Positions 1-48,550 of a DNA stretch of 48,550 nucleotides are shown one piece after another. The notes beneath the pieces were generated by a model. That model was not told the DNA's origin, did no database searches, and saw nothing but the letters and a program-made list of their open reading frames with translations. The position numbers and the translations under genes are program-made. Positions within the stretch are counted from its first letter, which is position 1; each line of letters starts with the position of its first letter. The stretch comes from Bacteroidales bacterium (lineage in GTDB: Bacteria; Bacteroidota; Bacteroidia; Bacteroidales; UBA932): assembly GCA_017429765.1 (NCBI GenBank), contig JAFROJ010000003.1, forward strand, positions 1-48,550, read 5' to 3'.

Positions 1-1
1 C

Positions 2-1708
2 AACACCCCTGTCAACGATGTCATCAGGGCTTGCATGGAGCTTGGCCTCATGGTTTCGATCAACCAGAGGCTGGATGCCGAAGCGCTCGTCCTCGTCGCC
101 GAGCAGTTCGGCTACAAGGTCGAGTTCGTCACCGCGGAGCTTTCCGAGGAGATCGATTCCAAGGATGAGAAGGAGGACAGCGAGGAGGATCTCGTCCCCA
201 GGCCCCCTGTGATCACTGTCATGGGTCACGTCGACCACGGTAAGACCTCGCTCCTCGACTACATCCGCAAGTCCAACGTCATCGCAGGAGAGGCCGGAGG
301 TATCACCCAGCACATCGGCGCCTACAACGTGAAACTGCCGGACGGCAGGAGGATCACCTTCCTTGACACCCCGGGTCACGAGGCCTTCACGGCCATGCGA
401 GCCAGGGGCGCCCAGCTGACCGACTTGGCCATCATCATCATCGCCGCCGACGACGCCGTGATGCCCCAGACAGTTGAGGCTATCAACCACGCCCAGGCCG
501 CCGGCGTCCCTATGGTGTTCGCTGTCAATAAGATAGATAAGCCTGGCGCTATGCCCGAAAGGATCTATCAGCAACTCTCGCAGATGAATATTCTCACAGA
601 GGCCTGGGGCGGCAAGTACCAGAGCCAGGAGATATCCGCGAAGAAGGGGCTCAATGTGGACAAGCTTCTCGAGAAGGTCCTTCTCGAGACCGACTTGCTC
701 GAGCTCAAGGCCAATCCCAAGAAGAAGGGAGTCGGCGCTGTCATCGAGTCATCCCTCGACAAGGGTAGGGGCTATCTGGCCACCGTCCTTGTTCAAAACG
801 GCACGTTGAAGACCGGCGACATGGTGCTCAGCGGTTGCTACTATGGCCGTGTCAAGGCCATGTTCAACGAGCGCGGGCAGAAGGTCAAGGAGGCCGGTCC
901 CTCCACTCCTGTCAGCATCCTTGGTCTTAACGGGGCTCCTAGCGCCGGCGACAAGTTCAATGTCATGTCCGACGAGAAAGAGGCTAAGGCCATCGCCAAC
1001 AAGAGGGAGCAGCTGATCCGCATCCAGGGCATCAAGACCCAGAAGCACATGACTCTCGAGGAGATCGGAAGGCGCATCGCCATCGGCAACTTCAAGGAGC
1101 TCAACGTCATCGTCAAGGGTGATGTGGACGGTTCCGTGGAGGCCCTCTCAGACTCGCTCATAAAGCTCTCCACCGAGCAGGTCAGGGTCAACGTGATCCA
1201 CAAGGCCGTGGGAGCCATCTCAGAGTCCGATGTGATCCTGGCCGAGGCTTCCGACGCCGTCATCATCGGTTTCCAGGTCCGTCCTTCCACCGACGCAAGG
1301 AAAGTCGCGGACGAGCAGGGCATCGAGATCCGTCTCTATTCCGTCATCTATGACGCCATCAACGATGTCAAGGACGGTATAGAGGGTCTGCTCGAGCCTA
1401 TCAAGAAGGAGGAGGTCACCGGCACGGCCGAGGTCAAGCAGACCTTCAAGATCTCCAAGGTCGGCACCATCGCCGGCTGCCTTGTCCGTGACGGGAAGAT
1501 ATCCAAATCCTCCCAGTGCCGCCTCATCCGCGACGGTATAGTGGTATATACCGGCGACATCGCCTCGCTCAAAAGGAACAAAGACGATGTCAAGGATGTT
1601 TCAGCCGGTATGGAGTGCGGTATCGGTATCGATAAGTTCAACGACATCAAAGTCGGTGACAACATCGAGGCCTTCGTGATCACAGAGATCAAGCAGACCC
1701 TCGACTAG
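2..1708 (+). CDS. infB: Translation initiation factor IF-2 (5'-truncated by window edge)
   Basis: IF-2 is the GTPase that brings initiator fMet-tRNA to the 30S subunit and promotes subunit joining. The frame is open from base 2, so the N-terminal extension and true start lie outside the window. Seen: the end of the conserved IF2 N-terminal region, then the G domain with GHVDHGKT (P-loop), [11 protein letters not shown] (switch I), [15 protein letters not shown] and SAKKG. Beta-barrel domain II, domain III and the C-terminal fMet-tRNA-binding barrel follow, ending in a TAG. All GTPase motifs are intact, so the product should be functional. It converges with the porin-like gene on the minus strand, only 3 bases away, with no clear terminator hairpin between them. 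Confidence 0.97.
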
Positions 1709-1711
1709 AGA

Positions 1712-3400
1712 TCAGAATCTCCAGCCGAAGGTCGCGACGATGTCTAATCTCTCCCTCCAGTTGAGGATGATCGGGGACGCGTAGTCGTCGAGATAATCGA
1801 TGTAGGGGGAGATGTACTCGTCCGAGAAGGTCGTGTACCTGGCGGCCAGGTCGGCGAAGAAGGATCCCTTCGAGGAGTATCCCAAGCCCACCGAGAAAGC
1901 GTTGATCTTGTCGTTGAGGGTGACTGATCCTGAATATTCAGGGACTGTCGTGAAGTTGTAGCCGGCGCGGATGGCGAACTCGGGGAACGGCTTGACCTCC
2001 GCCCCGACGCGGACCATGTGGGAGATCCCCATGCAATTCTTGATGTCGTTGTTGACATCGGCGAAAGAGTCGCTCCACCCGCTCTCGCGGTTCTTGAAAC
2101 TCATCGCGCTGTAATCCGTCATCTCATAGTCGGCGCTGACCATCGCCATCCCCATGAAGGTGTAGGCGATGCCGGCGTTCGCCCTGTACGGGGTCGTCAG
2201 CCTGTAGGAAAAGTTGCCTTCAGGTGAGGTCGCTGACCCGTCGTAAGAGGAGTTCTGGTAGTGCACGTCGACCGAGTTGCGCCAGATCTCGTCGATGAAC
2301 AGCGTGGTGGGAGTCTGGATGGCGGCTCCCAGGCGCAGTCCCTGCACGGGGAGGGCGATGAACCCGATCTTGCCGTACACACCGGCCCCGTCGGCCGAAT
2401 AGGAATAGCGGGAACGATAGTCGGTGAAGTAGGTGGTGGCGTCCTCATAGTCGATCCGGAAGTCTGAGGGATCGACGGCCGCCTCCTTGAAGTACTCGTC
2501 GTAGTTGTAGTTGATCGAGGTCACCCCGAGGTTGGCCCCGAGGAAGAACTTGTTGTTGAAGTTGAACCCGAGGTTGATGACGGCGTCGGTCTTGCCTCCG
2601 GTGACCTTGCGGCCGTAAGCCTGGTCGAGCGGGCCTCCGAGGAAGATGTCGTAGATGTAGTTGCCGTACTGATCCTTGTCGGGGGTCTGGATGAAACCTT
2701 CGGTCGCCGCTATGTAGCGCCAGTAGTAGTCAGGGTCGTTGACGTCGCCGTAGTTCGCTATGGAACCGGCCTGGGCGTTGGCGATGACATTCCACGGGGC
2801 GTACTGGCCGCGGTCGTCAGGATTATCATAAGGATGCATCCAATCGTCGATCTGGGCGCCGCTGCCGTTCAGGTACCCGTTGAGGAAATCGATGTCGAAC
2901 CCGTCAGCCGACACGGCCATGGCGCTCTGGTAGCTGGTCTTGTCGTTCCTTCCGCCGGTCATCATCTGGCCGGAGTAGTTGTTGACACTGTTCACCACGA
3001 AACCATATGTGACCCCGACAAGGCCTCTGTTATTCCCCGTCTTGAAGTTGAGGGTGGCTCCCACGTTGGGCATAGTGAACCTGGTCAGGTTTTTTTGGAC
3101 CCCTCCTGTGAAGGTGTCCGTGCCGTTCACGGGGTAGGGACTCCAGGAAGCGTTCATGGAACTGATGGTCAGGTTCGGCGAGATCGTGAACTGGGAATAG
3201 TTGTACACGGCTGATCCGGCCGGGTTGATGCCGACAGATCCGAGATCGCCTCCGACCGCGGTCATCGCGTTACCCATTCCTATGGACCTCGCGGTGCCGT
3301 AGTAGTTGTTCTGGCTGAATGTCAGGGCGTCGTACATCGTCTGGGCTCCCGCCGCTAGGGCGGACAGCATCAGGGTTATGGCTAATATGGTCTTTTTCAT
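1712..3400 (-). CDS. OmpP1/FadL-like outer-membrane protein
   Basis: 562 aa with a clear Sec signal peptide (MKKTILAITLMLSALAAGAQ). The mature protein starts YDALTFSQNNYYGTARSIG and continues GMGNAMTAVGGDLGSVGINP, the pattern of the Bacteroidota OmpP1/FadL/TodX relatives, in which the N-terminal hatch precedes a beta-barrel. The rest is rich in alternating aromatic and polar strands and the chain ends in Phe (ATFGWRF), the usual C-terminal signature for insertion by the BAM complex. FadL proteins let hydrophobic compounds cross the outer membrane; the substrate here cannot be read from the sequence. It is a single gene, tail-to-tail with infB. The start is chosen for the signal peptide. Confidence 0.85.
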   Translation of the reverse strand: MKKTILAITLMLSALAAGAQTMYDALTFSQNNYYGTARSIGMGNAMTAVGGDLGSVGINPAGSAVYNYSQFTISPNLTISSMNASWSPYPVNGTDTFTGGVQKNLTRFTMPNVGATLNFKTGNNRGLVGVTYGFVVNSVNNYSGQMMTGGRNDKTSYQSAMAVSADGFDIDFLNGYLNGSGAQIDDWMHPYDNPDDRGQYAPWNVIANAQAGSIANYGDVNDPDYYWRYIAATEGFIQTPDKDQYGNYIYDIFLGGPLDQAYGRKVTGGKTDAVINLGFNFNNKFFLGANLGVTSINYNYDEYFKEAAVDPSDFRIDYEDATTYFTDYRSRYSYSADGAGVYGKIGFIALPVQGLRLGAAIQTPTTLFIDEIWRNSVDVHYQNSSYDGSATSPEGNFSYRLTTPYRANAGIAYTFMGMAMVSADYEMTDYSAMSFKNRESGWSDSFADVNNDIKNCMGISHMVRVGAEVKPFPEFAIRAGYNFTTVPEYSGSVTLNDKINAFSVGLGYSSKGSFFADLAARYTTFSDEYISPYIDYLDDYASPIILNWRERLDIVATFGWRF

Positions 3401-3460
3401 GTTGATAGGATTTTGATAGTTTAAATTATGGTGTAGGTTTCCAGACAGGTCGGCCGGATC

Positions 3461-4753
3461 TTATCTCCTGCCACCTCCGCCGCCGGAGCTTCTGCCTCCG
3501 CCTGAGCTTCCGCCTCCACTGTAGCCGCCGCCGGAGCTTCCGCCGCCGCTATATCCGCCGGAGCTTCTGGATGAGCTGCCAGAGGAGTAGCTTCCGGAAG
3601 AGGAGCTCCTTGTGTAGGAACCCGAGCTTGAGCTTGAGGAGCGGCTGGTCGAGGAGGACCTGTAGCCGCCGCTTGAGGTGGTTCCGCCGGAACGGCTCAC
3701 GCCGGAGGAAGATGTCGAGGGCCTGCTGTAGACTGTGGTGCCGGATGAAGGGCGGCTTGAGGACACCCTGGTGCCGGTCGAGGTCGAGGTGCCGCCGCTG
3801 ACTCCGGAGCGTGTGCCGGCCGTTGACGACGACCTGACAGACTGCCCGGCGTTCGGCCTGGAGGCTCTCGAGACCGCTGTCATGGACGACCTTGAGGCGC
3901 CGGACGCGGAGGAGGATCTTGTGGCGGTGGACCTGGTGGTCGCCGCTCCGCTCCTGGATCTTGTCATGGACGAGCTTCTGGAGCCCGCGGTCCTTGACAC
4001 TGAGCCTATCCCGTTCCTGGAGACGGAACCTGTGGTGGAGATCCTGGGCCTGTAGACCCTGTCGCCTCCTCCGATTCCCCAGCCGGGGCCGTGGGCGTGG
4101 CCGTAGTAGCTGTGGTACCACCCGCCGTGCCAGTGGTTCCAACCGGTGTACCATCCGCCGTAGAACCAAGGATCATAATACCAGTCGTAGTACCAAGGGT
4201 CATACCAGCCATACCATCCGCTGTACCAGCCGTAGTGGTAGTAAGGACGGTAGAACCAGGGATCGTACCAGCCGAACCAGCGGGCGCTGTAGGGGCTGTA
4301 ATACCAAGGGTCATACCAGCCGCCATAGTACCAGGGGCTCATTCCCCAATAGAGGGAAGAGTAGTAAGGGCGGTGCCAGGAATACCATGAGGAGGCGTAC
4401 CAAGGCTGATAGGCCGCCCAGGTTTCCCAGTTGTTGTCGTAAAGATACACGGAAGTGGTGTTGTCGGTCTTGTTGAAATTGATCTTGGCGACCTTGTCGT
4501 CAGGGATGAACAATGTGTCGACCTTATCACCGCTTTTCATGAATATCGGGGAACTCTTGGTCTTGGCGACAAGCAGGTCGGTCTCTTCCCGCGTGTCAGC
4601 CGCCGATGCCAATTCCAAAGCCTGAGGCTCGGATGTATAGTAGATCCCATCCTGATACCTCTGTCCGGAGGTATCGGTGGCGTAACGCGCCGCTGAACCA
4701 CACGATGTCAGTGCCAGAAGCGCCGAGAAGATAACGATCGCGCGTGTTTTCAT
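3461..4753 (-). CDS. Trp/Tyr-rich, Ser/Gly-rich low-complexity lipoprotein
   Basis: 430 aa. The frame is open further upstream (to about 5197), but the start at 4753 gives a lipoprotein signal (MKTRAIVIFSALLALTSCGS, lipid Cys18) and is preceded by an AGGAG nine bases away, rare in this phylum. Residues about 20-104 are an ordinary N-terminal domain. Residues about 105-220 are extremely rich in Trp, Tyr, Pro and Gly, with repeated WYDPWYY or WYDPWFY units. Residues about 240-430 are almost entirely Ser, Thr, Gly and Arg, ending in a Gly/Ser tail. I do not recognise a family with a known function. The composition suggests an extracellular adhesive, scaffold or surface-coating lipoprotein, but that is inference. 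The gene is divergent from proS. Confidence 0.8.
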   Translation of the reverse strand: MKTRAIVIFSALLALTSCGSAARYATDTSGQRYQDGIYYTSEPQALELASAADTREETDLLVAKTKSSPIFMKSGDKVDTLFIPDDKVAKINFNKTDNTTSVYLYDNNWETWAAYQPWYASSWYSWHRPYYSSLYWGMSPWYYGGWYDPWYYSPYSARWFGWYDPWFYRPYYHYGWYSGWYGWYDPWYYDWYYDPWFYGGWYTGWNHWHGGWYHSYYGHAHGPGWGIGGGDRVYRPRISTTGSVSRNGIGSVSRTAGSRSSSMTRSRSGAATTRSTATRSSSASGASRSSMTAVSRASRPNAGQSVRSSSTAGTRSGVSGGTSTSTGTRVSSSRPSSGTTVYSRPSTSSSGVSRSGGTTSSGGYRSSSTSRSSSSSSGSYTRSSSSGSYSSGSSSRSSGGYSGGGSSGGGYSGGGSSGGGRSSGGGGGRR

Positions 4754-4912
4754 TTTTGAATCTCCTATAATTTGACAATAAATTCGTAACTTCGTATCCG
4801 CTTTCGGGGCGGTTAGTGTTATTAATGTTTCACAATAAACAAAATCCGTACCGAATGAAATGTTGTACAATAATAACAATATTTGGCAAGAACCGCAAAC
4901 TATTATTCTGAT

Positions 4913-6391
4913 ATGGCAAAGGAAGTGACGAGCAGGTCTGAGAACTATTCTCAGTGGTATAATGATCTGGTGGTGAAAGCTGATCTGGCGGAGCAGTCGC
5001 CCGTCAGGGGATGCATGGTGATAAAGCCCTATGGCTACGCCATTTGGGAGAAGATGCAGCGCGCCTTGGACGACATGTTCAAGGAGACAGGCGCCGTGAA
5101 CGCCTATTTCCCCCTGTTCATCCCCAAGTCCTTCTTCAGCCGCGAGGCCGAGCATGTGGCCGGATTCGCGAAGGAGTGCGCCGTCGTCACCCACCACAGG
5201 CTGATGAACGACCCTTCCGGCAAGGGTGTCGTGGTCGATCCCGAGGCCAGGCTCGAGGAGGAGCTCATTGTCAGGCCCACTTCCGAGACCATCATCTGGA
5301 GCACCTACAAGAACTGGATCAAGTCCTGGAGAGACCTCCCCATCATGTGCAACCAGTGGGCGAACGTGGTCCGCTGGGAGATGCGCACAAGGCTATTCCT
5401 CCGCACCGCCGAGTTCCTCTGGCAGGAGGGTCACACGGCCCACGCCACCGCCCAGGAGGCCCGCGAGGAGGCCGAGAGGATGGTGAATGTCTACGCCAAG
5501 TTCGCCCGCGAGTACATGGCTCTTCCCGTGATCGTCGGCCACAAGAGCCCCAACGAGCGTTTCGCCGGAGCCCTTGACACCCTCACCATCGAGGGTATGA
5601 TGCAGGACGGCAAGGCCCTTCAGGCCGGGACGTCCCACTTCCTCGGGCAGAACTTCGCCAAGTCCTTCGACGTGCAGTACACCGACAAGGATGGCCAGAT
5701 GCAGTATGTCTGGGCGACGTCATGGGGTGTCTCCACAAGGCTCATGGGAGCTCTCGTGATGGCCCACGGCGACGACAACGGCCTTGTGCTGCCTCCGAGG
5801 CTCGCCCCTATCCAGGTGGTGATGGTCCCCATATTCAAGAGCGACGAGGAGAGGGCCAGGATCCTTGACAAGATGACCGGGCTCAAGAAAGCCCTTGAGG
5901 CCGAGGGACATACCGTCAAGATTGACGACCGCGACAACCTGCGCCCTGGCTTCAAATTTGCTGAATGGGAGCTGAAGGGCGTCCCCGTGCGTCTCGCCAT
6001 GGGTCCCCGCGACCTCGACAGCGGCACCGTCGAGATCCACAGGAGGGACACCCTCGAGAAGCGTACTGTCGCCCTTGAGGGGCTGGACAAGTCGATCGCT
6101 TCGCTCCTGGACGACATCCAGTCCAACATCTACAAGAAAGCCTTCGATTTCAGGGAGGCCAATGTGGAGAAATGCGACGATTGGGCCGAGTTCCAGGAGA
6201 AGATCGGTACCGGGAAGTTCCTCCTCTGCCATTGGGACGGGACCGCCGAGACCGAGCAGGCTATCAAGGATGCAACCAAAGCCACCATCAGGTGCATCCC
6301 CGTGGACAGTTTCGTGTGCGAGGAGGAAGGGAAGGACATCTTCTCCGGCAAACCGTCGAGGCAGAGGGTGGTCTTCGCCATCTCCTATTAG
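4913..6391 (+). CDS. proS: Prolyl-tRNA synthetase (archaeal/eukaryotic-type)
   Basis: Charges tRNA-Pro with proline in the cytoplasm. 492 aa from ATG 4913 ([20 protein letters not shown]); the same frame also has a TTG at 4883, but the ATG matches the usual N-terminus in Bacteroidales. Class II synthetase motifs are present: [16 protein letters not shown] (motif 2) and [15 protein letters not shown] (motif 3), followed by the anticodon-binding domain and a C-terminal domain ending in Tyr. Length and the terminal Tyr fit the short ProRS type without the bacterial editing insertion. The DUF3078 gene follows after 34 bases, probably co-transcribed. Confidence 0.96.
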
Positions 6392-6425
6392 ACTTAGTCT
6401 TTTTAAGGAATATAACCAACTGATT

Positions 6426-7526
6426 ATGAAACGGATCTTCGGACGCGTCCTCATCGCGGCGGCCATCCTCATCGTGGCTGTTCCAGCGTTCGGTCAGGAC
6501 GACAAGACAAAGAAGGACGCCCAGGCCGCGGCCGCCGAGGCGGCTAAACGCCTGAATGATACCCCGGCGCCGGTGGTGACCCCGCCGAAGCCGGTGTTCT
6601 GGACGGACAACCTGACCACGTCCCTCAATTTCGACCAGACCACTTTCCACAGCTGGGCCGCCGGAGGAGTCAACAACTACAAGCTCAACTCCGTCATCCG
6701 AGGCTCGGCGAACTGGGCCAAGAATAAGATGTTCTGGAACAACGCCCTCGAGCTCGATTACGGCTTCATGTACCAGAAGGACAAGCCGATCCTCCAGAAA
6801 TACATGGACAGGATGAGGGTGACAAGCACCTGGGGATACAAGGCGAAGGACAAGCTGAACTACACAGCCTCCTTCCTCTATAACGGGCAGCTCTCGAACA
6901 GTTGGAATTACACCACCCCTCCTACGGTGGACGGGGTCGAGCCCGGACCGAAGGAATGGAAGGACGCCAGGGTTCTCCGCTCCGGTCTTTTCTCGCCCTC
7001 GACCATGACCCTGGGTCTTGGTATCCAATGGGTGCCCAGCAAATGGCTGTCATTCAAATTAGACCCCCTTACCGGTAGCACAACCGTGGTGGCGAGCGAA
7101 AGACTGAGGAAGAACAACGGTATGGCCAGGAAAAAGCAGTACGAGGATGTCTCTCTTTACCCTGACGAGAAGGACGAGACCGGAAGGTACTTCATCACAG
7201 GTAATTATTACCGTCCGGCCACGTTCGCTTTCGGTGCCCAGTTGACCTCGAACATGAAGTTCGTGATCAACAACAAGGTCAACATCACGAGCAACCTGAT
7301 CCTCTTCTCCAACTACCTGAAGGATCCCCAGAACTGGCGTGTCAACTGGGATAACACGGTCATCTGGACCATGACCAAATATTTCAAGATAACCTTCCTT
7401 ACCAACTTGGCTTACGACGACAACGTGAGGATCGTCGAGACGGATTTCCCGAACGGCCACAGGGCGGTGCAGTTCAAGGAGTACCTCCTTTTCGGGTTCA
7501 CATATTCCATCAGCAACAAGAAATAG
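6426..7526 (+). CDS. DUF3078 family secreted/outer-membrane protein
   Basis: 366 aa. The frame is open well upstream inside proS, but ATG 6426 gives a good signal peptide (MKRIFGRVLIAAAILIVAVPAFGQ) and fits the spacing. After a short Ala- and Pro-rich linker the mature protein has FWTDNLTTSLNFDQTTFHSW and NWAKNKMFWNNALELDYGF, patterns typical of the Bacteroidota DUF3078 family, which is predicted to form a beta-barrel. No biochemical role is established for the family. It lies between proS and tilS on the same strand; the 9-base gap to tilS suggests one transcript. Confidence 0.8.
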   Translation: MKRIFGRVLIAAAILIVAVPAFGQDDKTKKDAQAAAAEAAKRLNDTPAPVVTPPKPVFWTDNLTTSLNFDQTTFHSWAAGGVNNYKLNSVIRGSANWAKNKMFWNNALELDYGFMYQKDKPILQKYMDRMRVTSTWGYKAKDKLNYTASFLYNGQLSNSWNYTTPPTVDGVEPGPKEWKDARVLRSGLFSPSTMTLGLGIQWVPSKWLSFKLDPLTGSTTVVASERLRKNNGMARKKQYEDVSLYPDEKDETGRYFITGNYYRPATFAFGAQLTSNMKFVINNKVNITSNLILFSNYLKDPQNWRVNWDNTVIWTMTKYFKITFLTNLAYDDNVRIVETDFPNGHRAVQFKEYLLFGFTYSISNKK

Positions 7527-7535
7527 CGTCAGGGG

Positions 7536-8933
7536 ATGAAGCCGGACCGTTTCGACAGATGTCTTGACGGGCTGCTACCTGACGATGGTGCGGTCCTGCT
7601 GGCCGTGAGCGGCGGGATCGACTCGATGGTGATGGCGGACCTTTTCTTGAATTCCGCTGTCAAGAGGTCTATGACATTGGCCCACTGCGACTTCCATCTT
7701 CGTGGCGAGGAGAGCGACGCCGACGCCGCCTTCGTGGAGGAATGGGCTAAGTCCCGCGGGATCCCTTTCCGGAGGGCTGATTTCGACACTCTTGAATATG
7801 CCTCCGCTCATGGGATCAGTGTCGAGATGGCCGCAAGGGAGCTCCGTTACTCTTGGTTCGCGGCTCTGTGTGAGAAAGAGGGATACGCCGCGGTGGCGGT
7901 CGCGCACAACGCCAATGACAACGCGGAGACCCTCTTCCTCAATCTCCTTCGGGGAACCGGATTGAAGGGAATATGCGGGATGAAAGCATTTTCCCCCTTG
8001 CCCGGGGCATCATCGGCGGTGATAGTCCGCCCCCTGCTGGAATTCACCCGGGGAGAGATCCGGGAATATGCCCTCTCCGGGGGCCTGAGTTGGCGGGAGG
8101 ACAGCTCTAACGCCGACTCGTCCTACAAGCGCAATCTTATTCGTAATGAGGTGTTTCCGCTTCTCGAACGGGTCAACCCTTCTTTCCTCGACACGCTGGC
8201 GGCTGACATGCGCCGCTTCTCGGAGGTATGCGGGCTTGTCGATGATTATGTCGAGTCTCGCCTGTCCTCCGTGGCCGGGACTGGTCAGGGAGATGGTCGT
8301 GAGCGTCTCATCGTGGATGTCCGGAAATTAGTGGCGGAACCTCATTGGGAGTACCTTCTCTACCGCCTGATGGAGCCTTTCGGCTTCAACGAGGCGGCGA
8401 TAGGGGACATGACCGCCCTGATCAATGGTGGCTCGACTTTCAGCGGCAGGGTGTTTCTCTCCAAGGAATATGTGGCCTCGACCTCGAGGGACTTCATCAC
8501 GGTTGGTGAGCCTGTCGGACCACAGGCCCTTCGACTGGCTCAGGGACCGGGCGAATCTCGGGGACCTATATTGGTGGAGAAGGAGGGGGAATATTCATTG
8601 GACGGGATACGCTTCGTGGTGGACAGGATCGAGATCGAGGACCCGAGGCAGCCGGAGGGCACAACCGTCGTGGCGCTGGATTTCCCTTTCACCGTCCGCC
8701 GCTGGATGGCCGGAGACTGGATGCGTCCGCTTGGCATGAAAGGCCGCCGGAAGAAGCTCAGCGACATGTTCGTTGACTTGAAACTGACGCCGGAGCGGAA
8801 AGAGAAAGCCCTCGTCATCGCTGACGAAGGCTCCCATGTCCTGGCCCTTCTGGGCTGGCGGGTCGACGAGTCCGTCGCCCTTCCGGTCCCTGAGATAGTC
8901 GAAGGGCCGGCTGTAAGGATCCGCCTTATTTGA
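7536..8933 (+). CDS. tilS: tRNA(Ile)-lysidine synthase TilS
   Basis: Converts C34 of tRNA-Ile(CAU) to lysidine with ATP, so that the tRNA reads AUA instead of AUG; normally essential. 465 aa. The N-terminal N-type PP-loop ATPase motif is AVSGGIDSMVMADL, followed by HCDFHLRGEESDADA and VAVAHNANDNAETLFLNLLRG, all classic TilS segments. The C-terminal substrate-binding domain has FTVRRWMAGDWMRPLGMKGR and KKLSDMFVDLKL. Two in-frame copies of a REP-like 24-base repeat in opposite orientation lie at 8525-8548 (about residue 330) and 8885-8908 (about residue 450), so part of this domain is encoded by repeat DNA. The last 8 bases overlap the 3' end of sppA on the other strand. Confidence 0.95.
   Translation: MKPDRFDRCLDGLLPDDGAVLLAVSGGIDSMVMADLFLNSAVKRSMTLAHCDFHLRGEESDADAAFVEEWAKSRGIPFRRADFDTLEYASAHGISVEMAARELRYSWFAALCEKEGYAAVAVAHNANDNAETLFLNLLRGTGLKGICGMKAFSPLPGASSAVIVRPLLEFTRGEIREYALSGGLSWREDSSNADSSYKRNLIRNEVFPLLERVNPSFLDTLAADMRRFSEVCGLVDDYVESRLSSVAGTGQGDGRERLIVDVRKLVAEPHWEYLLYRLMEPFGFNEAAIGDMTALINGGSTFSGRVFLSKEYVASTSRDFITVGEPVGPQALRLAQGPGESRGPILVEKEGEYSLDGIRFVVDRIEIEDPRQPEGTTVVALDFPFTVRRWMAGDWMRPLGMKGRRKKLSDMFVDLKLTPERKEKALVIADEGSHVLALLGWRVDESVALPVPEIVEGPAVRIRLI
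8525..8548 (+). repeat. REP-like 24-bp repeat, copy 1, inside tilS
   Basis: A 24-base unit beginning GGCCCTTCGACT and ending CTCAGGGACC. The reverse complement of 8885-8908 matches it at 22 of 24 positions. It is translated in frame in tilS as ALRLAQGP. Sequences of this type (CCTTCGAC...CTCAGGG) are a common short interspersed palindromic repeat in bacterial genomes; assignment to a particular REP class is inference. Confidence 0.75.
8885..8908 (-). repeat. REP-like 24-bp repeat, copy 2 (inverted), inside tilS
   Basis: Plus strand begins GGTCCCTGAG and ends GTCGAAGGGCC, the inverted partner of 8525-8548 with two central differences. It encodes VPEIVEGP just before the TilS C-terminus. Together the two copies form a large inverted repeat with a 336-base spacer. 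Confidence 0.75.
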
Positions 8934-10767
8934 TCTCGATCTCGAAGGGCAGCCTGGCGAACACCAACGGGCCGTTTCCTTTCGCCCAAGTCCTCTGCCA
9001 ATCCATAAGAGATTTCGCCACACCCTCGAACGGGGTCCCCTCGAGGATGTTCTCGACAACCTCCTCGGCGTCCGGGGTCTTCCCTCCGAACTGGGCCATC
9101 AATTTCTCGATCGCGGTCAGCGGTTTCGGGTAGCCGACCACATTCCAGGAGTCCACATCCGGATTCCCGCCGAGTGACGCGGCGTAGGCTATGGCGTCCT
9201 CGAGAGTGCCAAGCTCATCGACAAGACCGAGCCTCAGGGCGTCGGCCCCAGTCCAGACACGGCCCTGCGCTATCTCGTCCACACTCTCGTAAGTCATGTC
9301 CCTGCCCTCGGCCACGAGGTTCACGAAACTGGTGTAGATGTCGTCCACATATTCCTGCATCATGTCCGTCTCATCCTGGTCGAAAGGCCTCATCAGGGAG
9401 AACATGTCGGAGTGCTTGTGGGACTTCACGGGGACTATGTTGATCCGGGCGATGTCCTTGACAGTCTTGCCGAACTCGGGGATGGCGGAGAAGCAACCTA
9501 TGGAGCCGGTCAGGGTGGCCGCTCCAGAGAAGATGTGGTCGCAGCTGGCGGAGATCCAATATCCGCCGGAAGCGGCGTAGTCCCCGTAAGAGGCGACGAC
9601 GGGCTTGACCGCCCTGGTAAGGTCTATCTCCTCCTTTATCTTGTTGGCTGCCAGCACGGTGCCTCCGGGGGAGTTGACCCTAAGGACAACCGCCTTGACG
9701 GTGGAGTCGGCGCGGACCTTCGCTATCACGGAAGCGAAACGGTCTCCAGAGATGTTTTCCTGGTCAGGCTGGTCGACGATGTTGCCGTCGGCGTAGATGA
9801 CCGCTATCTTTCCCTTGGCGGCGGTGTTGGGCTTGACCTTGGAGGTCATGTAGTCCTTGAAGGGGATGAACTTGACATCCTTGAACTTCTCCTTGCCGGC
9901 GAGTGTGGCCATCTTGTCCTTGTAGCCCTCGACGGAGAGAATCTCGTCGGCGAGGTTGTGCCTCACCATGTCCTCGGGGAAGTTGATCGCGAGGTTGTCG
10001 ATGAAGTAGTTGAGCGAATCGACGCTGATTCCCCTGGCCTCCGCGGTCTCCTTGGAGATGGTCTCCCACATGGAGTCGACCATGACCTGGTTCTGCTCCA
10101 TGTTCTCGGGGCTTGGGGCGCTCTTGACGTACATCTCACCCGCGCTCTTGTACTTCCCGTGGCGGATCAGCTGGTAGTTGACCCCGATCCTGTCGAGCAG
10201 GTCCTTCAGGAATATCATTCTCCCGCTGAGACCGAGCATGGAATGGTTGCCGCCGTGGTGGCTGACGGTGTAGATCTTGTCCGCCACGGAGGCGAGGTAG
10301 TAGCTGCCGGATGAGTAGGACTCGGCGTAGGCCACGACTGGTTTCCCGCTCTTGCGGAACTCGCTGAGAGCCACACGGATGTCACTTAGTTTCGTGACGC
10401 TTGAGGCGAGATTGTCGACCTTGAGGAGTATGAACTTGACCCCCGGGTCACTGGCCGCCTTGTGGATCGCCTTGACAGCGTCGTAGAGTCCCACATTGGC
10501 GCTCATCTGACCGCCTCCAAGACTGTTGAGGGAACCCATCGACAGAGAGGGGACGTTCTCTTCGGTCTGCTCGGTTATCACCAGGGAGCCCATATCCATG
10601 ACAAGGGCGCCTTCTTTCGGGATGACAGGGGTGGAACTGGCGCCGGCGGTGGCTGAGCCCGCGAGGGCTCCGATCATCATCAGGAAGAATATCCCTTTGA
10701 TTATTCCCCAGACCAAAAGACCGACCAGCACAGCCAGCACCCATTTGAAGAAGTTGTTCGATTTCAT
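8926..10767 (-). CDS. sppA: Signal peptide peptidase SppA, 67K type
   Basis: Membrane-anchored serine protease that degrades cleaved signal peptides in the periplasm. 613 aa from the ATG at 10767 (MKSNNFFKWVLAVLVGLLVW), chosen over an upstream in-frame start at 10809 because it opens directly into the N-terminal transmembrane anchor. Two tandem S49 domains are visible. The N-terminal one has AYAESYSSGSYYLASVADKI, the region carrying the catalytic Lys; the C-terminal one has DYAASGGYWISASCDHIF with the nucleophilic Ser and LTGSIG. Size fits the long 67K form rather than the short SppA. It converges with tilS (8-base overlap) and diverges from the TonB receptor gene. Confidence 0.93.
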   Translation of the reverse strand: MKSNNFFKWVLAVLVGLLVWGIIKGIFFLMMIGALAGSATAGASSTPVIPKEGALVMDMGSLVITEQTEENVPSLSMGSLNSLGGGQMSANVGLYDAVKAIHKAASDPGVKFILLKVDNLASSVTKLSDIRVALSEFRKSGKPVVAYAESYSSGSYYLASVADKIYTVSHHGGNHSMLGLSGRMIFLKDLLDRIGVNYQLIRHGKYKSAGEMYVKSAPSPENMEQNQVMVDSMWETISKETAEARGISVDSLNYFIDNLAINFPEDMVRHNLADEILSVEGYKDKMATLAGKEKFKDVKFIPFKDYMTSKVKPNTAAKGKIAVIYADGNIVDQPDQENISGDRFASVIAKVRADSTVKAVVLRVNSPGGTVLAANKIKEEIDLTRAVKPVVASYGDYAASGGYWISASCDHIFSGAATLTGSIGCFSAIPEFGKTVKDIARINIVPVKSHKHSDMFSLMRPFDQDETDMMQEYVDDIYTSFVNLVAEGRDMTYESVDEIAQGRVWTGADALRLGLVDELGTLEDAIAYAASLGGNPDVDSWNVVGYPKPLTAIEKLMAQFGGKTPDAEEVVENILEGTPFEGVAKSLMDWQRTWAKGNGPLVFARLPFEIEIK

Positions 10768-10787
10768 ATCCGGATTATTATTGATTG

Positions 10788-10795
10788 CAAAAGTA
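10788..10795 (-). promoter_or_regulatory. Probable -7 element of sppA promoter
   Basis: On the minus strand the sequence is TACTTTTG, matching the Bacteroidota -7 consensus TAnnTTTG, 20 bases upstream of the sppA start. No TTTG box is found at the expected -33 position. Confidence 0.45.
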
Positions 10796-10816
10796 ATCAT
10801 TTTGCCCATACTGTTG

Positions 10817-10824
10817 TATATTCG
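10817..10824 (+). promoter_or_regulatory. Probable -7 element (TATATTCG) of TonB receptor promoter
   Basis: TATATTCG followed by CG resembles TAnnTTTG with one change. It ends only 5 bases before the GTG start at 10830, so the transcript would have almost no 5' leader. No good -33 box is seen. Confidence 0.4.
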
Positions 10825-10829
10825 CGTCT

Positions 10830-12959
10830 GTGAAAAAGCGAATTAATATATTCCTTTTATTGTCTTCCTTACTGTCGTGCCTGTTGACGAACGCCCAGGT
10901 GGTTGACACTTCCAAGGTGTACGGTGAAAGGCGGGACAGCTTGAAGGCGGCCGTGTTCGTCGGACAACAGAAAGACGGTATATCCAAGGGCAAGGACATC
11001 CGCACTGAGATTATCTCGACTTCGGGTCTACAGAAAATGGCCTGCTGCAACCTGGCGGAGAGTTTCGAGAACAGCGCCAGCGTGACTGTGGGCTATTCGG
11101 ACGCGGCGACGGGCGCCCGTCAGATCAGGCTTCTGGGGCTGTCGGGAACATACACCCAGATGCTGGACGAGAACCGTCCGGTGCTGAGGGGTGTCACATC
11201 CCCGTTCGGGCTTTCATATGTGCCCGGTCCCTGGCTGGAGAGCATCCAGATAGCTAAAGGGTCCCCTTCTGTCATCAATGGCCTGGAGTCGATGACGGGG
11301 CAGATCAACCTCGAGCACAAGAAGCCGACCGAAGAGAAACCGCTTTTCATCCAGGCGTCTATGATGAGCGATTCCAAGGCTGATCTCAACGTGACTTCCG
11401 CTTGGCGGCTCAGCCCAACGCTGTACACTATATTCCTTGGTCACGCGGACGGTAATTTCAGGTCTTTCGACATGAATATGGACGGCTTCATGGACGATCC
11501 CCGGATGCTCCAGCTCAATGTGGCCAACAGGTGGCTGTACTACACTCCGGACCTCCAGGTCAGATGGGGCTTCCATGCCGTGAAAGACCATCGTCATGGG
11601 GGACAGGAAGGATATGACAAGGACGAGGATCCCATCTCCGGGAGACTCTGGGGAACGGACATCAACAACACTCTGCTGGATGGGTACATCAAGGTGGGGA
11701 AACCTCTGAGGGAGGACGGCTCGGCCAGCATTGCGGCCATTCTTGACTATTCCTTCCAGAAGAGCGACTCCTGGTTCGGATTTAACTCCTACGCCCCGAG
11801 GCAGCGTTCGGGCTTCGTCAACCTGCTCTACCGGAACCAGCTGAACGAGTCTCACGATTTCACGGTGGGACTCTCCGGCATGGTGGACGGAATAGAAGAG
11901 ACCGTTGCCAACATGCCGTATTCGAGTTTCAGGAAACTGGCCGCTTACCTGCCTCCTCTCGTTCCGCTGGCCACAACGAGTTCACTCCTGGCCTCGGGAG
12001 GGCCGTACGGGGAGTACACCTTTCATTCCGGCGAGACTTTCACATCGATAATCGGCGCCCGCGCGGAGTATTTCCACAATGGTGACGACAAAAGTGAAGG
12101 TGGATTCAAAGTGGCCCCCAGGATGACTGTCAAATACTCTCCCGCGGAATGGGTCACACTCAGGGCGAACGGTGGCAGGGGACTCCGGTTCTCCAATCCC
12201 TTCTCTGACAATATCGGCATTTTCTCGACCAACAAGCTGATCTCCCCGCATTATCCGTCGGGGCATCCTCTGGAGGACTCCTGGACCTACGGGGGCAACC
12301 TGACATTCAGCGTCCCGTTCGGGGAAGGGGAGACTACATTGAGTCTCGACTATTTCCGGACCAGGTTCGTCAGGGAGGTGGCTGTTGACTACGAGCAGAT
12401 GGACCACTATGTCAATGGTTACTACAGTCTCATCCATCTTTTTGTCCCGGAAGGCCTGCATTCGGTCTCGGATAATTTCCAGGTGGATCTCAGCGCGGAA
12501 CCGTTCGAGAGATTCACGGTTTCCGTCACTGCCCGTTACACTGACGCCAAGTCGCCCACCTTCGACGGTACGATGGTGGAGAAGCCGATGACGGGACGCT
12601 TCAAAGGTGTCCTGAATCTCCAGTACAAGACCAATCTCAGCAAGTGGATATTCGACTTCACAGCATCGGTCAACGGGTCGGCTAGGGTCTATGAATTCAT
12701 GAACCATGTCACTGACGAGAACGGAAAGCCATACTATAAGGACGGCCGCACTCCGGTCTACCCCCTTCTTTTCGCTCAGGTCACCAGGAGATTCAAGGGT
12801 TTCGATCTCTATGTGGGGGGCGAGAACCTTACGGGATTCACTCAGAGACAAGTGATTATAGGGGACCATTCCATGTATGGATTCGACGCCAGCTGCGTTT
12901 GGGGACCGATTATGGGACGAAAGGTCATTGTCGGAATGAGAATGACTTTGTGGAGGTAG
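10830..12959 (+). CDS. TonB-dependent receptor, probably for a metal or metal complex
   Basis: 709 aa, GTG start, signal peptide KKRINIFLLLSSLLSCLLTNAQ. There is no N-terminal carboxypeptidase-like domain, so it is not SusC-like. The plug contains KMACCNLAESFENSASVTVG, ATGARQIRLLGLSGTYTQML and SMTGQINLEHK, as in Bacteroidota TonB receptors of the siderophore or metal type; the C-terminal half is a 22-strand-type beta-barrel. The next gene, 29 bases on, encodes a secreted heavy-metal-associated domain, and this pairing is why I suggest a metal such as copper as the ligand. The ligand itself cannot be read from the sequence. Energised by TonB/ExbBD from elsewhere in the genome. Confidence 0.9.
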   Translation: MKKRINIFLLLSSLLSCLLTNAQVVDTSKVYGERRDSLKAAVFVGQQKDGISKGKDIRTEIISTSGLQKMACCNLAESFENSASVTVGYSDAATGARQIRLLGLSGTYTQMLDENRPVLRGVTSPFGLSYVPGPWLESIQIAKGSPSVINGLESMTGQINLEHKKPTEEKPLFIQASMMSDSKADLNVTSAWRLSPTLYTIFLGHADGNFRSFDMNMDGFMDDPRMLQLNVANRWLYYTPDLQVRWGFHAVKDHRHGGQEGYDKDEDPISGRLWGTDINNTLLDGYIKVGKPLREDGSASIAAILDYSFQKSDSWFGFNSYAPRQRSGFVNLLYRNQLNESHDFTVGLSGMVDGIEETVANMPYSSFRKLAAYLPPLVPLATTSSLLASGGPYGEYTFHSGETFTSIIGARAEYFHNGDDKSEGGFKVAPRMTVKYSPAEWVTLRANGGRGLRFSNPFSDNIGIFSTNKLISPHYPSGHPLEDSWTYGGNLTFSVPFGEGETTLSLDYFRTRFVREVAVDYEQMDHYVNGYYSLIHLFVPEGLHSVSDNFQVDLSAEPFERFTVSVTARYTDAKSPTFDGTMVEKPMTGRFKGVLNLQYKTNLSKWIFDFTASVNGSARVYEFMNHVTDENGKPYYKDGRTPVYPLLFAQVTRRFKGFDLYVGGENLTGFTQRQVIIGDHSMYGFDASCVWGPIMGRKVIVGMRMTLWR

Positions 12960-12975
12960 GATTTGATTATTTGAT

Positions 12976-12983
12976 TATCTTCG
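12976..12983 (+). promoter_or_regulatory. Possible -7 element (TATCTTCG) before the HMA gene
   Basis: TATCTTCG followed by CG lies 5 bases before the ATG of the HMA-domain gene, the same arrangement as at 10817. It may give the HMA gene and hisS their own near-leaderless transcript. No -33 box at the usual distance. Confidence 0.35.
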
Positions 12984-12988
12984 CGGAT

Positions 12989-13315
12989 ATGAAAAGAATA
13001 ATTATGTTGGTTGTGGCGGCCCTTATTATGGCGGCTCCCGCGGCGATGGCACAGAATCCTGAGAAGACTAGGACCGAGAAGGGTTCCAAGCAAGACGAGA
13101 ATATCTGCAAGGTCACTTTCGAGACAGACATGACTTGTGAGAGCTGCGTCAGCAAGGTCGAGGAGAATATCTCTTTCGAGAAAGGTGTGAAAGGCCTTAT
13201 CGTCTCTCTCGAGGAGGAGAGGATAATCATCAAATACGACAAGCGCAAGACTGATGAGGATAAACTGGCCGCGGCTATCAAGAAACTTGGTTACAAAGCT
13301 GAAAAAGTGAGATAA
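12989..13315 (+). CDS. Secreted heavy-metal-associated (HMA) domain protein
   Basis: 108 aa. The frame is open back into the receptor gene, but ATG 12989 opens a signal peptide ([22 protein letters not shown]). Residues about 45-108 form one HMA ferredoxin-like fold with the metal-binding loop [15 protein letters not shown], in which the two Cys of CxxC would bind a soft metal ion such as Cu(I). HMA domains of this kind act as metallochaperones, or as domains of P-type ATPases and mercury-binding proteins. A stand-alone, exported copy directly behind a TonB receptor suggests a periplasmic carrier that receives metal from it. hisS starts 2 bases after the stop codon, so the three genes may share a transcript. 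Confidence 0.9.
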
Positions 13316-13317
13316 GC

Positions 13318-14736
13318 ATGGTCCAGAAGCCTTCAATTCCTAAGGGTACCAGGGATTTCGGCCAGCGGGAGATGGCCGGGCGAAACTATATTTTCGACAC
13401 CATCAAGGGCGTCTTCAAGACGTTCGGATATTCACAGATCGACACTCCCGCGATGGAGAACCTCTCGACCCTTCTCGGCAAGTACGGCGAGGAGGGGGAC
13501 AAGTTGCTGTTCCGTGTCCTCAATTCCGGGGACGCCTTCGGCAAGGTGGATCTCGAGTCCTTCAGGGATGAGGAGGGAAAGGTCAACTCGGTCGCCCTCT
13601 CGAAGGAAGTGTGCGAGAAGGGCCTGCGTTACGACCTGACGGTCCCGTTCGCCCGTTTCGTCGTCCAGCACCAGAACGAGATAACCTTCCCGTTCAAGAG
13701 GTTCCAGATCCAGCCAGTCTGGAGGGCCGACCGTCCCCAGAAAGGCCGCTACCGCGAGTTCTACCAGTGCGACGTGGATGTGATCGGCTCCCGCTCCCAG
13801 CTGTGCGAGCTTGAGCTCGTCCAGATCGTGGACAGGGTGTTTTCCCTGCTGGACGTGAATGTGCTGGTCAAGATCAACAACCGCAAGGTCCTGACCGGTT
13901 TCGCCGAGATCTGCGGCTTCCCGGACAAGGTCGTTGACATCACTGTGGCTATCGACAAGCTGGACAAGATCGGTCTGGAGGCAGTCGAGGAGGAGATGAG
14001 AGGGAAGGGGTTGACTGACAGTGCGATAGAGGTCATCGAGCAGATTTTGAAGCTCTCGGGTACCACATCGGAGAAGATCGCCTCCATGCGTTCCCTGATG
14101 GGTGGCGGGTCCGCATCCGGTCTGGTTTCGGAGACCGGCCTCAAGGGTCTTGACGAGTTGGAGGAGCTCTTCGGCCTGGTCGAGGCGGCCGGGGTGTCCA
14201 GCCCTGTCGAGATAGATCTTTCCCTGGCCCGCGGGCTCAACTACTACACCGGAGCCATCTTCGAGGTGAAGGCTCTTGATTTCGCTATCGGAAGCATCTG
14301 TGGAGGAGGACGTTACGACAATCTTACAGGAATATTCGGCCTGCCCGGCATGTCCGGCGTAGGCATTAGTTTCGGGGCCGACCGTATCTACGACGTGTTA
14401 ATGGGGCTTGACAAGTTCCCCAAGGATCTCAAGTCCTTCACGACCCTTCTCTTCGCCAATATGGGCCCCGCTGAGACAAGGTATCTGATCCCGGTCGCCA
14501 AGGAGTTGAGGGACAGGGGAGTGGCCGTGGAGATCTACCCTGACTCCTCCAAACTCAAGAAGCAGTTCGACTACGCCGACCGCAAGTCGATACCTTTCCT
14601 CTCCATAACCGGGGAGAATGAGATGGTGGCCGGCCAGGTCAATGTCAAGAACCTTGTCTCGGGAGAGCAAAAGTTATTCAAAAAGGATGACATAGAGGCG
14701 ATAATGGCGTTCTTGGGACAGCCAGTTGAAAAATAA
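13318..14736 (+). CDS. hisS: Histidyl-tRNA synthetase
   Basis: Charges tRNA-His. 472 aa, class II. Seen: [10 protein letters not shown] at the N-terminus, motif 2 region [30 protein letters not shown], histidine motif [14 protein letters not shown], motif 3 region [13 protein letters not shown], and a C-terminal anticodon-binding domain. It starts 2 bases after the HMA gene, so at least part of its transcription probably comes from the receptor and HMA promoters, an unusual setting for a synthetase. Followed by the promoter of tRNA-fMet. Confidence 0.97.
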
Positions 14737-14737
14737 T

Positions 14738-14768
14738 TTTGGATTTATTGGTTTTATTAATACCTTTG
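14738..14768 (+). promoter_or_regulatory. Bacteroidota-type promoter of tRNA-fMet
   Basis: TTTG at 14738-14741, exactly 19 bases, then TACCTTTG at 14761-14768, a perfect match to the TTTG-N19-TAnnTTTG promoter of the Bacteroidota primary sigma factor. The tRNA starts 15 bases after the -7 box. Confidence 0.85.
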
Positions 14769-14783
14769 CAGTCCAATTAACAC

Positions 14784-14856
<73 letters not shown>

Positions 14857-14863
14857 CTACCAC

Positions 14864-14898
14864 AGAGGAATTATCTTACGGATGATTCCTCTATTTTT
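14864..14898 (+). terminator. Rho-independent terminator after tRNA-fMet
   Basis: AGAGGAAT (14864-14871) pairs perfectly with ATTCCTCT (14885-14892) and is followed by ATTTTTG. Confidence 0.8.
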
Positions 14899-14900
14899 GT

Positions 14901-14908
14901 TATCTTCG
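14901..14908 (+). promoter_or_regulatory. Possible -7 element (TATCTTCG) of the small gene pair
   Basis: TATCTTCG followed by CG, 16 bases before ATG 14925 and directly after the tRNA terminator, so a new transcript must begin around here. It differs from TAnnTTTG at one position. Confidence 0.45.
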
Positions 14909-14924
14909 CGAAAACGGGTTTGCT

Positions 14925-15266
14925 ATGCTTATTCTGAATAATCCAATCTCAAGAGCCTCTCTGAAAGAATATGCGGCCAACACATTTGGAGACATGATTA
15001 AATGTGTCTCGGATGTGGATAAGGGACTGCTGGCTATTGACGCGGATTTGCATGCGGATCTCGAGCGATTGCTGTTGGAGAATGGTTCACAGCAAACGTC
15101 TCTTTGGGGATTTAACCTTTATCCCGATGAAAGCGGTGATGATTTCATCGAATATGACTCGCTCATCAACATCCGCTCATGGCAAGGCAATCCTTCCCGG
15201 GATGTGCTGGACCAGGATGTCAGAGAAAGGATAGCAAGCATCGTTGACAAGTTCATAACAGAATAA
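14925..15266 (+). CDS. DUF5674-like small protein
   Basis: 113 aa, no signal peptide, acidic. The central part (DVDKGLLAIDADLHADLERL, then GSQQTSLWGFNLYP) and SLINIRSWQGNPSR resemble, from memory, the small bacterial DUF5674 family, whose function is not known. The stop codon overlaps the start of the next gene by one base (TAATG), so the two are translationally coupled and probably work together. The pair sits directly downstream of tRNA-fMet. Family assignment is moderately sure; function is unknown. Confidence 0.65.
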   Translation: MLILNNPISRASLKEYAANTFGDMIKCVSDVDKGLLAIDADLHADLERLLLENGSQQTSLWGFNLYPDESGDDFIEYDSLINIRSWQGNPSRDVLDQDVRERIASIVDKFITE

Positions 15267-15598
15267 TGCGGCATCAAGGGCTTGAGAATGGCCGATGGGC
15301 CGAATTGTCTTTCCCGCGGCAGATGGCCAACATCGGCAGCGAGACTTCTCGTATCTATCGCGCGTTGGAGGCTGGAAAAGAGGCCCGGGCGGAATCGGCG
15401 TTCGCGCGTTTTCAGGAGCTTGTTGACCTCACAATCAAATATGGTCGGGCTGACGCGTCTCCCATGCTCCGCCACGCTTTGCTGGAAGAACTCTGCCGTT
15501 TCAGGGAACTCTACTGCAAAGCCTTCCTCGAACGGGACCTCACCGAACTAGCAGCCTTCAATCGCTATCTTGACCAATTCTCGCGAGAAAAACTCTAA
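15266..15598 (+). CDS. Small helical protein coupled to the DUF5674-like gene
   Basis: 110 aa, predicted almost fully helical, no signal or membrane segment. Features seen: GLENGRWAELSFPRQMANIG near the start, then RIYRALEAGKEARAESAFAR and QELVDLTIKYGRADASPM. I recall similar small uncharacterised proteins with a WA(x)MS...QMANIGSEV segment in many bacteria and archaea but cannot give a named family. The start codon overlaps the stop of the upstream gene by one base. Two-gene coupling of small cytoplasmic proteins is compatible with a toxin-antitoxin or other two-subunit system; this is speculation. Confidence 0.7.
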   Translation: MRHQGLENGRWAELSFPRQMANIGSETSRIYRALEAGKEARAESAFARFQELVDLTIKYGRADASPMLRHALLEELCRFRELYCKAFLERDLTELAAFNRYLDQFSREKL

Positions 15599-15610
15599 CT
15601 TCGTCGTGGT

Positions 15611-16231
15611 ATGAATATCCGATTAGAACAACCTCAGGACTGGCGGGAGGTGGAGAACCTCACGCGGGAGGCCTTCTGGAACGTGTACCGTCCCGGATGC
15701 CAGGAACACTTCGTGTTGAATCAGTTCAGAGACAATCCTGCGTTCATCCCGGAGTTGGATCTCGTGATGGAGGAGGACGGCCGGATTATCGGCCATGTCA
15801 TGTTCTCCAAGGCCGAGATCACTCTGGCCGACGGCACCCTTTTCCCTTCCTGGACCTTCGGTCCCATCAGCGTCGATCCTGACTACAAGCGTAAAGGATA
15901 CGGCCTCAAACTGTTGCGATACGCGCTGGAGAAGGCCCGGGCGATGGGCATAGGCCTGCTGCAGATGGAAGGTAACATCGATTTCTACAAACACGCGGGG
16001 TTTTACCTGGCCAGCAAACTGAATATTCATTATCACGGCGAGCCGGCCGAAAGCGAGGTCCCGTACTTCCTGGCGCAGGAACTGATCCCCGGCTATTGGG
16101 GCGACCGGGAGGGCACTTACTGTCCGCCCTCCGGCTATCTAGTCGCCGACACGAATCCTGAGGCCTTCGAGGCCTATGAGGCCACCTTTCCGCCTAAGGA
16201 GAAGCACCTGGTACCCGGTCAGTTGCCCTAA
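15611..16231 (+). CDS. GNAT family N-acetyltransferase
   Basis: 206 aa. Transfers an acetyl group from acetyl-CoA to an amine on an unknown substrate. The GNAT core occupies about residues 1-150: N-terminal strand and helix (MNIRLEQPQDWREVENLTRE), beta strands through LVMEEDGRIIGHVMFSK, and motif A WTFGPISVDPDYKRKGYG with the pyrophosphate-binding R/KxxGxG. GNIDFYKHAGFY is the usual motif B region, and a C-terminal extension of about 55 residues follows. The YhbS-like subgroup (COG3153) fits best. The gene follows the small pair by 12 bases. Confidence 0.88.
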   Translation: MNIRLEQPQDWREVENLTREAFWNVYRPGCQEHFVLNQFRDNPAFIPELDLVMEEDGRIIGHVMFSKAEITLADGTLFPSWTFGPISVDPDYKRKGYGLKLLRYALEKARAMGIGLLQMEGNIDFYKHAGFYLASKLNIHYHGEPAESEVPYFLAQELIPGYWGDREGTYCPPSGYLVADTNPEAFEAYEATFPPKEKHLVPGQLP

Positions 16232-16314
16232 TTCTGCCAGAGCTGAGGTATGTCGCCGCGCCGGGAAGATGAGGCCTGGCTGGGACGATTTCGGCAGGCT
16301 GGTTTAATTGTCAC

Positions 16315-16716
16315 TTATTTCTTCATGACAGCCTCAGCCTTGACCTCGAAGGCGCCGTTGAACCACTTATCAGGCTCGGCCTCGGCGGTTTGTTTGACGG
16401 GAGGAGTCACCTTGACGTGTTTGAATGTGCCTCCGTTCTGGTCACCATCCACGTCCTCAAGGACAATGGTCACGTCTCAGGGCCCTTGTGAAAGTTTCTT
16501 GTTCAACAGGAAATCGCCCTTGGAATCAGTGAATAGGGTGTCGTGGTAGTAGGCGTGGTTATGGTTGTAGATGTGCTCGGTGATCGCGACCCGGATCCCC
16601 TCGATGGGCTTGCCGCTCTGGTCCTTCACTGACCCCGCCGCCTTGAAAGCCGCGTGGGGCGATCCATATGCCTGAGTGTCCTGTTTATCTTTACTCGCAT
16701 GGTATCTTACAATTAA
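16315..16716 (-). pseudogene. Decayed radical-SAM-associated lipoprotein-like gene
   Basis: Reading the minus strand, one frame is conserved from 16716 down to a TAA at 16315-16317: SVKDQSGKPIEGIRVAI, then LFTDSKGDFLLNKKLSQGP, an in-frame TGA at 16477-16479, then VTIVLEDVDGDQNGGTFKH and a lysine-ended tail. This arrangement (short beta-sandwich repeat, 'DVDGDQNGG' segment) resembles the C-terminal part of the putative lipoproteins that accompany a radical SAM protein in Bacteroidales. The signal peptide, lipobox and Met start are missing and no partner radical SAM of that type lies next to it, so I read it as a dead fragment. The family link is from memory. The rest of 16232-16790 shows only the GH78 promoter area. 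Confidence 0.6.
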
Positions 16717-16721
16717 TCAAT

Positions 16722-16751
16722 CGATATATCGCGAATATATTACTATTTTTG
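16722..16751 (+). promoter_or_regulatory. Probable GH78 promoter region with palindrome
   Basis: TATTTTTG at 16744-16751 matches the -7 consensus TAnnTTTG, 39 bases before the GH78 start. Just upstream, CGATATATCG at 16722-16731 is a perfect 10-base palindrome where the -33 box would be, and no TTTG is present there. The palindrome could be an operator; that is inference. Confidence 0.45.
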
Positions 16752-16790
16752 TGAATAAAGAACAAGAGAGACATAACGTTCCAATCAGGC

Positions 16791-19163
16791 ATGAAAAAAA
16801 TACTTTTTGTTGTTTTGGTGGCTTGTCTGCCGCTGTTTTCCTGCTCATCCGGCAAGGTGTCCGAGACGGCGCTGATCACTGATCCATCCGTTCAGTGGGA
16901 GGCCGCATGGATCGGGATCGATTCCCCGGAGGATGTCCGTACGGGTGATGTGTCGATGCCGGCGAGATACCTCAGGACCACTTTCGAGGCCGGGAAGAGA
17001 ATCCGTTCGGCGAGGCTGCACATCTGCGGTCTAGGGCTTTATGAGGCCTATCTGAACGGGGAGAAGATCGGCGGTGCGCAGGTGCTTTCCCCGACGGTGT
17101 CCAACTACGACAAGACTGTGTATTACAACAGTTTCGATGTCACCGGACTTCTTCGCGAAGGATCGAACGCGATCGGAGTGTCGCTCGGGACAGGGCGTTT
17201 CCCGGGAGTCCGTGTGACTTGGGGGCCGGGCAGCCGAGCGAAGCGTTACGACAAACAGCGCCCCTGCCTGATCTGCCAGTTGGAGATAGTGTATCCAGGC
17301 GGGAAGGTCGAGAGGATCCTCAGCGACGGGAGTTGGAAGGCCACGGCCGACGGACCGATCCGCGGCAATAATGAATATGATGGCGAGGTCTATGACGCCC
17401 GGATGGAACTGGGCGGCTGGCTTGACGCCTCGTATGACGACAGCGGCTGGTCGGCCGCGGAACTCACCGAGGCCCCTGCCGGGGTGCTGACGTCCCAGCC
17501 CAACCCCAACATCGAGATCCAGGACATCGTCAAGCCGGTCTCGTTGAGCGCCCTCCCGGGAGGCCGTTACATTCTCGACATGGGACAGAATATGGTTGGC
17601 TGGCTGCAAGTTAAGGCGAGAATGAGCGAGGGAGACACGTTGACGATGCGGTTCGCCGAGACCCTCAAGGAGAACGGGGAGCTCTACACCGAGAACCTTC
17701 GGACCGCCAAGGCGACAGATCATTACATCGCCAAAGACGACAAGCCTTTCGTCTGGCACCCCCTGTTCATCTATCACGGCTTCCGCTTCGTGGAGATCAG
17801 CGGCCTCTCAGAGGAGCCTTCCCTGGAGGATTTCGAGGGGCAGGTGATCTATGACAAGATGGCCACGACCGGTCATTTCGAGTGTTCCGACCCGGTGATC
17901 AACCAGGTCTATCAGAACGCGTTCTGGGGGATCAGGGGCAACTACCGGGGGATGCCCACGGACTGTCCCCAGAGGGACGAGAGGATGGGCTGGCTCGGGG
18001 ACCGGACCACCGGCTGCTATGGCGAGAGCTGGATATTCGACAACCGGGCTCTCTACTCCAAATGGCTTGATGACATAGCCAACGAGCAGAACGAGGAGGG
18101 TCAGTTGCCGAATGTCGCGCCCAATTTCTGGACAATCCGGGCCGACAACATGACCTGGCCGGGAGTGTTCATAGAGGCCGCCGCGATGCTGTACCAACGT
18201 TTCGGTGACGACGGTGCGATCGTCAGGCACTATCCGGCGATGAGGAAATGGCTCGCCTATATGAAAGACAAGTGGATGGTGGACGGGATAATGACCAAGG
18301 ACAATTACGGCGACTGGTGCATGCCTCCGGAGTCCCTTGAGATGATCCATTCGGAGGATCCCTCCCGCATCACCGCCCCGGCGGTCATCTCCACCCCGTA
18401 TTACGTCCATTACTGCAAGATGATGCGGGAGTTCGCCCACATAGCCGGACATCCCGAGGACATCCCTTATTTCGAGGCCGAGGAGAAGGCGAGCACCGAG
18501 GCGTTCAACCGCCTTTACTACAACGCCAAGGGGGGATATTACGACAATAACACCGTGACAGCCAATCTGTTGCCCCTGTGGTTCGGGCTTGTGCCCGAGG
18601 AGGAGCGGGCCAGGGTGTTCGCCTCCGTCGTGGACAAGACTGAGAACGAGTTCGGCGGCCATGTCAGCTCGGGCGTCGTGGGCATCCAGGTCCTGATGAG
18701 GACACTGACCGAGTTCGGACGGCCCGACCTGGCCCTGAGGATAGCCTCGGACGACACCTATCCGTCATGGGGCTATATGGCCGCCAACGGCGCCACTACC
18801 ATCTGGGAACTCTGGAACGGCAACACTGCCGACCAGGCGATGAATTCCGGCAACCACGTGATGCTCCTCGGCGACCTGTTGATCTGGGAATATGAATACC
18901 TCGGGGGCATCCGCCCGCTGAAGCCCGGCTTCGAGGAGATAGAGTTGAGGCCTTACCCGATTAAGGGCCTCGAATATGTGGATTGCGCCTATGACTCCGT
19001 CAGGGGAAAGATATCCAGCTCCTGGAAGGTAGAGGACGGGATATTCAAATGGGACATTGTTGTCCCCAAGGGCGTCCGGACCGAGGTTTACCTCCCCGGG
19101 GAATCCTCGCCGGAAGTCGTCACAGGCAGCGGACATCACTACGAGAAGCCTCTGGATGATTAA
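16791..19163 (+). CDS. Alpha-L-rhamnosidase, GH78 lipoprotein
   Basis: 790 aa. Hydrolyses terminal alpha-L-rhamnose by inversion. The signal MKKILFVVLVACLPLFSCSS has a lipobox with Cys18, so the enzyme is lipid-anchored. Domain order: N-terminal beta-sandwich with LHICGLGLYEAYLNGEKIGG (about residues 70-100), second sandwich, then the (alpha/alpha)6 barrel from about residue 360. Catalytic-region motifs are intact: GMPTDCPQRDERMGWLGD with the general acid, and GATTIWELWNG with the Glu proposed as base. A C-terminal beta domain closes the chain. It leads a run of sugar-related genes; the FAD oxidoreductase starts 44 bases downstream. Confidence 0.95.
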   Translation: MKKILFVVLVACLPLFSCSSGKVSETALITDPSVQWEAAWIGIDSPEDVRTGDVSMPARYLRTTFEAGKRIRSARLHICGLGLYEAYLNGEKIGGAQVLSPTVSNYDKTVYYNSFDVTGLLREGSNAIGVSLGTGRFPGVRVTWGPGSRAKRYDKQRPCLICQLEIVYPGGKVERILSDGSWKATADGPIRGNNEYDGEVYDARMELGGWLDASYDDSGWSAAELTEAPAGVLTSQPNPNIEIQDIVKPVSLSALPGGRYILDMGQNMVGWLQVKARMSEGDTLTMRFAETLKENGELYTENLRTAKATDHYIAKDDKPFVWHPLFIYHGFRFVEISGLSEEPSLEDFEGQVIYDKMATTGHFECSDPVINQVYQNAFWGIRGNYRGMPTDCPQRDERMGWLGDRTTGCYGESWIFDNRALYSKWLDDIANEQNEEGQLPNVAPNFWTIRADNMTWPGVFIEAAAMLYQRFGDDGAIVRHYPAMRKWLAYMKDKWMVDGIMTKDNYGDWCMPPESLEMIHSEDPSRITAPAVISTPYYVHYCKMMREFAHIAGHPEDIPYFEAEEKASTEAFNRLYYNAKGGYYDNNTVTANLLPLWFGLVPEEERARVFASVVDKTENEFGGHVSSGVVGIQVLMRTLTEFGRPDLALRIASDDTYPSWGYMAANGATTIWELWNGNTADQAMNSGNHVMLLGDLLIWEYEYLGGIRPLKPGFEEIELRPYPIKGLEYVDCAYDSVRGKISSSWKVEDGIFKWDIVVPKGVRTEVYLPGESSPEVVTGSGHHYEKPLDD

Positions 19164-19207
19164 TTATTCGTATATTGCGGGAACGTGACAAAGAGCGGCA
19201 TATTCAA

Positions 19208-20515
19208 ATGGACAGAAGACATTTCCTGAAGACTTCAGCCCTCACGGCGGCAGGGATCGCCGCCGGGGGAGCCCTCGCGCCTGAGGCCTCGGCCAAGACT
19301 GTGACCGTGGAGACCAGGCTCCAGTCGAGGGGCCACATCAAGGAACCGGCCCGTAAGGTCGCCGTGGTGGACGGCGCCGACGTTGTGGTCGTGGGAGGAG
19401 GCCCGGCGGGATTCGCCGCCGCCGTGGCGGCCTCAAGGCAGGGGCTCGACACCCTTCTCCTTGAGCGCGGCTATTTCCTGGGCGGCCTTTTCACCGGCTG
19501 CGACGTGACCATCCTGAACGACATGTACACCCCGACGCCCGGCGGAAGGGTCCAGGCTGTTTATGGAATATGCGACGAGCTCTGCGCCCGCCTGATCAAG
19601 CATGACATGCTCGCCTGGCTTGAGACCGCCCCCAACGTCGACACGGAGGCCACGAAGTATTTCATGGAGGAGATTTGCCGGGAGGCCGGGGTACGGATCC
19701 TTTACGGCGTCCAGGCCGCGGATGTGTCCATGAGCGGCGACCGCGTCGACCATGTGATCCTCGAGACCAAGAGCGGCCGCGTCGCTGTCTCGTCCAAGTT
19801 CGTGATTGACTGCACCGGGGACGGGGACATCCTCGCCTGGACTGGGGAGGACTTCAAGGAATATGACTACGACATCAGCGCGATGTACAGGATCGGCCAC
19901 GTCGGCGCCGGCAAGGTCGGAAGCGCGACCCCTCACGAGGGAGTCGTGACCGGCCATCTGGGAAACGGCGTCCAGGGAGTGGACGGCCTGGACATCTATA
20001 CCCTGACCAACGCCCAGCTTGAACTCAGGAAACGCATGTGGGACAGCACCTTCAAGATGAGGGAGACCCCCGGGAACGAGAAGGCCTATCTTCTCAGCAC
20101 ACCCTCGGTGGTGGGAGTCAGGATCACAAGGGTACTGAACTCGGTGCGGAACGTCACCACGGAGGGAGCCGCCACCGGCAAGACCTACGACGATGTGATA
20201 GGGTTCACCGGAGCGGACTCCACCCTCAGGTGGAACGGGAGCGGTATTCCCCGCAAGCAAAGGAAGATGTGGCAGGTCCCTTACAGCTCGCTGGTTCCCA
20301 AGAAAGTCTCCAACCTGCTCGTGGCCGGCCGCTGCTTCGGCTTCGAGGAGGAGCTGATGTACGACGCCAGAGAGGTCGGCACCTGCCTGATGACGGGACA
20401 GGCCGCCGGGACTGCCGCCGCCCAGGCAGTGACGTACCGCCGGGGCTGCCGCGACATCGATGTGAAGCTCCTCCAGAAGACGCTGAGGGATAACAATGTC
20501 AAACTGGACTGGTAA
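19208..20515 (+). CDS. FAD-dependent oxidoreductase with Tat signal
   Basis: 435 aa from ATG 19208; an in-frame start at 19175 would only add a charged stretch before the export signal. The N-terminus MDRRHFLKTSALTAAGIAAG is a twin-arginine signal (RRxFLK), pointing to export of a folded, cofactor-loaded protein. The FAD-binding Rossmann motif is VVVVGGGPAGFAAAVAASRQ, followed by LLLERGYFLGGLFTGC; near the C-terminus NLLVAGRCFGFEEELMYDAR and GTCLMTGQAAGTAAA are typical of the FAD_oxidored family (PF12831). Members often lie among Bacteroidota glycoside hydrolase genes, but their substrate is generally unknown. The EamA gene follows after 12 bases. Confidence 0.88.
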   Translation: MDRRHFLKTSALTAAGIAAGGALAPEASAKTVTVETRLQSRGHIKEPARKVAVVDGADVVVVGGGPAGFAAAVAASRQGLDTLLLERGYFLGGLFTGCDVTILNDMYTPTPGGRVQAVYGICDELCARLIKHDMLAWLETAPNVDTEATKYFMEEICREAGVRILYGVQAADVSMSGDRVDHVILETKSGRVAVSSKFVIDCTGDGDILAWTGEDFKEYDYDISAMYRIGHVGAGKVGSATPHEGVVTGHLGNGVQGVDGLDIYTLTNAQLELRKRMWDSTFKMRETPGNEKAYLLSTPSVVGVRITRVLNSVRNVTTEGAATGKTYDDVIGFTGADSTLRWNGSGIPRKQRKMWQVPYSSLVPKKVSNLLVAGRCFGFEEELMYDAREVGTCLMTGQAAGTAAAQAVTYRRGCRDIDVKLLQKTLRDNNVKLDW

Positions 20516-20527
20516 CCCCTCCCGATA

Positions 20528-21463
20528 ATGAAGTCCAAGAGGTTATGGTATCACATTCTCGCCCTGGCGGTCGTGGCCGTCTGGGGCGTGACCTTCGTCT
20601 GTACCAAGACCCTTATCGGCGCCGGGATGGATCCGGCCGCCATCTTCGTCATAAGGTTCGTGATGGCATATCTCGGAATATGGGTACTGGACATCTGCGG
20701 CCCCGGAAAGGTCAGGATCCTCTCCGACGGATGGAAGGATGAGCTGGTGTTCCTCTTCCTTGGAGTGACGGGCGGCTCGATGTATTTCCTGACCGAGAAC
20801 ACGGCCCTGGCCTACACCCAGGCGGCCAACGTGGCCTTCCTGGTCTGTGTGGCGCCGGTCTTCACGGCGATCTTCACCCTCATCGGCCGCAAGGTCCTCA
20901 AGGGCAGGTTCGCCGAAGGCCTTGAGGATGTCCGGCTGGGGTTCCCTCTCGTCGCCGGCACCATCCTGGCCGTCGCCGGCATGGCGATAGTCATCTTCGA
21001 CGGCTCGAAACTGGAGATCTCTGTGAAAGGCGACCTGCTGTCCATCGGAGCGGCCCTGTGCTGGGCGCTTTACAGCCTGTTCATGGGACAGATGACAAAG
21101 GATTACGGAGCCGTTTTCGCCACCAGGAAAGTGTTCTTCTACGGCCTCCTGACCATTATTCCTTTCCTCGGGAACAGCGTTGACTCGTTCTCTCCCGCCG
21201 TCCTGGGGCAGCCTGTCGTGTACCTCAATCTGCTATTCCTGGGCCTTGTCGCCTCCCTGGCCTGTTTCATTATTTGGAACCTGGTGATGTCCAAACTCGG
21301 AAATGTCACCTCGACCAATTACGTCTATCTCAACCCGTTGTTCACACTGGTCACGGCGGCTCTCATCCTCGGGGAGAGGATGACCCCCATGTCAATCCTG
21401 GGTTGCGCGGCTATCCTGGCCGGAGTCATTCTGGCCGGGCGGCGAAAGCCTCGCCCGTCATAG
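20528..21463 (+). CDS. EamA/DMT family transporter
   Basis: 311 aa inner-membrane protein with about ten hydrophobic helices arranged as two EamA repeats. The first begins HILALAVVAVWGVTFVCTKT and includes FLTENTALAYTQAANVAFLV; the second begins LLSIGAALCWALYSLFMGQM and includes NVTSTNYVYLNPLFTLVTAA. The family exports or imports small metabolites such as amino acids or nucleotide sugars; the substrate here is unknown. The position directly behind GH78 and the oxidoreductase suggests it could carry a product of that locus, but no residue proves this. The 3' end overlaps the GH106-like gene by 6 bases, tail-to-tail. Confidence 0.9.
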   Translation: MKSKRLWYHILALAVVAVWGVTFVCTKTLIGAGMDPAAIFVIRFVMAYLGIWVLDICGPGKVRILSDGWKDELVFLFLGVTGGSMYFLTENTALAYTQAANVAFLVCVAPVFTAIFTLIGRKVLKGRFAEGLEDVRLGFPLVAGTILAVAGMAIVIFDGSKLEISVKGDLLSIGAALCWALYSLFMGQMTKDYGAVFATRKVFFYGLLTIIPFLGNSVDSFSPAVLGQPVVYLNLLFLGLVASLACFIIWNLVMSKLGNVTSTNYVYLNPLFTLVTAALILGERMTPMSILGCAAILAGVILAGRRKPRPS

Positions 21464-23404
21464 GGTCGGGGGAGTGTAGCCCAAGTCGATCCGCCGGGCG
21501 CCTTTCCGGGTCACCTCAAGCAATATGGATTCCATAGGCTCGAAGCGGAGAGTCAGTTCCTCGCTCTTGCCGTGGTGGTTCAAAGTCACCTTGGCCTCGC
21601 TCCCGGTGTCCTTGAAAGCGCAGCCGTATTCCATTGGATATGAGACTATTCTGGAGAAAGGATTGGCCAGGAATATGTAAAGGGTCTCCCCGTCCTCCCT
21701 GCACCAGAAGTCCGGCAGGTTCTCACCCTCCAGAAGAGGTTTAGCTGTGATGACAGAAGAATCCCCCGCCACGTTGGGAAGGGCGAGCAGTTTGTCCATA
21801 AGGCCTTCATAGGCCTCATGCTTGACCCTTCCCGGCTCCTTCGGCCTTCTGGCCACGATCGTGGGCAGGCCGCCCTCGGCGAGCCTGAGGATGGTCTCGA
21901 GGGAGGAGAAATCCATGTACTCGACATCGACATAAAGAGCCTTGACCACAGCGTCGCCGCAGCGCAGGCCGTCGGGGCCGTACTCCGCCGTGGAGAGGAA
22001 ATGGCCGTTGACCCAGATCGGGCACATCCCCTTGAACTGTTCCGGGGTCTGGATGTAGCGGAGCTCATATTCCCCCAGGGCCCAGGGCATCTTGTCTGTG
22101 ACCTCCTTGGGATAGGCACCTCCCATCCAGGAGTCCTCAAGAGGGATGTACACCGCCAAGTCGCTGTGGGTCCGTCCTTTACGCATGTACCCGGACACTT
22201 CCGCCATGTAATCGTTGAACTTGGTGAGATTGTCTCCGGAGAGGCTGTTCTCCTCGTTGGAGCTGACCTGGCAGGTGGTGTAGAACCAGTTGTCGGTCCT
22301 CCCCACTTTGTTGAAGGGGAAGCCGTGCCAGATGATCTGGTTGGTTCCGTTTGCGAAGAGGGCGTCGCAGACAAGCTTCAGGTCGGCGATCTGCTCCTCT
22401 CCCTGATGGGGGCTCTGGCCGTGCCCGTCCTTGTACCTCAGGCTCGTCCAGCCGTACATGCAGGTGAAGGTCTCGGAAGTGACGGCGTCTTTCCCCGCCA
22501 GGGCGGCGGCCGAGGCGGCTATCTTGCTGAAAGAGGGCTCGTAGAGGATAGCCTCTGTCTCGGGGATGTCAACCAGGGTGAAAGCTGTCAGAAGATCGGT
22601 CGGGGCTCCTCCGCACTGCGCCCTTGAGAAGGCTCCCACCTCACGCGCGTTCTCGGCGAAAGGCTCGTAGAACTCCCTCATGACATAACCCGAGAGGGTC
22701 TTCATGTAGTCGTAACGGACGTCCGAGTTGTTCTCGTCCTTGAGGGTCCGGCTGATCATGAAGGGCTCGATGTCGTAGCCGTGCTCGCTCATGAAGGTCT
22801 CGCCGAGGCCCGGGGTCCAGAGATAGTCGGTCTCGACCTCCCAGGAATCCACGAATATTCCTGACTTGCCCCCTTTGTAGGCCTCGCCCAGGCCGGAGTT
22901 CATCCTGTCGGCGTAGCGACGGAAGGCGTTCTTGTCCAAGTGGTTTAGGATTCTTGAGACCTTGGGATGATCCCAGGTGTAGGGCCTGACGGCGACCTCC
23001 ACGGAGTCGAAGTAGGTCCTTGTCTCGTCTCCCTCTGGCAGTAGCACGTCGTTGAAAGGCCACAGTGACCCGTAGGTGAAGTCGCAGCCCAAACCCAGGG
23101 AATCGGCCACTTTCTTGGCGTGGACCACAGGCTCGCTCCAGCCTTCGGAGAGGAACTCGGGATGAGGGGTGTCCGGGGAGAGGAACATGGGGTAGATCCA
23201 CGCGATCTCGACGCCTCCGAACCCGTGGTCCTTGAGCCACACGAGCTGGTCCCTCACGTCATTCTTGTCGATCTCAGACGAAAACCACCACCAGCGGGTG
23301 TAGGGTTTGTGGTTGCCGTAGAGCTGTCCCTCGACGCCGTCTCCCGAGGGGCTGGCGCAGGCGGTCATCAAGGCCGCGAGGAAGATTAACGTTATTTTTT
23401 TCAT
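21458..23404 (-). CDS. GH106-like glycoside hydrolase lipoprotein (possible alpha-L-rhamnosidase)
   Basis: 648 aa. Signal MKKITLIFLAALMTACASPS with lipobox (Cys16). The start of the mature protein, PYTRWWWFSSEIDKNDVRDQ, and HGFGGVEIAWIYPMFL fit the catalytic TIM-barrel of GH106 and close relatives; further Glu-rich motifs are VDIPETEAILYEPSF and DAVTSETFTCMYGW. Known GH106 rhamnosidases are usually much longer (around 1000 residues or more), so this is a short form or a sister family lacking the C-terminal beta domains. Together with GH78 it points to rhamnose-containing plant glycans or glycosides. It is transcribed away from gph, with back-to-back promoters between them. Confidence 0.75.
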   Translation of the reverse strand: MKKITLIFLAALMTACASPSGDGVEGQLYGNHKPYTRWWWFSSEIDKNDVRDQLVWLKDHGFGGVEIAWIYPMFLSPDTPHPEFLSEGWSEPVVHAKKVADSLGLGCDFTYGSLWPFNDVLLPEGDETRTYFDSVEVAVRPYTWDHPKVSRILNHLDKNAFRRYADRMNSGLGEAYKGGKSGIFVDSWEVETDYLWTPGLGETFMSEHGYDIEPFMISRTLKDENNSDVRYDYMKTLSGYVMREFYEPFAENAREVGAFSRAQCGGAPTDLLTAFTLVDIPETEAILYEPSFSKIAASAAALAGKDAVTSETFTCMYGWTSLRYKDGHGQSPHQGEEQIADLKLVCDALFANGTNQIIWHGFPFNKVGRTDNWFYTTCQVSSNEENSLSGDNLTKFNDYMAEVSGYMRKGRTHSDLAVYIPLEDSWMGGAYPKEVTDKMPWALGEYELRYIQTPEQFKGMCPIWVNGHFLSTAEYGPDGLRCGDAVVKALYVDVEYMDFSSLETILRLAEGGLPTIVARRPKEPGRVKHEAYEGLMDKLLALPNVAGDSSVITAKPLLEGENLPDFWCREDGETLYIFLANPFSRIVSYPMEYGCAFKDTGSEAKVTLNHHGKSEELTLRFEPMESILLEVTRKGARRIDLGYTPPTL

Positions 23405-23425
23405 ATCTGATCGTTATTCTGTAAC

Positions 23426-23433
23426 CAAATATA
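23426..23433 (-). promoter_or_regulatory. Probable -7 element of GH106-like gene
   Basis: Minus strand TATATTTG, a full match to TAnnTTTG, 21 bases before the GH106-like start at 23404. No -33 TTTG at the usual distance. Confidence 0.5.
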
Positions 23434-23444
23434 GTCAGAATTCT

Positions 23445-23452
23445 TATTTTCG
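23445..23452 (+). promoter_or_regulatory. Probable -7 element (TATTTTCG) of gph-like gene
   Basis: TATTTTCG followed by CG, 8 bases before ATG 23461, on the opposite strand from and 11 bases away from the GH106 -7 box. The two promoters must compete or be co-regulated. Confidence 0.4.
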
Positions 23453-23460
23453 CGTGAGAC

Positions 23461-24111
23461 ATGGATGAGAAAGTGGTCATTTTCGACTTGGACGGGACGC
23501 TGATCGACACGATCGGCGACCTCGCCGCGGCTGTCGAGCGGGCGCTGGAAGAGGGAGGCTTTCCGGGACACGGCGTCGAGGAATATCGCCGGATGGTAGG
23601 TCACGGGATCAGGAATCTTGTGACCCGGGCGCTCCCGGAGGGCGCGTCCGAAGAGACCGTCGATTCGGCCCTGAAAGTGTTCAAGGACTACTACACCACC
23701 CACATCGATGTCTATTCCCGCCCCTATCCCGGAATCCATGACCTTCTCAGGGCCCTTTCTGCGGAAGGCATATCTATCGCTGTGGTTTCCAATAAGTTCC
23801 AGGAAGGCACGGAGACCCTGATAAGAAGATTCTTCCCTGACATTACCTTCAAGAGGGTGCTGGGGAACGCCCCGGGCCATCCCTTGAAACCCGATCCCGA
23901 GGTGGTTTTCCAGGTGGTAGGGCAAGCTGCCCGGGCGGTGATGGTGGGGGACTCCGCCACGGACATAAAGACTGCCCGTAACGCCGGGATTCCGGCGATC
24001 GGGGTGTCGTGGGGGTTCCGTCCGAGGGCCGACCTTGAGATCGCCGACGCCGTGGCGGATGACACCGGAGCTTTGAGAGAGTTAATATTCTCGTATATTC
24101 ACGACAACTAA
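23461..24111 (+). CDS. gph: HAD-family phosphatase, phosphoglycolate phosphatase-like
   Basis: 216 aa cytoplasmic HAD hydrolase. Motif I is VIFDLDGTLIDT with the nucleophile Asp and acid/base Asp; a helical cap (about residues 15-85) follows; motif II is AVVSNK; motif III Lys is in GHPLKPDPEV; motif IV is VMVGDSATDIKTA. The order and cap size fit Gph, which removes phosphate from 2-phosphoglycolate, a product of DNA 3'-end repair. Related HAD enzymes act on other sugar phosphates, and the sugar-locus position allows that alternative. The SGNH hydrolase gene starts 11 bases after the stop. Confidence 0.85.
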   Translation: MDEKVVIFDLDGTLIDTIGDLAAAVERALEEGGFPGHGVEEYRRMVGHGIRNLVTRALPEGASEETVDSALKVFKDYYTTHIDVYSRPYPGIHDLLRALSAEGISIAVVSNKFQEGTETLIRRFFPDITFKRVLGNAPGHPLKPDPEVVFQVVGQAARAVMVGDSATDIKTARNAGIPAIGVSWGFRPRADLEIADAVADDTGALRELIFSYIHDN

Positions 24112-24122
24112 TAATAACACTT

Positions 24123-24794
24123 ATGAAACGAGTAATCCTGCTGGCTTTCGCCATGACGCTTTGCGCCACCGCCCTTCTCGCCCAAGATCTTCCCGACAAC
24201 GACTGGGCTAATTTCAACCGTTATTCAAAGGTCAACTCGGAAGTCACCGTCCGTCCCCTGGCTGTCCTGATGGGCGACTCCATCACCGACGGCTGGTACA
24301 GGGACGACCCTGATTTCTTCAAGGCGAACAATCTTCTCGGCCGCGGCATCAGCGGGCAGGTGACCTCCCACATGGTCGTCCGCTTCCGCAGGGATGTGGT
24401 TGACCACCATCCGAAATATGTCGTTATCCTCGCGGGGATCAACGACATAGCCCGCAACAACGGTTACATCTCCCTGGAGAACACCTTCGGCAACATCGTG
24501 TCCATGTGCGAGATAGCCAAGGCCAACAAGATCAAGCCGGTGCTCTGCACCCTCGTCCCCTCGGCCTACATCCGCTGGCGTCCCGCTCTGAAGGACACAA
24601 AGGAGCAGGTGGCCCGCCTGAACGCGATGATCAAGGAATACGCCAAGGCGAACCACTATAAAGTGGTCGATTACGCCACGGTTCTGGCTGACGAGAAGGG
24701 AGAGACCAGGACAGACCTGTCAGGAGACTCCGTCCATCCTAATCTCGCCGGTTACAAGCTCATGGAGGAGGCTCTCCTGAAGGTGATCAAGTAG
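24123..24794 (+). CDS. Secreted SGNH/GDSL hydrolase
   Basis: 223 aa with signal peptide MKRVILLAFAMTLCATALLA. All four SGNH blocks are visible: Ser in VLMGDSITDGW, Gly in GRGISGQVTSHMV, Asn in ILAGINDIARNNG, and the Asp/His pair in SGDSVHPNLAGY near the C-terminus. Such enzymes are esterases or lipases, in gut bacteria often acetyl-esterases on sugars. With the two glycosidases upstream, deacylation of glycan substituents is a reasonable role, though inferred. It converges with the ThrA-like gene, 14 bases apart. Confidence 0.92.
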   Translation: MKRVILLAFAMTLCATALLAQDLPDNDWANFNRYSKVNSEVTVRPLAVLMGDSITDGWYRDDPDFFKANNLLGRGISGQVTSHMVVRFRRDVVDHHPKYVVILAGINDIARNNGYISLENTFGNIVSMCEIAKANKIKPVLCTLVPSAYIRWRPALKDTKEQVARLNAMIKEYAKANHYKVVDYATVLADEKGETRTDLSGDSVHPNLAGYKLMEEALLKVIK

Positions 24795-24808
24795 TGATCC
24801 CTTAGCCT

Positions 24809-26929
24809 CTAACGGATATTCGCTATGCTCATTATGTCGGCGAAGACGCCGGCGGCTGTGACGTCGGCTCCGGCGCCATAGCCTTGAATGAGCATGGGAT
24901 GCTTCTTGTAGCGCTCCGTGGTCAGGAGGATGATGTTGTTGGAGCCGTCCAGCACATAGAATGAATGCTGGGACGGGATCTCCCGCAATGACACGGAGCA
25001 TTTCCCGTTGTCGTTCACGGCGACGAGTCTCCATCTCTTGCCCTCCGCCTGGAGCCTCTTCCTGCCGGCCTCGAACTCCGCGTCAAGTCCGGGAAGTTTC
25101 TTCCAGAACTCTTCCAGCGAGCAATCGAAGAAGGACGGCGGGATGAACAGGTTGGCCTCGACATCATCCATGCCGATCTCGTACCCGGCCTCTCGGGAGA
25201 GGATAACCAACTTGCGGATAACGTCTGTGCCGGAGAGGTCCACCCTCGGGTCCGGCTCAGAGAATCCCTGCTCCTTCGCCATCCTCACGGTCTGGCTGAA
25301 CGGGATCTCCTCGGAGATGTTGTTGAATATGAAGTTGAGCGTGCCGCTCAGGACGGCCTCCATCTTGAGGATCCTGTCCCCGCTGTTGCGCAGGTCGTTG
25401 ATGGTCCCGATGATGGGAAGCCCCGCGCCGACATTGGTCTCGAACAGGTACTTGACCCCTCTCTGGCGGGATATGTCCTTGAGTCTCTTATAGTTGGCGA
25501 AGTCGGAGGAGGCGGCTATCTTATTGGCGGCCACCACGGATATGCCCCGGCTGAGGAAGCCTTCGTAGAGGGCGGCGATCTCCGAGCTGGCGGTGCAGTC
25601 CACGAACACGGAGTTGAACAGGTTCATCCCTATTACCTCGTCCCGAAGCCTGGCTGTGGTGAGGGGGACTCCTTTCTCCAGATCCTCCCGCCAGGTGGTC
25701 AGGTCCAGGGAGTCACGGTCGAACAGCCCCTTGACACTCCTCGCGATCCCGACGACGTTGATCTTGAGGTTGTGCTCCTCCATCAGTTTCTCCCTCTGGC
25801 TCCGGATCTGGTCGAGGAGGCGTCCGCCGACGGTCCCGATGCCGCAGACGAAAAGATTGAGCTCCTGGTACTGGGACAGGAAGAAGCTGTCGTGGATGAC
25901 ATTGAGCGCTTTGTGGAGCTGTCCCCGGTCCACTATGAAAGAGATGTTCGACTCTGAGGCGTCCTGGGCGAAAGCCTTGACGCTGATCCCGTCCCTGCCG
26001 AGGGTGGAGAAGAGCTTCCCGGCTGTTCCGGGGGTGTTTTTCATGTTGTCCCCGATCACGGAGACGGCCGCGAGGCCTTCCTGGATCCTGACAGGGGAGA
26101 GCGAGCCGTTGTCGATCTCTCTCGCGAAGGTCCCGTCAAGGACGGTCTTGGCCTTCGCCGCGTCTTTGCGGCTCACGCCGACGGATATTCCTGTCTCGGA
26201 GGCTGACTGGCAGACGAGGAAGGCGCTGATCCTCTCAAGCGCCAGGGCGGTGAATATCCTGCAGTTGACTCCCACGACTCCGGCCATGGAGGTTCCTGAC
26301 AGGGTCACCAGACAGACATCGTCGATCGAGGAGATTCCGCGGATGGCTCTGTCGCCGGCCCCGGCTCCCGATCCCAGGATGGTCGTGCCGTCTCCCGAAG
26401 GGTTGAGGAGGTTTCTCACCACGGTCGGGATCCCTTTGGCGTTGACGGGGAACAGGGCGGGGGAATAGATCAGTCCGGCCCCGAAGTTGCAAAGCTCCAT
26501 CGCCTCCCGGTAGCTCATCTCCTTGATCAGGTAAGCGGTTCTCACCGCCTCGGGATCGGCGGTCATGAAGCCCTCCCTGTCGGTCCAGATCTCAAGGCTG
26601 GCGGCGTCGTTGGAGGCCGCGATCAGGCTGGCCAGATAGTCGGCCGCCCCTTTCTCAAGGTCTGTGAGCTCTCCGGGGTCGAGGCCGTCGGGGATGATCC
26701 CCGGGACTATCACCCTTCTGGAATGGGGAGTGAGGATCTCCGGATGGCCCGCCAGGCAAGTCTGGGGGGAGGCTGAGACGGATCCGGGGATGGCGGACTG
26801 GACCGTCTTCACTTTATCCTGTGGGACGACGATGATGACATCTTCTTCCGTCGCTTCCACCACTGATTTGATTCTCAAGATGTTCCGGTCGTCTCCGAAG
26901 AGCCCGGCCCCGAATTTGAGGACTTTCAT
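24809..26929 (-). CDS. thrA: ThrA-like fusion: degenerate aspartokinase plus homoserine dehydrogenase
   Basis: 706 aa, about 100 shorter than normal bifunctional ThrA (around 810-820). The N-terminal aspartokinase half looks catalytically dead: the KFGGTS motif is KFGAGLF (residues 5-11), the SALGG(x)TD segment and the SxGERLS loop are gone because of a deletion around residues 36-75, and the RGGSD motif is LEKGAADY (91-98). The downstream part of the kinase fold (EIWTDREGFMTADP, SYREAMELCNFGA) is still recognisable. The two ACT units are kept (SGTSMAGVVGVNCRIFTALA; SVIGDNMKNTPGTAGKLFST). The homoserine dehydrogenase half from about residue 355 appears intact: NAD(P) motif CGIGTVGG, VVAANKIA, FETNVGAGLPIIGTI, LSGTLNFIFN, GFSEPDPRVDLSGTDVIRK. 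Expected activity: homoserine dehydrogenase, perhaps threonine-sensitive through the ACT domains. Aspartate kinase must then come from another gene. Confidence 0.92.
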   Translation of the reverse strand: MKVLKFGAGLFGDDRNILRIKSVVEATEEDVIIVVPQDKVKTVQSAIPGSVSASPQTCLAGHPEILTPHSRRVIVPGIIPDGLDPGELTDLEKGAADYLASLIAASNDAASLEIWTDREGFMTADPEAVRTAYLIKEMSYREAMELCNFGAGLIYSPALFPVNAKGIPTVVRNLLNPSGDGTTILGSGAGAGDRAIRGISSIDDVCLVTLSGTSMAGVVGVNCRIFTALALERISAFLVCQSASETGISVGVSRKDAAKAKTVLDGTFAREIDNGSLSPVRIQEGLAAVSVIGDNMKNTPGTAGKLFSTLGRDGISVKAFAQDASESNISFIVDRGQLHKALNVIHDSFFLSQYQELNLFVCGIGTVGGRLLDQIRSQREKLMEEHNLKINVVGIARSVKGLFDRDSLDLTTWREDLEKGVPLTTARLRDEVIGMNLFNSVFVDCTASSEIAALYEGFLSRGISVVAANKIAASSDFANYKRLKDISRQRGVKYLFETNVGAGLPIIGTINDLRNSGDRILKMEAVLSGTLNFIFNNISEEIPFSQTVRMAKEQGFSEPDPRVDLSGTDVIRKLVILSREAGYEIGMDDVEANLFIPPSFFDCSLEEFWKKLPGLDAEFEAGRKRLQAEGKRWRLVAVNDNGKCSVSLREIPSQHSFYVLDGSNNIILLTTERYKKHPMLIQGYGAGADVTAAGVFADIMSIANIR

Positions 26930-26980
26930 TTCTGTTTCCGGTTAATAATTCCTATCTTGCCAACAAGAATTCTCATCGCT

Positions 26981-27190
26981 ATGAAGAAATTCCTTTTGAA
27001 ATTGCTGATGGGCGCCTCACTGACATCTTCAGTCTTCATTTTCCAGGCCTGCTACGGGACTCCGCCCACGGTCTATGACATACCGAGGAACCTTGTCGAA
27101 GTCAACCAGGTCGAGGTTGGGATCCCTCAGGATCCCGGGCCCGAGACCGAGACCGCCGGGGAAGAGGAGGACACTCCCGCCCTGGACTAA
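26981..27190 (+). CDS. Small lipoprotein
   Basis: 69 aa from ATG 26981 (the in-frame ATG at 26957 would only lengthen the signal). Signal MKKFLLKLLMGASLTSSVFI followed by FQACYGTPP; the Cys in FQAC is the likely lipid site. The mature part is short and acidic (ETETAGEEEDTPALD). The signal and 'ACYGTPP' start look like those of Bacteroidales lipoproteins linked to radical SAM proteins, which usually continue into a beta-sandwich; here nothing follows. It is therefore either a genuine short lipoprotein or a shortened member of that group. It overlaps the 3' end of the glycosyltransferase by 4 bases. Confidence 0.65.
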   Translation: MKKFLLKLLMGASLTSSVFIFQACYGTPPTVYDIPRNLVEVNQVEVGIPQDPGPETETAGEEEDTPALD

Positions 27191-28152
27191 TCCATCGTTT
27201 CCTTGATATTGTACTTGTTCCTCTCCTGGGAGTTGCGGGAGATCATCTCGCAGATGAACCCGGCAAGGAAGAGGATGACACCCATCATCACGGCGACGAG
27301 CGCCAGGTAGAACAGGGGCTGGTCGGTGACGGCCCTGTAGTAGGTGCCGTGGGACTGGTGGACCAGTTTCGCGACGATGATCCATATTGTCATCACGAAG
27401 CCCACGAGGAACATCAGCAGGCCGGAGAAACCGAAGAAGTGCATTGGTTTCTTCCCGAAAACGCTGAGGAACCACAGGGAGAGAAGGTCGAGGAACCCGT
27501 TGACAAACCTCTCCATCCCGAATTTGCTCTTCCCGAACTTCCTTTTCTGGTGATGGACGGGTTTCTCGGTGATCTTGTCGTAACCGGCGTTCTTGGCGAG
27601 ATAGGGAATGTATCTGTGCATCTCGCCGTAGACCTCGATGTCTTTCACGACCTCGTTCCTGTAGGCCTTGAGGCCGCAGTTCATGTCGTGGAGCTTGATG
27701 CCGGTGATCATCCTCGCGGTGGCGTTGTACAGTTTCGAGGGTAGGTTCTTGGTCACCTTGTTGTCCTGACGGTGCTGTTTCCATCCCGAGACCACGTCGT
27801 AGCCGTCCTCTACAATCATCTTGTACATCCCGGGGATCTCCTCGGGCGAGTCCTGGAGGTCGGCGTCCATGGTCACCACGACCCTACCCTCGGCCTTGGC
27901 GAAGCCGTGATAGAGGGCGGCGGACTTGCCGTAGTTGCGGCGGAAGGAGATTCCCTTGATCCTGTCATCGCCCTCGCCCAGGGCCTTGATCCTGGCCCAG
28001 GACCCGTCGGTGCTGCCGTCGTCGACGAATATGACCTCGTAATCGTACCCCGCGGCGTCGGTGACGCTCCTTATCCAAGCCAGCAGCTCGCCGAGGGACT
28101 CCTCCTCGTTGAATAGGGGGACTATGATGGACAGGTCTTTTTTATATTCCAT
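27187..28152 (-). CDS. Family 2 glycosyltransferase, membrane-anchored
   Basis: 321 aa. N-terminal GT-A domain: SIIVPLFNEEESLGELLAWI, then EVIFVDDGSTDGSW, RNYGKSAALYHGF, VVTMDADLQDSPEEIPGMY with the metal-binding DxD, and the acceptor region HDMNCGLKAYRNEVV. Two hydrophobic segments follow (about residues 235-265 and 280-305), so it sits in the inner membrane. This DPM1/ArnC-like layout is typical of enzymes that move a sugar from a nucleotide donor onto undecaprenyl phosphate; the sugar is unknown. The DUF4199 membrane protein lies 5 bases upstream, almost certainly in one operon. Confidence 0.92.
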   Translation of the reverse strand: MEYKKDLSIIVPLFNEEESLGELLAWIRSVTDAAGYDYEVIFVDDGSTDGSWARIKALGEGDDRIKGISFRRNYGKSAALYHGFAKAEGRVVVTMDADLQDSPEEIPGMYKMIVEDGYDVVSGWKQHRQDNKVTKNLPSKLYNATARMITGIKLHDMNCGLKAYRNEVVKDIEVYGEMHRYIPYLAKNAGYDKITEKPVHHQKRKFGKSKFGMERFVNGFLDLLSLWFLSVFGKKPMHFFGFSGLLMFLVGFVMTIWIIVAKLVHQSHGTYYRAVTDQPLFYLALVAVMMGVILFLAGFICEMISRNSQERNKYNIKETMD

Positions 28153-28157
28153 AGATC

Positions 28158-28715
28158 TTATTGATTGTCAACGGTTTCTTCCATTTCGGAGAAAGGGTCG
28201 TTCGGGGATATGTTCTTGGCGAAGACGATGGAGTAGACCCAACCCCACAGGAAACAGTAGATGAAACCTCCGATGGCCGTGTAATAAGGCATCTTGGGCA
28301 GCATCTTCTCGAGGGCGGCCTCGGAGTTGGAATCCAGCATGGAGGCGTAGGTGTCCTTGACCGTGCCCATGATCTCCTCGACGGATCCTGGGGTGAAGAC
28401 CATGAAATTGACCACGGTGTAGGCCGCGACGATGATCGACGAGAACAGGGCCAGTTTCATCCCGTAGTGTTGCAGCCTGGGGTAATCGATCTCATTGAAG
28501 GAGTCGTGGAAACGCTTCATCAGATACCTGAATGTCACGGCGCAGAGGACGAGTTTGCCGGCCCAGGCCAGAAAGTTCGCCACACCGCCGAAGAAGCCGG
28601 TGATCTTGCCGCACAGGCCCCCGATGAGTTCCGCCGCTATCGTGACGGCCGCCATGACGAGTCCGGCCAGCGCCGCGTTGTTCCATGACTCGCTCGAAGT
28701 GAATTCTTTCTTCAT
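28158..28715 (-). CDS. DUF4199 membrane protein
   Basis: 185 aa with four hydrophobic helices (about residues 13-33, 43-65, 88-110 and 145-168) and a conserved-looking segment FHDSFNEIDYPRLQHYGMKL between helices 2 and 3, as in the Bacteroidota DUF4199 family. Function unknown. It commonly sits beside a DPM1-like glycosyltransferase, as here, which suggests a shared role in envelope glycolipid or polysaccharide export. The minus-strand promoter box at 28738 faces thrS. Confidence 0.85.
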   Translation of the reverse strand: MKKEFTSSESWNNAALAGLVMAAVTIAAELIGGLCGKITGFFGGVANFLAWAGKLVLCAVTFRYLMKRFHDSFNEIDYPRLQHYGMKLALFSSIIVAAYTVVNFMVFTPGSVEEIMGTVKDTYASMLDSNSEAALEKMLPKMPYYTAIGGFIYCFLWGWVYSIVFAKNISPNDPFSEMEETVDNQ

Positions 28716-28737
28716 GTCCTTAACTGTATGGAATGTG

Positions 28738-28745
28738 CAAAAATA
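28738..28745 (-). promoter_or_regulatory. Probable -7 element of the DUF4199-glycosyltransferase operon
   Basis: Minus strand TATTTTTG, a match to TAnnTTTG, 22 bases before the DUF4199 start. Confidence 0.5.
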
Positions 28746-28758
28746 GCAAAATAATTCT

Positions 28759-28766
28759 TATCTTTG
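28759..28766 (+). promoter_or_regulatory. Probable -7 element of the thrS operon
   Basis: TATCTTTG, a full match to TAnnTTTG, 23 bases before the thrS ATG. The -33 region has only a weak TGTG at 28734-28737. It is back-to-back with the minus-strand box at 28738. Confidence 0.55.
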
Positions 28767-28789
28767 CCGACTGTCTAATAAATAGGATC

Positions 28790-30748
28790 ATGATCAACAT
28801 CACATTTCCTGACGGGAGCGTCAGGGCGTACGAGAAAGGAGTGACAGGTTATGAGATAGCCAGGAGCATCAGCCCCAGGCTGGCCGAGGAGGTCCTGGCG
28901 GTCGCTGTGAAGCCCGCCGGCGACACCACGATAGGCAAGGGACAGACTGTCGACCTTAACCGTCCCATCGTCGAGGACTCCTCGATCTTCCTCCTGAAGT
29001 GGGAGGATGACGAGGCGAAGAGGGTCTTCTGGCACTCTTCCTCCCATCTGATGGCCGAGGCTCTCGAGGAGCTTTATCCCGGTGTCAAGTTCGGGATCGG
29101 CCCCGCCATCGAGAACGGCTTCTACTACGACGTGGATCTCGGGGGACACCAGATCACCGACGCCGATTTCCCGAAGGTCGAGAAGAAGATGCTCGAGCTC
29201 GCGAGGGAGAAGCAGGATTTCACAAGGATCGATGTGTCCAAGGCCGAGGCCCTCAAGCATTTCACCGAGAAAGGCGACCAGTACAAGTGCGAGCTCATCA
29301 GCGAGCTTGAGGACGGCACCATCACATACTACACCAACGGACGTTTCACCGACCTCTGCCGCGGGCCTCATCTCCGCGACACAGGTGTCATCAAGGCTGT
29401 CAAGCTGACTGCCCTCGCCGGGGCCTATTGGCGCGGCGACGAGACCCGCGGCCAGCTGACCAGGATCTACGGCATCACCTTCCCCAAGAAATCGATGCTC
29501 GACGAGTACCTCGTGGTCCTCGAGGAGGCCAAGAAGAGGGACCACCGCAAGCTCGGGAAGGAGATGGAGCTGTTCACCTTCTCTTCCCGTGTCGGAATGG
29601 GTCTTCCTCTCTGGCTGCCAAGAGGTTCCGTGATGAGGTTCGAGCTCGAGAAGTTCCTTCGCGAGAAGCAGAGGGAATATGGCTACCTCCCTGTCGTGAC
29701 CCCTCACATCGGGAGCAAGGACCTCTATGTGACCTCCGGCCACTACGCCAAGTACGGCAAGGACTCCTTCCAGCCGATCCACACCCCTCAGGAGGGCGAA
29801 GAGTATATGCTTAAGCCCATGAACTGCCCTCACCACTGCGAGATATTCCGCTCCTCTCCCCGCTCCTACAGGGATCTTCCCCTGAGGATGGCCGAGTTCG
29901 GGACCGTCTACCGCTACGAGCAGAGCGGTGAGCTGCACGGCCTGACCAGGGTCCGCTCCTTCACCCAGGACGACGCCCACATGTTCGTCACCCCCGACCA
30001 GCTCAAGGGCGAGTTCGAGAAGGTCATCGAGCTGATTCTCTATGTCTTCAAGATATTCAAGTTCGACAAGTACACGGCCCAGGTCTCCCTCAGGGACCCG
30101 AACAACAAGACCAAGTACATCGGCTCGGACGAGAATTGGGAGAAGGCCGAGAACGCCATCATTGAGGCCGCCGACGAGATGGGTCTCAAGACTGTCGTCG
30201 AGTACGGCGAGGCAGCCTTCTACGGCCCCAAGCTCGACTTCATGGTCAAGGACGCCATCGGAAGGAAGTGGCAGCTCGGGACCATCCAGGTCGACTACAA
30301 CCTGCCCGAGAGGTTCCAGCTCGAGTACACCGCCGCCGACGGCAGCAAGAAGCGTCCGGTCATGATCCACAGGGCTCCTTTCGGCTCGATCGAGAGGTTC
30401 ACCGCCGTGCTCCTTGAACACACCGGGGGACACCTGCCGCTGTGGCTCAGCCCCGATCAGGTTAAAGTGCTGCCAATCAGCGAGAAATACTCGGATTTTG
30501 CGAAAAAAGTTTGCGATTTGCTGAATAATTCCGATATTCGCGCCTCTATAGATGACAGAAACGAGACTCTCGGCAAGAGGATTCGGGAGATTTCGTTGCT
30601 GCGCGTCCCTGTGCTGGCTATTGTCGGAGAGAAGGAGGTCGAGAGCGGCGCGGTTTCTGTCAGGTTGGAGGGCGCCGACGCCGGCGTCATGGGTTTGGAA
30701 GAGTTTGTGGCGTGGCTCAAGGCCAGGATGGCCGCTGAGCTCGCTTAA
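28790..30748 (+). CDS. thrS: Threonyl-tRNA synthetase
   Basis: Charges tRNA-Thr and edits Ser-tRNA-Thr. 652 aa from ATG 28790 ([20 protein letters not shown]), which begins the TGS domain; an upstream in-frame start at 28733 would precede the -7 box and is rejected. The editing (SAD) domain has the metal-ligand pattern [12 protein letters not shown] and [14 protein letters not shown]. The class II core has [30 protein letters not shown] and the motif 3 region [13 protein letters not shown], with the zinc-binding Cys/His residues present. The C-terminal anticodon-binding domain is complete. First gene of thrS-infC-rpmI-rplT-lepB. Confidence 0.98.
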
Positions 30749-30794
30749 GTCGGATTGATAAAAAGAGAGTTTTAAAAGAGTTAATTAGAATAGA

Positions 30795-31421
30795 ATGCCT
30801 TACAAGAAACGTTACGGAGGTTCAAGACCGTCCACCGGGTTCAAACCGGCCGGCCCGAGGCCCGCTGCCGGGACTCGCGGGGGACGTACGTTCGTCCGCC
30901 AGAAAGCGGATGATGAATTGAACATCAACGAGGAGATTTCCGCTCCTCAGGTCCGTCTTGTCGGCGACAACATCGCCGAGCCTGGCATTTATCCTATCTC
31001 CAAGGCTCTCGCGATGGCCGATCAGTTGGAGCTTGACCTGGTCGAGATCAGCTCCAAGGCCGATCCGCCCGTGTGCAAGATCCTTGACTACCAGAAGTAC
31101 CTCTACCAGCAGAGGAAGAAGGCCAAGGAGATGAAGCAGAACGCCTCCAAGGTCACTGTCAAGGAGATCCGCTTCGGGCCCAACACCGACGAGCACGACT
31201 TCCAGTTCAAGCTCAAGCACGCCAAGGAGTTCCTCGAGGAGGGATCCAAGGTCAAGGCCACCATCTTCTTCCGCGGCCGCTCGATCATGTTCGCCGACCA
31301 GGGAGAGAAACAGCTCCTGAGGTTCGCCGTGGAGCTAGAGGAATTCGGGAGGGCCGAGAACATGCCGTCCCTCGAGGGCAAGAGGATGACCATGATGATA
31401 GCCCCCGTGAAGAAAAAATGA
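30795..31421 (+). CDS. infC: Translation initiation factor IF-3
   Basis: Binds the 30S subunit, prevents premature 50S joining and checks start codon and fMet-tRNA. 208 aa, with a basic N-terminal tail longer than in E. coli (MPYKKRYGGSRPSTGFKPAG), then NINEEISAPQVRLVGDN, the linker PPVCKILDYQKYLYQQRKKA, and the C-terminal domain (KVTVKEIRFGPNTDEHDFQF, VKATIFFRGRSIMF). It starts at ATG; the autoregulatory AUU start known in enterobacteria is not used here. 46 bases after thrS and 54 before rpmI. Confidence 0.97.
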   Translation: MPYKKRYGGSRPSTGFKPAGPRPAAGTRGGRTFVRQKADDELNINEEISAPQVRLVGDNIAEPGIYPISKALAMADQLELDLVEISSKADPPVCKILDYQKYLYQQRKKAKEMKQNASKVTVKEIRFGPNTDEHDFQFKLKHAKEFLEEGSKVKATIFFRGRSIMFADQGEKQLLRFAVELEEFGRAENMPSLEGKRMTMMIAPVKKK

Positions 31422-31475
31422 GATTAACCGCCGTGAGCGCGGGTAACGATAATTAACAGTTTAATATTAACAACA

Positions 31476-31670
31476 ATGCCAAAGCTTAAGACCGTCTCCG
31501 GTGCCAAAAAGCGTTTCGCGCTTACCGGAACAGGAAAGATCAAGAGGAAGCACGCTTATCACAGCCACATCCTCACCAAGAAGACCAAGAAACGCAAGAG
31601 AAATCTTGACCATTTCGCTCTCGTCGAGAAGGACGACCTCGGAAGGGTAAAGGAAATGTTGGTCCTGTAG
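31476..31670 (+). CDS. rpmI: Large ribosomal subunit protein bL35
   Basis: 64 aa, highly basic, [20 protein letters not shown], then [20 protein letters not shown], the bL35 signature at its normal length. Position between infC and rplT is the conserved bacterial order. Confidence 0.98.
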
Positions 31671-31686
31671 TTTTTTAATGTTTAAC

Positions 31687-31735
31687 TCGGAAAGCAGCCG
31701 TAAAGAATCGCCGCAGGGCGGTCGCTGCCTCCGGA
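31687..31735 (+). promoter_or_regulatory. Possible RNA hairpin between rpmI and rplT
   Basis: In the 78-base gap, GCAGC (31694-31698) can pair with GCTGC (31724-31728), an inner stem CGCC/GGCG closes a GCAG loop, and CGG/CCG can extend the base. A folded leader here would suit autoregulation by bL20, as known in other phyla, but I cannot match it to a described leader family. Confidence 0.35.
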
Positions 31736-31748
31736 AAAAGATCAGATT

Positions 31749-32093
31749 ATGCCAAGATCAGTCAATTCTGTAGCCTCCAGGGCTCGCCGCAAGAAGATTC
31801 TCAAGAGAACCCGCGGAAATTTCCTCTCCAGAAAGAATGTCTGGACCGTAGCGAAGAACACCTATGAGAAAGGTTTGACATACGCTTACCGCGACCGTAA
31901 GAACAAGAAGCGCGACTTCCGCGCCCTTTGGATCCAGAGGATCAACGCCGCCGCGCGCCAGTACGGGATCACCTATTCCCAGTTCATGGGCAAGCTCGCC
32001 AAGCAGAACATCGGCCTGAACCGCAAGGTCCTCGCCGACCTCGCCATGAACAACCCCCAGGCGTTCGAGGCCATCGTCAATTCCGTCAAGTAG
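31749..32093 (+). CDS. rplT: Large ribosomal subunit protein bL20
   Basis: 114 aa, basic. [24 protein letters not shown]-type core replaced by [17 protein letters not shown], then [20 protein letters not shown] and [20 protein letters not shown], all typical of bL20 at its usual length. It binds 23S rRNA early in 50S assembly. 78 bases after rpmI and 22 before lepB. Confidence 0.98.
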
Positions 32094-32115
32094 TTATCAT
32101 TAATAGTCCCTGGAA

Positions 32116-33468
32116 GTGAGTTTGAAGTCGCTATACAACAACAAGTGGGTCAGAATGTTTTTCTGGGCCATATTGTACACGTTGTGGGTGGCGTGGCTCG
32201 GGAACTGGTGGTGGATCCTCGGCCTTGTGGTCATCTTCGACCTCCACATCACCCGCAAGGTGAAGTGGTTGTTCTGGAAGAAGGAGTACAAGGAGGGGGA
32301 GAAGCGTAACGTGTGGCTGGACTGGCTCGACGCCATCATATTCGCCACCGTGGTCGTGACATTCATCAACATTTTCTTCTTCCAGGCGTTCAAGATCCCT
32401 TCGTCTTCGATGGAGAGCTCCCTCTACACGGGAGACCATCTTTTCGTCAGCAAGCTCGCTTACGGGCCCAAGATCCCCCAGACGCCGCTCACGATACCCT
32501 TCACACATAATGTCATATTCGGGAAGGAGTCGTACTCGACTCTCATCCAGAACGACTATCGCCGCCTGAAGGGCCGCGGGACTGTCCAGAGGGGGGATTA
32601 TGTGGTGTTCAACTTTCCTCACGGGGACACGGTGCTCACCCGTTTCCCCTCGGAAGACTACTACGCCTGGGTCCGCAACGCCGGCAGGAGTTACACGATC
32701 GCTAACGGAGGACCTCTTAAGGTACGTCCCATGGACAAGGAAGACCACTATGTCAAGAGATGCGTCGCCATCGCCGGCGACACTCTCTCGGTGCGCGACG
32801 GCCTTGTGTGGATCAACGGTACCCAGCAAGAGGTCTATCCGGGCGTGCAGTTGACCTACAAGGTCGTGACCAACGGCCAGAGGATCAATTCCCGCTCCAT
32901 CGAGAAGCTCGGGCTCAACACGGCCGAGCTCGTGTACGACTCCAACCTGCCCGGTTACCCCGCCATGCCTCTCACTTCGGCCATGCTGGAGGAGGTCAAG
33001 GGCTATTCCGCGGTCGTCAGTGTCGAGCCCGATCTCGACGTCTATCCGCCGGACTATCCCGACTCCTACCTTAGCATATTCCCTTTCACCGAGGGATCGA
33101 AGTGGACGAGGGACAATTTCGGCCCTCTGTGGATCCCCTCGAAGGGGGCCACGGTGAGCCTGGATTTGTCCAACCTCCCGTTCTATGAGAGGGTTATCAC
33201 CTCGTACGAGGGGCATAGGTTGAGGGTGGAGCCTGACGGGAGGATATTCATCGACGACCAGGAGACTTCAAGCTACACATTCGCCCAGGACTATTACTTC
33301 ATGATGGGGGACAACAGGCATAACTCCTTGGATTCCAGGTACTGGGGCTTCGTGCCCGAGGACCATGTGGTCGGGAGGCCCTCGATTATCTGGCTGTCCA
33401 CCGACGCCAATAAGAGATTCCCCCATAACATCAGGTGGCGCAGATTCCTCAAAATTGTCGGCAATTAG
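32116..33468 (+). CDS. lepB: Signal peptidase I
   Basis: Removes signal peptides from exported proteins; inner membrane with periplasmic active site. 450 aa, GTG start. Two or three N-terminal hydrophobic helices (about residues 11-45 and 70-91) precede the catalytic Ser in FKIPSSSMESSLYTGDHLFV (Ser98). The general-base Lys is in YVKRCVAIAGDTLSV, and box E is MMGDNRHNSLDSRYWGFVPE. The long insertion between these boxes is usual in Bacteroidota. It lies 22 bases after rplT, so it is probably co-expressed with the ribosomal genes. Confidence 0.96.
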   Translation: MSLKSLYNNKWVRMFFWAILYTLWVAWLGNWWWILGLVVIFDLHITRKVKWLFWKKEYKEGEKRNVWLDWLDAIIFATVVVTFINIFFFQAFKIPSSSMESSLYTGDHLFVSKLAYGPKIPQTPLTIPFTHNVIFGKESYSTLIQNDYRRLKGRGTVQRGDYVVFNFPHGDTVLTRFPSEDYYAWVRNAGRSYTIANGGPLKVRPMDKEDHYVKRCVAIAGDTLSVRDGLVWINGTQQEVYPGVQLTYKVVTNGQRINSRSIEKLGLNTAELVYDSNLPGYPAMPLTSAMLEEVKGYSAVVSVEPDLDVYPPDYPDSYLSIFPFTEGSKWTRDNFGPLWIPSKGATVSLDLSNLPFYERVITSYEGHRLRVEPDGRIFIDDQETSSYTFAQDYYFMMGDNRHNSLDSRYWGFVPEDHVVGRPSIIWLSTDANKRFPHNIRWRRFLKIVGN

Positions 33469-33550
33469 GGTAGAGCTATTGCGATTTTGGATTTTTTGAA
33501 CGAAATTCGCGCCTCCAAATTATTTTGAATCAATAAAAAAGTTAGATATC

Positions 33551-33793
33551 ATGGCAAAAGTTTGTCAAATCACAGGACGGAAGAGGATGATCGGCTGCAA
33601 TGTCGCTCATTCGAAGCTTCATACCAAGCGCGACTTCTCCCTCAACCTCAAGACCAAGAAGTTCTGGTCCGAGGAGGAGCAGAGGTTCGTCACTCTCAAA
33701 GTATCCACCAAGGGCATGAGGACCATCGAGAAGAAGGGTCTTGACGCCGCCCTTAAGGAGGCTCAGGAAAAAGGATTTGTCGGCCTTGTTTAA
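33551..33793 (+). CDS. rpmB: Large ribosomal subunit protein bL28
   Basis: 80 aa, MAKVCQITGRKRMIGCNVAH, then SKLHTKRDFSLNLKTKKFWS and VTLKVSTKGMRTIEKKGLDA: full-length bL28. First of a three-gene ribosomal unit rpmB-rpmG-DUF4295 ending at a strong terminator. Confidence 0.98.
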   Translation: MAKVCQITGRKRMIGCNVAHSKLHTKRDFSLNLKTKKFWSEEEQRFVTLKVSTKGMRTIEKKGLDAALKEAQEKGFVGLV

Positions 33794-33806
33794 AAATCGT
33801 TGAATT

Positions 33807-33995
33807 ATGGCAAAGAAAACCAAAGACGCGAGAGTGCAGGTCATACTCGAGTGCACTGAGCAGAAGTCGAGCGGGGTCCCCGGGATCTCCAGGTACGTCA
33901 CCACCAAGAACAAGAAGAACACTCCCGAACGTTTGGAGCGCAAGAAGTACAATCCTTACCTCCACAAGGTCACTGTCCACCGCGAAATCAAATAA
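33807..33995 (+). CDS. rpmG: Large ribosomal subunit protein bL33
   Basis: 62 aa, [20 protein letters not shown], then [20 protein letters not shown] and [11 protein letters not shown]. The CxxC pairs of zinc-type bL33 are absent (only one Cys), so this is the zinc-independent form. 13 bases after rpmB. Confidence 0.97.
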
Positions 33996-34007
33996 GGAGA
34001 TTAAGTT

Positions 34008-34169
34008 ATGGCAAAGAAAGCAGTCGCTACATTCGCCGCGAAGGCCGGCGCCAAGAGCATGGTGAAATGCATCCGCATGGACAAGTCCCCCAAGACGGGA
34101 GCTTATTTCTTCACCGAGCAGCTCGTCGAGGCTGAGAAGACCAAGGAATTCTTCGAGGGAAAGAAATAA
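34008..34169 (+). CDS. DUF4295 small basic protein
   Basis: 53 aa, MAKKAVATFAAKAGAKSMVK, then KSPKTGAYFFTEQLV and a lysine-rich end. It matches the Bacteroidota DUF4295 family, which is almost always found right behind rpmB-rpmG and is therefore suspected to be ribosome-associated. Start 12 bases after rpmG; an AAGGAGA lies upstream of the ATG. Confidence 0.9.
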   Translation: MAKKAVATFAAKAGAKSMVKCIRMDKSPKTGAYFFTEQLVEAEKTKEFFEGKK

Positions 34170-34193
34170 TTCTCTTCGGAAAAGATACTTTCG

Positions 34194-34223
34194 GGCGGGC
34201 GCCAAGAGGCGTCCGCCTTTTTT
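34194..34223 (+). terminator. Rho-independent terminator of rpmB-rpmG-DUF4295
   Basis: GGCGGGCGCC (34194-34203), loop AAGA, GGCGTCCGCC (34208-34217), one G-T wobble, then six T residues. Confidence 0.92.
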
Positions 34224-34241
34224 ATTTAACCCGAATTCGCG

Positions 34242-34249
34242 TATATTTG
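34242..34249 (+). promoter_or_regulatory. Probable -7 element of ftsY promoter
   Basis: TATATTTG, a full match to TAnnTTTG, 21 bases before the ftsY ATG and directly after a terminator. No TTTG at -33. Confidence 0.6.
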
Positions 34250-34270
34250 TAGGTTAATACACAAAGTGTC

Positions 34271-35203
34271 ATGGGACTGTTTGACAAAGGCGTGCAAAAG
34301 ACGAAAGAAGGCTTTTTCCAGAGGCTTTCGAGGGCCGTGGCCGGCAAGTCCAGGGTGGACGACGACATCCTCGACGCCATCGAGGAGGCCCTGGTGGCGT
34401 CCGACATGGGCGTGGACACGACCCTGAAGATCGTGGACAGCCTTGAGGAGAGGGTCGGCAGGGACAAGTACATGTCCATGGACGAGCTCGTCGGGATGCT
34501 TCGTGACGAGATCGGGAAAATGCTGGACGTTGACGGCGAGGAGGCTCCCTCCGAGCCTTTCGACCTGAGTCGGAAGCCCTTGGTCGTGATGGTCGTCGGT
34601 GTCAACGGGGTGGGGAAGACCACCACCATCGGCAAGCTGGCCGCCAGGTACAAGGCCATGGGCAAGAAAGTCGTCATAGGGGCCGCCGACACCTTCAGGG
34701 CCGCCGCCGTCGACCAGCTCGTGATCTGGTCCGAGAGGGCCGGGGTGGAGATCGTCAAGCAGGGCATGGGCGCTGACCCGGCCTCCGTGGCTTACGACAC
34801 TGTCAAGTCGGCTGTCGCCCGTGGGGCCGACATGGTCCTGATCGACACCGCCGGCAGGCTCCATAACAGGGTGGACCTGATGAACGAGCTGACTAAGATC
34901 CGCAACGTGACCCGCAAGGTCATCCCCGACGCCCCTCACGAGGTCTTGCTCGTCCTCGACGCCTCCACCGGCCAGAACGCCTACCAGCAGGCCAAGGAGT
35001 TCTCAAGGGCGACCGACATCACCTCCCTCGCGGTCACCAAACTGGACGGGACCGCCAAGGGCGGGGTCGTGATAGGAATAGTCGACCAGCTCAAGGTTCC
35101 CGTGAAGTTCATCGGGATCGGAGAGGGGGTCGATGACCTTAAAGTGTTCGACAAAAAGGAGTTCGTGAACGCCTTATTCTCAAAGGAAGATATTGATAAA
35201 TAA
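34271..35203 (+). CDS. ftsY: Signal recognition particle receptor FtsY
   Basis: Membrane-docking GTPase for SRP-ribosome complexes. 310 aa, the short form without the long acidic A domain. N-terminal helical NF domain about residues 1-95, then the G domain: GVNGVGKTTTIGKLAARY (G1), DTFRAAAVDQL (G2/insertion box), LIDTAGRLHN (G3), AVTKLDGTAKGG (G4), and closing GIGEGVDDLKVFDKKEFVNA. 6 bases before pheT. Confidence 0.97.
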   Translation: MGLFDKGVQKTKEGFFQRLSRAVAGKSRVDDDILDAIEEALVASDMGVDTTLKIVDSLEERVGRDKYMSMDELVGMLRDEIGKMLDVDGEEAPSEPFDLSRKPLVVMVVGVNGVGKTTTIGKLAARYKAMGKKVVIGAADTFRAAAVDQLVIWSERAGVEIVKQGMGADPASVAYDTVKSAVARGADMVLIDTAGRLHNRVDLMNELTKIRNVTRKVIPDAPHEVLLVLDASTGQNAYQQAKEFSRATDITSLAVTKLDGTAKGGVVIGIVDQLKVPVKFIGIGEGVDDLKVFDKKEFVNALFSKEDIDK

Positions 35204-35209
35204 ATAATT

Positions 35210-37651
35210 ATGAAGCTCTCTTACAATTGGCTGAAAGATTATCTCGAATTTGACTTGACACCGGCCCAGGTGGCCGACGCCATGACCGACATCGGCATCG
35301 AGGTCGATTCCCTCGAGGAACAGGAGGAGATTCCCGGTGGTTTGGCCGGGGTCGTGGTGGCCGAGGTTCTCGAGTGCGAGCCGCACCCGGACTCCGACCA
35401 TCTCCATGTCACCAAGGTGGACGACGGCTCCGGTGAGCCGGTGACCGTGGTCTGCGGCGCCCCCAACGTCGCGGCCGGCCAGAAAGTCCTTTTCGCCAGG
35501 ATCGGGACGGTCCTTCCCGGGGACTTCAAGATCAAGAAGTCCAAGATCCGCGGGGTCGAGTCCTTCGGAATGATCTGCGCCGCTGACGAGCTCGGGATAG
35601 GCGAGGACCACTCCGGGATCATGGTCCTGCCCGCCGAGGCCGTTGTCGGCACTCCCGCCAAGGAATATCTCCACCTCAAGACCGAGGCCGTCATCGAATA
35701 TGAGATCACCGCCAACAGGGTGGACGCCTCGTCGCACATCGGTGTGGCCCGCGACCTGTTCGCCTGGATGGCCTTGAACAATATTCCCTGCTCTTTCAAG
35801 TACCCTTCTGTCGATGCCTGGAAGGAAGGCGAAGGGAATGCTGTTCCCATCGAGGTCCAGGATCCCTCGGCCGCTCCCCGCTATTGCGGGATCACGGTCA
35901 AGGGGGTCAAGGTCGGGCCTTCCCCGGAATGGCTGCGCCAGAGGTTGACCGCCATCGGGCTCAGGCCCATCGACAATGTGGTCGATGTCTCCAACTTCAT
36001 CCTATGGGAGCTCGGCCAGCCCCTGCACACCTTCGACGCCGACAAGATCACCGGCGGGAAGGTGATAGTCAGGAGAGCGGCCGAGGGCGAGAAGATCGTC
36101 ACCCTGGACGAGCAGGAGAGGAAGCTTTCCGCCGAGGACATCGTCATCGCCGACTCCGAGGGTCCCATGTGCATAGCGGGCGTGTTCGGAGGCGTTGATT
36201 CCGGTGTGACCGAGTCGACGACGAGCGTGTTCATCGAGAGCGCCTATTTCGACCCGGGCTCCGTCCGTAAGACCTCCAAGAGGCACACCCTTCAGACCGA
36301 CGCATCGTTCCGTTTCGAGAGAGGCTGCGATCCGGGAATAACCGAATACGCCTGCAAACGCGCCGCCCTCCTCATCCGGGAGGTCGCCGGCGGCGAGATT
36401 GTCGGGGGAATGGAGGAGTTCTATCCCGAGAAGATAGCCAGGAAGGTGATCGATCTTGACTACGACAGGATCGAGGCTTTCATCGGCAAGAAGATAGGCC
36501 ACGACACCATCGAGAGGATCCTGACCCTCCTGAGCTACGAGTTCGTCGAGAAGAGGCCCGGAGGCGCGACTGTCGCCGCCCCTTCCTACATGGTCGATGT
36601 GGAGAGGGAGTGCGATGTCGTCGAGGAGATCCTCAGGATCTACGGCTACAACCAGATCGATCTCCCCAAGCACATGAAGATGTCCGTCAACGCCACCCCG
36701 TCCCCCGAGCCGGAGGCTGTCCGCAACGGCATCTCCAACTTCCTGGCCGCCAACGGCTTCGTCGAGATAATGAACAACTCCCTGACGAAAGCGGCTTATT
36801 ACAAGGGACTTACCACCTTCCCTGAGGAGAAGTGCGCCACCATAGTCAACCCCCTGAGCTCCGACCTGAACGTCATGCGTCAGACTCTCTTGTTCGGAGG
36901 CCTTGAGGTCATCGCCTACAACATCAACCGCCAGATCCCCTCGATGAGGCTCTTCGAGTACGGCTCGGTCTACAGCAAGGATCCCTCGGGAGACGGCAAG
37001 ACCCTGGCGTCCTATAACGAGGGCCAGATGTTCTCCATTCTCATCACCGGCTCCGCCGGGAAGTCCTGGAATGTCCAGCCCGGCAAGAGCTCCTTCTTCG
37101 AGCTCAAGGGCTATGTGGATCTTCTGCTCAAGCGTTTCGGGACCGACCTTCTCCAGATGGAGACCGCCCCCGCCCCGGCCGATCTGTTCAGCGAGGGAGT
37201 CGCTTACTCTCTCCCCGGGACTCATCTCCCCCTGGCCGTCATCGGTGTGATCCAGCCCGCCCTCGCCAGGAAGTTCGATGTCAAGCAGCCTGTGTTCGCG
37301 GCGGAGATCAGCTGGGAGACCCTTTTCAAGATCGTCAAGAGGGACAAGGTCTCCTTCAAGGAGCTTCCCAAGTTCCCCGAGGTCCGCAGGGATCTCGCCC
37401 TCCTGCTCGACGAGGGAGTGAGTTTCGCCGACCTTCACCGCGCCTCCTTCAAAGTGGCCAAAAAGCTGCTCAGGAGCGTGACTCTTTTCGATGTCTACAG
37501 GGGCGACAAGATTCCAGCCGGGAAGAAGCAGTACGCCCTTGGCTTCACCCTTCAGGACGCCGCCAAAACCCTTACCGACGCCGATGTGGAGAAGATCATG
37601 GACAGGCTCCTCGCGACCTTCAAGAACGACTTCGGCGCCGCTTTGAGATAG
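35210..37651 (+). CDS. pheT: Phenylalanyl-tRNA synthetase beta subunit
   Basis: 813 aa. With PheS (not in this window) forms the alpha2beta2 enzyme. Domains: N-terminal MKLSYNWLKDYLEFDLTPAQ; the EMAP-type tRNA-binding domain with ECEPHPDSDHLHVTKVD and VVCGAPNVAAGQKV; the B3/4 editing domain with RPIDNVVDVSNFILWELGQP; B5 with the DNA-binding-like fold around FIGKKIGHDTIERILTLLSY; the catalytic-like core; and the C-terminal FDX-ACB domain starting PKFPEVRRDLALLLDEGVSF. Not next to pheS, as is usual in this phylum. The DUF4296 gene follows after 4 bases. Confidence 0.97.
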   Translation: MKLSYNWLKDYLEFDLTPAQVADAMTDIGIEVDSLEEQEEIPGGLAGVVVAEVLECEPHPDSDHLHVTKVDDGSGEPVTVVCGAPNVAAGQKVLFARIGTVLPGDFKIKKSKIRGVESFGMICAADELGIGEDHSGIMVLPAEAVVGTPAKEYLHLKTEAVIEYEITANRVDASSHIGVARDLFAWMALNNIPCSFKYPSVDAWKEGEGNAVPIEVQDPSAAPRYCGITVKGVKVGPSPEWLRQRLTAIGLRPIDNVVDVSNFILWELGQPLHTFDADKITGGKVIVRRAAEGEKIVTLDEQERKLSAEDIVIADSEGPMCIAGVFGGVDSGVTESTTSVFIESAYFDPGSVRKTSKRHTLQTDASFRFERGCDPGITEYACKRAALLIREVAGGEIVGGMEEFYPEKIARKVIDLDYDRIEAFIGKKIGHDTIERILTLLSYEFVEKRPGGATVAAPSYMVDVERECDVVEEILRIYGYNQIDLPKHMKMSVNATPSPEPEAVRNGISNFLAANGFVEIMNNSLTKAAYYKGLTTFPEEKCATIVNPLSSDLNVMRQTLLFGGLEVIAYNINRQIPSMRLFEYGSVYSKDPSGDGKTLASYNEGQMFSILITGSAGKSWNVQPGKSSFFELKGYVDLLLKRFGTDLLQMETAPAPADLFSEGVAYSLPGTHLPLAVIGVIQPALARKFDVKQPVFAAEISWETLFKIVKRDKVSFKELPKFPEVRRDLALLLDEGVSFADLHRASFKVAKKLLRSVTLFDVYRGDKIPAGKKQYALGFTLQDAAKTLTDADVEKIMDRLLATFKNDFGAALR

Positions 37652-37655
37652 GAAT

Positions 37656-38270
37656 ATGGGAAGGGCTCTCAAGGGAATGTCTTTGGCGGCGGCCATCCTG
37701 GCCGTCGTCGTGTCATGCTCCAGGTCGCCGGTGGTCATCCCGCGCGGCGACATGGAGATGATCTACCGCGACATGTTCCTGGCCGACGAGTGGCTCAACG
37801 AGAGCTCTGACAGGCGGAGCAAAGCCGACACAACCTGGTTCTACGAGCCGATATTCGAGAAATACGGCTACACTGTCGAGGACTACAGGTTCAGTGTCGA
37901 TCACTATCTCTCGGACCCGAAGCGTTACGCCGAGATGCTCGGCAGGGTCGGGGAGAGCCTCGAGAGTGAGGCGAACGCTATCCGGAAGGAAATCGAGCTC
38001 CAGCAGAAGCTCAAGTTCAGGGCCGACTCCATAGCCCTTCTCTTGTTGAGGTTCTCTGTCAAGGATTTCCCGAGCTACATCGATCTTTTCAAGGTCGACT
38101 CGATGACCGACACCATTGACTTCAGGCGGAATGGCAGGGGGGCTTATCACCCTGTGCCTGTCGTGGAGGACACTGTTTTCCACGGTCCAGCCTTGATTGT
38201 CAGGGACACGACAACCCTGGCGCCGGAGACCCCGGAGCCCGAACATAAACCTATCCCATGGCGAGAATAG
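37656..38270 (+). CDS. DUF4296 lipoprotein
   Basis: 204 aa. Signal with lipobox (LAAAILAVVVSCSRSP, lipid Cys21). The segment VIPRGDMEMIYRDMFLADEW followed by FYEPIFEKYGYTVEDYRFSV is typical of DUF4296, a Bacteroidota lipoprotein of unknown function. The C-terminal half is charged and helical, then Pro/Glu-rich. The last 13 bases overlap the amidohydrolase start, so translation is coupled. Confidence 0.85.
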   Translation: MGRALKGMSLAAAILAVVVSCSRSPVVIPRGDMEMIYRDMFLADEWLNESSDRRSKADTTWFYEPIFEKYGYTVEDYRFSVDHYLSDPKRYAEMLGRVGESLESEANAIRKEIELQQKLKFRADSIALLLLRFSVKDFPSYIDLFKVDSMTDTIDFRRNGRGAYHPVPVVEDTVFHGPALIVRDTTTLAPETPEPEHKPIPWRE

Positions 38271-39445
38271 CCGCTGAATATCTTTACACCCTCGACAGCC
38301 CCGAGCCTATCAGGAACGGGTACGTGGAGTGTGACCGGGAGGGGACCGTGACAGCCCTCGGTGAGTGCGCCGACCCTTCGGCTGAAGAGATATTCCTTGA
38401 GGGGGCCCTCGCTCCCGGTTTTGTCAACACCCACTGCCATGTGGAGCTCTCTTATCTATGGAAGAAGTTCCGCAAGGGTTCCGGCATGGCGGGCTTCATC
38501 GACCAGATCAACGCCCTTCGCGACACCACTCCTCTCGCGGAGAAGGTCGCCGACATCCGTAAGTGGATGGATGTCATGTGGGAAAGGGGAGTCTCCGCGA
38601 TGGCCGACATCAGCAACTGTGACGATTCTTTCGCGGTCAAGCGGGAGTCCCCGATGTACACCAGGACCTTCCTTGAGGTCTTCGGCACCGAGCCGGAGGA
38701 CTGCCCAGCCGTGATGGAGGGGGTCCTGGCTCTCAAGAGGAAGGCCGAGAGCCTCGGCCTGGACGCCACTCCCACGCCTCACGCCTGCTACACCATGAGC
38801 CCTGAGCTTCTGACCGCCGTGTCGGCCGAGGGACTCAAGACAGGCTTCCTCTCGTTCCATTCGGAGGAGAGCCAGGAGGAGGAGGACATGATAAGGTTCG
38901 GCCGCGGGGCGATGTGGGATAACAGGAAAGCCGCCGGGATGAGCGTCCCTCCGGTCACGGGAGGCTCCTCACTCCGGTATTTCATAGACCGGCTTCAGAA
39001 GGCCCACCCCGCTCCTTTCGAGGAGAGGATCCTTCTTGTCCATGAGGTTTGCATGGATCAGGAGGGAATAGACGAGGTTAAGAGAGTGATGAGCCGCCCG
39101 TTCGTGGCCCTTTGCCCTTGCTCCAACATATTCATACACAATGCCCTTCCCCCTGTTGACCTGATGCGCCGGAACTCCCTGAGGCTGACGGTCGGGACGG
39201 ACTCCCTGTCCAGCAACGACGACCTTGACATCGTCCGGGAGCTCTACTGCCTGCAAGGACATGTCGAGGGGCTATCGCTCGGGGAACTCCTGACCTGGGC
39301 TTGCCGCAACGGGGCTGAGTTCCTTGGGAAAGAGGCCGAGCTCGGTTCGATAGGGATCGGGCAGAGACCCGGGATAGTTTTTATTGACAACCTTGACGCC
39401 GAAGGCCGTCTTACCGCCGGAAGCTGTTCATACAGACTGGTTTAG
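38258..39445 (+). CDS. Amidohydrolase-family protein (deaminase/chlorohydrolase type)
   Basis: 395 aa, metal-dependent hydrolase of the SsnA/TrzN/cytosine-deaminase branch. Metal ligands: HCHVELSYL (HxH), SFHSEESQEEED (His in the middle of the barrel), LLVHEVCMD, and VGTDSLSSNDDLDIVREL with the catalytic Asp. The N-terminal beta-sandwich and C-terminal return strand (GQRPGIVFIDNL) are present. Substrate unknown; aminodeoxyfutalosine deaminase is one possibility in this group. It overlaps the DUF4296 gene and is followed 4 bases later by a radical SAM gene. Confidence 0.85.
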   Translation: MARIAAEYLYTLDSPEPIRNGYVECDREGTVTALGECADPSAEEIFLEGALAPGFVNTHCHVELSYLWKKFRKGSGMAGFIDQINALRDTTPLAEKVADIRKWMDVMWERGVSAMADISNCDDSFAVKRESPMYTRTFLEVFGTEPEDCPAVMEGVLALKRKAESLGLDATPTPHACYTMSPELLTAVSAEGLKTGFLSFHSEESQEEEDMIRFGRGAMWDNRKAAGMSVPPVTGGSSLRYFIDRLQKAHPAPFEERILLVHEVCMDQEGIDEVKRVMSRPFVALCPCSNIFIHNALPPVDLMRRNSLRLTVGTDSLSSNDDLDIVRELYCLQGHVEGLSLGELLTWACRNGAEFLGKEAELGSIGIGQRPGIVFIDNLDAEGRLTAGSCSYRLV

Positions 39446-39449
39446 GCCT

Positions 39450-40205
39450 ATGATGAGAGAAGAGATAGTCTTTGGGCCCATCCACTCGAGAAGGCTGGGA
39501 TCATCCTTGGGGATCAACGTTCTCCCCGAGCGTGGCAAGATCTGCAATTTCGATTGCGTCTACTGCGAGTGCGGCTGGAACAAGGACGGCAGGGGGGACA
39601 CAAGGCTTCCTTCGGCCGGCCAGCTTAGGGCCCGCCTCGAGGCGAAGCTTATCGAGTGCCGCGACAACGGTATTCCCGTGGACTCCATCACATTCTCAGG
39701 CGACGGCGAGCCGACCATCAACCCCGAATTCCCGGAGATGGTGGACATCAGCCTGGAACTCAGGGACATGTACTATCCCCAGGCGGTTGTCTCGGTGCTA
39801 TCGAACGCCACGATGATCGGCAGGAAGGAAGTCTTTGAGGCCCTGAGGAAGGTGGACAACCCCATCCTGAAACTCGACGCTCCCACGGACGAGCTCGTGA
39901 GGAAGATAAACCAGCCCCAGGGTGATTACCATGTGGCCGATGTGGTGGAGAACCTGAAGAGGTTCGAGGGGACTTTCACATTGCAGACCATGTTCCTTCG
40001 CTTCGGGGATTTCGACTCCTCCTCGCCCGAGGTTCTCGAGGGCTGGATGAATATAGTGAGGGAGGTCAAGCCCAGGGAGATCATGGTCTACACCTTGGAC
40101 CGCGAGGCTCCGGCCGAGGGGCTCCAGAAAATCTCCGCCGAGGAGATGGAGGCGTTGACAAGGCCGCTGGCCGAGGAGGGATTCAAAATCCAAGTGAGGG
40201 GATAA
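39450..40205 (+). CDS. Radical SAM protein (COG0731-like Fe-S oxidoreductase)
   Basis: 251 aa from ATG 39450, the first ATG after the preceding stop; an open stretch upstream lies inside the amidohydrolase gene. The radical SAM cluster motif is KICNFDCVYCECGW (CxxxCxxC). FGPIHSRRLGSSLGINVLP before it and ITFSGDGEPTINPEF after it are characteristic of COG0731 proteins related to the wybutosine enzyme family. No C-terminal SPASM domain. Substrate not known. Confidence 0.85.
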   Translation: MMREEIVFGPIHSRRLGSSLGINVLPERGKICNFDCVYCECGWNKDGRGDTRLPSAGQLRARLEAKLIECRDNGIPVDSITFSGDGEPTINPEFPEMVDISLELRDMYYPQAVVSVLSNATMIGRKEVFEALRKVDNPILKLDAPTDELVRKINQPQGDYHVADVVENLKRFEGTFTLQTMFLRFGDFDSSSPEVLEGWMNIVREVKPREIMVYTLDREAPAEGLQKISAEEMEALTRPLAEEGFKIQVRG

Positions 40206-40232
40206 ATGATTGACAATTAATATTCTATTAAT

Positions 40233-41126
40233 ATGGATTCGACATTCGCCAAGTACGGGTATTCTCCTGATGTTGAGAAGATCGCGAAAAGACTGGACGC
40301 TATCGCCGCCAACATCGACAGCGTGACCACTCCCAAGATCCTGATGGATTGCATGGCCCTCATGGACCTCACTACCCTTCGTACGGAGGACACTCCCGCC
40401 TCGGTCGCCAAGCTTGTCGGCAAGGTGAACTCGTTCAAGGGGGATTATCCCGACTATCCTCTTCCCGCCTCGGTGTGTGTGTTCTCCAATTTCGCCTCGC
40501 TGGTGAGAGACTCCCTGGCTGACAGGAGCGTCCATGTGACAGCGGTCTCGGGGTGTTTCCCGACCTCCCAGAGCTTTATCGAGGTCAAGGTCAAGGAATG
40601 CGAGATGGCGGTTCTCTCCGGCGCGGATGAGATCGACATCGTGCTTGCTCTCAACTCTTTCATGGCCAAGGACTTCGTGTCCGCAAGGTCAGAGATCCGG
40701 GCGATGAGGGAGGCTGTGGATTCCACCGCCGCCAGGCTCGGGAGGAAGGTGGTCCTGAAGGTCATCCTCGAGACAGGCCTTCTCGTGACTCCCCAGAGGA
40801 TCGCCGAGGCCTCATTCCTGGCGATGGAGGAGGGTGCGGATTTCATCAAGACATCCACGGGCAAGGTGAGTGTCAACGCCACTCCTGTCGCCGCCTATGT
40901 CATGTGCGAGTGCATAAAGGCGTTCTATTCGTCCACGGGCCGGAAAGTCGGGTTCAAGGCCGCGGGAGGCATCTCGACTGCCAAGGACGCCGTGTGCTAC
41001 TATTCGATAGTCAAGACTGTGCTCGGTGAGGAGTGGCTGGACAAGAGTCTCTTCCGCTTCGGGGTCAGCCGTCTCGCCAACTCGCTCATGTCCGCCGTCA
41101 GGGGCGAGACCGTGACATATTTCTAG
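40233..41126 (+). CDS. deoC: Deoxyribose-phosphate aldolase
   Basis: Splits 2-deoxyribose-5-phosphate into glyceraldehyde-3-phosphate and acetaldehyde, the last step of deoxynucleoside use. 297 aa; the extra N-terminal 50 residues compared with E. coli DeoC (259) are helical. Key residues: the Schiff-base Lys in GADFIKTSTGKVSVNAT, the second Lys in VGFKAAGGISTAKDA, and Asp in SGADEIDIVLALNSF. Single gene followed by a clear terminator. Confidence 0.95.
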   Translation: MDSTFAKYGYSPDVEKIAKRLDAIAANIDSVTTPKILMDCMALMDLTTLRTEDTPASVAKLVGKVNSFKGDYPDYPLPASVCVFSNFASLVRDSLADRSVHVTAVSGCFPTSQSFIEVKVKECEMAVLSGADEIDIVLALNSFMAKDFVSARSEIRAMREAVDSTAARLGRKVVLKVILETGLLVTPQRIAEASFLAMEEGADFIKTSTGKVSVNATPVAAYVMCECIKAFYSSTGRKVGFKAAGGISTAKDAVCYYSIVKTVLGEEWLDKSLFRFGVSRLANSLMSAVRGETVTYF

Positions 41127-41173
41127 GGTTTTTTCGGAAAAAATTCCCTTTTTCCATTAAGGAAAACCTTATT

Positions 41174-41200
41174 GCAACGCCGCCCAGCGGCGTTTTTTTG
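41174..41200 (+). terminator. Rho-independent terminator after deoC
   Basis: AACGCCGC (41176-41183), loop CCA, GCGGCGTT (41187-41194), perfect 8-bp stem followed by a T tract. Confidence 0.92.
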
Positions 41201-41202
41201 TT

Positions 41203-41233
41203 TTATCCGTTGAATATTTCATCCAACGGATAA
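41203..41233 (+). promoter_or_regulatory. Perfect inverted repeat over a promoter: candidate operator
   Basis: TTATCCGTTG (41203-41212), 11 bases, CAACGGATAA (41224-41233). It covers the place of the -33 box of the promoter whose -7 element is at 41241, so a bound dimeric regulator would block or guide RNA polymerase. Confidence 0.6.
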
Positions 41234-41248
41234 GCTCCCGTACCTTTG
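41217..41248 (+). promoter_or_regulatory. Promoter of the zinc-peptidase-like lipoprotein
   Basis: TTTC (41217-41220) as an imperfect -33 box, 20 bases, then TACCTTTG (41241-41248), a full -7 match, 24 bases before the ATG. Confidence 0.65.
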
Positions 41249-41272
41249 CCCCGTAACTAAACTTAAACAATT

Positions 41273-42847
41273 ATGAAATGGTTTTTTAAACTGATGCTGC
41301 CGGCGCTCGTCCTCGCGTCTTGCGCCGACAAGGAGGGATCTCCCCTCGCTGTTGATCCTTTGGAAACGGGTGAAAGACCCGAGGTTGTGTCTCACGGGAT
41401 GATCGAGCTGGGCGATGAGCTCGACAACCCTTATTCAGTGACGAACATGTCGGCGGCTCTCGCCGGCGTTTACCCGACCAGGGCAGCGGTCGAGTTGGCT
41501 CCTACCGATCTCTATGTCAGGTTCCTGCCCGGAACCGCCGACGATTTCGACCGCCTTCAGGGCCTCGGGGTCGAGTTGTTCGACTATCCTCTCGACCGCG
41601 AGATTCTCACCGACGGGGACTACTATCACGACCCGACGATTCCCGCCGGGGAGATCTCCTGGCAGTACTCGGTGGTTCCCGCTGGCTTCGAGTTCCCTGA
41701 GGGCATCCGCCACGAGGTGCTGGAGAATTGCTTTATCCCCGATGACGAAGTCCCGACCAAGGGTCTTGAGGACGTGGACTGGGACGCCGTGGAAAGGAGG
41801 TCATTCGAGGCCACGGGGAATGGAGCCATGCTCCCCGCCCTGACGAGGGCGAAGACCAAATCCAAGCCCTCGGGAAGGATCACGATCGTGGACGACAAGC
41901 TCGGGAAGGCTGTTGGTGTCGCCGGGGTGAAGATGGTCGCCAATGTGTTCGTGAAGGTGTCCACGACCTACACTGACGTCCAGGGTAACTATTCATTCCC
42001 CGCCAAGTTCTCCGCCAAGCCCAAGTACAGCATCTGCTTCCAGAACAAGCTCGGTTTCACGATCGGGATGAACCTGGTGCTGGTGCCGGCGTCTGTCTCG
42101 ACGATCGGCAAGGACGATCCGGAGGGAGTCGATGTCACGATCAACAGCAACTCGGACAACGTCCTTTTCCGCAGGTGTGTGGTCAACAACGCCGCCTATG
42201 ACTATTTCCAGGCCTGCTCGACCAAAGGGATAACCGCCCCTCCCAGGAACCTGCGTTTCTGGATCCTGAACAGTCTCCGGCCGTCAAGCGCCCTCATGAT
42301 GCATCAGGGAGCGATCATCGACACGAAACTTGTCGGCAACTTCCTCGATGTCTACAGGATCTTGATCCAGGTTTTTGTCCCGGACATCACGATAGGGTCC
42401 AAAGACAAGAACGGCAAGTACGCCGATCTGTACTCCACCGCGATACATGAGCTGGCCCACGCCTCCCACTTCTCCGTGGTGAAGAAAGACTATTGGAACA
42501 CCCTCGCGACCTATGTGCTGTCCTCCTACATCCTGACCGGCTCTTGCTACGGATCCGACTCCAGGGAGAACTCGGGCTACTGCGCGGTGGCCGAGATGTG
42601 GGCGTACTATGTCGGGAACAAGTTCTACAAGGACCGTTACGGGGCCAATCTCAACCATGGCTATGGCCTGTGGTTCCATCCGGAGATCCTTATGTCCCTG
42701 GACGAGGGCGGAATCAGCATGGCGCAGATTTTCTCGGCCCTGACACCGTCAGTCACCGATTCCGAGGCGTTCAAGGACGAGTTGATCAGCGTTAATCCAT
42801 CCAAGAAGTCGCTGATCGAGTCGTCGTTCAGGAGAAACACAAGATAG
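41273..42847 (+). CDS. Putative zinc-metallopeptidase lipoprotein (HExxH)
   Basis: 524 aa. Signal MKWFFKLMLPALVLASCADK with lipobox (Cys17). N-terminal region to about residue 200 is of unknown fold. About residues 205-270 resemble a carboxypeptidase regulatory-like sandwich (GRITIVDDKLGKAVGVAGVK ... TYTDVQGNYSF). The C-terminal part has TAIHELAHASHFSV, a zinc-binding HExxH, and later YCAVAEMWAYYVG, whose Glu could be the third ligand of a gluzincin-type protease. Similar lipoproteins with HExxH are known in Bacteroides, none to my knowledge characterised. Activity is predicted, not shown. Own promoter with an operator-like repeat. Confidence 0.75.
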   Translation: MKWFFKLMLPALVLASCADKEGSPLAVDPLETGERPEVVSHGMIELGDELDNPYSVTNMSAALAGVYPTRAAVELAPTDLYVRFLPGTADDFDRLQGLGVELFDYPLDREILTDGDYYHDPTIPAGEISWQYSVVPAGFEFPEGIRHEVLENCFIPDDEVPTKGLEDVDWDAVERRSFEATGNGAMLPALTRAKTKSKPSGRITIVDDKLGKAVGVAGVKMVANVFVKVSTTYTDVQGNYSFPAKFSAKPKYSICFQNKLGFTIGMNLVLVPASVSTIGKDDPEGVDVTINSNSDNVLFRRCVVNNAAYDYFQACSTKGITAPPRNLRFWILNSLRPSSALMMHQGAIIDTKLVGNFLDVYRILIQVFVPDITIGSKDKNGKYADLYSTAIHELAHASHFSVVKKDYWNTLATYVLSSYILTGSCYGSDSRENSGYCAVAEMWAYYVGNKFYKDRYGANLNHGYGLWFHPEILMSLDEGGISMAQIFSALTPSVTDSEAFKDELISVNPSKKSLIESSFRRNTR

Positions 42848-42869
42848 ACCGTGCCATCCGCGCTTTTTA

Positions 42870-42900
42870 TTTGCGATTTCGAGAACAATTCGTATCTTTG
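42870..42900 (+). promoter_or_regulatory. Bacteroidota-type promoter of tRNA-Leu
   Basis: TTTG at 42870-42873, exactly 19 bases, TATCTTTG at 42893-42900; the tRNA starts 16 bases later. Same spacing as the tRNA-fMet promoter. Confidence 0.85.
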
Positions 42901-42915
42901 CAGTCCACTTGAAAG

Positions 42916-42998
42916 GCGCGGGTGGCGAAATGGTAGACGCGCTAGTTTCAGGAGCTAGTGTCAATTGCGACGTGTGAGTTCGACTCTCATCCCGCGCA
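42916..42998 (+). tRNA. tRNA-Leu (CAG)
   Basis: Class II tRNA: acceptor GCGCGGG/CCCGCGC with discriminator A, anticodon stem CTAGT/GCTAG around TTCAGGA (anticodon CAG at 42949-42951), variable arm stem GTC/GAC, T arm GTGAG-TTCGACT-CTCAT. CCA not encoded. It marks the border to the AT-rich region. Confidence 0.96.
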
Positions 42999-43002
42999 CA
43001 TG

Positions 43003-43041
43003 TAACCGGTCTCAGGACATTTCTGAGGCCGGTTATCTTTT
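43003..43041 (+). terminator. Rho-independent terminator after tRNA-Leu
   Basis: TAACCGG (43003-43009) pairs with CCGGTTA (43029-43035), with an inner CTCAG/CTGAG stem, then TCTTTT. Confidence 0.85.
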
Positions 43042-43095
43042 ATTATACTAGTTGTCTGAGAAAAACTAAGCTATCGGTAAAACATAAGGCTTGTT

Positions 43096-44094
43096 ATGAG
43101 ATGTTTGTTGTGTTGTATTTGTGTCCTTGCTGTTGTGTCCTGTGAATCCACCCATCAGAGTCGCCCCTGCTTTGAGGTCAAGAGAGCATTGGGAAAAGAA
43201 ACCAGTCTCTTCAGTCTCTGCTCTGATGTCTCGATCACTCCTCTTGACAATATACAGAACACCAATATCGCGATGGACAATCTGCTACTGGAGGTATCGA
43301 ATCAGTATTTTTATTTGCTGGACCGGTCCAATAATCAGGTTGCGGTGTATGATAAGAACGGGGCATATGTCTCATTGATCAAACCATCTGACACGGTTAT
43401 CGATATATCCTCATATGAGGATAAATATCTTGACCTCTTGATTGGTGGAGGGGCGCTTGAATATTCCGCTGACGGGTCCTCGTTGCTTCATGAATTCTCT
43501 TTCCGGGATTGCGGCATAGAGTTGCGAAGCCTGGCTAGAAGGGACGACAATGTTCTTGTGCTAACCGGAACGTCATCCGGGAAGGCCTATGATTGCGAGT
43601 TCTTCATCGATCGGAATTCATACATTGAGATGGAGAGTCCTGTCGCTGATGAAGAAGATTATTTCTCCGGAAGGTTTTTCCGATGTGAGGGCACCACATA
43701 TTTCTATTGCTCCTCAGACGGAGAGGTAAGTCACTATACTAATGATGATTTTATTTGGACAGCCCATAAATGGCAATTCAAGGAAACGGTGTCTTCATTC
43801 TCAAACGTCCAGAAGACCAGTACCAATTATTATCTCCAATTCACATTTGACGGAGATAAGAATGTGCTCGTGTTCGACGAGTCTTCTGGGAAGTATCTTG
43901 TAGTACAGAAAACTAAGGAGGGAGTCATCTTCCCTTTGGGGGTTATACATGGAAACACCAACTACTATTGCTGTCGGTCCGATCAGTTGTATGCTCTTCT
44001 GAGTCCGGATTATCTTGACGAGGAAGGGAAAACTAAATACCAAGAGAGCATCGTGAAAGAGTCTAATGTGATTATCAGTTACTCTTTGCGTTGA
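43096..44094 (+). CDS. 6-bladed beta-propeller-type lipoprotein
   Basis: 332 aa. Signal with lipobox (CICVLAVVSCESTH, lipid Cys16). Repeated strand patterns such as FYLLDRSNNQVAVYDKNGAY and NVLVFDESSGKYLVVQKTKE resemble blades of the Bacteroidales BF3164/TolB-like 6-bladed propeller lipoproteins, though less clearly than the two genes at 44.8-47 kb. Function of the family is unknown. Base composition and codon use are more AT-rich than upstream of 43 kb, which suggests recent acquisition. Confidence 0.65.
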   Translation: MRCLLCCICVLAVVSCESTHQSRPCFEVKRALGKETSLFSLCSDVSITPLDNIQNTNIAMDNLLLEVSNQYFYLLDRSNNQVAVYDKNGAYVSLIKPSDTVIDISSYEDKYLDLLIGGGALEYSADGSSLLHEFSFRDCGIELRSLARRDDNVLVLTGTSSGKAYDCEFFIDRNSYIEMESPVADEEDYFSGRFFRCEGTTYFYCSSDGEVSHYTNDDFIWTAHKWQFKETVSSFSNVQKTSTNYYLQFTFDGDKNVLVFDESSGKYLVVQKTKEGVIFPLGVIHGNTNYYCCRSDQLYALLSPDYLDEEGKTKYQESIVKESNVIISYSLR

Positions 44095-44126
44095 AGCAGG
44101 CTTTTCCCGGTCAGATAAAGCGTTTG

Positions 44127-44198
44127 TTCTGCCTCGTTATACCATTTTCTGCACTAATTCCGCATATATGATGCAGAAAAGAAATCTATGAGGCAGAA
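44127..44198. repeat. Nested inverted repeat
   Basis: Outer arms TTCTGCCTC (44127-44135) and GAGGCAGAA (44190-44198); inner arms TTTTCTGCA (44145-44153) and TGCAGAAAA (44172-44180); 9 unpaired bases on each side between outer and inner arms, 18-base centre. All four arms share the hexamer TTCTGC or its complement. It lies in a 386-base gap without an intact gene and could be a recombination or regulator-binding site, or a structured RNA. Confidence 0.7.
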
Positions 44199-44248
44199 TC
44201 TCACATTATTATGAGAACTACGGCGCATAGTATCTGACATGGAAATAG

Positions 44249-44437
44249 ACCTGTGATGACGAGTACATCTACGCGCTCTATTGTGGAGGTGGTAATGAGT
44301 CACTTAACTATCCCGAGTCGTCTTATATTTTCATCTTTGACTGGGATTGCAAGCTGGTCGGCAAGGTCAGAGTGGTTGGGGCATTCAAGCCAGGAATAGG
44401 GGCCAGGATATACACCCGTTATGATTTCTCCGGCTAG
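44249..44437 (+). pseudogene. Remnant of a TolB-like beta-propeller protein
   Basis: The frame reads DEYIYALYCGGGNESLNYPE, then SSYIFIFDWDCKLVGKVRVV and ends ...RYDFSG stop. This is the usual C-terminal blade pattern of TolB-like propeller lipoproteins. Upstream the same frame is broken by a TAG at 44246-44248 and another nearby, and no start or signal peptide is present, so only the last blade survives. Confidence 0.6.
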
Positions 44438-44480
44438 TTGGTAGGGTCCTTTAGTTTTTGTTTAACTTGAATAACCGAAA

Positions 44481-44714
44481 ATGGATGTCGGAAGTATCAT
44501 AAATGACTGGCTTGTTGGGCAAGACATTCCGGTAAGAGCTTTCGCTAAAATGATTCCGTGTATCCGTGAGAGCGCGTATAGGATCTTACGGAAACGTCAT
44601 ATTGACACCGACCTGCTTCTAAGAATATCGATTGTCTTACAGCACGATTTCTTCGCCGACTGTAGTAAAAGTATCCAGATTGGGCACAATGTGGCGGAAG
44701 CTGATACAGAATAA
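44481..44714 (+). CDS. Small HTH (XRE-like) protein
   Basis: 77 aa, no signal. The layout VRAFAKMIPCIRESAYRILR and DTDLLLRISIVLQHDFFADC resembles the short Bacteroides XRE-type DNA-binding proteins, in which ...DTxLLLRIS..L.HDFF closes a helix-turn-helix. Likely a transcription regulator; target unknown. It lies between a propeller remnant and two propeller lipoproteins, so it may regulate them. Confidence 0.6.
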   Translation: MDVGSIINDWLVGQDIPVRAFAKMIPCIRESAYRILRKRHIDTDLLLRISIVLQHDFFADCSKSIQIGHNVAEADTE

Positions 44715-44782
44715 AAGTCTCCGTTGTGCTATCAATTATCCCAATAATAATCACTATACTTGTCTTGCCAAACTGTTTTAGT

Positions 44783-45919
44783 ATGAATAGACAACACTTT
44801 TCCGCGAGAGGACAGAGATATTCTTCTATCCTTTTATTCCTGTTTCTTGCCGTGGCTTGTCACAACGGCCGGAAAGCAGACGAAGACACGAAAGTGATTG
44901 ATTTTGGGGACGGTACCAAGTCCGAGGCGATCCAGAATCACATTTCGAAGGTCACCTATCTTCCTCTGGAGACTAATGACAGCTCCATGTTCGCGACCGT
45001 CGGCAAGATGCTTTTCCGCGACGGGATGATTTATGTCGGAGATTTTATCAGCGGGAAGATATGTGTCTTTGATTCACAAGGCAAAAGCGTCCTGGTTTTG
45101 AATTCCAGAGGCCGTGGTTCTGGGGAGTATGTGACGATAAACAGTTTCACGGTGGATGACACCTGCATTGATGTCATGGACCTGACTCAACTGAAATTAC
45201 TTAAATATGACAAGAGATCAGGACGTTTCGTCGAGAGTCTGGACCTGACTGTTTTCGCTTATGATATAGAAGCTCTCGGGAACGGGGACTTCATCTTCTG
45301 TTATGCTCCTCTACCGGGCGTCAGGGTACTGCCGATCCAGCAATCCGAGCATAGGATCTTTATCACGGATTCGAAACTGAACGTCAAAGATAGGATGGTT
45401 GAATACAATAGCGAAAAATATGACCTTTTCAGAGGGCTACGCTTGTTTTCGACGAGTGATGACAGGCTATCCCTGCTCTCTTTTCAAGACAACGGGTATT
45501 ATGTCTTTGACAAAGAGGATGGCCGGTTACTCGAGAAAGTCCATATCGCCTTCTCAAACCCTATCCCGGAGGTCTCGAAGTACGACGTGTCCGCGTTGAA
45601 TGGTGGCTATTCCTACATAGTCTCCTCCCCCTTCTTCTGTGGAGACTATGCCTCGTTCATGACTAAAGTCGGGGATGGCGGCGGTGATTATGAATATGAC
45701 TTCTCGAGAGCTAAGCTTCTTTTCAATTCGCCACAAGTGAAAGGGACTTTTTTCTTCAATATTGCAGGGAGTCACAACGGTGCTTTTGTGGGATTAATCA
45801 CAAACTGGAGCGCCACTTATGACAGGCTTCTGGAAAACGGTTTCCAAAAAGCCGATCCTGCTTCTGAGGCCGCCATCCGGAATGATGACCCGGTGCTGAT
45901 TTTTTACACACTCAAATAG
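44783..45919 (+). CDS. 6-bladed beta-propeller lipoprotein (BF3164-like)
   Basis: 378 aa from ATG 44783; a GTG at 44726 in the same frame would add a second hydrophobic stretch and is less likely. Lipobox LFLAVACHNG. The segment VTYLPLETNDSSMFATVGKM, IYVGDFISGKICVFDSQGKS and NSRGRGSGEYVTI are hallmark parts of the family (the G+GxGEY motif ends the first blade). No enzymatic residues are known. The next family member begins 10 bases after the stop, so the two form an operon. Confidence 0.8.
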   Translation: MNRQHFSARGQRYSSILLFLFLAVACHNGRKADEDTKVIDFGDGTKSEAIQNHISKVTYLPLETNDSSMFATVGKMLFRDGMIYVGDFISGKICVFDSQGKSVLVLNSRGRGSGEYVTINSFTVDDTCIDVMDLTQLKLLKYDKRSGRFVESLDLTVFAYDIEALGNGDFIFCYAPLPGVRVLPIQQSEHRIFITDSKLNVKDRMVEYNSEKYDLFRGLRLFSTSDDRLSLLSFQDNGYYVFDKEDGRLLEKVHIAFSNPIPEVSKYDVSALNGGYSYIVSSPFFCGDYASFMTKVGDGGGDYEYDFSRAKLLFNSPQVKGTFFFNIAGSHNGAFVGLITNWSATYDRLLENGFQKADPASEAAIRNDDPVLIFYTLK

Positions 45920-45929
45920 GGCTGATAGC

Positions 45930-47054
45930 ATGTTTAGCTCCATGAAATATCTAGTTTTTGTCATCATTTCCGTTTTCATTATCAGCTGCGGTTTTGATAA
46001 AACAGATCAAACCCATGTGATAAAAGGGTATGACAGCGCTCAGAATGAAGCTGTTCCTCATTTTCAGGCCAGATTCGCGCGTCTCTCGGATGATGTTCCC
46101 ATTAAGCAGATTCACAATGTCTATATCGTGAAGGGGCAACTTGTCGTCGCGACAAGTACTGGGGTTTTCTGTTATGACATGGAGGGGAACTTCATAAGAG
46201 AGATATCCCATAAAGGCAGGGCCTCGAATGAATGGATAACAGTAGGGCCTTTGATTGTCGATGAGACTAATGGTAACCTGGAAATATTTGATACATCGTC
46301 AGATAAAGTATTACGATTCTCTTTGGATGGTAGCTTTCTCGGTTCCTCTAATTTGCCGGAAAGACTCTTCACTGTTTACCAGGCGGAATCTTTACCGGAT
46401 GGAAGGACAGTTTTCACTCATGGCCTGATCAATGATTCCGGAGTCCTTTATTCAATCGAGGACTCTACATATGCGGTCGAGTCCTCGTTTCGGACTTATC
46501 TGTCAACAGATGGAGCCTGCGAGAGGATCGGGAAGCATCCACTCTCAGTTCACGACGGAGACATTAAAGCCGTTTTCCCTTTTGATAACCATATTTACTC
46601 ACTGAGAGACAATAAGTTATATCCTTGCTATACAATTGAAACCGAAAAAAGGACGCTCTCTCGAAAGGGATTGAGGGAAATCGATAAATTCTCATTCAAT
46701 GAATATATCACACAAAGTGAGAATGGGTATTTTGTGGGGCCGAACAATATATTTGAGACGTCGACACATATTCTTCTATCCTTTTTTGACATCTCCTACA
46801 TTCTAATCGATAAGGGTTCGGGAGAGACTCTGTGCTTCAGTCCCAAAGTGGGGAGTCAACTTGACAGGATTGCCCCGATCGGGATAGTTAATACCTCCTC
46901 TGATTATTTTGTCGGAGTTATTGATGTGTTAAAAGCCAAATCCCTGGCTGAACAAATGCCTGATGATTGTGACGGCGATGTCTTGTTGAAAATCAAAGAG
47001 ATAGCATCAGCTCCGATTACCTCGAATCCTTATGTGGTCTTGTATCAGTTTTAG
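45930..47054 (+). CDS. 6-bladed beta-propeller lipoprotein
   Basis: 374 aa; a second Met at 45942 is an alternative start. Signal KYLVFVIISVFIISCGFDKT with lipobox. Blade pattern: VYIVKGQLVVATSTGVFCYD, MEGNFIREISHKGRASNEWI and LEIFDTSSDKVLRFSLDGSF, parallel to the upstream gene but divergent in sequence. Probably an old tandem duplicate. Function unknown. Confidence 0.78.
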   Translation: MFSSMKYLVFVIISVFIISCGFDKTDQTHVIKGYDSAQNEAVPHFQARFARLSDDVPIKQIHNVYIVKGQLVVATSTGVFCYDMEGNFIREISHKGRASNEWITVGPLIVDETNGNLEIFDTSSDKVLRFSLDGSFLGSSNLPERLFTVYQAESLPDGRTVFTHGLINDSGVLYSIEDSTYAVESSFRTYLSTDGACERIGKHPLSVHDGDIKAVFPFDNHIYSLRDNKLYPCYTIETEKRTLSRKGLREIDKFSFNEYITQSENGYFVGPNNIFETSTHILLSFFDISYILIDKGSGETLCFSPKVGSQLDRIAPIGIVNTSSDYFVGVIDVLKAKSLAEQMPDDCDGDVLLKIKEIASAPITSNPYVVLYQF

Positions 47055-47077
47055 CGAATGATATAGGAAGACGCGAA

Positions 47078-47105
47078 ATGTAAAGCGTTTTCTTTATATT
47101 TACAT
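47078..47105 (+). promoter_or_regulatory. Inverted repeat before the antitoxin gene
   Basis: ATGTAAA (47078-47084), 14 bases, TTTACAT (47099-47105), 23 bases before the antitoxin ATG. Antitoxins of this class usually bind palindromes at their own promoter, so this may be the operator. Confidence 0.4.
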
Positions 47106-47128
47106 GTTCAAGATAACGTACGGAGCAT

Positions 47129-47380
47129 ATGAAGATAACAAACGTTTCAGGTTTCAGATCTAACATGAGACGGTATCTTGACGCCGTCATTTTCGATTCG
47201 GACAGCGTTATCATCAACCGTGGCAACACAGGGGCTGTGCTCATCTCGCTGGAAGAGTATAATTCCATTAAAGGGACGGAAGCCATCCTCGCGTCAGAGA
47301 AGATGACACATGCCATCAAAACCGGATTGAAGGATATCGCTCAAGGCGAAGTTGAAGAAGTGGACATCGACGAGCTATGA
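47129..47380 (+). CDS. Phd/YefM family antitoxin
   Basis: 83 aa. MKITNVSGFRSNMRRYLDAV, then SDSVIINRGNTGAVLISLEE and YNSIKGTEAIL fit the YefM-type fold: an N-terminal DNA-binding half and a C-terminal toxin-binding tail (acidic here). Its usual partner is a YoeB/Txe RNase that starts right behind it. Here the next frame (ATG at 47377) is only 31 codons and shows no toxin motif, so the antitoxin seems to be alone. Confidence 0.82.
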   Translation: MKITNVSGFRSNMRRYLDAVIFDSDSVIINRGNTGAVLISLEEYNSIKGTEAILASEKMTHAIKTGLKDIAQGEVEEVDIDEL

Positions 47381-47472
47381 GACTGCTGTGGACATATAGC
47401 GCCAACCTGCCGCCGGAGAAAACGAAGGCCATGTACGCCATCCATTGGGATATAGGACAGTCATGGCGGTAA
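47377..47472 (+). CDS. Short coupled ORF, possible toxin remnant
   Basis: 31 codons starting MRLLWTYSANLPPEKTKAMY, overlapping the antitoxin stop (ATGA), the place where a YoeB/RelE toxin should begin. The peptide stops early at TAA and does not resemble a full toxin. It may be a truncated or replaced toxin, or chance. Confidence 0.3.
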   Translation: MRLLWTYSANLPPEKTKAMYAIHWDIGQSWR

Positions 47473-47561
47473 TCATATTACCAACCTTATTATTCGCGGT
47501 TAGCCTTATTTTCGAGGATTATTGTTCTGTCAATTAGAATCTTAGATGAGTTCGTTGTAGT

Positions 47562-47648
47562 ATGAAAAAGTTATCATCGCTTCTTGTCCCGGTTGTTGTG
47601 TTCCTGATTTTCTATTCTTACAATCTGACTGTCACTTGGCCTTTGTAA
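47562..47648 (+). CDS. Mini-ORF with signal-peptide-like sequence
   Basis: 28 codons: MKKLSSLLVPVVVFLIFYSY followed by NLTVTWPL. It looks like an export signal with nothing behind it. Its end overlaps the 3' end of the propeller fragment on the minus strand. Either the stump of a lost gene or a small secreted peptide of the kind found beside propeller lipoproteins; low confidence. Confidence 0.25.
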   Translation: MKKLSSLLVPVVVFLIFYSYNLTVTWPL

Positions 47649-48495
47649 GCATGATTATCGGGTTCGAATCCTCTTTTATTCCTTGTATGCCGTGATTCTT
47701 GAAAAAGGCGAAGGCCTTTCGTGAATCCTCTAAGGTAATGTCTTTATGGTAGGTGTAATTGAGGGTGGCCGGATCAAACACGTCTATCAGCATGTCTCCA
47801 TATTGCCAACGAGGGCTAAACTCCGTGTTAAAGTCTTCTGAAATACGATAATGCGCTCGATGGATTTCTCCGGAACGCTTTCTCATTAGATACTGTTTGT
47901 AATCCCAGCCCCTGTCAAAAATGGTCAGATAGAGGTTTTTATCATCCTCTGAATAGTCCATTATAAACTGGGTGTCAATCATATATTTATTGAAATCCTT
48001 CAATTCTCTGGTGGTGACAGGGTGGGGGAAATCGATTATATACTTGGGCGTCAATTTCCCGGTTGAATATGAATAGATTGTGTCGTTGCAAGCAGGGTTG
48101 AAAAGCAGTCCATTATTATTCAACTTGAAAGAAGGATGTGTCGGGATGTAAAAGACATTCTCGCAATCGAATACGCAATGATTGGAGGCAGAGAAAAGAG
48201 TATCCTTCTCGGGAGTCATCTCAATCAGTGAATACTGCTCATTTCCAAGCATGTTGAGATTATTGATGATAATAGAACCTGAGTCGGAAACAACGGTTTG
48301 CCTGTTCTTCGTTTTCAACGGTATGGTGGAATCGTAAGAACCGTCAGCTTTATACTTGATAATTCCTTTGAACGCATCGTCTATGTATAGCATATTATCT
48401 GAATCATTGTAATTAGTCGGCCCTGCTTTAATCGAAATTAATTGATAATCAATGAAATAAGTCGAAATAACGCTTGTTTTATTTGCAGAAAATGC
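47632..48495 (-). pseudogene. 5'-truncated 6-bladed beta-propeller protein
   Basis: The minus-strand frame is open from 48495 (after a TAA) to the TAG/TAA at 47632. The first Met is at 48393, but the residues before it (IKAGPTNYNDSDN, then MLYIDDAFKGIIKYKADGSY) are already typical family sequence, so the signal peptide and first one to two blades are missing. Later blades are intact: YIIDFPHPVTTRELKDFNKY, NLYLTIFDRGWDYKQYLMRK. I read it as a truncated, probably dead relative of the lipoproteins at 44.8-47 kb, in the opposite orientation. Confidence 0.65.
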
Positions 48496-48534
48496 TTATA
48501 TTGAGGTCAGAAACCTGCAAATAATTGAAGCAAA

Positions 48535-48550
48535 ATGATCGGCCAAACAC
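48535..48550 (+). CDS. Possible start of a further gene (cut by window edge)
   Basis: ATG at 48535 reads MIGQT into the edge. Upstream, TTG (48474-48476), 20 bases, TATATTGA (48497-48504) is a weak promoter-like arrangement. Too little sequence to say more. Confidence 0.2.

Follow-up and report, generated by a model that had tools for sequence, protein, structure and literature searches.

The window, as we call the whole 48,550-nucleotide stretch of Bacteroidales DNA that was analysed, carries on its minus strand a gene for a protein of the ThrA type, a textbook allosteric bifunctional enzyme. The open reading frame begins with ATG and runs over 706 codons to its stop codon. The parts of the protein and the neighboring genes are listed in Table 1, in which G096 denotes a related genome that retains a long ThrA and a complete thrA-thrB-thrC locus.

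Table 1. Features of the truncated thrA locus, in window coordinates
Feature	Position	Strand	Length
ThrA-type protein, shortened and near-certainly dead aspartokinase half plus intact homoserine dehydrogenase (HSD) half	24809..26929	-	706 aa
Kinase N-lobe remnant, residues 1-71; KFGAGLF at 5-11, main deletions past about residue 36	26717..26929	-	
Kinase C-lobe, residues 72-192; KGAAD (93-97) for RGGSD, REG for VDG, FGAG for FGAK (Gly152)	26354..26716	-	
Tandem ACT region, residues 193-352; both conserved ACT-motif Gln retained	25874..26353	-	
Asp323 codon, aligned to E. coli ThrA Gly433 (feedback-resistance site)	25961..25963	-	
HSD half, residues 353-706; Lys470, Glu558, Asp564, Asp569 and Lys573 retained	24812..25873	-	
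GDSL-like lipase gene, convergent, downstream, where G096 has thrB-thrC	24123..24794	+	
Family 2 glycosyltransferase gene, upstream; homologue between thrS and thrA in G096 too	27187..28152	-	
DUF4199 protein gene; 33% identical homologue between thrS and thrA in G096, gene order swapped	28158..28715	-	
thrS (threonyl-tRNA synthetase), anchor of the conserved locus	28733..30748	+	

A preliminary description of this DNA had assigned the protein the architecture of ThrA with lost kinase motifs, and the pattern of Pfam matches and the alignment bear this out. Only positions 133 to 234 of the AA_kinase profile (234 positions) are matched, by residues 72 to 173 in the C-lobe (1.1e-15), and profile positions 1 to 132 are unmatched. 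The kinase remnant is followed by two ACT_9 stretches and then by full-length matches to NAD_binding_3 and Homoserine_dh. NCBIfam model NF006959 (bifunctional aspartate kinase/homoserine dehydrogenase I) scores the protein at 800.3 against a cut-off of 726, with a match that starts only at model position 126. Domain order, the tandem ACT region, the HSD motifs and a score above the cut-off are thus shared with ThrA of E. coli (NF006959), but most of the N-lobe is gone, the active-site Glu, Arg and Lys are lost, Asp stands at the Gly433 site, and no complete aspartokinase domain with the Lys, Glu, Arg and Lys active-site residues is present. Monofunctional HSDs (Hom, such as yeast HSD, 1ebf) align with residues 357 to 703 and have the same predicted activity; unlike these enzymes, which have no aspartokinase-derived region, the window protein carries a kinase C-lobe and two ACT domains before its HSD.

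Compared with its 813-residue sister protein L007, the window protein is 107 residues shorter. L007 residues 55-67, 74-130 and 153-163, 81 in total, are absent from all 14 truncated proteins found in the survey below, in agreement with the deletion of the SAL-GG and GE-LSS segments noted previously. In aspartokinase structures, the active-site residues compared here bind ATP and aspartate. On alignment to E. coli ThrA, deletion has removed the Glu of GE-LS(S) from 14/14 truncated forms, and 113/113 long forms keep it; the long-form set includes E. coli ThrA itself and some repeats of one contig (L047 and L210 among them). None of the 14 truncated forms has the Arg of RGGSD (Lys in the window protein), which 113/113 long forms keep, and the Lys of FGAK is replaced in 13/14 (by Gly in the window protein) and kept in 112/113. 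The changes of KFGGTS to KFGAGLF and of RGGSD to KGAAD are as first described, and FGAK has also become FGAG. The statement that no kinase motif survives unaltered is a little too strong: all 14 truncated forms retain the RGGSD Asp and the WTD Thr, and 11 retain the WTD Asp. The least eroded member, L039 (714 aa), reads KFGGAAF and FGSK and keeps the Lys; the other 13 are referred to here as deep forms. Among columns with at least 97% conservation across the long forms, those kept by every deep form number 2/21 in the N-lobe, 30/43 in the C-lobe, 32/36 in the ACT region and 111/114 in the HSD. Because the active-site Glu and Arg are absent, the Lys is replaced and the N-lobe is mostly deleted, the kinase should be dead; on these sequence grounds the loss of activity proposed in the preliminary description is nearly certain.

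The ACT domains are retained, as had been stated, but with a radical change that went unmentioned. E. coli ThrA Gly433 aligns with Asp323 of the window protein, at the second ACT motif, and Asp occupies this site in 14/14 truncated forms and in 0/113 long forms (Gly in 112, Cys in one). Four conserved ACT columns are changed in the deep forms, two of them mixed Ile/Val, one from Ala to Ser (residue 290) and one from Gly to Asp (residue 323). Both ACT Gln residues are kept in all 14 truncated forms. ThrA carrying Gly433Arg is described as insensitive to threonine (PMC7531971) and as a feedback-resistant variant in wide use, and saturation of residue 433 is described as giving strong shifts in threonine output, with Phe the best at 48-fold (PMC6628500). 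The window protein is therefore changed at the same aligned residue as threonine-insensitive ThrA mutants (Gly433Arg and others). In contrast to the Gly433Arg and Phe mutants, the change here is natural, is to Asp, is fixed in a clade and is joined with loss of the kinase, and insensitivity would follow only by analogy. This likeness points to relief of threonine inhibition by Asp323, and the window protein probably escapes classical threonine inhibition. In ThrA, threonine inhibits both activities, and the change at the Gly433 site is the one feature seen here that bears on this property.

The HSD half is well preserved, as the full-length domain matches and the conserved columns indicate in agreement with the earlier claim. 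Residues 470, 558, 564, 569 and 573 align with Lys117, Glu208, Asp214, Asp219 and Lys223 of yeast HSD, of which Lys117, Glu208, Asp219 and Lys223 are catalytic, and they are invariant in 63 sequences. Only one HSD-domain protein was found in the window genome, and its HSD half is presumably active.

The survey covered the window's own genome, its family (199 genomes), its genus (400 genomes) and chosen genomes, and a wider search for related loci returned the best 80, of which four are truncated. A match to the window protein was found in 387 of the 400 genus genomes. Among the matches listed, at least 14 of the 400 are truncated, aligning from residue 1 or 2 to 706, so that the deletion which the preliminary description had proposed to look for in related genomes is shared by at least 14 genomes of this genus. 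These 14 are open frames of 705-766 aa with 73-100% identity to the window protein (73-89% for the 13 relatives). Full-span matches of the long forms, among those listed, have at most 70% identity and align from about residue 73. A fifteenth genome, G498, in which thrA is cut by the contig end, was left out of the 14. L039 carries the name Candidatus Cryptobacteroides faecihippi and belongs to the same genus as the window; judged by equal contig numbers and coordinates, its genome is both G202 and G326, the latter of which lies in the window's genus. The 14 truncated forms compose one clade (support 1.0; 98 on HSD alone; 100 on ACT+HSD) with L039 as its most distant member. G096 was considered as the closest relative of this clade, with FastTree supports of 0.859 and 0.926, but IQ-TREE gave only 51 on ACT+HSD and the grouping was not recovered on HSD alone, so the placement is uncertain.

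The surroundings of the gene differ from those of long forms. The gene order in G096 is infC, thrS, glycosyltransferase, DUF4199 gene, thrA, thrB, thrC, and in the truncated loci thrS, DUF4199 gene, glycosyltransferase, thrA. The glycosyltransferase gene is upstream of truncated thrA in 14/14 loci, and thrS with the DUF4199 gene in 11/14, the available sequence ending first in the other three. Downstream, thrB or thrC was found in 0/14 loci and the GDSL lipase gene in 13/14, with a small ORF between in seven; the contig of the L039 locus (L176) ends in 5S rRNA. Since other long forms (L042, L044, L048, L051) also have thrA-thrB-thrC, loss of thrBC here is likelier than gain in G096. At the Rfam gathering threshold, the window and 19 related loci yielded only tRNA and rRNA and no RNA control element.

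An operon thrABC is typical of ThrA, but in the window genome thrB and thrC were found neither at the locus nor elsewhere. Protein searches of ten genomes found neither threonine synthase nor ThrB in G000, G129, G200 and G201, only a trivial ThrB match (3.2e-4) and no threonine synthase in G199, and both threonine synthase and homoserine kinase in G202 and four long-form genomes. The cut-off of the ThrC model was exceeded in 15/20 genomes, the five without it being G000, G129, G199, G200 and G201. In a set of 50 genomes it was exceeded in 0/13 with deep forms (assemblies 71-98% complete), 1/1 with the intermediate form (G326), 0/1 with the partial form (G498), 0/2 of a second truncated clade and 29/33 others. 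Those 33 were hand-picked, mostly as nearest to the window protein, and are not a random sample; one of them, G508, has thrA in two pieces with an apparent frameshift. A Fisher test of 0/13 against 29/33 gives 2.3e-8, a value to be read with the non-independence of the sample in mind, since the 13 deep genomes share one ancestor, do not represent 13 independent events, and are compared with chosen genomes. ThrB2, a second kind of homoserine kinase, is described as occurring in many Bacteroidetes (PMC9026213). The ThrB search covered the homologous kinase, ThrB2 being non-homologous, and it is the absence of ThrC that carries the argument. A weak TIGR00260 match in the window genome was considered as a hidden threonine synthase and rejected, as it is cysteate synthase (419.8 against 324.9), a typing that covers the window genome only; the corresponding gene is L160 5489-6772 (TIGR03844). 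Similar weak matches occur in the other deep genomes. Cysteate synthase may serve sulfonolipid synthesis.

As neither threonine synthase nor homoserine kinase was found in the window genome, threonine is probably not made there from homoserine, and the truncated lineage appears to have lost threonine synthesis. The suggestion that a dead kinase separates the first and third steps of threonine and methionine synthesis is consequently unsupported in that form. The link between kinase truncation and threonine loss is not absolute, because the L039 genome combines the truncation and the Asp with thrB and thrC. Its thrBC genes lie away from the thrA locus and are divergent (48-53% identity to those of L042), and re-acquisition would be no more than a guess. 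The pair is thrB-thrC at L163 5197-7436, for which acquisition by transfer from outside is possible. Conversely, four genomes with no ThrC match (G380, G570, G406 and G360) have full-length ThrA with intact motifs, and loss of threonine synthase therefore does not force loss of the kinase at once.

Aspartate entry into the pathway is probably covered by another gene. Four proteins of the amino acid kinase family were found in the window's own genome, namely LysC, the window protein, UMP kinase and an ArgB-like protein (assigned by its neighbors). The separate LysC that the preliminary description advised looking for is thus present, its gene being followed by a dapB-like gene (judged by eye) and dapA, and LysC was found in 6/6 truncated genomes searched. 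It reads LGFEGSD and not LGRGGSD in 7/7 cases, namely its own genome (L001 1504-2862) and L118-L123, which represent six truncated genomes and G096. The M. jannaschii aspartokinase, which has a solved structure, has the Arg of RGGSD, unlike the LysC of this clade. We infer that this LysC is active; were it inactive, the pathway would be without any known kinase.

On the methionine side, homoserine O-succinyltransferase (MetA) was found in 0/20 genomes, and the MetX model was matched in 20/20, in G204 only by a fragment. None of the 20 genomes exceeded the curated MetX cut-off of 500, but neither did any of 14 control genomes. Two MetX copies are present in the five deep genomes examined, and likewise in G213. 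The first belongs to the G096/G202 branch and adjoins MetY in G129 and G000. The second, MetX-like copy (L172 2297-4539; L171; L180; L183; L186) makes up a clade of its own with 52-53% identity to the first copy of G129, and in G129 it lies immediately after the gene of a sodium:dicarboxylate symporter.

Outside this clade, L199 and L200 (genomes G384 and G364) encode proteins of 665 and 666 aa from which even more of the kinase is lost, the Pfam kinase match beginning at profile position 145 or 152. Their locus has metY divergent upstream and asd downstream. They group with long forms L047/L210 (100 on ACT+HSD) and, on HSD alone, fall within a wider group of eight (92). A single origin of both truncated clades was rejected (AU p 0.015 on ACT+HSD, 0.043 on HSD alone), and kinase loss probably arose twice. 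Both L199 and L200 keep Gly at the 433 site, and so the change there is no general companion of kinase loss. ThrC was not found in either genome, weaker evidence than in the first clade because these assemblies are 66% and 83% complete.

We consider it likely that, in a lineage no longer making threonine, ThrA lost its aspartokinase and now serves the methionine branch as an HSD that carries a vestigial kinase and has probably shed classical threonine inhibition. According to this explanation, an ancestral thrA-thrB-thrC locus would have lost thrB and thrC, after which homoserine would be needed mainly for methionine, through MetX and then MetY. The separate LysC could supply aspartyl phosphate, the kinase of ThrA would no longer be needed, and most of its N-lobe and its active site would be lost. 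The C-lobe and tandem ACT region would be retained as components of the folded, oligomeric core that supports the HSD. The change of Gly to Asp in the second ACT motif would most likely have abolished or modified inhibition by threonine; had this change not occurred, imported threonine would presumably shut off methionine synthesis. The order of events, the loss of threonine control and the structural role of the remnant are all deduced from the comparisons above.

Other readings of the truncated gene were weighed. That the truncation is an assembly or sequencing artefact is hardly conceivable: metagenome assemblies are the source of the named relatives L036-L039 and probably of the others, but an identical deletion recurs in 14 genomes whose proteins, the 13 relatives being 73-89% identical to that of the window, fall in a single clade (support 1.0), and replication in other genomes rules out an error in one assembly. 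Nor does the kinase half behave as near-neutral debris merely awaiting deletion, an account we find quite improbable. Nei-Gojobori median dN/dS among the 13 deep forms is 0.224 for the N-lobe remnant, 0.066 for the C-lobe, 0.054 for the ACT region and 0.055 for the HSD, compared with 0.265, 0.079, 0.126 and 0.174 in six long forms. Only pairs with dS of 0.2-1.8 were used (50, 60, 55 and 69 of 78 for the four parts of the deep forms), and with dS high the values are rough. The value of the N-lobe remnant would suit such decay, as would the faster evolution of the C-lobe relative to the HSD: ratios of protein distance are 1.11-2.05 for truncated pairs and 0.64-1.13 among the close long forms L040, L041, L042 and L044, although they reach 1.64 among more distant long-form pairs. 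Against it stand the low C-lobe dN/dS, the lack of internal stops in 14/14 forms, deletions common to the whole clade, and the similar C-lobe part kept by the second truncated lineage. The C-lobe may have lost a little of its constraint but is still clearly constrained, and the truncated clade is, by these estimates, under purifying selection, in line with the earlier view that the intact frame of 706 codons is selected.

The same constraint on the C-lobe and ACT region could be taken to mean that the kinase remnant, together with the ACT domains, continues to respond to threonine (or lysine) and to regulate the HSD as a pseudokinase would, in line with the regulatory role proposed in the preliminary description. 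The high proportion of conserved ACT columns kept, both Gln residues included, agrees with this, and the second truncated clade retains Gly at the 433 site. We nonetheless judge it unlikely, as the constraint is equally explicable by folding and oligomerization, ThrC was not found in 13 of the 14 genomes, and retained threonine feedback is argued against because the most radical fixed ACT change falls on a residue of threonine insensitivity in E. coli. There is a slim chance that the pseudokinase-ACT half has been retuned to another effector (such as methionine, S-adenosylmethionine or a homoserine ester) or has become a partner subunit of LysC. The expected marks of either change are the Asp that has become fixed in the ACT pocket and the strength of the constraint on a domain that has no catalytic use; partnership with LysC would make a split pair of aspartokinase and homoserine dehydrogenase under joint control. 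Our preferred reading remains an HSD of the methionine branch that retains a vestigial kinase.

ThrA is a known family, and what is new is most likely a kinase-dead form retained as an HSD, in all likelihood for methionine. No kinase-dead ThrA was found in the literature titles or abstract openings searched. The kinase half was lost apparently twice, in gut-bacterial lineages mostly without a detected threonine synthase. These proteins are an experiment of nature from which to learn how the dehydrogenase depends on the kinase and ACT parts, and what becomes of feedback sites once their end product is no longer made. They are also an annotation trap: 6/6 truncated forms tested (the window protein and five others) exceed the cut-off of NF006959, the model that names a bifunctional aspartate kinase, and metabolic models would for this reason credit an absent kinase.

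Mirror-image proteins of about 700-745 aa occur in sister genomes, at L165 3020-5188, L166 2739-4853 and L167 3112-5214, all on the minus strand. They have a complete kinase domain and no ACT match over the cut-off, and the conserved NK of the HSD half reads NR in 3/3. They may combine a live kinase with a dead HSD. The genes of L166 and L167 adjoin others that resemble lysine genes.
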